Shown piece by piece: positions 1 through 26,623 of a stretch of DNA of 26,623 nt. How positions within the stretch are numbered: position 1 is the first letter of the stretch; each line of letters starts with the position of its first letter. Made by a program: the position numbers and the translations under genes. Below the pieces are notes generated by a model. That model worked only from the letters and a program-made list of their open reading frames with translations, did no database searches and had not been told where the DNA came from. This DNA is from a virus, in the IMG/VR virus record IMGVR_UViG_3300017987_000318, positions 1 through 26,623 of that record, one strand, 5' to 3'.

Positions 1-40
1 CGTTGCAACACAGTTCCAAACGGAGTTTGATCAGGAGAGG

Positions 41-295
41 GTGCCAATTATTGAGCGTAATCTGCTTGATGCCCTGGATATTCTCAAGCCGGGACACCTT
101 CTAATCTATGCCGGTAAGAACGGGAGGGAAATGATCGATAGCTTCAACCTTCCCGTACCTACTACTGTATTGAGGACGTCTTCCGAAGTTCGTAAAAAGG
201 AAGCTAGAGTGAAGGAGACGGATCCTCATCTCCTTGAACTCCGCAAGCGTCGGAGAGGAAGAGAGACGAAGCGTGCCACAACGCCAGAGAAATAG
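41..295 (+). CDS. Hypothetical protein, 84 aa (possibly 5'-truncated)
   Basis: The product is not recognised. It has a hydrophobic N-terminal half (ALDILKPGHLLIYAG, about residues 11-25) and a strongly basic, charged tail with the run ELRKRRRGRETKR near residues 66-78. GTG at 41 is chosen because AGGAG lies just upstream at 33-37, although the spacing is short. The frame is also open from base 2 to the left edge, so the gene could begin outside the window. It overlaps the next gene by 23 bases, which suggests a cotranscribed, translationally coupled pair. Position upstream of the terminase genes is typical of small accessory proteins of unknown role. Confidence 0.6.
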   Translation: MPIIERNLLDALDILKPGHLLIYAGKNGREMIDSFNLPVPTTVLRTSSEVRKKEARVKETDPHLLELRKRRRGRETKRATTPEK

Positions 296-533
296 TGTTC
301 TACCGACATGTCCTAACTGTGGCAAGCCTGTCGTGAGTGGTAAGGCACGTTGGGCTGATTGCCCACCAACTGATGTCGTACCATACTCGCGTTCCGAACG
401 CCGTATCGTGATAGGACATGTGTATTTTCACGATGATGGTACACTCTGTGACATGTCCATTTTCTCAATAAAGCAACTCCCGAAGCCTGTTTTCCTCCGT
501 CTCGGGGATTCCAAGGTAGATCCAAGGACATGA
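273..533 (+). CDS. Small zinc-ribbon protein
   Basis: The 86-residue product carries CPNCGKPV near residues 12-19 and further single cysteines at about residues 28 and 53 (ADCPP and TLCDM), so a metal-binding knuckle is visible but a full four-cysteine ribbon is not certain. GTG at 273 is preferred over an upstream TTG at 234 because a purine-rich GAGAGGAAGAGAG stretch precedes it and because its first codons (VPQRQR) resemble the start of the small gene at 896. It overlaps the gene at 41-295 in another frame. The function is unknown; small zinc ribbons in phages are often nucleic-acid or protein adaptors, which is inference here. Confidence 0.6.
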   Translation: MPQRQRNSVLPTCPNCGKPVVSGKARWADCPPTDVVPYSRSERRIVIGHVYFHDDGTLCDMSIFSIKQLPKPVFLRLGDSKVDPRT

Positions 534-564
534 TTTATGGTATACCAGCATCGGAGGCAGGCCC

Positions 565-888
565 ATGGCAGACGCTTGTACTCATATAGCGTTGGGCTTC
601 TGCAGATACGCAGACTTCAAGCCCGGCGACTTGGTTGAATTAACCGTATGGGGGTGGGAAGCGGGTCTTGGTGTTAATTATGCCTACACATTTGGAAAGG
701 TCGTCAAGTTCGAGAATGGAATCTTGACGGTTCTCCGTGAGGGTATGAAGGAGCCTCAGAATTTTCATCCATGCTATTGGATAAAGTCCACGGAGAATGA
801 GATTGAACAATTACGCAAGGAACAATATGCAGAGTTCTGGTTGGATCACTGCCCTGATGCTGCAGATGATCTGGCACTGAACGAGTAG
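565..888 (+). CDS. Hypothetical SH3-like protein, 107 aa
   Basis: No family is recognised with certainty. The segment at residues 18-75 begins KPGDLVELTVWG and continues through GKVVKFENGILTVL, which has the alternating pattern of a small beta-barrel of SH3/KOW type. The C-terminus is acidic and helical. A strong GGAGG at 552-556 precedes the ATG with good spacing, which fixes the start. It sits alone in frame between two zinc-ribbon genes and is followed within 7 bases by the 34-residue basic peptide gene. The role is unknown. Confidence 0.65.
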   Translation: MADACTHIALGFCRYADFKPGDLVELTVWGWEAGLGVNYAYTFGKVVKFENGILTVLREGMKEPQNFHPCYWIKSTENEIEQLRKEQYAEFWLDHCPDAADDLALNE

Positions 889-895
889 AGGTATC

Positions 896-1000
896 ATGGC
901 AACCCAACGCCAGAGAATACAAAAGCAGGGTGAGACACGCAGACAGCGTCCCCAGGCCGGTAGACGCAGGCGTAAGCGTGTTCGCGGAAGAAAGCGATAG
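896..1000 (+). CDS. Very small arginine-rich basic peptide, 34 aa
   Basis: Translation gives a 34-residue peptide with 13 arginines and 3 lysines and only one acidic residue. The C-terminal 12 residues (RRRRKRVRGRKR) are almost wholly basic. AGAGG lies a few bases upstream of the ATG, and the gene fits exactly between the stop at 888 and the next ATG at 1007, which supports it being real despite its size. The composition is that of a protamine-like or RNA-binding peptide, so DNA or RNA binding is plausible but inferred. No homologue is recognised. The N-terminus shares a 13-base identical stretch with the start of the gene at 273. Confidence 0.5.
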   Translation: MATQRQRIQKQGETRRQRPQAGRRRRKRVRGRKR

Positions 1001-1006
1001 TGCGAC

Positions 1007-1216
1007 ATGTCTTTCGGAAATCTCGTGAAGAATCACGAGCCTGGGGATTTGGAATGCCCTGGTTGTGAAGAGCAGTTCGGGTATTGCAGCTGTGGAGGTG
1101 TGATACACTGTGAATATCAAGAGACCTTCAGGCGTGATCCACTGACAGGTGAGATGAAGCCTGGAGCCCTATTAGTATTGGAGTGTGATCGCTGTGACGA
1201 ATGCGAAGTCGAGTGA
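1007..1216 (+). CDS. Zinc-ribbon protein, 69 aa
   Basis: The product has two cysteine pairs, CPGC near residues 17-20 and CDRCDEC near residues 60-66, with CSC between them, so it probably binds one or two zinc ions. It is acidic at the C-terminus (CDECEVE). The ATG at 1007 follows the stop of the basic-peptide gene by six bases; the ribosome-binding site is only a weak AAGAAAG. The 3' end overlaps the start of the small terminase gene, suggesting coupling. The function is unknown. A zinc-stabilised adaptor acting with DNA packaging is one possibility from its position only. Confidence 0.65.
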   Translation: MSFGNLVKNHEPGDLECPGCEEQFGYCSCGGVIHCEYQETFRRDPLTGEMKPGALLVLECDRCDECEVE

Positions 1217-1946
1217 GGTAAGCGATGCGCAGGACCGGGAAGCTCCGGAAGCGGTGGAGAAGATTCCTTTGCCGTATCCACCTCCACAGATGGGAGACAA
1301 GGATAATGGGCACCGGAATGCGGATGCGCCTGTTTCGGAAGTGCAAGGAATGCGGGGTGACGGATATCTGGTAGAAGGCAGGCCGGTGTCACCCGACGAT
1401 GTTACACTACCTCCTCGTTTTGATCTCGCTCCAATCCCGCCGGAGAACAAGGATATCGCGAGACGTCCGCGGAAGTTTACTCACCAAGCCAAGCGTAAGA
1501 TCCTCGTCGCGCTCAAAATGGGACACACTCCTGAGACCGCAGCAGACCACGGCGGAATCACGAAGAAGACCCTACTGGATTGGTGGGCCCGCGGTCAGAT
1601 GGCTGGGCCAGACTCCGAAGGTATCGATCTCGAGCTATATGAATTCTCCGAATTGTGTAGACAGGCACGTGCTGGTGGAAAGATGGGGCTCGTCGCTATC
1701 TGTTGGCGGCATGCCCGAGAAGATGGAAGGGTGGCAATCCAACTTCTAGAGAAGCTCTTCCCGGAAGATTATGGAAAGCAGACGACACATAAAGTCACCG
1801 GGAAAGTAGAACACGAGCACACAGCCAAAAGGGTAGACTACTCTGGATTCACTGATGAGGAATTGGATCAAGCAGAGAGCCTCGCCTTGAAAGCCCAAAG
1901 AGAGCGGCTGAAAGAAGAGGCTATCGATGCAGAGATCATTGAATGA
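1185..1946 (+). CDS. terS: Terminase small subunit (TerS), putative
   Basis: TerS recognises phage DNA and delivers it to the large subunit. The call rests on a helix-turn-helix-like segment at about residues 101-137 (KRKILVALKMGHTPETAADH, then a second helix with TKKTLLDWWARG), a helical centre, and a basic-acidic helical C-terminus (ALKAQRERLKEE). The gene sits directly before the large subunit and overlaps it by 20 bases. The first 95 residues are proline-rich and look disordered. Start choice is uncertain: GTG at 1185 lies too close to GGAG (1180-1183), GTG at 1194 is better spaced, and GTG at 1386 would remove the disordered part. The family is diverse, so the call depends partly on position. 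Confidence 0.75.
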   Translation: MIAVTNAKSSEVSDAQDREAPEAVEKIPLPYPPPQMGDKDNGHRNADAPVSEVQGMRGDGYLVEGRPVSPDDVTLPPRFDLAPIPPENKDIARRPRKFTHQAKRKILVALKMGHTPETAADHGGITKKTLLDWWARGQMAGPDSEGIDLELYEFSELCRQARAGGKMGLVAICWRHAREDGRVAIQLLEKLFPEDYGKQTTHKVTGKVEHEHTAKRVDYSGFTDEELDQAESLALKAQRERLKEEAIDAEIIE

Positions 1947-3636
1947 CGATCCGACCCTCGAAGAGATAAAAGAGCTAGGACCTCTTCCAAAGAAACCCAG
2001 AGCCCGCAGAAAGCGGGAAATCACCGATACAAAAGTTGAGGCCTTTGATCGTATCCTAGATCTGGACTCCATACGTGCGGAAAAGTCTTCTCGCCATCTC
2101 ATTACGTTTATCGAGAATGCTTGGCATGTCATAGAGCCGGAGAATCCGTTCGTCAGCAACTGGCATATAGGCTATATCTGCGAGGCTTTGGAAGCTCTCG
2201 CTGTAGGCCAGATCAAAGACCTATTGATCAACGTTCCTCCGCGGCATACCAAGTCCATGGTATCAACAGTCATGTTCCAACCGTGGGTCTGGACGAAGTG
2301 GCCACACCTCAGATGGATCTACTCTTCTTATTCCGCAACCCTTTCGCTCAAGCACTCCGGGTATGCAAAGAAGGTGATGCAGTCTAGGTGGTACAGAAGA
2401 CACTTTGGGCACATGTACACGATCACCTCTGAGGCTATCAAGGAAATCGAAAACGACAAGATGGGATACCGCCTCACGACATCCGTTGGTGGTATGGCGA
2501 CCGGTCGTGGTGGTGACATCATCGTAGTGGACGACCCACACAACGTTCGTGAAGCCCACTCGGAGATCAAAAGGGAGGGCGTACTCATTTGGTGGGATCA
2601 AGTAATGTCGACCCGTGCCGAGGGTGATCCTAGGAATCTTCGCCGGATGATCATTATGCAGCGTGTTCATGATCGTGATCTATCTGGACATGTGCTTGAA
2701 CAAGGAGGATGGACGCATCTTTGTCTTCCAATGGAGTTCGTGAAGAAGAGTCGATGCATCGTCCCGGATCTCGGTTTGACTGATCCTCGTGAGAAGGATG
2801 GAGAGCTTCTCAATCCAAAGCGTTTCGATCAAGAGTGGGTCGATAAACAGAAAGGCGCGAACGTATCCGGCAAGAACCCCAAGCTCAATCGCAAGATGGA
2901 TTCCTGGTCCTACGCAGGACAGTTCCAACAAGATCCCGTACCCCTTGAGGGTGGTATGGCGAAGAGAAAGTGGTTCGAGGATGCATTCTACAAAGACGAT
3001 CCGATGGAGATCTATGAGAGAGCATACAAGATCTTCACGTCATGGGATATGAGCTTCAAGGATGAGGAAGAAGCCAGTACCGATACCTCTTATGTCGTCG
3101 GCACAGTGTGGGCACAGATTGGTTTGTATCTCTATCTCATTCATATGTTCCGTGCGCAAATTGGTTTCAACGACACGCTCAAGGCTTTCATCAAGGTCCA
3201 CCAAGATTTCCCGAAGGCGCAAGAGAAGCTCGTAGAGGATCGCGCCAATGGTACCGCAATTATGGCGACGATGCGCAAGAAAGTCGCTGGTATCATCGCG
3301 GTCGACACAGGGAACGAACCGAAGACTGCTCGCTATGGCTCTGTTCTCTGGTTGATCGAAGCTGGTAATGTACGTCTTCCTGATCCAGAGATGTATTCTT
3401 GGGTCGAACTTGTTTTGGATGAAGCTTGTAGATTCCCGAAAGCATCTAGAGATGATATAGTTGACTCCATGACGCATGCACTGATACGCTATGCTGCATT
3501 CCAAATAGATCCTGATGCTTTCCCGACTGGTGTCGGCTTCGAGAATAGATTCCAACACGAGACTGGATGGTCTCCTGAAGATAGCTATACTACCCGAAAA
3601 GATGTCATGGGTAGTTGGGGGGTCCGCCGTAGGTAG
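1927..3636 (+). CDS. terL: Terminase large subunit (TerL), ATPase-nuclease
   Basis: This is the DNA-packaging motor and headful or site-specific nuclease, acting at the portal. The 569-residue length is normal. The ATPase domain shows a Walker A variant VPPRHTKSM at 103-111, Walker B DIIVVDDPH at 197-205, and a coupling motif MIIMQRVHDRDLSG at 241-254. The RNase H-like nuclease domain shows acidic residues in TSWDMSF (D374), VEDRANG (E437/D438) and DDIVDSMTHAL (D509/D510/D513). The adenine-binding region precedes Walker A, as in Terminase_6-type proteins. ATG at 1927 is preceded by GAAGAGG and overlaps the TerS stop. All key residues are present, so the protein should be active. Confidence 0.96.
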   Translation: MQRSLNDDPTLEEIKELGPLPKKPRARRKREITDTKVEAFDRILDLDSIRAEKSSRHLITFIENAWHVIEPENPFVSNWHIGYICEALEALAVGQIKDLLINVPPRHTKSMVSTVMFQPWVWTKWPHLRWIYSSYSATLSLKHSGYAKKVMQSRWYRRHFGHMYTITSEAIKEIENDKMGYRLTTSVGGMATGRGGDIIVVDDPHNVREAHSEIKREGVLIWWDQVMSTRAEGDPRNLRRMIIMQRVHDRDLSGHVLEQGGWTHLCLPMEFVKKSRCIVPDLGLTDPREKDGELLNPKRFDQEWVDKQKGANVSGKNPKLNRKMDSWSYAGQFQQDPVPLEGGMAKRKWFEDAFYKDDPMEIYERAYKIFTSWDMSFKDEEEASTDTSYVVGTVWAQIGLYLYLIHMFRAQIGFNDTLKAFIKVHQDFPKAQEKLVEDRANGTAIMATMRKKVAGIIAVDTGNEPKTARYGSVLWLIEAGNVRLPDPEMYSWVELVLDEACRFPKASRDDIVDSMTHALIRYAAFQIDPDAFPTGVGFENRFQHETGWSPEDSYTTRKDVMGSWGVRRR

Positions 3637-3647
3637 AACAGGTTTGT

Positions 3648-4010
3648 ATGAAACACAAGAGGAAAAGACCGAAAGCCCGCCGCGCCGGTTGCCTTATGTG
3701 TAAGCCTCACAAACTTACCGGAGAGAAGAAAGTGAAGGAGCTTCCCCAATCTGAACTCCCCCCACGTCACCGTTCCAAGAAGAAAACACGGAAATGGTGT
3801 AAAGGGAAAGTGGGAATTTCCCACGAGCCTGCGTGGGTTCCTAGCGAAAGCTATGGTTGGCTCTCCGTAATGCGCCCGAATTACGAATACGAACATCAGG
3901 TTTACAAATGCCGGAACTGTGGTAAGATCCTAGATTGGCGGACGCTTCACAAGGTCTGCGGAAAGGTCCACAACAGCTGGCATGGCTGCGAAGAAGGAAA
4001 AGAGACGTAA
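3648..4010 (+). CDS. Basic zinc-ribbon protein, 120 aa
   Basis: The N-terminus is strongly basic and contains RRAGCLMCKPHK at about residues 11-22, a CxxC motif in a lysine/arginine setting that I recall from short uncharacterised phage proteins. A second cysteine set, CRNCG near residues 92-96 and later CGK and HGCEE, suggests a zinc ribbon in the C-terminal third. The middle is lysine-rich. It follows TerL by 11 bases, with only a weak AGG before the ATG, so coupling to TerL is likely. It overlaps the next gene by 29 bases. The function is unknown; nucleic-acid binding is inferred from charge and cysteines. Confidence 0.7.
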   Translation: MKHKRKRPKARRAGCLMCKPHKLTGEKKVKELPQSELPPRHRSKKKTRKWCKGKVGISHEPAWVPSESYGWLSVMRPNYEYEHQVYKCRNCGKILDWRTLHKVCGKVHNSWHGCEEGKET

Positions 4011-4272
4011 GGGGAGCAAAGTAAACCGTTCCCAAAATGGGAACGTTTGCACCCATAGTGGGCATAATGAGTACTACATTTGCTCACGTTGCGGACAGTG
4101 CTATCCTTGTTGCCATCAGATAATCATTCACCGCCAGGAGAAAGCCGGTGTGTCGTGCTGGTGGAAGTGTCGAGATGGCTTTGAGAAACCGGCCTACCTT
4201 GATCATGGGCAGTTCAAGCCTCTCTCTCACAAGCTCTCCTCGAAAGGGATACCATGGGAAAACTTCGTATAG
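3982..4272 (+). CDS. Zinc-ribbon protein, 96 aa
   Basis: A basic N-terminus (MAAKKEKRRKGSK) is followed by a cysteine-histidine cluster at about residues 23-59: one Cys with His, CSRCGQCYPCCH, then CWWKC. Seven cysteines in 96 residues indicate one or two bound metals. It begins inside the 3' end of the preceding zinc-ribbon gene and its own 3' end overlaps the SLOG gene by 19 bases, so the three form a coupled chain. No ribosome-binding site better than a weak purine stretch is seen. The exact function is not recognised. Confidence 0.65.
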   Translation: MAAKKEKRRKGSKVNRSQNGNVCTHSGHNEYYICSRCGQCYPCCHQIIIHRQEKAGVSCWWKCRDGFEKPAYLDHGQFKPLSHKLSSKGIPWENFV

Positions 4273-4661
4273 GAATCGTTGGGTCCAGAAATTTCGGTGA
4301 CCTCTCCCGAGTCTCGAGTCTCGTAGAAGCTCTGCATGAGGCCTACGGCGATGGGATTGTCATTGTCTCTGGTGGAGCCCGTGGTGTTGACAAGACTGCA
4401 GTCGACACCGCTAAACGCTTGAAAATAGAGTACAAAGAGCACCTACCCGATCCAAATGTCAAGCCATTTGTCAAGGCTGCGAATGATCGAAACACGAAGA
4501 TCGTCGAGGATTCGGACAAGATTTACGCCTTCTGGTCCGTAAATAAAGAATCCACTGGCACCGTTGACACCATGTATAAAGCATTGATGGCTGGGAAGTT
4601 AGAGATTGTCTACACCCCGAAAGGCGTCCTCAGAAATACCTATAATCAGCAGAATCAGTAG
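4254..4661 (+). CDS. SLOG-domain protein (YspA/DUF2493-like)
   Basis: The 135-residue protein is a Rossmann-like SLOG domain. Visible motifs are GIVGSRNF at residues 7-14, VSGGARGVDKTA at 38-49, RNTKIVEDSDKIYAFW at 79-94 and STGTVDTMYKAL at 100-111, in the order expected for the YspA/DUF2493 branch related to DprA. SLOG proteins bind nucleotides, nucleotide-derived ligands or nucleic acid. Which one applies here is not visible. GAAAGGG precedes the ATG. It is the last gene of the packaging cluster, before a terminator-like hairpin and a new promoter. It is not a known virion component, so a role in infection such as ligand binding or counter-defence is possible but speculative. Confidence 0.85.
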   Translation: MGKLRIGIVGSRNFGDLSRVSSLVEALHEAYGDGIVIVSGGARGVDKTAVDTAKRLKIEYKEHLPDPNVKPFVKAANDRNTKIVEDSDKIYAFWSVNKESTGTVDTMYKALMAGKLEIVYTPKGVLRNTYNQQNQ

Positions 4662-4665
4662 CATA

Positions 4666-4686
4666 GGGGTTAACTCCATATTTTTT
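4666..4686 (+). terminator. Weak intrinsic terminator candidate
   Basis: GGGG (4666-4669) can pair with CTCC (4674-4677), one pair being G-U, around a TTAA loop. Six T residues follow at 4681-4686. The four-pair stem is weak, so termination may be partial. It lies just after the SLOG gene and 22 bases before a promoter-like -35 box. Confidence 0.35.
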
Positions 4687-4708
4687 GCGTATTTCTGGAA
4701 ATAGCATC

Positions 4709-4736
4709 TTGACAAACGTGGTAGTTTTCCTACATT
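4709..4736 (+). promoter_or_regulatory. Sigma70-like promoter upstream of portal
   Basis: A perfect -35 hexamer TTGACA at 4709-4714 is followed after 16 bases by TACATT (4731-4736), a four-of-six match to TATAAT. Transcription would start about 4743, leaving a short leader to the portal ATG at 4758. The ten bases TCTTGACAAA recur at the second promoter near 7829. An inverted repeat GGTAG (4720-4724) and CTACC (4737-4741) flanks the -10 box and could be an operator. Confidence 0.45.
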
Positions 4737-4757
4737 CTACCGTGGGGAGAACACCAC

Positions 4758-6320
4758 ATGCCAAGCACTACTCCTATTTTGAAGTCGGCCAGGGAATACC
4801 TGGATCCTAAAGACTACGAGACCTACCTAGAAAAGCAATCCGAGTTCATGCGCGACCTCGGTACTGGCTACGATATGAGCCAGGTCGCCAAGCGAATACC
4901 TCGTGCTGCTCATTTCAGGGATGTTGGTGCTCCTGGTCTTAGAATCTATTCAGGGTTTCTCGAGGAGGAATTCCTTCCTGAACTCCGCGGGCATCTTGCT
5001 GCGCGTGTCTATCAAGAGATGCGTGACAATGATCCGACTGTCGGCGCGATGCTCTACGTTATGGAGCACCTTATTGGTAACGCGACCTTGAATGTGCTAA
5101 CCGATGATACCTCTCCGCAGGGCGAGAAGGCGCGCATGCTGGTTGAAACCTCTATCAACGACATGATCCACCCATGGAACCATGTCTTCTCTGAGATCCT
5201 CACGTTTCTGCCGTTCGGTTATTCGTACATGGAGGTGACGCTGAAGCATCGTAGGGGTCACCACAGAGATCCGAATAAGGATTCTCAATACAACGATGGT
5301 TTGATCGGTTGGAGCAAGATGGCGCTCCGCGGCCAAGATACTACGTATCGGTGGCACATGGACGAGACCATGAATGTAGTTGCTCTTGAGCAACTGCCGC
5401 CACCGCATTTCATAAATACCCTGGTACCAAGGGAGAAAGCTCTTCACTTCACGATCCGTCCGTACAAGTCGAATCCTGAAGGGCGCTCCATCCTACGCAA
5501 TGCATACAGACCTTGGTTCTTCATGAAAAGGATCGAAGAGATCGAAGCCATCGCCGTTGAGCGTGAACTCAATGGTATGCCTGTATTGCAGCCTCCTGAG
5601 GGATATAACCTATGGAACACGAAAGATCCAGTTGCTCAAACCCTGTTGACCCGCGCAGAGGAACTGGTGAGGAACATTCGACAGGATATGCATCAAGGTG
5701 TCGTGCTCCCATTCGGATGGACATTGACTCTTCTGAGTGCGACCGGCCAAAGATCTCTCGACACATCGATCATCATCAACCGTTACGCACAGCGCATCGC
5801 TACTGTAGCTCTTGCGGATATGCTTCTTATTGGGCAGGAACGTGTTGGTTCGTTTGCTCTCGTTGCGGCGAAAGTGAGTTTGTTCAGCAAGGCACTTAGA
5901 TCCGTGGCAAATGTTATCGAAGGTGAATTCAATCGACACGCCATTCCTAGACTGCTCCGAATGAATGGGATGCGTACAGAGAAGACGCCGTACATTAGAT
6001 TCGGTCCGATCGATACTCCAGATCTCAAGTCACTCGCAGAATATGTGAACAAGCTCGTTGGGAACAATGTATTGACTCCCGACCAGAACCTCGAGAGACA
6101 CATGAGGGAGATTGCATCATTTCCAATACGAATCGATCCTAGAGAGACATTACCAGCGATTGGTGACGTGATGGATCCTTCAGACGATGATGATCCACAT
6201 GATCAGCCAAATGTCGGTGCCCGTCCGGGACCGGCGGAGGACGCTTTCTCTGATCAGCCGAAGAAAAAGCCGGGGGAGGAACAACAAGCATTCCCACCTG
6301 AGGGAGGGGAGACAGCATAA
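4758..6320 (+). CDS. Portal protein (DUF935-like)
   Basis: The portal forms the dodecameric ring at one capsid vertex through which DNA is packaged and to which the connector binds. The 520-residue length fits. Recognisable features are LTFLPFGYSYMEV near residues 148-160, PEGRSILRNAYRPWFFMKR near 240-258 followed by IEEIEAIAVERELNGMPV, and a helical region near 340-410, as in DUF935/Mu gp29-type portals. The final 50 residues are acidic, proline-rich and probably disordered. GGGGAG precedes the ATG. The stop overlaps the next start in TAATG at 6318-6322, so the protease gene is probably coupled to it. Confidence 0.9.
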   Translation: MPSTTPILKSAREYLDPKDYETYLEKQSEFMRDLGTGYDMSQVAKRIPRAAHFRDVGAPGLRIYSGFLEEEFLPELRGHLAARVYQEMRDNDPTVGAMLYVMEHLIGNATLNVLTDDTSPQGEKARMLVETSINDMIHPWNHVFSEILTFLPFGYSYMEVTLKHRRGHHRDPNKDSQYNDGLIGWSKMALRGQDTTYRWHMDETMNVVALEQLPPPHFINTLVPREKALHFTIRPYKSNPEGRSILRNAYRPWFFMKRIEEIEAIAVERELNGMPVLQPPEGYNLWNTKDPVAQTLLTRAEELVRNIRQDMHQGVVLPFGWTLTLLSATGQRSLDTSIIINRYAQRIATVALADMLLIGQERVGSFALVAAKVSLFSKALRSVANVIEGEFNRHAIPRLLRMNGMRTEKTPYIRFGPIDTPDLKSLAEYVNKLVGNNVLTPDQNLERHMREIASFPIRIDPRETLPAIGDVMDPSDDDDPHDQPNVGARPGPAEDAFSDQPKKKPGEEQQAFPPEGGETA

Positions 6321-7813
6321 TGTCTGAATTCCACTCGGCGTTTCACCAGAAAGCAAAGGAACTCATTCCGGAGTTCTTGTACGAGCAGATCAAGTCTGCC
6401 GCCATCCCTATGTCGGGGGCACAGGCCAGATGGAAGATGTCTGGCCCGTCTATCTTCGAGAAGATCGCGATCCCTCAGCTTAGGCCGGAACGCTTGAAGA
6501 ACCTAAAGGATAAGGAACTCAAAACAATTCTTTCTCGGCTCAATAGGATATTTGTGACTGCGAAGCGGACGAAAGAAGACACATCAGCCTTCCTTAAGGC
6601 TAGCAATTGGGTGGTACAAGAGATGCGTGAACGAAAACTTTCTATCGATACGAAGCTGGCTGTTATCCAGGAGTACATCGGGAAGACTGACGACGAAGTC
6701 GAGAAGACACTCCAGGGTGAAATTATGCGCGATGCTCCAATGAGCGATCGAGGCTACACTGTAGAAGAGACGCTTCAGATGGTTTCGGAGAATGGTAAGT
6801 TCACCTTGGAACAGGCGAACTATATCGATCGCGCTCCGGATGGCCACACTACTTGCTCCGGTTGCCGTTTCTTCATGCGCTCCATGGGTGAGGCGGGGAC
6901 ATGTCAAGTCGTGGACGGCGATCCCATTTACTGGTTTGCCAAGTGCGATCTCAACATCTGCGCGAAGTATCTATCTGAGTTCAGGTTCCGTCTTGCGCAG
7001 GAGCTTATCCATTCTGAATTGATGGACCAAGCTCTCGGTCTACACAAAGCATCCGAGATGGGAAATGATGATGACGAAAATACTGATCCTAAAAAGCCAG
7101 TGATGGAACTCGTCAAGGCCAAGATCCGCAAGCGTATTCGTCCTACTGCTAGTGGAAAATGGGAAGTAACTGATGATTCTGGGCAGAAAGTTCTTGGAAC
7201 ACACGACAAGCGTTCCGATGCGATTCGCCAACTCGCTGCTATCGAGTCCTCGAAGCTCAAACGGCAAGGTGAGGAAACTGTGAAGCAGAAAGTGAAAGCC
7301 AAGCTGGAGCGTGAAACCAACAAACTTGACAAGAAATGTGGGGGAAAGGTGGATAAAGGACAGCCCACACTTGGGCAGGTTCACCAACCAGGTAGTGGGA
7401 AGGACGAGGATGAGGAAGACGACGAAATAAAGAAAGAAGATGTCTGGTTCAACGTCCCAATCGCGAAAATCGACAAGAAAAAGCAAAAAATTTACGGAAT
7501 CGTTCTCGAGCCAGAAGAGACCGACACTCAAGATGATACGGTGAGTGCAGAAGAGATCGAAAAAGCTGCGGAGAGCTTCATGCTCCGTTCTCGCCGGATT
7601 GGTCTGCGTCATCGTAAAGTCGCGGAAGGTGTTGAGTTGACAGATAGTTACGTGACACAAGGGCGTACCAAGCTCGGTCCAAAAAGCTTGAAGGTCGGCA
7701 CCTGGATCATTGGGGTGAAGGTGAAAGATCCTGCACTCTGGGCCGGAGTTGAACGTGGTGAGTACAACGGATTCAGCGTTGGAGGGCACGGAACTCGCAG
7801 AAAAAATGCCTGA
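6320..7813 (+). CDS. Multidomain capsid maturation protease (XkdF-like) with HiPIP-like cluster
   Basis: The 497-residue protein has four parts. The N-terminal 170 residues are helical and unassigned. Residues 175-215 hold C179, C182, C195 and C209, spaced C-x2-C-x12-C-x13-C with CxFF and CQVV-x-G features like high-potential iron-sulphur proteins. Residues 268-312 form a small basic repeat-like domain (SGKWEVTDDSGQKVLGTHD). An acidic linker leads to residues 374-497, an XkdF-type prohead protease: IYGIVLEPEETDTQDDTVSA, H431 and GFSVGG with S486, the likely catalytic pair. XkdF-like proteases cleave scaffold and capsid proteins in the prohead. The protein stops right after GFSVGGHGTRRKNA, whereas relatives usually continue to an EVSLV segment, found here in the next ORF. 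Confidence 0.82.
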   Translation: MSEFHSAFHQKAKELIPEFLYEQIKSAAIPMSGAQARWKMSGPSIFEKIAIPQLRPERLKNLKDKELKTILSRLNRIFVTAKRTKEDTSAFLKASNWVVQEMRERKLSIDTKLAVIQEYIGKTDDEVEKTLQGEIMRDAPMSDRGYTVEETLQMVSENGKFTLEQANYIDRAPDGHTTCSGCRFFMRSMGEAGTCQVVDGDPIYWFAKCDLNICAKYLSEFRFRLAQELIHSELMDQALGLHKASEMGNDDDENTDPKKPVMELVKAKIRKRIRPTASGKWEVTDDSGQKVLGTHDKRSDAIRQLAAIESSKLKRQGEETVKQKVKAKLERETNKLDKKCGGKVDKGQPTLGQVHQPGSGKDEDEEDDEIKKEDVWFNVPIAKIDKKKQKIYGIVLEPEETDTQDDTVSAEEIEKAAESFMLRSRRIGLRHRKVAEGVELTDSYVTQGRTKLGPKSLKVGTWIIGVKVKDPALWAGVERGEYNGFSVGGHGTRRKNA

Positions 7814-7828
7814 TCTGGGAAAATCCTC

Positions 7829-7858
7829 TTGACAAAACCTACGCAAATTTTGCATCAT
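7829..7858 (+). promoter_or_regulatory. Sigma70-like promoter upstream of scaffold/capsid operon
   Basis: TTGACA at 7829-7834 is a perfect -35 box within TCTTGACAAA, shared with the promoter at 4709. The best -10 is CATCAT at 7853-7858, a four-of-six match at 18-base spacing. It would drive the scaffold, decoration and major capsid genes, which are needed in large amounts. The weak -10 lies inside a palindrome, so repression or activation is conceivable. Confidence 0.4.
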
Positions 7859-7869
7859 CCAGATGATGC
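7852..7869 (+). promoter_or_regulatory. Palindrome GCATCATCCAGATGATGC, operator candidate
   Basis: Arms GCATCATC (7852-7859) and GATGATGC (7862-7869) are perfect inverted repeats around CA. The left arm covers the predicted -10 box. The size and symmetry fit a dimeric repressor site, but an RNA hairpin with a two-base loop is sterically poor, so DNA-level binding is favoured. Confidence 0.4.
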
Positions 7870-7881
7870 TGGGTAAGCCTA

Positions 7882-7908
7882 TCGACGCTCCTCAAAAGTA
7901 AGCGTCGA
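7882..7908 (+). promoter_or_regulatory. Leader hairpin
   Basis: TCGACGCT (7882-7889) and AGCGTCGA (7901-7908) form a perfect 8-bp stem with an 11-base loop. There is no T-run after it, so it is unlikely to terminate transcription. It may stabilise the 5' end of the capsid-operon messenger or mark an RNase cut. Confidence 0.45.
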
Positions 7909-7920
7909 CATCGCGCTTCA

Positions 7921-7969
7921 ACCCTACCCTACTTGCCTCACCCGCAAGGGTCTCGCAAGGGTCGCGTTG
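7921..7969 (+). promoter_or_regulatory. Leader able to sequester the scaffold ribosome-binding site
   Basis: ACCCT occurs at 7921-7925 and 7926-7930, and ACCC at 7940-7943. AGGGT occurs at 7947-7951 and 7958-7962. The second AGGGT is part of AAGGG (7957-7961), the likely Shine-Dalgarno site of TTG 7967. Nested pairing 7921-7925/7958-7962 plus 7926-7930/7947-7951 would hide it. The 10-base repeat CGCAAGGGTC (7943-7952 and 7954-7963) offers competing partners. Translational control is inferred. Confidence 0.35.
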
Positions 7970-9427
7970 AGCAATCCAGAACAAGTGATTGCCATGACTA
8001 CGCGGCTTAACAAGCGAGCAAAATACAGACTAGCAGACATTGATGCGCGAGAGGTGTCCCTAGTCCCCAAAGCCGCAAACAAGCAACGATTTCTACTCAT
8101 GAAAATGGAGGATCCAATGTCGGATCTCAACGACACCCAGCAATTTGAGGAAGAGATCCTGAAAGCCGACTTGGAGGAAGCATTGACTACCGAAGTTGAG
8201 AACGAAGACACCATTCTTGAAGGTATGGTGGAGAAAGAGAACCTCTCTAGTCGTGCCTGGAACGCCCTAAAGGGCACCCTCCGACTTTTCAAGGCTTTCG
8301 GAGATGAAATACCCGAAGACGTCATCGAGAAGATTGCACCACAGTCCAAATACGTCTACGAGTATGGTGATGTAAAGATCACCAAGGAAGAAGTTGACGC
8401 GTACCTGGAGGCGACCGAAACTGCGGAATGCAACGTAGATAAGGCGGAAAAACCAACGAAGTCTGAGGGCGGTAGAAATTTCTTTGCCTCCGACTACGCG
8501 TACGTACCGGACCCTCAGAAACCATCAACTTGGAAGCTACGTCTCACCAACACTCCTGGTGGAGCCCCAGATCCCAGAATCGTCGGAGCAGCTGTTGCTG
8601 CACTCGGCAAAGGATTCCGCGGACAAAAAGTCCAGCTTCCTGCGGCTGATCGCGGGAGGGTAAGAGCTAGAGTTCGCGCTGCGTGGTTGAAGGCCAACCC
8701 AGAAAAGTCTCGTGAAGACCTTCCAAACATTCTCAAATCGGACACGGAGGAAAAACCCATGGCTGATGAAAAGACTGCTCTAGAAGAGGAAGTCCAAAAG
8801 GGCGAACTCGAGGAAGAGCAGACACCGAAGTCCGAGGAAGTAGAGAAGGCCAAAGTTTCGAAGCAACCTCCTATGCCCTCTGAAGAGGAAGAAGAGGAGG
8901 AGGAAGAGAAGATGAAGAAGGCGAAGATGAAGAAGGCCGACGAAGCTTCCGAGGAAGTAACCATCTCCAAGGCTGATTACGAGAAGCAGCAAAAGGAAAT
9001 CGCTGCTATTCGTAAGGAGCAAGCGGAGACCAAAGCAGAACTCGAGGCAGAGCGTAAAGCTCGTGCCAACGAGAAGGCGATCGCCAAGGCCGCAGAGGAC
9101 TATCCGAATCTTCCTGTGAAGTCGGATGAACTCGGTCCTATGGTCCAGGCGGTTCATGAAGCTCTCACGAAGGAGCAAGCGGAGACCTTTGAGCGGATCT
9201 TGAAGGCTGCTGACGAAGCCATTGCGGCAACGAAGGCTTTCGAGGACGCGAAGGGCGGATCGTTCCAACTTTCTGAAGCTGGATCTGCATACGCTCGTAT
9301 CAAGGAGATCGCGAAGTCCATCGTCGAGAAGAGTGAAAACGGCATGACGGAAGCGCAAGCGTTCGTCAGAGCTACCGAAGAGAATCCGCGACTCTATGAC
9401 GAGTACCTAGCGGAAACCAGGGGGTAA
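7967..9427 (+). CDS. Scaffold-like capsid assembly protein with protease-tail segment
   Basis: The N-terminus (residues 21-45) reads RLADIDAREVSLVPKAANK and RFLLMK, the segment that normally ends prohead proteases. Residues 168-256 form a compact domain (FFASDYAYVPDPQKPSTWKL, later VGAAVAALGKGF and VRARVRAAWLK) met in protease-linked phage proteins. Residues 262-390 are glutamate/lysine-rich coiled coil, including a run of nine glutamates, typical of scaffolds that fill the prohead and are later degraded. TTG 7967 follows AAGGG at 7957-7961; ATG 7994 lacks a site. An internal ATG at 8117 has a perfect GGAGG at 8107-8111, so a shorter scaffold lacking the EVSLV segment is probably also made, recalling nested lambda C/Nu3. 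Placement before the capsid gene supports the role. Confidence 0.75.
   Translation: MSNPEQVIAMTTRLNKRAKYRLADIDAREVSLVPKAANKQRFLLMKMEDPMSDLNDTQQFEEEILKADLEEALTTEVENEDTILEGMVEKENLSSRAWNALKGTLRLFKAFGDEIPEDVIEKIAPQSKYVYEYGDVKITKEEVDAYLEATETAECNVDKAEKPTKSEGGRNFFASDYAYVPDPQKPSTWKLRLTNTPGGAPDPRIVGAAVAALGKGFRGQKVQLPAADRGRVRARVRAAWLKANPEKSREDLPNILKSDTEEKPMADEKTALEEEVQKGELEEEQTPKSEEVEKAKVSKQPPMPSEEEEEEEEEKMKKAKMKKADEASEEVTISKADYEKQQKEIAAIRKEQAETKAELEAERKARANEKAIAKAAEDYPNLPVKSDELGPMVQAVHEALTKEQAETFERILKAADEAIAATKAFEDAKGGSFQLSEAGSAYARIKEIAKSIVEKSENGMTEAQAFVRATEENPRLYDEYLAETRG
8107..8111 (+). promoter_or_regulatory. Internal ribosome-binding site GGAGG for nested scaffold start
   Basis: GGAGG lies five bases before ATG 8117 in the reading frame of the scaffold gene. 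It is stronger than the site at the upstream TTG start and would give a product beginning MSDLNDTQQ. Confidence 0.55.
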
Positions 9428-9433
9428 CTAAAC

Positions 9434-9829
9434 ATGGCTACCGAACTTCATGGTTTCAAGATCACTAGGGTTGCTGGAGAGGATCTTTCGGACAACCAGT
9501 ATCGCTTCGTGAAAATCGACCCTGCCAACCCCAATGAGGTCATCAAGGTGACCGCAAATACGGATGAGCCTGTTGGAGTCCAGCAAGGTGATCCCGAGGA
9601 AGGGGAAGAGGTTGAGATCGTTGTATACGGTATCACCAAGCTTGTCGCCGACAGTGGTATCAGCTACGGCGACGAACTCGGAACCTCTGCAGATGGTGAG
9701 GGAGACACGATTGTTTCTGGTATGGACGTGACGCAGTTCAAGCTTGGAAAAGCTATGGAAGATGCGTCCGGTGCTGGAACGATCTTCTCGGCGTTGATCG
9801 ATTGCGCAGCGCCTTCCAGGGCTGCATAA
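9434..9829 (+). CDS. Capsid decoration-like protein
   Basis: The 131-residue product is predicted all-beta and acidic. The pattern VGVQQGDPEEGEEVEIVVYGITKLVADSGISYGDEL near residues 47-82, with repeated glycine turns and a late GKAMEDASGAGTIFSALI, is that of DUF2190-type capsid cement or decoration proteins that stabilise the expanded head. It lies between the scaffold and the major capsid gene, the usual place for a decoration protein. Only a weak purine site (GGGGGTAA) precedes the ATG at six bases from the previous stop. The family name is inferred from pattern and position. Confidence 0.7.
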   Translation: MATELHGFKITRVAGEDLSDNQYRFVKIDPANPNEVIKVTANTDEPVGVQQGDPEEGEEVEIVVYGITKLVADSGISYGDELGTSADGEGDTIVSGMDVTQFKLGKAMEDASGAGTIFSALIDCAAPSRAA

Positions 9830-9842
9830 GGAGGATTGACCA

Positions 9843-10793
9843 ATGCCACAACCTACACTCAATCAAGTTCACGTAGACGCGATCCTCACCCAGGTCTCCG
9901 TTGCGTACATCCAGGAACAGGATGCCTTTTGTGCTACGAAGGTATTTCCGATCATTCCTGTAGACAAGAAGAGCGACCTCTACTATGTCTATGACAAGAA
10001 TGATTGGTTCCGCGATGAGGCGAAACGGCGAGCACCGGCTACCGAGTCGGAGGGGTCTGGATATAACGTCGGAACCGACAACTACAACTGCGACGTCTGG
10101 GCCATCCACAAGGATGTGGACAACCAGACTGCGTCCAATACGGACGTACCTCTCAATCCGTTCCGTGATGCCACTCGGTTCGTGACGCAGAAGATGCTTC
10201 TCCGTCAAGAGAATCAGTGGGCGGCTGACTTCTTCACTATCGGTGTTTGGGATAGCGATATCACTCTCACCGATTCCTGGGACGACTATGCGTCCTCCGA
10301 TCCTATCGACGATGTCGAAGAAGGAAAGGAGACCATTCTTGGTACGACCGGCCACAAGCCTAACACGCTTGTTATGGGCTACCAGGTGTTCCGGAAGCTG
10401 AAGAACCATCCGGACATCATCGACCGGATCAAGTACACGCAGTTCCGTGTCGTTGCTGAAGATCTTCTCGCCACCCTGTTTGGTGTAGAGCGGATCATGG
10501 TGTGTCGTGCAATTCAGGCGACCAATGCTGAGGGTGAGGCCGAAGCTTACGATTTCATCCAAGGAAAGCAGGCGTTGCTCATGTACGTTGCCAGCGCACC
10601 TGGGCTCTATGAGCCTTCCGCTGGATACACCTTCGCTTGGCGTGGAGTCAGCCAAGGTCTCGGAGAAGCCATCGGAATCACTCGTATCCCAATGCGCCTC
10701 AAGAAGGCGGAGCGGGTCGAGGCCGAGAAGGCGTGGGACAACAAGGTTGTCGCGCCTGACATGGGCTACTTCTGGACTAACGCTGTTTCCTAA
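9843..10793 (+). CDS. Major capsid protein
   Basis: The 316-residue protein is the likely HK97-fold shell subunit. Recognisable segments are VSVAYIQEQDAFCATKVFP near residues 18-36, FRDEAKRRAPATESEG near 56-71, and CDVWAIHKDVDNQ near 83-95, followed by a helical spine region and a C-terminal beta domain ending in DMGYFWTNAVS. The N-terminus is short, so a large cleaved delta domain is not evident; the separate scaffold may replace it. AAGGAGG at 9829-9835 is the best ribosome-binding site in the window, as expected for the most abundant protein. Two strong hairpins follow its stop codon. Confidence 0.88.
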   Translation: MPQPTLNQVHVDAILTQVSVAYIQEQDAFCATKVFPIIPVDKKSDLYYVYDKNDWFRDEAKRRAPATESEGSGYNVGTDNYNCDVWAIHKDVDNQTASNTDVPLNPFRDATRFVTQKMLLRQENQWAADFFTIGVWDSDITLTDSWDDYASSDPIDDVEEGKETILGTTGHKPNTLVMGYQVFRKLKNHPDIIDRIKYTQFRVVAEDLLATLFGVERIMVCRAIQATNAEGEAEAYDFIQGKQALLMYVASAPGLYEPSAGYTFAWRGVSQGLGEAIGITRIPMRLKKAERVEAEKAWDNKVVAPDMGYFWTNAVS

Positions 10794-10801
10794 AGCAGCG
10801 T
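10780..10801 (+). promoter_or_regulatory. Hairpin spanning the capsid stop codon
   Basis: ACGCTGTTT (10780-10788) pairs with AAGCAGCGT (10793-10801), with one U-G pair, around a CCTA loop. The TAA stop lies in the loop and descending arm. It is followed directly by a second hairpin at 10811. No T-run is present, so RNA stability or processing is more likely than simple termination. Confidence 0.5.
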
Positions 10802-10810
10802 AACCGTTAA

Positions 10811-10849
10811 CTGAGTTGGTGGGCCCTACGGGGTCCACCAGCAACTCAG
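10811..10849 (+). terminator. Strong hairpin with UACG tetraloop after capsid gene
   Basis: CTGAGTTG and GTGGGCCC (10811-10826) pair with GGGTCCAC (10831-10838) and CAACTCAG (10842-10849), interrupted by a CAG bulge. The loop is C(UACG)G, a member of the very stable UNCG class. There is no T-run downstream, so it may be a Rho-assisted terminator, a partial attenuator, or a 3' stabiliser that keeps capsid messenger abundant relative to downstream genes. Confidence 0.55.
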
Positions 10850-10864
10850 AGAAAGGAATCTGAG

Positions 10865-11191
10865 ATGTTGCACCAAGTTCTGAAGAAGTTTAAGGCAGAA
10901 GGACGCATGCTCGAAAGAGGGGAGATAGTTGAGACGTCTCACTGGAAGAATGAGCGCCTCCTCTTGGAGCACCGATTCATCGGTAAGCCTTCTGCGCCCG
11001 AGAAGGACAAGGAGCAAGTGAAGTCCGGTAACCGCATCGTGAAGAACGAGCGTGAACCGCTACCTACTTCTCGGGAAGTTTCTAAGCTGTCGGTGTCACC
11101 GAAACCTCCTGTTCTCTCCGAGAGACCTGGAGGGAAGGATGTAGGGGATGTCCCTGCAGTCGGAAGGGTGCCGGTGGCTAAAAAGGGGTAA
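10865..11191 (+). CDS. Hypothetical small head protein, 108 aa
   Basis: The first 45 residues form a compact domain (FKAEGRMLERGEIVETSHWK, then NERLLLEHRFIGKP) that resembles small proteins found after capsid genes in other phages, where a similar fold begins with a charged helix and a GEIVD-like strand. The remaining 60 residues are proline-, lysine- and glutamate-rich and probably disordered. AAAGGA precedes the ATG, just after the post-capsid hairpin. The exact role is unknown; a minor head or head-completion protein is inferred from position. Confidence 0.6.
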   Translation: MLHQVLKKFKAEGRMLERGEIVETSHWKNERLLLEHRFIGKPSAPEKDKEQVKSGNRIVKNEREPLPTSREVSKLSVSPKPPVLSERPGGKDVGDVPAVGRVPVAKKG

Positions 11192-11197
11192 TGTGAA

Positions 11198-11656
11198 ATG
11201 GGAATTCAGCAACTAACTCGAGCAAGAGCACGTGTGATGGATGGGCTTCTTCCGTCTATCAAGAGAATTCGCATCAATGCTGCACCCGATGGTAACATTC
11301 AAAATACAGGATTCACTCTTCCCTCCAAAGCAGTCGTTCTCGATGTCTTCCTGGATGTTCGCGTAGCTGAAGTTGCAGGAGCCGCGAAGACGCTCGACGT
11401 TGGACGCACGAGTGATCCGAATGGGTACATGGCAGCAGTTGATGTTTCAACGACAGGTCTGAAGAAGGCCACACTCGACAATGCTGGGCAGACAAGAGGT
11501 GATCTGCTCGTGGTGGATGAAGACGGAGCAGGTACTCTGGTTCCTGAAGCCGATGTCGATGGTGGTGGAGAGACCATCCAGTACCAGGCCGGATCGCTTG
11601 GCGACTGGGTCCAGTTCCGCGGGGATATCTACATCCTCTACGCGAACCTAGTCTAA
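11198..11656 (+). CDS. Hypothetical beta-rich structural protein, 152 aa
   Basis: The product is predicted almost wholly beta: FTLPSKAVVLDVFLDVRVAE near residues 39-58, then TLDVGRTSDPNGYMAAVDVS near 64-83, and a final ETIQYQAGSLGDWVQFRGDIYILYANLV region. The strand pattern and the GxxGDxV/YILY ending resemble jelly-roll minor capsid or decoration proteins, but no family is certain. AAGGGG at 11183-11188 precedes the ATG well. It lies between the capsid gene and the secreted-protein pair, and similar beta-sandwich patterns occur in the next gene, so the two may be related in fold. Confidence 0.55.
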   Translation: MGIQQLTRARARVMDGLLPSIKRIRINAAPDGNIQNTGFTLPSKAVVLDVFLDVRVAEVAGAAKTLDVGRTSDPNGYMAAVDVSTTGLKKATLDNAGQTRGDLLVVDEDGAGTLVPEADVDGGGETIQYQAGSLGDWVQFRGDIYILYANLV

Positions 11657-11669
11657 AACAATGCTTTCC

Positions 11670-11717
11670 GGGGGAAGGGCGTGAGTGTATGCACCTCTGC
11701 ATAGGGGCTCTTCCCCC
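11670..11717 (+). promoter_or_regulatory. Nested hairpin upstream of the signal-peptide genes
   Basis: An outer stem GGGGGAAG (11670-11677) with CTTCCCCC (11710-11717) encloses an inner perfect stem TATGCA (11688-11693) with TGCATA (11698-11703) around CCTC. No T-run follows. It separates the head genes from the two secreted-type genes and could attenuate transcription or stabilise RNA. Confidence 0.5.
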
Positions 11718-11736
11718 AGAGCCTTGAGGTGTTGAA

Positions 11737-12231
11737 ATGAAGCGTATAGCTTTCGCACTCGCGCTCGTATTGTGTCTGGCAATTCCAGCCGCTACACAAA
11801 CGGGTGGCAAGCGGGCAGATATTTTCGAGAACTACGACCTCGACTCCGTTGCATACGTCTACTGCGATCCTGTTACGTACGCGACCAATCCTCCCGAGGG
11901 CATGGATCAGTGCTCCACCGGAACCGCAGCTGAAGATGGATGGGTTGATGCGCGTACTGAAGACTTCAAAGGGATCGCTATGCATGTCGATGCGATGGCA
12001 CTAGCAGCCGGAACCATCGATATCTCTATTTACGCCAGAGTCAAGGTAGGGACTTCTCCCATTCAACTCGGTTTGACAAACTCCTTCGCAGCTGTCGGCA
12101 CGCACTACGTAGTCATCCCTGAAGCCCTCAGACAGATCCGTGTGGGTATCAGGATCAATGGTGCGGACGATGGCGATGCGGCGGATGAAGACATCTCCAT
12201 CTACTACTACGGTTCGCGGAGACTGAGATAA
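11737..12231 (+). CDS. Signal-peptide-bearing beta-rich protein, 164 aa
   Basis: The N-terminus is a classical Sec signal: MKR, then a hydrophobic core from about residue 4 to 16 (AFALALVLCLAI), then a small-residue region near 18-20 suited to signal peptidase I cleavage. C13 is not in a lipobox because leucine precedes it. The mature part is beta-rich, ends in EDISIYYYGSRR, and has exactly two cysteines (C43, C59) that could form a disulphide outside the cytoplasm. GAGGTG precedes the ATG. The stop overlaps the next start in TAATG. Position within the head cluster makes a secreted protein surprising; function unknown. Confidence 0.75.
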   Translation: MKRIAFALALVLCLAIPAATQTGGKRADIFENYDLDSVAYVYCDPVTYATNPPEGMDQCSTGTAAEDGWVDARTEDFKGIAMHVDAMALAAGTIDISIYARVKVGTSPIQLGLTNSFAAVGTHYVVIPEALRQIRVGIRINGADDGDAADEDISIYYYGSRRLR

Positions 12232-15200
12232 TGAAACGCACATTCCTATTCTTTGTCGTGTTCTTGGCTATCGCCGGGATGGCATCTGCACAGAGTAGCA
12301 GACAAGGCGGAGGTCTGTCGTCTAAGGCGATTATGGCACTCGAGAACTGCTTTGACGCCTACGACAACTTCGTCTGTGGTGGTGGTGGTGGGCCTATCCC
12401 TGCTGATAATGTGACCGGTACTGGTGTGTCTCCGTATCTTGTTCGTTGGAGTGGTGCTCATACTCAGGACTCGAGCGCGCTTCAAGACACGCTCACCAAT
12501 CTGATCATTCCTTATGACTATCAGGTTGATTTTGGTACCGGTGCCAACATTACTACGCTTATCCACCGCACGTTCGGTGGTGCTGCAGATCGTTTCGAGA
12601 TCGATGCACAAAACAACAACGCCGGTATTGCGATGTTCGTTGGTGGTCCTTGGAGTGTCATCTACGATTATGGTGGAGCCAACAAGCCATACATCAATAT
12701 GAATGCTCTTGTGCTAGCCGGTACGTCTGGCCCTCAGTTCAATATTATCGGTCAGGGTACTGAAAGTGCGATGGACAGTGCAGATGATCGACGGTACCAC
12801 CTTAACATTGAACCCGCTTCCGGAGCACATACTGCAGGAATCAAATATGGTGCGTTTTGGGGATCTATCACTCCATCTGCCGCAACTGAGATCCACACAC
12901 AGCTTGGTAGCGGATGGGATCACGATTGGAACAAGGGTGATGCAGCTGGAGCGAACAATACGTACCTGGATTTTGCTGCTCCGTCTGGGAACAATACTGT
13001 AACGATCCCTGCGGCCACTGGTACGATTATGCTCTCTGCTGGTGGAACCACAAACTACATGACCAAGTTCACAGGAGCAACTACAATCGGTGACTCTATG
13101 ATCACCGATGATGGTGTAAATGGTGTACGGTTCCCTAACGACTACAAGCTATTGTTTTCTAGTTGGCCAGGAGGCGGAGGGATCTACGAAGTCTATTTCG
13201 ATTCCGGGACTGGAACGGTTCATAGACGGCACCGCCTCGATGTGATTGACACGTTGATTAACAACGGCTCCTACCAAGAATGGACGGTTGGTGCGGCAGG
13301 ATTGAATTCTGGTGATTACAATGTCAGGTATAGAAGCAATGTACCTGCACCAGGGATTCCAGATACTGGCTGGTTTATGTACGACGCCTACGCCCGCGAT
13401 ATGAACGGGACCACACGAACACTTGTGGACTTTTTCAGACTTTCGCCTACGTTTACAGCAAATACAGGAACGGGCAACGTTGCGAATGGCTTCAAGTTCT
13501 CGAACATCACACCAGGAGCCAACGCGACCCACAACGCGATCAACTTCGGGACTGGTTGGGACAATGAGATTCGCTACGAGACTGCGACGTTCACGACTGA
13601 TATTGGATTCAATACTCCTACCGCCAATCGGACTATCGCTGTACCTGACGTGTCTGGGACGTTTGGAGTTGTGACGTCGACAGCAACTAGACATGTGTAC
13701 CAGGGAAGCACAACCGGCGAGCTAGTTGACTCCGAGATTGCAGAGGCGGCAGTGCCAGCAGCGGCATCAGGAGGGGATGTACTTTCCATCGCACCAACGC
13801 TTAATGACCCTGGTGCGGGGAATACAATCAACCTCTTCAATTTCAATCCGGACATTACGGCATTGTCTAGTGGAAAGACCAACTACATCAACATGAACTT
13901 TGGTGATGCGGACGATTCCTCCGAGGTTGTCTACGGTATAAACTTTCATCAGACCTCCAACGATATCGGAGAGATCCGCCACATCCATGCTGATGCCCCA
14001 TACGGTATGAGACTTGGGGCTGATGTAAGTTTCAATTTCGTGATAGATGATGATGCAACCGCCGATGAGTGGTGGTTCCAGTTGTTCACACCAGCTGCCA
14101 ACGGTAGCTATATGGGTGCTGGGAACATAACAACTATCGCGATGGCTCCAGGTGATGTGCAAAAGCTATTCAATATGCAAGTGGCTCAGGGGGCGCACAC
14201 TGGCGGAGAATGGACCTGGCTCTATCTCGATTCGTTCACCGCACCAAATGCAAATGCCGACGAGTGGGGTATCTACTTCGGGCGTTACATGGATGCAGGT
14301 CTAGCATTTGAGGGGAGCGTCGGCGATGCGTGGGAGACTACAGTTCATGTCGTCAATCCTACTGCTGACAGAACAATCCTTTTTCCAAACGCTAGCGGTA
14401 CAGTCGTACTTGAATCCGGCTTGACAGCAAACAAGATCCCTTATTGGGATGGAACAAAGCTGGTGGACTCCAACATCTGGGACTGGGGAACTGATATCGA
14501 GTACGGGACCACAGGAGGCGGGCTTGTTCATTGGTTCTACCTAGATAGTTACCCAACCGGCATCTTTAAGATACTGGAAGAGAACAACCAGGAGCGGTTT
14601 CGTGTGCATGCCACATTTGGAGCGGCTGGAACTAGCTCCAATGACATAGTTCACCTAGGCAATCCTGCAGTGATGGATGGTAACGATGTCAAGAATATGT
14701 ATTCCTCCAGTATCACAAACGCCGCACACACAGGAGCCAATAACTGGTTGAATGCTTTTCGTGTACAACTCTCTGCTAACAGTGCCAATGCGACGGAATC
14801 GTTGCTGTCGATGAGGAATACGTTCGATCACCTGCTGGAGGTCAATACGGACGCGACTTCCGGTCAGGGAAACCAGTTCTTCATTGACGTGCCGTCCCCA
14901 TCGGGCACAAACACTGTTACCTTTCCAGACGCAACAGGGACGGTTGCGCTGGTTAGCGCAGGATCCGGAACTACAAACGTCATCCCAAGGTTTGCTTCAC
15001 CGAATATCGTAGACGGATCTATGAGTGATAACGGGGCTGGAACCATCACTAGAGCAGGTACGCTTCAGTTCGCCGTGAACGGTGGAAACCTATTGCTCAC
15101 TGCGAACGGAGCCGGAGACGACATTGTCGCAACATCCGATAACGGTTACTTCCAGTTCGCAAGTGCGCGCAGATTCAACATCTCGACACATCAATTGAAC

Positions 15201-16349
15201 GCGGGGACACTTACCGAAACTCCGATGCAATCCCCAACCGGTTCGTGGAGAAACGTCGCCTGCATTACCGGACCTTGTGATTTGTCGATTGCGGAAAGCG
15301 CCGGAGACATGCCTGGTGTATGGTTCTACGTACACAACCAGGGTTCCGTCGATATCACTGTGAACGATATCGCAGGACAACAAGAGGTACCTGGATCCGC
15401 GTTCACCTTTACGCCCGGGTCCACTATTGGATTCGTTTACCAGACAACCCCAACAGCACAGTGGGTCATGTCTAGCTATTTCGATCCAGGTGCAAGTAGT
15501 GTACCGCTTTCTGGTTCCAGCCTTACCTCCGACGCTATACCGAAGTGGGACGGTAGTGAGATGGCGGACTCACAGATCACTGATGATGGTGCTGATATTA
15601 CACTCGGTGCGTCCGGTGATATCCAGATTCCAAGTGAGGTTGAACTCCACTTCGGGTACGACGCAACAACGGATGGATACATTAAGCTCCGTGACTTCGG
15701 AGATCCGAACCAGAGGCTAGAGACCTATACACCGTATCTAGGGTCGATCGTCTTCGCTCCATCAACCGGTCCAATACGTTGGGCAAGGTTGACAACTCAG
15801 GATCCTAACTTCGAGATGGGATCAGAGGTTGCGGCGGGCAACTCCGGCTACAGCTTCCTGATGGAGCAGACGAACGAGACTGCGATGGACAGCGCCGGAG
15901 ATCAACGTGAGTTCTTTAAGGTCAACTTCCCGTCTGCCGCTCACACCGCTGGGAACAAGTTTGGTGTGCAGTGGTCCGGTATCTCTCCATCCTCTGCAAA
16001 CGAGGTTTTGCACGTGATGGGTACTGGATGGGATCACACGTTCTTGTGGGGAAACACAACGACTGGTACCTATCTTGATTTTGCTTCTCCATCTGGAGTG
16101 AATACGGTGACTATCCCGGCAGCTACCGGAACGGTCGCTCTCCAAAGCGGGGCTTACTTGGATCTAGAGCACCAAAGCGGTGCTATAGCCAGTCCTGGTG
16201 GAAGCGATATCAGGTTGTATTTCTCCGATGTGTCAGATCGTGGTGCCGGTGGCCCCGGCAACGACTGTGCATTGATTGCGGAGCTAGCAAACGGAACCGA
16301 GGTTGTAATCAGCATCCTACGCACAGATAGTGCCTGTGATGCACCATAA
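12231..16349 (+). CDS. Large repeat-built fibre-like protein with signal peptide, 1372 aa
   Basis: Residues 1-20 are a convincing Sec signal (MKR, hydrophobic core, ASA/Q cleavage after residue 20). The rest is beta-rich. A strand motif of the type NTVTIPAATGTVAL recurs near residues 256, 466, 713, 894 and 1291, and a linker like IPKWDGSEMADSQITDDG recurs near 273, 483, 731, 913 and 1100. Together they mark about five modules; the first (178-268) and last (1216-1304) are closest. Such TVTLPDATGT repeats are common in phage fibres. Six mature cysteines fall in close pairs (40/49, 1011/1016, 1346/1369). A separate beta domain covers 1000-1082. Location between capsid and connector genes suggests a head-associated fibre, or a surface-exported protein, rather than a tail-tip fibre. 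Function is inferred. Confidence 0.8.
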   Translation: MKRTFLFFVVFLAIAGMASAQSSRQGGGLSSKAIMALENCFDAYDNFVCGGGGGPIPADNVTGTGVSPYLVRWSGAHTQDSSALQDTLTNLIIPYDYQVDFGTGANITTLIHRTFGGAADRFEIDAQNNNAGIAMFVGGPWSVIYDYGGANKPYINMNALVLAGTSGPQFNIIGQGTESAMDSADDRRYHLNIEPASGAHTAGIKYGAFWGSITPSAATEIHTQLGSGWDHDWNKGDAAGANNTYLDFAAPSGNNTVTIPAATGTIMLSAGGTTNYMTKFTGATTIGDSMITDDGVNGVRFPNDYKLLFSSWPGGGGIYEVYFDSGTGTVHRRHRLDVIDTLINNGSYQEWTVGAAGLNSGDYNVRYRSNVPAPGIPDTGWFMYDAYARDMNGTTRTLVDFFRLSPTFTANTGTGNVANGFKFSNITPGANATHNAINFGTGWDNEIRYETATFTTDIGFNTPTANRTIAVPDVSGTFGVVTSTATRHVYQGSTTGELVDSEIAEAAVPAAASGGDVLSIAPTLNDPGAGNTINLFNFNPDITALSSGKTNYINMNFGDADDSSEVVYGINFHQTSNDIGEIRHIHADAPYGMRLGADVSFNFVIDDDATADEWWFQLFTPAANGSYMGAGNITTIAMAPGDVQKLFNMQVAQGAHTGGEWTWLYLDSFTAPNANADEWGIYFGRYMDAGLAFEGSVGDAWETTVHVVNPTADRTILFPNASGTVVLESGLTANKIPYWDGTKLVDSNIWDWGTDIEYGTTGGGLVHWFYLDSYPTGIFKILEENNQERFRVHATFGAAGTSSNDIVHLGNPAVMDGNDVKNMYSSSITNAAHTGANNWLNAFRVQLSANSANATESLLSMRNTFDHLLEVNTDATSGQGNQFFIDVPSPSGTNTVTFPDATGTVALVSAGSGTTNVIPRFASPNIVDGSMSDNGAGTITRAGTLQFAVNGGNLLLTANGAGDDIVATSDNGYFQFASARRFNISTHQLNAGTLTETPMQSPTGSWRNVACITGPCDLSIAESAGDMPGVWFYVHNQGSVDITVNDIAGQQEVPGSAFTFTPGSTIGFVYQTTPTAQWVMSSYFDPGASSVPLSGSSLTSDAIPKWDGSEMADSQITDDGADITLGASGDIQIPSEVELHFGYDATTDGYIKLRDFGDPNQRLETYTPYLGSIVFAPSTGPIRWARLTTQDPNFEMGSEVAAGNSGYSFLMEQTNETAMDSAGDQREFFKVNFPSAAHTAGNKFGVQWSGISPSSANEVLHVMGTGWDHTFLWGNTTTGTYLDFASPSGVNTVTIPAATGTVALQSGAYLDLEHQSGAIASPGGSDIRLYFSDVSDRGAGGPGNDCALIAELANGTEVVISILRTDSACDAP

Positions 16350-16361
16350 GAGGGCTTAGAG

Positions 16362-16811
16362 ATGACTTTCTCGTACAAGCTTGCTGAGGGTCTCCCAGGA
16401 GATCGAGACAAGGTACGTTTCCTCTCCGGCGATACCAATAAGGATGACCACGTACTCGAGGACGAAGAAATTGACTTCATCCTGACGCAGGAACCTAATA
16501 TCTGGTTTGCCGCAGCTATGGCTGTCAATCAGATGGTTCTCAAGCTGCAAGCTGGTATTTGGGAGGAACAGAAAGTTGGTGAGACACGTCTACGTGCTCG
16601 CAGGATCTCTGATCTCAAGGTCAAGGAAGATCAGCTTCGAGCACGTGGTGCGATGCATCAGCAACCTTCTATTGGAGGTGTGTACAAAAGCGAGCGGGAT
16701 GCCCTGTTGTCGAATTCCAATATCCTACGTGGAGATTTCTTTCGTGGGATGCACGACTACCCGGGTACTACTCGTCGTAGTAGACCTGCGGTCGACTTCA
16801 CGGTGATTTAA
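16362..16811 (+). CDS. Head-tail connector (adaptor) protein
   Basis: The opening RDKVRFLSGDT (residues 15-25) followed by LEDEEIDFIL (32-41) is characteristic of gp6/gp15-type adaptor proteins that bind under the portal and extend the DNA channel. Helices continue to about residue 95, and the C-terminal 40 residues carry charged and aromatic residues. Length 149 is slightly long for the family. The ATG follows the fibre stop by 12 bases with AGAGGG upstream. It starts the connector block and is followed directly by the head-closure gene (TAA then ATG). Confidence 0.82.
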   Translation: MTFSYKLAEGLPGDRDKVRFLSGDTNKDDHVLEDEEIDFILTQEPNIWFAAAMAVNQMVLKLQAGIWEEQKVGETRLRARRISDLKVKEDQLRARGAMHQQPSIGGVYKSERDALLSNSNILRGDFFRGMHDYPGTTRRSRPAVDFTVI

Positions 16812-17144
16812 ATGTCGATTATAGGCACTCCGCTCAAGAAGTTCTTTATATGGACGGTGACGATTGAGCCGTTCATCTCTGAAGACTATAGCGGGAGTCC
16901 GACATACGGAGATCCGGTGGAGTACAAAGCAAAGATCGAGAGGCAGGAGAGAATAACACGTACTTTGGATCAACACACGATTAGATCACGTAGATTGATC
17001 TATCTGTACACGACATATACGGGGATAACGACGAAGGATAGGTTGACGTTGCCTGCTGGTTTCGAACCACTGCAACCAAAGATTCTGGATGTAAGGATCA
17101 CACACGATCATCAAGGGGTTCATCACATCGTATTGGAGACGTAG
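16812..17144 (+). CDS. Head-closure (stopper) protein
   Basis: The 110-residue beta-barrel protein shows ITTKDRLTLPAGF at residues 72-84 and DHQGVHHIVLE at 99-109, the pattern of SPP1 gp16-like or HK97 gp9-like stoppers, which seal the head after packaging and join it to the tail. The KAKIERQERI segment at 39-48 also fits. It begins immediately after the connector stop and ends immediately before the next ATG, without a strong ribosome-binding site, so translational coupling is likely. The assignment rests on pattern plus position between adaptor and neck genes. Confidence 0.75.
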   Translation: MSIIGTPLKKFFIWTVTIEPFISEDYSGSPTYGDPVEYKAKIERQERITRTLDQHTIRSRRLIYLYTTYTGITTKDRLTLPAGFEPLQPKILDVRITHDHQGVHHIVLET

Positions 17145-17633
17145 ATGCCTGGAATGTTTACAGGACCTCCGGCAAGAGGCATCGGAGGTGCAGGAGGACC
17201 GAGGGGTAAAGGAATTCCCCGCGTAAAGATTGAGGTCATTCCTGCTAGTCTTCGCCAAGTGATGAAACAGATGCAGAGGGTTAGCGATGCGGGTGTTGAA
17301 GCCGCACTAAAAGCAACTGAAGAAGAAGTGAAAATGATCTTGGACGATGCAAAGGCGAATACACCTATCGATAGGGGACACCTCGTCACTTCCGGTAGGA
17401 TGTTCAAACCTCGTATCAATAAGAAGCAGGGTACGGCATCTTTCCAGGTCGTGTTCGGAGGTATCACTGTATCGGCTGAAGGAGGAAGCAGGTTTGTTGA
17501 CTACGCGGTGATTGTTCACGAGACGCATCCTACTAAGAGCCAGTTCCTGGAGAATGCCGCCGCAAAGAGGGTTCCGGGTATGGCGGATAGGATAGCAAAG
17601 AAGGTCAAAGCTGCGGTTTATGGAGCAATCTAA
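17145..17633 (+). CDS. Neck/tail-completion protein (HK97 gp10-like)
   Basis: ANTPIDRGHLVTSG at residues 71-84, a VVFGG strand near 102-106, VDYAVIVHE at 118-126 and KSQFLENAA at 131-139 match the HK97 gp10 family, which acts at the head-tail interface. The first 27 residues are glycine/proline/arginine-rich and probably disordered, an extension to the usual domain. GGAG at 17134-17137 precedes the ATG. The stop overlaps the next start in TAATG. All the sequence marks of the family are present. Confidence 0.85.
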   Translation: MPGMFTGPPARGIGGAGGPRGKGIPRVKIEVIPASLRQVMKQMQRVSDAGVEAALKATEEEVKMILDDAKANTPIDRGHLVTSGRMFKPRINKKQGTASFQVVFGGITVSAEGGSRFVDYAVIVHETHPTKSQFLENAAAKRVPGMADRIAKKVKAAVYGAI

Positions 17634-18043
17634 TGGCTACGGTTACTGATGATCTGCACACGTATCTGTCGGCACAGTTTCCTGCCGAAACGATTCGTAC
17701 TGGGTTCCTACCTACAGATCCAGATCAGGTGATCGGAATCATAGAGAGACCTGGTGGCGAGCCGCCTGCTGAAACGTTCGTTGGTAGGGGCAGAGGTCCA
17801 ACGCTTCATATGGAGCTTCCGAACATTCAGATAATAGTGAGGACTCCTAAGGATCAGTACAAAGCATCCAGAGATCTTGCTGACCTAGTTTTTCATGCCG
17901 TACACAACCTGGTCGGTATTACGATTTCCGGAACACGTTACGCAGTAATAGAAGCTACTCAGTCGCCCTACAACATCGGGATCGATGAACAAGGGCGTTG
18001 GTTGATCGGATTCGGACTTAGATGCTGGAAGAGGCCAAACTAA
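17633..18043 (+). CDS. Tail terminator / minor capsid-type protein
   Basis: The 136-residue protein has the alpha-beta pattern of tail terminators: an N-terminal helix (TDDLHTYLSAQFP), the strand LPNIQIIVRTPKDQY near residues 62-76, a helix ASRDLADLVFHAVHNL, and YAVIEATQSPYNIGIDEQGRW then FGLRCW. This is the fold of minor capsid proteins near PF12691 and of lambda gpU, which cap the tail tube and attach it to the head. It lies between the gp10-like gene and the tail tube, as expected. TAATG overlap at both ends indicates coupling. GGAG at about 17623 precedes its ATG. Confidence 0.75.
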   Translation: MATVTDDLHTYLSAQFPAETIRTGFLPTDPDQVIGIIERPGGEPPAETFVGRGRGPTLHMELPNIQIIVRTPKDQYKASRDLADLVFHAVHNLVGITISGTRYAVIEATQSPYNIGIDEQGRWLIGFGLRCWKRPN

Positions 18044-18324
18044 TGAACATACCAACAATGCAGATAATCCGAAAGCTCCTTATAAAGGCTATCGGCATAA
18101 TCGATGCCGAAATCCAGAAGGAGAAAGGCGGACCCGGTACTTGTCCCCACACGGACATTACCGAGTTGCTCACAATGCGAATGGGAAAGAAAACCTTAAT
18201 CTGCAATACGTGCGGTGAGCAATTTACAGAAGAGGTGGAGTATGAAAACCCACAAACTATGGGAAGGCGACGACCAGGAAATGGAGATCCTGGAAGAACC
18301 CAAACCGGAGCCCAAGGTAGCTAA
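18043..18324 (+). CDS. Small zinc-ribbon protein, 93 aa
   Basis: The start at 18043 is chosen over ATG 18022 because GGAAGAGG (18027-18034) precedes it and it overlaps the previous stop in TAATG. The protein has a helical N-terminus, then C34-x-H36 and C54-x2-C57 (CNTCGEQF), forming a zinc ribbon. The last 20 residues (NPQTMGRRRPGNGDPGRTQT onwards) are low complexity and are encoded in an 83-base overlap with the next gene in another frame. The function is unknown. A fifth small metal-binding protein in this window is notable. Confidence 0.65.
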   Translation: MNIPTMQIIRKLLIKAIGIIDAEIQKEKGGPGTCPHTDITELLTMRMGKKTLICNTCGEQFTEEVEYENPQTMGRRRPGNGDPGRTQTGAQGS

Positions 18325-18457
18325 GTTTGAGGTCGTGAAGCCGTTCACCAACGGGAAGCAGAAGGTCCTCCCCGGAGATGACGTACCAAGCGATCTCAGT
18401 GAAGTTGCCAAGGCGTCTCTACTAAGAAAAGGAGTGCTCAGAGCACTCGAGGAGTAA
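18242..18457 (+). CDS. Hypothetical small protein, 71 aa
   Basis: ATG 18242 is preferred over GTG 18215 because GAAGAGGTGGAG (18228-18239) lies directly before it. The product has an acidic N-terminus (DDQEMEILEEPKPEPK) and a C-terminal domain with KPFTNGKQKVLPGDDVPSDL followed by LLRKGVLRALEE. This is the pattern of short phage proteins that I recall beside tail or head-completion genes, but no name is secure. It overlaps the zinc-ribbon gene by 83 bases and ends six bases before the tail tube start. Confidence 0.65.
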   Translation: MKTHKLWEGDDQEMEILEEPKPEPKVAKFEVVKPFTNGKQKVLPGDDVPSDLSEVAKASLLRKGVLRALEE

Positions 18458-18463
18458 GGCACA

Positions 18464-19237
18464 ATGAGTCAGATTCTCAACCCTGTGTTCCTTCACGGAA
18501 AAGAGACTGAGGTTGTGCTCTGTGAGCACGACATCACCTGCTTCGTGAACAACATCGATCTTACGCAGGATATCGACCTCCCCGAGGTTACGACATACTG
18601 CAACGACACTCGAGCCTACATCAATGGTCTTCGGAATGCTACCGGATCTATTTCCGGTTTCATCGATGATGACTACGATGAAGGCATCGATGCGATTCTG
18701 CAGGCGACCTTCAATACGCCGACTGCATCCATCTGGACCGACTTTCCAAATGGTGCGGCTATTGGGAACATCGCATATCTTTTCCGTGCGCTGATCAATA
18801 GCTACAACACCACTCAGCCGGTGGATGGTGTACAGGCGTGGACTGCGGATCTTCAACTTTCCGGCGACCTATCTCGTGGTGTTTCGCTTCACGCGATTGC
18901 CGCTGAGTCTGCAACCGGATCTGGAGCCAGCGTCGACATGACCAATTTCTACGGTGGGGCTGCTACAACCACTCAAGGTCTCGTCGCTCACCTCCACGTC
19001 ATCCTAGCATCTGGAACCACTCCTACGCTCGACGTGGTAATCGAGGATAGCCCAGATGACATGGTGTGGACTCCTGTTACCGGAATGACCTTCGCTCAGG
19101 CCACCGCGCCTACTTGCGAACGTCTCGAAACGGCGAATGGATCCGATACCATCGATCAGTATCTGCATGCTGATTGGACTATCGCTGGAACCACTCCATC
19201 CTTCACCTTCACTGTAGCAGTTGCGGTGAAGCCGTAA
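18464..19237 (+). CDS. Major tail tube protein
   Basis: The N-terminal half shows EHDITCFVNNIDL at residues 21-33, LPEVTTYCNDTRAYINGL at 39-56 and NATGSISGFIDDD, typical of siphovirus tail tube subunits that stack as hexameric rings around the tape measure. The C-terminal part from about residue 150 (VAHLHVILASGTTPTLDVVI) looks like an added beta domain on the tube surface. GGAGTAAGG precedes the ATG. The gene stands between the tail terminator block and the chaperone pair, the standard position. Confidence 0.85.
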   Translation: MSQILNPVFLHGKETEVVLCEHDITCFVNNIDLTQDIDLPEVTTYCNDTRAYINGLRNATGSISGFIDDDYDEGIDAILQATFNTPTASIWTDFPNGAAIGNIAYLFRALINSYNTTQPVDGVQAWTADLQLSGDLSRGVSLHAIAAESATGSGASVDMTNFYGGAATTTQGLVAHLHVILASGTTPTLDVVIEDSPDDMVWTPVTGMTFAQATAPTCERLETANGSDTIDQYLHADWTIAGTTPSFTFTVAVAVKP

Positions 19238-19419
19238 GTTGGAGTAGAATCTAAAACCGGAGGCCCGCGGTGCTACTCGGTGCCGCGGGCACCGGCCTCA
19301 CGGTTGGTTGTCATGACCGGCCTACCATCTACACCTGCCTCGTCCCCATCCCAACGGGGACAAGGTCCTCAGGGATTCAACCGAGTCAACAATTTCACAG
19401 CCAAGAAAGGAGAACACCA
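19238..19419 (+). promoter_or_regulatory. Structured 182-base leader before tail chaperone genes
   Basis: No gene is supported here. GCCCGCGG (19263-19270) pairs perfectly with CCGCGGGC (19283-19290). GGTGCC (19279-19284) pairs with GGCACC (19288-19293) around GCG. The two stems share bases, so they exclude each other. A third stem GTCCCC/GGGGAC spans 19342-19361. No T-run follows. The layout suggests transcript attenuation or stability control between abundant tail tube and low-abundance chaperones and tape measure. The AAGGAG at about 19407-19413 serves ATG 19420. Confidence 0.5.
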
Positions 19420-19830
19420 ATGGCACAGTATGTTGACATCCCTCTCGACAAGTCAAGACGACTTCGTTACACGATCAACGCAATTCGCGAACTCGAGCGT
19501 CATTTTGGAAAGACGTTCGGTCAGATCTTCGATGCCAACAACCTTGGCTACGAGGAGATCATCATGCTTCTCACGATTGGGCTGAAATACGGCGAATCTG
19601 AGAAGAGACCGCTGAATGACACCAGGGTTGGGGAACTTGTTCAAAAGAAGTGGTTGGACAACGGAAAAGACCTTGGAGAATTGACGGACTACGTCATCGA
19701 GGCAATGCAGGCTGCTGGAATCATCGCGAAGAAGCCGGACAAGGAGGAAGAGCCTGATGACGACAGAGATGATACACCAAGTGGGGAGGTCAAGTCACTT
19801 GGTGGTAGGAAAGACCTCCCAAACGTCTAA
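19420..19830 (+). CDS. Tail assembly chaperone G
   Basis: The 136-residue protein begins MAQYVDIPLDKSRRLRYTIN, with AIRELERHFGKTF near residues 21-33 and LLTIGLKYG at 50-58, the pattern of GTA gp10-like and PF11836-type chaperones that hold the tape measure during tail assembly. The C-terminus is acidic and disordered. The start at 19420 follows AAGGAG; the longer open frame upstream to 19270 runs through structured leader and is not used. A canonical slippery heptamer lies three codons before the stop, giving the longer G-T product. Confidence 0.85.
   Translation: MAQYVDIPLDKSRRLRYTINAIRELERHFGKTFGQIFDANNLGYEEIIMLLTIGLKYGESEKRPLNDTRVGELVQKKWLDNGKDLGELTDYVIEAMQAAGIIAKKPDKEEEPDDDRDDTPSGEVKSLGGRKDLPNV
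19818..19824 (+). other. Programmed -1 frameshift site CCCAAAC
   Basis: C CCA AAC fits X XXY YYZ in the zero frame of the G gene (codons CCA 19819-19821 and AAC 19822-19824). The -1 frame is open from 19809, just past a TAG at 19806-19808, to TGA 20127-20129. Slippage would produce a 236-residue G-T protein. No clear downstream pseudoknot was found by eye, and many phage sites lack one. Confidence 0.85.
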
Positions 19831-20129
19831 AGCCTAGGATCGAAACGTGGAGTGATTGGGTGGAGTACGCTGAACCGATGGCACTGGGGGTGATGGGAAT
19901 GAGTATCCACGACTTTGAAGCCCTAACCCCTGGTGAATTTCTGACGGCAGTTAGAGGTTTTAACTGGAAGCTCGAGCGCGATCAGAAAGTACGTGCCAGC
20001 GCACTCGTATCGATCATCAATTCTTGCGGACACCTCAAGAAGGGTAAGCGAGCAAAGATGGTCGACTTCTACAAAGAATCCCACATAGATCCTAGGAATC
20101 CGTTCTATAGGAACTATCTAGGTATCTGA
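19824..20129 (+). CDS. Tail assembly chaperone G-T (T part, made by -1 frameshift)
   Basis: The T part is read after slippage at 19818-19824, giving 135 residues of G then 101 residues starting RLKPRIETWSDWVEYAEPMA. It has no good ribosome-binding site at GTG 19860, and the coding pattern (IETWSDW) extends upstream of that codon, which supports the fused product over an independent gene. The helical segment LTPGEFLTAVRGF and NWKLERDQKVRASALVSI resembles T domains of GTA-like chaperones that contact the tail tube protein. It ends two bases before the tape measure ATG. Confidence 0.82.
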   Translation, partial: RLKPRIETWSDWVEYAEPMALGVMGMSIHDFEALTPGEFLTAVRGFNWKLERDQKVRASALVSIINSCGHLKKGKRAKMVDFYKESHIDPRNPFYRNYLGI

Positions 20130-20131
20130 AA

Positions 20132-23100
20132 ATGGCAAGAGATATCGGCCCTCTAATGATGTCCATGGGAGTGGACTCCCGTGGGTTCAGATCCGGTTTG
20201 TCCGAATCGATGAAGACGGTGCAGTCATTCTCTGCAACCCTTAACGTCGTCGGATACAGAATGGGGGCAGCATTTGCGGCTAGCTTCGGTGCTATCTCCG
20301 GCTTCGCTTTGAAAGTTGGTACTGATTTCGAATCAGCGATGGCTGGAGTTCGTAAGACTGTTGACCCCGCCACAACGGACTTCGCCAAGTTGGAGTCGTC
20401 CTTGATGGATGCCTCCAAGGCGACCGGTATCGCTGCAGCTGAACTCGCTGACTTGACGAGAATCGGTGGACAACTTGGTGTAGAGGGTACGAAACAGCTT
20501 GCCAAATTCACAGATACGATTGCTAAGTTGAGCATTGCTGCCGCGGAACTTACTCCTGAAGCCGCTGCCAGAGGTCTGGCTCGACTCGTTGCGCTCACCG
20601 GAGAGAGTATAGATGACGTCGACAAGCTTGCGTCTACTCTCGCCTTCCTAGGCGATAAGCTGCCGACTACAGAAGAACGAATCCTCAACTTCTCCGTGCT
20701 ACTCGGTGGTATGGCTAAAGCTGCCAATCTCTCCGGTGAGCAACTCCTTGGTTTGGCTGGTGGGTTCTCCGCTGTCGTCCCTGGTACTGAACGTGCTTCG
20801 ACTGCGGTACAGCGGCTAGTTCAACAAATGATCGAGGCTACCGCTACCGGTGGGCCAAAGCTTCAGGAGTTTGCAAACGTTACTAAGATGTCCATGGATG
20901 AGTTCCAACAACTCTTCCAAAAGGATGCCGGTGAGGCGATTGCTCAGTTTATCGAAGGCCTGGGACGTCTGAAAGATGAAGGGTCCGATAAACTCCTCGT
21001 CTCCCTCGAGAAGTTGGATCTGCAGAACCTGCGTACTGTCCAAACTATGTTGGCTGGTGCTGGTGCTGCCGATCTATTCCGCAAAGCGATGGATGCTGCT
21101 ACGAAGGATCGTGAACGTCACCTCAAGTTGGAGCGTGAGTTCGCGGTTCAGTTGTCGACTGTATCTGCCCAATTCGGACGTTTGAAGAGAGCCGTAGAAG
21201 AGATCGGGATCAATTTGTTCAATGCCTTCAAGGACCAAATCCTTGGCTTGATTGATGTCGGGATCAAATTTGCTGGTGCTCTAGCTACCATGGCAAAGTG
21301 GATCCAATCTCTACCTGATCCGTTCAAAGTAGCAATTCTAGGTGCGATAGGATTGGCCGGTGCCTTGGTCGCTCTTACTATCGCCGCTGGGACCATGGGT
21401 GGCGCTCTTGTTGGTACAATCAGTTTGATTAACCAGTCCAAGACTGTCTTTGCTTTGTTGGCCGGTGAACTCGTGAAGCTGAAGGGTGTCTTCATGGCAA
21501 CAAGCGTTGCTGGTGGACAAATGATGTTGCCTTTCGATAAAGGTACAACAGCCGCCAATAAGTTCAGCGGTGCCCTAAGCAAGCTCGTACCAATGGTGAC
21601 AAAGCTGGGACCAGCTTTTAGTTCGATTGGATCAGCTGTCGGTCCTGTGGCTGCTTCGGTTGGTACAGCAGCGGCTGCAATTGCCGCCGGGATCCTGAGT
21701 GGTGTTGCCGCTGCAGATTTTCTGTCTGCTCGTGCGGAAGCGTTGCAAGGCAAATCCGATGATCTAGCTAAGAATGCGATAAACAATGCAGGTATCTTCC
21801 AGAAAGCATGGTATGGGTCCATAGAAGTATTCAAGCTTCTTGGCGGTGCTGCAAAGGATACTGGCGGGATCATTATAGAGACAATCAAGGGATGGATCGA
21901 TGTAGCAAAAGGTTGGGGAACCACTATCGCTTCCACATTCACGGCAGTAATCACTTGGATCACATCATTCGGTGGGAGTGTCGGTGGTGTCTTGGGTCCC
22001 GTCATTGAGTTCGGTAAACAAATACTATATTGGGGTAGTGGTATAGGAGTACTCGTAGAAGGATTCAAACTTATAGGACCGGCACTGGATGGACTCGCAA
22101 TCCTATTCGATGGACTTAGTGACAAGATGACTAAGTTCTTCGAAGGTTGGATTATGTCCATGGAGAAAATCGATCCAGATGCAGACCCCGTCACCGCTGC
22201 AATGCGTTACCAGGCTGAGCAACTTGGTATCACTATAGAAGCCGGTGAGAAAGGGATCGATGTCGCCAATAGACTCGCCGAGGCCGCACGCAAGGAAGCT
22301 GAAGAGTTCGCTGCATCCGCCGAGGGAATACGTCAAGCTGCCGAAGCCAAGATCAATCTTAGGATGGAGAACGAGTCTATCATCGAGAGTCTACGTGCGT
22401 CTGCAGAGGAAGCCAAACGTTTGAAAGACGCTGCATCCTTCCTAGGGATTAAGGAAGAGGAACTATCCAAGATCATTAGTGAGCAGGGAGAGTCCTTCTT
22501 GGATGCCGTTGATGCAATGCGCGAGAAGATCAAGGCGGATGAGGAAGCGAAGAAAGCAGCTGAAGCCCTACGTAGTGAGATCGAAGCTCTTACCATCGAC
22601 ACCGCAGTAACTGAGTTCGAAAATTATCAGCGGGCACTGATCGAAGCCTTCGCTGCCGGTAAAGAGTTCACGGATCAAGGTCTAGATGCAATGTCGAAGA
22701 AGCTCTTCGAGCTTGCACAGCGGGCAGGTATGGAAGTCGATCCGGCTCTCGAGAATCTTCGTAAGAAGTTCAACGAGAATCTTGTAGCCTCTATCGATTG
22801 GGCTAAGGGAATCGATCAAGCAATCAAAAGTGCGTCCAAGAGCCTCAAAGATTTCAGCGATATCTCTGATGAAGCTCTACAACCGCCCGCTGGATTCAAA
22901 TTCACTGGTGCGCCGGAGATGCCTTCGTTCGGTGAGACGCCTAAAGATATGCCTGGTACACTCGGTGCGGCTATCGTCGCCGAGACCGAGAAACAGATGA
23001 AGGAAGCTGAGAAGCAAGCTAAGAAGTTCCGCTCTGCCGTTAGAGATCTAGCTGCCGCCTTCCAGGTCCTTGGTATCGATGCTGACTCCGCCTTTGGAAA

Positions 23101-25183
23101 GATTATGGGTGGCCTGACTGTCGGTATGCAAGTCGGTGCCGAGATGAAGTCCTCCTTCAAAGACATTCAAGGTATCATGCAAAAAGAGGGTGGTTCCTTG
23201 TTCTCTTCAGAAGGCCTCGCTGCCGGTATGCAATTCATGGGCAACGTTGTTCAAGGTGCCGGTACCATCTGGAAGGCCACTGCTGGCGGTGGAGCTAAAG
23301 CTATTTTCGGCGGTGCTGCAGCCGGTATGTCAATGGGTGCTCAAATCGGTGGTCCTATCGGTGCCGGGATCGGAGCAGCTGTGGGTGCGGCGATCGGCGG
23401 AATCCGTAACTTGTGGAAGAGCGAAAGTGAGAAGATCGCCGCTGATATCGAGCGTGATTTTGGGGTCAAGATCTCCGAGGAACTCGCGAAAGCCATCGAG
23501 GCTACCCAGGAGAAGTTCGACCTCGGGCGTTTCGAGTCTCGTCTACTCCATCTTGGCGACATCATGCGGGAGGCCGGTGGTGCCGTAGCATTTGGCATGG
23601 AAAATGCCGAGAAGCAAGTCGTCGATCTATTGAATTCGATCGAGCTTGGTACTGTACCTGCTGAAGAAGGGATCAAAGCCGTTGGTGATGCATTCTCCAT
23701 GATGGCTGAAGAAACATTCGAGGCTGGCAAGTTCGCCGATGCCGCGATGCTCAACATCATCAATCGTGCTCGTGAGCTAGGTCAGGAGATTCCAGAAATC
23801 GCAGCTTTCATCTCTGATCAACTCGCACAAGCAGCTGAAGGCGTGTCGAAGATGATCGGTCAGGCAATGGAAGGGGAAGGCGGTGAGAAGATGTTCGGTG
23901 GTATTCAGGTAGCGACGGCTGAGGATGCTCAAGCTCAGGCTACCATTTTCGCAGCAGCCTTCTTTGCAACTCTACAAGAGGAAGGACTCCTTGCCGCGGT
24001 TGATGCCTTCGAACCTGCATTCCAGGAACTCAAGGCAAAACTCGAGGCATTCGGCGGTGAGGTTGACTTCGGTGGCGTACAACGGTTCTTCGACATCGCG
24101 AAGGATCCTCAATTCCGTCCACTGCTCGAAGGTATTGGTGGGTTGACTGAGGCCATGACCGGTTTGGGTAATGCTGGATATCTGACGACCGAGACATTCG
24201 GTGCCCTTCAACAACAAGCCGGTGCTGCTTTCGAACAGTTGACCGCCGCGGGGCTAAGCCAAGAGGAAGCTCTACAACAGATCGCTCCGTTCCTACAGGA
24301 AGCTTTGAACGCTTCTCAGATGTTCGGCTTTGAACTCGATGAGAACACACAGAAGCTCATTGATCAGGCCGAAGCTGCTGGAATCGGTTTCAAGACTGAT
24401 CCAATGCAGCGGATGGTTGAGGTTCTCGAGATCGTCGCTACTAAGCTAGGTGCCACTGCAGAAGAGCTTGGATTGGTTGGTAACGCTGGCGCACAGGCCG
24501 GACAACATGTTGCAGAGAGCTTCGGAATGGCTGGTGAAGAGATCGGACGCGACCTAGAGTTTATAGAGGGGCGCGGTCGTGAAGCCTTTGAACGGTTCGA
24601 GCAAGGCGCATCCGAGAACCTCCGCCAGATCAGTGGTACTGGCATGAACGAGATGCAGACTTTGTCCAACGCCGGTCAGGAGGCAGTGAACGCACTAACG
24701 GCTTCCTTCGAACAAGGCACTGCCAAAGACCTCGAGCAGTTCCAGGTACTACACCAAGGTGTGGCTGATGGAACCCTTGGTATTGTCGAGTCTATGAGCA
24801 TTGCGGTCGACGCTGTTGGTGCCCTTGGTGATAGTGCTCTAGGAAGCGCAGACAAATTCGCTGCGATGGCTGATGCTGCTAGAAATGCCGCGGCTGCTGC
24901 ATCGTCCGCAAATCAAACAGGTGGAGGTGGACCTGGAGCACCAGAGGGCGGTCAGTTCGGCCTAGCTACAACCGTTAGCGTACCTACTCCATTCGTTGCT
25001 GGTGAGGCCGGTGAGGAACGCGTAGAGATCACCCCTGGTGGCGGACGTGGTGGTGGAGATACCGGTGGTCCTAGCATTGTGGTTCTACAGATCGACGGCA
25101 AGACAATCGGTAAAGTTATTGGTGATCTCAGCCGTACAGGTGATGTCCGTATCCATTCGGATGCAGTTGGGGAGTTCGGATAA
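20132..25183 (+). CDS. Tape measure protein, 1683 aa
   Basis: The tape measure sets tail length and is ejected into the host. Residues 65-160 (FESAMAGVRKTVDPATTDFA, then a helical region) match the TP901-type PhageMin_Tail domain. Hydrophobic, probably membrane-active stretches occur at about 396-430, 498-531 and 578-661, and a glycine/alanine-rich stretch at about 1053-1091. Residues about 690-850 are coiled coil. The end has PTPFVAGEAGEERVEITPGG, a motif recalled from many tape measures. No peptidase or muramidase motif was recognised. Using 0.15 nm per residue, the tail would be about 250 nm. The next gene overlaps in TAATG. Confidence 0.93.
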   Translation: MARDIGPLMMSMGVDSRGFRSGLSESMKTVQSFSATLNVVGYRMGAAFAASFGAISGFALKVGTDFESAMAGVRKTVDPATTDFAKLESSLMDASKATGIAAAELADLTRIGGQLGVEGTKQLAKFTDTIAKLSIAAAELTPEAAARGLARLVALTGESIDDVDKLASTLAFLGDKLPTTEERILNFSVLLGGMAKAANLSGEQLLGLAGGFSAVVPGTERASTAVQRLVQQMIEATATGGPKLQEFANVTKMSMDEFQQLFQKDAGEAIAQFIEGLGRLKDEGSDKLLVSLEKLDLQNLRTVQTMLAGAGAADLFRKAMDAATKDRERHLKLEREFAVQLSTVSAQFGRLKRAVEEIGINLFNAFKDQILGLIDVGIKFAGALATMAKWIQSLPDPFKVAILGAIGLAGALVALTIAAGTMGGALVGTISLINQSKTVFALLAGELVKLKGVFMATSVAGGQMMLPFDKGTTAANKFSGALSKLVPMVTKLGPAFSSIGSAVGPVAASVGTAAAAIAAGILSGVAAADFLSARAEALQGKSDDLAKNAINNAGIFQKAWYGSIEVFKLLGGAAKDTGGIIIETIKGWIDVAKGWGTTIASTFTAVITWITSFGGSVGGVLGPVIEFGKQILYWGSGIGVLVEGFKLIGPALDGLAILFDGLSDKMTKFFEGWIMSMEKIDPDADPVTAAMRYQAEQLGITIEAGEKGIDVANRLAEAARKEAEEFAASAEGIRQAAEAKINLRMENESIIESLRASAEEAKRLKDAASFLGIKEEELSKIISEQGESFLDAVDAMREKIKADEEAKKAAEALRSEIEALTIDTAVTEFENYQRALIEAFAAGKEFTDQGLDAMSKKLFELAQRAGMEVDPALENLRKKFNENLVASIDWAKGIDQAIKSASKSLKDFSDISDEALQPPAGFKFTGAPEMPSFGETPKDMPGTLGAAIVAETEKQMKEAEKQAKKFRSAVRDLAAAFQVLGIDADSAFGKIMGGLTVGMQVGAEMKSSFKDIQGIMQKEGGSLFSSEGLAAGMQFMGNVVQGAGTIWKATAGGGAKAIFGGAAAGMSMGAQIGGPIGAGIGAAVGAAIGGIRNLWKSESEKIAADIERDFGVKISEELAKAIEATQEKFDLGRFESRLLHLGDIMREAGGAVAFGMENAEKQVVDLLNSIELGTVPAEEGIKAVGDAFSMMAEETFEAGKFADAAMLNIINRARELGQEIPEIAAFISDQLAQAAEGVSKMIGQAMEGEGGEKMFGGIQVATAEDAQAQATIFAAAFFATLQEEGLLAAVDAFEPAFQELKAKLEAFGGEVDFGGVQRFFDIAKDPQFRPLLEGIGGLTEAMTGLGNAGYLTTETFGALQQQAGAAFEQLTAAGLSQEEALQQIAPFLQEALNASQMFGFELDENTQKLIDQAEAAGIGFKTDPMQRMVEVLEIVATKLGATAEELGLVGNAGAQAGQHVAESFGMAGEEIGRDLEFIEGRGREAFERFEQGASENLRQISGTGMNEMQTLSNAGQEAVNALTASFEQGTAKDLEQFQVLHQGVADGTLGIVESMSIAVDAVGALGDSALGSADKFAAMADAARNAAAAASSANQTGGGGPGAPEGGQFGLATTVSVPTPFVAGEAGEERVEITPGGGRGGGDTGGPSIVVLQIDGKTIGKVIGDLSRTGDVRIHSDAVGEFG

Positions 25184-26313
25184 TGGGAACAGCGTGTGGA
25201 AGAATCCTGTTCGAGGATTGGGCGCTCCTTGACAACACAGTAGTGACTGTAAGCTCTGAGCAGGTACAAGCTCCAAAAACGTTCTTGGATGATCCACTGC
25301 GGTCTAAGAGGTGGCGCTCAGAGCTAGGGTGGAATATCGTCGCTGGTGTTAATGATAAACTAGACTTCACCGAAAGCATATCCGGTGCTGCAGTAGCAAC
25401 TATTACTGCAATGAACTATCTGAGCGGTGTGACATTGGCTGCTGAGATCCAGACTCAACTAAATGCAGCCGCCACCGACAATACATACACCGTTACTTAC
25501 AGTCCGGTCACCAACTTGTTCACGATCGCACGTGCTACTGGGATTGCTACATTCGATCTCGACTGGAACACAGGACCGAACGCTGCAACTACTATCGGTG
25601 GAGATATCGGCTTCGACACAAGCTCTGATGACACAGGCGGAACATCATACTCCTCCGACAATGTTTCTCACGGATCGTTGGAGTGGATCAAGTTCGACTT
25701 TGGTACTGGTTATGCTTCGTATCCTGTCTCCGCTGTTATAGCATTCGATGGCAACTTCGATGCGAACACGGTTATCACAATTCAGGCCAACACGATTGAT
25801 TCGTGGGGGAGCCCTCCACTATCAATACAGCTGCAAATGGATGCTGGTCGGGATTACATTAAGGGGATCGAGTGGCTCACTTCTACAGTCGCCTACCGTT
25901 GGTGGAGGATGCTAATCGACAACACACAGAACCCAGATGGGTTCGTTGAGATGGGCGTTCCTTATGTAGGTGATTACTACGAACCATCCAACGGCTATTC
26001 CGCTGCGTTCACTGAAGATCGTGAAGAGCTTTCCTCTGTCGATATCGCAGAAGAGGGAGCTAGCTTCCAACATGTACGTGCCACTCGAATGGCGTATCCG
26101 TTACAGTGGCTCGGCATTCCTACCGCGGAGAAGCCACGATGGGATTCGCTTGCGAGTCTCGTACAAGTGGGTAGACCATTCTTTATAGCATTCGAGCCTT
26201 TGGTCGATATACAAAAGACCCTGTATGTGATGCTCGAGCGTCCAATGCAATCTGTGTTCCAGGCTCCATACCACTGGCGCTTCACCACTAATGTCATCGA
26301 GGTGTTGCAGTAA
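25183..26313 (+). CDS. Distal tail-like protein with discoidin-type domain
   Basis: The 376-residue protein follows the tape measure directly, where distal tail or baseplate proteins lie. Residues 60-160 form a distinct beta module (YTVTYSPVTNLFTIARATG, later IGFDTSSDDTGGTSYSSDN) met as an insert in other phage structural proteins. Residues 165-270 resemble a galactose-binding F5/8 type C fold, with WIKFDFG, TIQANT and YRWWRMLIDNTQNPDGFVEM. The C-terminal third (ATRMAYPLQWLG, YVMLERPMQSVFQAPYHWRF) resembles tail-tip hub partners. Host-glycan contact is a reasonable inference. TAATG overlaps join it to both neighbours. Confidence 0.75.
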   Translation: MGTACGRILFEDWALLDNTVVTVSSEQVQAPKTFLDDPLRSKRWRSELGWNIVAGVNDKLDFTESISGAAVATITAMNYLSGVTLAAEIQTQLNAAATDNTYTVTYSPVTNLFTIARATGIATFDLDWNTGPNAATTIGGDIGFDTSSDDTGGTSYSSDNVSHGSLEWIKFDFGTGYASYPVSAVIAFDGNFDANTVITIQANTIDSWGSPPLSIQLQMDAGRDYIKGIEWLTSTVAYRWWRMLIDNTQNPDGFVEMGVPYVGDYYEPSNGYSAAFTEDREELSSVDIAEEGASFQHVRATRMAYPLQWLGIPTAEKPRWDSLASLVQVGRPFFIAFEPLVDIQKTLYVMLERPMQSVFQAPYHWRFTTNVIEVLQ

Positions 26314-26623
26314 TGGCAGATAACAGAGGACATGGTGCGCTTGGGTTGAAGGATCGCATCAAGGACTTCGTTGATCTTGTAAATGCGTCCCACTCGGATA
26401 AGACTGTCTTGGTCGAGCTTCAACCGATCCAAGAAGTTACTGGGTGGGCTCCTGATCAAAATGGAGCATATATTGCCAATGTAGACTTCATCTTCGATGG
26501 CGTGCGCCGCGATATCATTGATGTTCGTAGTTTGGTGGATCCCACTCTCCTTCGTGTAGAAACAGTGCAGCAGTGTAGAGATATCCCTGGGTCCTTCTTC
26601 TATGATCCTGCACTCGTGTTCAC
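26313..26623 (+). CDS. Tail-tip/baseplate protein, 3'-truncated
   Basis: The frame from ATG 26313 is open to the window edge, giving 103 residues beginning MADNRGHGALGLKDRIKDFV. The segments KTVLVELQPIQEVTGW, GVRRDIIDVRSL and CRDIPGSFFYDPALVF fit the opening domain of siphovirus tail-tip proteins in which GSFYYDP is a recurring motif. It overlaps the previous stop in TAATG, so coupling is expected. Its full length and domains lie outside the window, so the precise role (hub, tip or fibre base) is open. Confidence 0.65.
   Translation, partial: MADNRGHGALGLKDRIKDFVDLVNASHSDKTVLVELQPIQEVTGWAPDQNGAYIANVDFIFDGVRRDIIDVRSLVDPTLLRVETVQQCRDIPGSFFYDPALVF

Follow-up and report, generated by a model that had tools for sequence, protein, structure and literature searches.

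How prohead proteases stay inactive until the capsid shell closes is, to our knowledge, not well understood. In HK97 gp4 (PF04586), the C-terminal strand (REISVCTFPAN; 137-160) lies inside the protease domain (PF04586 residues 19-160), and in phage T4 protease and scaffold are encoded apart (genes 21 and 22). Among XkdF-type proteases (PF14550), those of the Lactococcus/Enterococcus type carry an EVSLV-type segment before the protease in one chain, and ORF12 of the archaeal virus psiM2 has, in one fused gene, the XkdF domain, then a LADI...VVTVSIVDRPAV segment, then a scaffold-like tail. In Salmonella phage 9NA the two proteins are encoded separately (gp37/gp38), with a scaffold that opens with the segment and carries a PSTWKLRL module. 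A published account of phage SPN3US describes, for gp117/gp118, a protease relative without its 3' end, the missing length lying in the next gene (PMC5694885), and one review regards XkdF as having no relation to the prohead serine peptidase, which is assigned there to Pfam S77 (PMC7824862). Among the papers listed by literature searches, none dealt with a protease strand borne by the scaffold.

The locus analysed here belongs to a viral stretch of 26,623 nucleotides (hereafter the window; IMG/VR record IMGVR_UViG_3300017987_000318), in which the segment is carried on a separate scaffold gene and is absent from the protease. Its head genes were arranged as follows.

6320..7813, plus strand: head maturation protease gene (497 aa; PF14550, with the D, H and S that do not vary in the family alignment)
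7460-7795, plus strand: XkdF/Peptidase_S78_2 domain within the protease gene (residues 381-492)
7814..7993, plus strand: intergenic region from the protease stop to the scaffold ATG (180 bp)
7994..9427, plus strand: scaffold-type gene between the protease and the decoration and major capsid protein genes, with a conserved ATG and an alternative TTG start at 7967 (phrog_19463, E 2.3e-34)
8024..8110, plus strand: EVSLV segment RLADIDAREVSLVPKAANK at the scaffold N-terminus (about 30 residues; segment profile 39.5 bits)
8483..8740, plus strand: PSTWKLRL module, in the scaffold here and in the protease of the relatives L008 and L009
9434..9829, plus strand: decoration/cement-like protein gene downstream of the scaffold (PF09956, E 4.7e-5; phrog_673)
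9843..10793, plus strand: major capsid protein (MCP) gene (phrog_1005, E 1.8e-97)

The window protease matched PF14550 at E 4.5e-25 over residues 381-492 (88.5 bits against a curated cut-off of 24; profile positions 5-123 of 126), with no PF04586 (Peptidase_S78) match at E up to 0.1. It shares with XkdF-type proteases the domain, the place between the portal and the scaffold/MCP genes, and the D, H and S (D28, H57 and S112 of window:7442-7810) that were invariant across the 43 sequences of the family alignment; the H and S are presumably catalytic. The chain ends in ...NGFSVGGHGTRRKNA, 8 residues past GFSVGG, and a terminal EVSLV-type strand after GxSxG is absent from it. The sequence agrees with the initial annotation that the protease stops just past this motif and that the EVSLV segment heads the next ORF, in the same frame, after two in-frame stops (TGA 7811-7813 and TAA 7874-7876). 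The noncoding gap described there is also present, but its 153 bp presumed the TTG start at 7967; as the ATG at 7994 has a counterpart in both L008 and L009, the closest diverged relatives, the gap measures 180 bp. The gap sequence was identical in two further contigs, L001 being identical over 6034 bases and L002 differing by one mismatch in 8411, so the split layout is not an assembly error.

The scaffold assignment relies on the position directly before the decoration and major capsid genes, a charged/coiled composition and the match to phrog_19463, a family of unknown function. Within the protease/scaffold pair, the gene carrying the PSTWKLRL module differs among relatives. The profile of this module is carried by L008 and L009; the window seed was out of frame, which produced a false 27-bit match at 8439-8660 of the window.

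Overall, we lean, with rather more belief than doubt, towards a reading in which protease and scaffold are two genes by descent, the scaffold segment completes or docks the protease, and a promoter-like site and leader in the gap uncouple scaffold expression.

In Peptidase_S78 proteases the segment profile matched the strand following GxSxG, with 10.2 bits in HK97, 16.2 in Klebsiella phi12.4, 11.3 in Shpa, 8.8 in SpSL1 and 10.1 in Mahdia. Five of seven S78 proteases scored above 500/500 shuffles, DevonBitter was exceeded by 2/500 shuffles and GBK2 did no better than shuffles; T4 gp21 gave no match to the profile. Over 4535 ORFs, none of the matches listed in the 6-20 bit band was off target. 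Because the profile recognises the S78 C-terminal strand, in five of seven cases above all shuffles, the scaffold segment is, on sequence, probably homologous to the C-terminal strand of HK97-type S78 proteases. The earlier proposal that the EVSLV segment is a piece of the protease carried on the scaffold is thereby upheld. In XkdF-type phages the strand would then occupy three locations: within a single chain it is N-terminal to the protease or, in psiM2, C-terminal to it, and in others, the window included, it heads a separate scaffold.

Structure predictions were compared between the window domain and a fused relative (L134). In the AlphaFold2 model of L134, the segment formed a strand (E10-25; block pLDDT 86) across a linker of low confidence (42); the catalytic strand spanned 17 residues (E153-169), compared to 5 (E110-114) in the window domain alone (mean pLDDT 87.6). 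The best structural match of both models was the T4 gp21 protease 5jbl_A (L134: Z 10.2, 2.4 A, 120 aligned; window: Z 9.0, 2.9 A, 111 aligned). The T4 gp21/herpesvirus-type fold was recognised through this entry, the HCMV protease 1nkk_A reaching only Z 3.6. Foldseek against the PDB, run with the L134 fused model, returned no match at E <= 0.001, and a PDB sequence search with the window protease domain returned nothing at E up to 1. HK97-type structures were absent among the structural matches listed, which proves nothing.

As read from predicted secondary structure, the scaffold segment would most probably pair with the protease strand bearing the catalytic serine, and the protease would be completed, or docked, solely where scaffold is present. 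A more specific version, which we put forward tentatively and hold at somewhat below even, is that the split XkdF protease, devoid of its terminal beta-strand, receives that strand in trans from the scaffold N-terminus, the enzyme being complete only on the scaffold, inside the prohead. The siting of the strand after the protease (S78, psiM2), before it (Lactococcus/gut phages) or on the scaffold would then represent circular permutation and trans-splitting of one fold. Alternatively, the segment might be a docking tag on the scaffold side that tethers the protease for packaging into the prohead, outside the protease fold. This would fit where it occurs, since split phages have it as the start of the scaffold and fused ones have it adjoining the protease; moreover, the window domain folds confidently without the segment, so the strand may be dispensable. 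However, the sequence homology to the S78 terminal strand, together with the predicted strand and the lengthened catalytic strand of the fused form, points to the fold itself, and a tag of this kind appears a possible but rather unlikely explanation.

It is less probable still that the segment is a relic of a protease strand, now a scaffold N-terminus with its own structural role (e.g. capsid protein binding). The XkdF domain does end cleanly and has lost none of the invariant positions (D, H and S), as such a relic would allow, but the segment pattern, with S/G/A at column 12 and V/C at column 14, is preserved across 46 distinct split rows to about the degree seen in 19 distinct fused rows.

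The distribution of split and fused forms bears on the history of the pair. Among 124 XkdF loci tabulated, 72 scored as split and 52 as fused, the segment preceding the protease in 51 of the latter and following it in one, psiM2; these are loci, not independent lineages, and near-identical contigs among the remainder were kept separate. Ten loci had been left out before counting, either as the same contigs as the window's kin (L001-L004, L006, L013, L085, L086) or as copies (L037, L049). The segment score was clear in 57/72 split loci and below 12 bits in 15/72; among these low-scoring rows, a variant segment was seen by eye in L115, L121, L123, L126, L128 and L177-L181, and no clear segment in L118, L120, L124 and L176. 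The Nonlabens locus L125, split by the scripted call, appeared by eye to be fused with an N-terminal segment. The psiM100 protein, 52% identical to that of psiM2 over 99% of the protein, was not given a separate call.

According to the initial annotation, an XkdF protease usually continues from GFSIGG into the EVSLV segment, and this was not borne out: 51/52 fused forms called automatically had the segment N-terminal to the protease, psiM2 being the sole one with it after. The order GxSxG then EVSLV is a feature of HK97-type Peptidase_S78. The fused, segment-first order was found in Lactococcus/Enterococcus and gut phages, and psiM2 is only about 37% identical to the window over the protease domain. 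Among close relatives the outcome that the initial annotation took as its own refutation was observed: all have the two genes apart, fused forms occurring only far away, and the searches for relatives showed no close one in which a single gene spans protease and scaffold. In a tree of 82 XkdF domains (thinned from 95 rows), the clade of the window, L008 and L009 (support 99) was entirely split.

The suggestion that a fused protease-scaffold gene was recently broken by insertion of a promoter and leader has in its favour the shared reading frame with two stops in the gap, as well as the existence of fused forms (psiM2, and in the other order the Lactococcus/Enterococcus and gut phages). It is nevertheless very improbable. 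In L008 and L009, likewise split, the protease stops at the residue where it stops in the window, and most fused relatives have the other segment order. Distant relatives are split without a leader, with a gap of 2 bp in L108 and, in 9NA, whose protease is short (136 aa), genes overlapping by start/stop; the leader therefore sits between genes already separate in relatives lacking it. The protease/scaffold frame was shared in 18/57 split loci with a clear segment, window included, where 1/3 would be expected by chance, so the shared frame is attributable to chance. As judged from these comparisons, protease and scaffold are two genes by descent, with no recent break.

The gap itself, within a reading that treats the two genes as ancestrally separate, contained the following features.

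7829..7858, plus strand: promoter-like site TTGACA-N18-CATCAT, with TTGACA and CAT equally spaced in L008 and L009
7865..7993, plus strand: putative structured leader at the 5' end of the scaffold mRNA, based on folding z-scores and counterparts in L008 and L009
7882..7908, plus strand: hairpin TCGACGCT...AGCGTCGA, from leader folding
7940..7951, plus strand: hairpin ACCC-GCAA-GGGT, enclosed by a 3x3 internal loop and a lower stem
7971..7992, plus strand: stem GCAATC...GATTGC directly before the ATG, with no Shine-Dalgarno

A gap with a promoter and RNA structure had been proposed from the outset, and both elements have counterparts in L008 and L009, but neither is outstanding alone. Four promoter-like sites were found in the region against a shuffle mean of 5.0, so TTGACA-N18-CATCAT is not significant by itself. 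In a dinucleotide z-score scan, the gap fold ranked 11/408 windows, unexceptional alone. Leader folding z-scores were -2.8 in the window (moderately strong), -2.3 in L008 and -4.5 in L009. The hairpin at 7940..7951 corresponded to ACTC-GTAA-GAGT in L008 and ACTC-TAAA-GAGT in L009. The leader consensus showed two-sided changes in 9/33 pairs (three sequences; alignment not structure-aware), a count reached by 48/500 shuffles and thus weak with n = 3. The scaffold start, devoid of a Shine-Dalgarno, scored -3.7, -2.9 and -2.7 kcal/mol across the three clade members, compared to -11.9, -11.3 and -11.3 for the MCP start. Concerning further leaders, a DNA pattern over viral_contigs recovered the three known kinds only, in four contigs; a looser pattern over 12 records gave 4 matches, all known; and a covariance model of the leader 3' part over 72 sources returned its 3 builders and one match at E 0.69, with no further member.

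Apart from the HNH endonuclease ORF inserted in the L009 gap, none of the three clade members had a reading frame open through the gap. An intron or bypass element yielding one product from both ORFs, for which this HNH ORF and the same frame in the window and L008 might speak, can practically be dismissed: Rfam covariance models (including group I/II introns) gave 0 matches at gathering score in the gaps of the window, L008 and L009, the two genes are separate in relatives whose gaps vary widely in size, L009 does not share the frame, and its HNH ORF precedes the TTGACA box.

Under the favoured reading of two genes by descent, the promoter-like site and leader would probably let the scaffold, decoration and capsid proteins be made apart from, and in excess of, the protease. 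The probable homology of the segment would connect XkdF-type with HK97-type proteases at the level of sequence. If the scaffold does donate the missing strand, protease activity would be tied by design to scaffold assembly.

The 26.6-kb viral record, whose DNA was also found in two contigs of other metagenomes, carried the following genes, in this order:

1927-3636, terminase
4758-6320, portal
6320-7813, XkdF-type protease
7994-9427, scaffold-type gene
9434-9829, decoration/cement-like gene
9843-10793, major capsid gene

The XkdF domain (PF14550, Peptidase_S78_2) spanned protease residues 381-492, with GFSVGG at its end, 8 residues ahead of the stop. The initial annotation had reported two in-frame stops after the protease and an EVSLV segment opening the next ORF. 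Both stops were present, the protease and the segment ORF shared a reading frame, and the segment (about 30 residues; 8024-8110) lay at the head of the scaffold gene; this observation of the layout stands.

Relatives were gathered through the capsid protein, the scaffold, the protease and the segment-coding DNA pattern, and each locus was scored with an XkdF and a segment profile. After exclusion of ten duplicate loci, 124 loci with an XkdF domain were counted: 72 were scored as split into separate protease and scaffold genes (including L125, which is actually fused, and 15 with weak segment scores), 51 as fusions in which the segment precedes the protease in the chain, and the single remaining locus, psiM2, as a fusion in which it follows the protease. 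The proposal that a fused gene had been broken by insertion of a regulatory element was not borne out, as the closest diverged relatives, L008 and L009, whose capsid proteins share 82-83% identity with that of the window, were also split, with the same protease end residue. In a tree of 82 XkdF domains these three formed one clade (SH-aLRT 99) whose members were all split; the split and fused states required four changes on this tree, in which deep forks were not resolved. The shared frame has little meaning, since it occurred in only 18 of 57 split loci. The split is thus not recent, and an old split is a better reading than fission by insertion.

Spacing between the two genes varied, from 2 bp in L108, with GAGGAGG ahead of the start, to intervals of 0.8-4 kb with at least one extra ORF in many relatives, including soil contigs L024, L028, L045, L055, L072 and similar ones. 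In L150, an XkdF ORF with an N-terminal segment (1498-2025) stopped 16 residues past the domain while the tblastn match continued to 2753, possibly reflecting a stop or frameshift in a fused gene. In the relatives L014, L015 and L016, no XkdF domain was found in the 3.5-6 kb that precede the capsid gene.

The order from GFSIGG to EVSLV that had been ascribed to XkdF proteases was found instead in HK97 gp4, a Peptidase_S78 (PF04586; GMSVGF...REISVCTFPAN), fused XkdF proteins having the segment mostly N-terminally (51 vs 1). A segment profile built from scaffold N-termini and psiM2 matched exactly the REISVCTFPAN strand of HK97 gp4 (residues 137-160, 10.2 bits). Five of seven S78 proteases tested scored above all 500 of their own shuffles, another was outscored by 2 of its 500, and the seventh was not above chance; T4 gp21 gave no match to the profile. 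When 4535 ORFs from the collected loci were scanned, the eight listed matches of 6-20 bits all fell at expected places. These strand matches, with no off-target match among those listed, make homology between the segment and the terminal prohead-protease strand most likely; PF14550 ends at GFSxGG and does not include this strand.

Structures were predicted for L134, a natural fusion of segment and XkdF domain, and for the window domain alone. In the L134 model the segment formed a strand (residues 10-25; pLDDT 86 in block 11-20) followed by a poorly modelled linker (pLDDT 42); judged from secondary structure, and because DSSP strands need partners, the segment probably packs against the protease domain. 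The invariant-serine strand had 17 residues in L134 (153-169) and 5 in the window domain (110-114), where confidence dropped to 70-79 at the end, the modelled stretches ending at unequal distances from the serine. Both models aligned best with T4 gp21 (Z 10.2 for L134, 9.0 for the window), an independent sign that XkdF shares the fold of that protease.

The 180 bp that separate the protease stop from the scaffold ATG contained a promoter-like site (TTGACA, CAT after 18 bases, then GCTGGG) conserved in the window, L008 and L009. A second such site (TTGACA, TACATT, spacer 16) was located at 4709-4736, in the gap ahead of the portal gene. The leader folded better than its shuffles in each of the three phages (z -2.8 in the window, -2.3 in L008 and -4.5 in L009), and a hairpin (ACYC-NNNA-GRGT) within a 3x3 loop and a stem ahead of the scaffold ATG recurred in the three separate folds. 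Two-sided changes affected 9 of 33 consensus pairs across the three sequences, and the 3' part had three double changes, compared with 1.3 for shuffled alignments, of which 48 in 500 reached three; with three sequences, this covariation is suggestive only. Shine-Dalgarno pairing was weak at the scaffold start of all three phages (-3.7, -2.9 and -2.7 kcal/mol) and among the strongest at the capsid start (-11.9, -11.3 and -11.3 kcal/mol); as 4 of 24 window starts were at -3.8 or weaker, weak starts also occur elsewhere.

A PSTWKLRL module was present within the protease in L008 and L009 and within the scaffold in the window (8483-8740), 9NA, L022 and L087-L089; it was also seen in other phage proteins lacking XkdF or the segment (L090-L103). 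A four-cysteine stretch (CSGCRFF...C...C) lay in the protease gene of the window (about 6854-6968), L008 and L009, whereas in L014 it lay in the ORF that precedes the decoration gene (4251-5591); L009 gave a sub-threshold HIPIP match (E 0.022). The placement of both in differing genes indicates that modules move within this region. L009 also carried an HNH endonuclease ORF (3644-4108; PF13392, E 2.4e-7) between the protease stop and the TTGACA box of the scaffold promoter and leader, which looks like a free-standing homing endonuclease.

Overall, the two genes are better read as long separate, with a strand of the protease borne by the scaffold. The mechanism we consider likeliest is that the scaffold would donate this strand to the protease in trans. 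The putative promoter and its leader probably allow the scaffold and capsid genes to be expressed separately and at a higher level.

Follow-up and report, generated by a model that had tools for sequence, protein, structure and literature searches.

In the prevailing view, tailed phages produce and assemble their fibres in the cytoplasm. Phage proteins with export signals include the Bor- and Cor-type outer-membrane proteins, which are encoded in or beside the tail genes of late operons and act on the envelope. The lom gene of lambda sits between tail-spike and tail-fibre genes (PMC12309495), and the T4 RI protein has a cleaved Sec signal with periplasmic release (PMC8385771), from which it follows that a phage protein can carry a truly cleaved Sec signal. 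In the literature searched, in which subscription papers were thinly covered, no tailed phage is described as having fibre-type proteins that bear signal peptides. Here we describe two consecutive late genes, P1 and P2, that are predicted to encode such signals, the second of them on a fibre-like protein.

The window analysed is a 26.6 kb virus record (IMG/VR IMGVR_UViG_3300017987_000318, 26,623 nucleotides) with 24 genes from a tailed phage that has not been cultured, and is essentially identical to one part of an 83,039-base IMG/VR contig (G001). Its structural module opens with a terminase gene, followed by genes for a portal (4758-6320; PF06074), an XkdF-type protease (6320-7813; PF14550), an ORF at 7967-9427, a cement-like protein (9434-9829; PF09956), the major capsid protein (9843-10793; phrog_1005) and two ORFs starting at 10865 and 11198. 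P1 (11737-12231) and P2 (12231-16349), both on the plus strand, are followed by a gene at 16362 (phrog_1732), a neck gene (17145), a major tail protein gene (18464) and a tape-measure-like ORF of 1683 aa (20132). P1, P2 and the gene that follows them have the same orientation and are closely packed, with the P1 and P2 ORFs sharing a single base (TAATG). AGGTG and GGAGA lie upstream of the P1 and P2 starts, respectively, and no promoter-like site was found before P1. An earlier note called both genes structural; this holds for their position only, as membership of a late operon does not make a gene product part of the virion (lambda lom, PMC12309495).

A SLOG/DprA-type gene (PF10686) is located between the terminase and portal genes (4254-4661), and a similar ORF occupies the same slot in the relative L006 (4341-4757). 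On the 83 kb contig there are 27 tRNA genes and a gene for an RtcB RNA ligase (PF01139) (L089-L091; L090:15201-16430), likely a tRNA set with repair. Elsewhere on this contig (L090:16390-18500), one gene encodes a 500-aa protein that has 12 cysteines and a signal peptide, and next to it is a lipoprotein-like gene of 223 aa that includes a Thr-rich stretch; neither has a Pfam match above threshold.

At the N-termini of both P1 and P2, a basic region is followed by a strongly hydrophobic core and then by an exit of small residues: MKRIAFALALVLCLAIPAATQTGGKR... in P1 and MKRTFLFFVVFLAIAGMASA/QSSRQGGG in P2 (slashes mark predicted cleavage). P1 (164 aa) has a Sec signal at residues ~1-18/20 (11737-11796, plus strand) and a mature part of ~145 aa, while P2 (1372 aa) is modular, with a signal at residues 1-20 (12231-12290, plus strand), a constant start at residues 21-49 and a variable body. 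Signals were scored with a crude detector of our own (basic N-region, hydrophobic core and AXA-like site; not SignalP), which flagged only P1 and P2 among the 24 window genes. With a slightly different cut-off, 370 of 100,000 random N-termini of window composition pass (0.37%). When the first 45 residues were shuffled, the core hydrophobicity was matched in 6/20000 cases for P1 and 1/20000 for P2. The P2 site (ASA/QSS) is a textbook one. That of the window's own P1 is weaker, with the best -3/-1 fit after A18; the sites in P1 relatives are VSA/Q, ASA/Q and AAA/Q. The sequence features of Sec export and signal peptidase I cleavage are strong in P2 and in the P1 relatives, with a weaker site in the window P1. 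The P1 of relative L005 (MERL) has an N-region that is net-neutral apart from the N-terminus. An in-frame ATG at P2 residue 18, which is not preceded by a good Shine-Dalgarno (SD) sequence, would lose the hydrophobic core if used as the start; in three of the four P2 relatives, a GGAG-like SD precedes the full-length start. A lipobox (Cys at +1) is absent from both proteins.

The cassette is retained in relatives whose major capsid protein is 82-83% identical, with P1 in L005, L006 and L015 and P2 in L005 (220 aa), L006 (545 aa) and L007 (609 aa). L007 and L015, which come from one metagenome, were considered as a possible single phage, but their overlap is only 79% identical and they are thus different phages. 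P2 immediately precedes the protease gene in L007 and follows the capsid gene elsewhere. Both genes are absent from relatives with ~60% capsid identity. Matches to the major capsid protein at 60% identity lie in one Acidobacteria MAG and one Actinomycetota MAG and so point to no single host phylum. The sample is small (four members each for P1 and P2, plus the three cases described below, on partial contigs). In all four P1 and all four P2 members the signal persists as a property while its sequence drifts. Identity among P1 members is 35-65% in the signal and 62-75% in the mature part, and the P2 residues that follow the predicted cleavage site (QSSxQGGGLSxKAI) are nearly fixed. The earlier report of consecutive Sec-type signals, the second with an ASA/Q site, is thus borne out, and the signals prove to be kept in relatives. 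No match was found for P1 among annotated phages (tblastn) or for the P2 N-terminus in 84,980 genomes, and a search of P2 against a phage collection gave no phiCbK match. The sole P1 match in a sample of 396 Acidobacteriota genomes (L189) was rejected, as the similarity is limited to the signal peptides, and L188 was rejected because the match falls over an unrelated enzyme-like frame.

P2 is fibre-like in design, with a constant start of ~30 residues that contains a Cys pair, followed by variable modules. The constant mature N-terminus (12291-12377, plus strand; QSSxQGGGLSxKAIxxLExCFDxxDNFxC) is conserved in the four P2 relatives and in two genomic slots. Further along is a tail-fibre motif (14298-14426, plus strand; FEGxxADAxETxxxxxxPTADRTxxFPNASGTV), and residues 684-729 match phrog_38058 (tail fiber; 1.4e-9 over 46 residues), as does the P2 of L006. 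P1 has no match to fibre families. Neither protein matches Pfam, and hence neither matches a known outer-membrane protein family there; the PHROG match of P2 is to a tail fiber. The motif occurs in more than 595 places in IMG/VR. Among 87 motif ORFs with a closed 5' end at the best 80 of these >595 loci, two have a signal, both of which are L006 (seen again as L104), and all 85 complete ORFs outside the clade at these loci are signal-less. In L006, the gene next to P2 (14013-14963) is a third one with a fibre motif and encodes a hydrophobic N-terminus; after it come two small genes (L006 14013-15551 in all), one of which encodes a 76-aa membrane protein.

Similar signals recur in unrelated phages. 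Two phage contigs, L102 and L103, were reached through the C-terminal domain of the L007 P2; they encode signal-bearing proteins (MRKLLCLIVLLLMAGSAGA/DVREVV... and MRKLMAVLALALLASVAVA/EVREVV...) from genes just before the head protease gene (L102 1974-2720 and L103 4529-5281). In L102, the flanking genes are for a portal (phrog_12) and a head maturation protease (phrog_53), and in L103 the gene lies between portal and head protease by gene order. The two proteins are 47% identical in the signal and 88% in the mature part. L103 also has adjacent paralogues with a common N-terminal domain (3756-5281), of which the upstream one has no signal (MHSEGQEVVVLSGHSF...), carries the C-terminal domain of the L005 P2 and starts at approximately the point where its signal-bearing neighbour would be cleaved. 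This suggests that the signal was joined at about the position where the other protein starts. One further case was found in the 396 Acidobacteriota genomes: a 684-aa prophage protein (MRIFQVLLSLGLLASPALA/Q) whose gene adjoins capsid, adaptor and tail genes and overlaps its structural neighbour, on a contig that also bears ordinary bacterial genes (asparagine synthase, ECF sigma factor and protein kinases). The signal-bearing proteins of L102, L103 and the prophage share a fibre domain with the P2 family and are encoded within structural modules. As both related and unrelated phages carry signals on fibre-like proteins, these phages probably send some fibre-type proteins out of the cytoplasm.

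Structure prediction added a lead for the L102 protein. Its AlphaFold model (pLDDT 55) matched regions of phage tailspikes, as well as a capsid spike, in the PDB (Foldseek, E 7.5e-5 to 5e-3, TM-score ~0.3) and many tail-fibre-type proteins in BFVD, a resemblance that we treat as a lead only. The P1 model (pLDDT 55) is a low-confidence beta-sandwich with jelly-roll or CBM-like matches, all with E > 0.001, and was for these reasons set aside as functional evidence. Sequence searches of the PDB returned nothing.

The cysteine content of the signal-bearing proteins is consistent with export. Mature P1 has two cysteines (43 and 59, both conserved, with one more within the signal) and mature P2 has six (40/49, 1011/1016 and 1346/1369), the even numbers that had been pointed out before. 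In each of the 11 signal-bearing proteins analysed, the mature part contains cysteines, always in even number (2, 4 or 6; 0.44-2.0 per 100 aa), these 11 not being independent, as ancestral pairs are common to the P1 and P2 families; additional cysteines in the variable parts are also paired. In contrast, 75 distinct signal-less motif ORFs average 0.07 per 100 aa, with no cysteine in 58, an odd number in 13 and an even number in four. The Acidobacteriota prophage protein, with 13 mature cysteines, is an exception to the even rule, and the signal-less paralogue in L103 has two cysteines as well.

The 80-base gap upstream of P1 contains a hairpin (11669-11724, plus strand, within a leader stretch at 11669-11736) with an 11-bp stem and an apical loop, CACCUC, that is complementary to the P1 SD. 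All four P1-bearing phages have this hairpin, and its stem is well supported: four pairs show compensatory changes, and all 44 cells (across four phages) are paired. The loop or its variant can pair over 6-7 bases with the P1 SD in 4/4 phages, but as any SD can pair with an anti-SD-like loop, this pairing is no more than suggestive. No match was found in Rfam and no convincing second copy in the searched sequences; a terminator scan did not call the hairpin, which lacks a downstream T-run. We consider it a candidate new translational control element, which may time the translation of P1 and, via the overlapping stop-start, that of P2.

Taken together, these observations make Sec export with cleavage the simplest reading of P1 and P2, and a highly probable one. 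We put at roughly 0.55 the probability of the fuller reading, in which both proteins are exported, cleaved and disulphide-bonded and act outside the cytoplasm, perhaps by masking receptors. P1 and P2 would be late proteins made together with the capsid proteins, exported by the host Sec system and cleaved by signal peptidase I; once outside the cytoplasm, their cysteines would pair into disulphides. P2 would be a fibre- or spike-type binder, its N-terminus short and constant and its body changing fast, and P1 its small beta-rich companion, with a site of action in the periplasm, at the cell surface or in the lysate. The fibre part could bind the host envelope and mask a receptor or surface glycan, reducing superinfection or the re-adsorption of progeny to debris. 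We favour masking because the binding body is fast-changing and envelope-acting proteins are known in late operons (lambda Lom, PMC12309495), but this part of the proposal is tentative. A surface role would require a further step across the outer membrane if the host is diderm, and no anchor or secretion domain was found in P1 or P2. The weak likeness of the L102 model to tailspikes and a capsid spike would suit virion incorporation better.

Incorporation could occur late: P1 and P2 may mature with disulphides in the periplasm and join finished virions when lysis mixes the compartments. The two genes lie among head genes and near a cement-type gene, a constant N-terminus with a variable body resembles an attachment part plus a binder, and the L102 matches and the signal-less L103 neighbour, which has the same N-terminal domain and could be an ordinary virion protein, point the same way. 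We nevertheless regard such decoration as doubtful, since both structure models are of low confidence, the literature searched describes no tailed-phage precedent, and P1 and P2 are missing from relatives with a ~60% identical capsid protein and so are not general virion parts. Less likely still is the wider idea that some tailed phages that infect environmental bacteria assemble a portion of the fibre or spike coat extracytoplasmically, through Sec export, periplasmic oxidation and attachment to the virion at lysis. The signals might instead be uncleaved N-terminal anchors that stay in the inner membrane or dock to the capsid, with no soluble export; the strong hydrophobic cores would fit, and the product of the third fibre-motif gene of L006, whose N-region is long, could have a signal anchor. 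Most relatives have AXA-like sites, however, the core diverges whereas the residues that directly follow the site are kept, the signal-less L103 paralogue begins near the cleavage point of the other, and the cysteine pattern suggests a location outside the cytoplasm. An anchor is therefore improbable, and of the roles proposed in the earlier note, predicted export and disulphides are well supported by the conserved signals, the cysteine pattern, the recurrence and the signal-less paralogue, while docking to the capsid loses ground. We think it similarly improbable that P1 and P2 are accessory "moron" genes (encoding adhesins or surface proteins, for instance) that modify the cell during infection or lysogeny and lie in the structural module by chance. 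Their patchy distribution, the changed place of P2 in L007 and the related arrangement in a prophage would agree with this, and lambda lom is such a case (PMC12309495), but the lack of a detected promoter-like site before P1, the tight unidirectional spacing of P1, P2 and the next gene and the overlap of the prophage gene with its structural neighbour count against it, as do the 27 tRNA genes, which are more typical of virulent phages.

The described systems each share only part of this combination. The phrog_38058 proteins of marine and other environmental phages have a motif in common with P2 (FEG...ADA.ET...DPTADRT), but outside the clade they differ from P2 in lacking signals (the 85/85 ORFs noted above) and mostly lack cysteines. 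The closest structural matches of the L102 model, at low confidence, are the tailspikes CBA120 TSP4 and Solidus gp83 and the Pa223 capsid spike, which are assembled in the cytoplasm and are not known to carry signals. The phiCbK head-filament candidate gp76 is, like P2, very large and encoded near head genes (PMC3556154); in contrast to P2, no signal is reported for it in the available part of that account. T4 antiholin RI has a cleavable Sec signal (PMC8385771), as is predicted for P1 and P2, but is a lysis regulator that is not fibre-like and is encoded outside the structural module. Lambda Lom, like P1 and P2, is signal-bearing and encoded in or beside the tail genes of the late operon, and it acts on the cell envelope; Lom, however, is a beta-barrel outer-membrane protein, whereas P1 and P2 appear soluble and beta-rich or fibre-like, with no anchor or family match of that kind found. 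Export signals on fibre-type proteins within head and tail operons would imply either a secreted binder that acts on the envelope or an unrecognised extracytoplasmic step in assembly.
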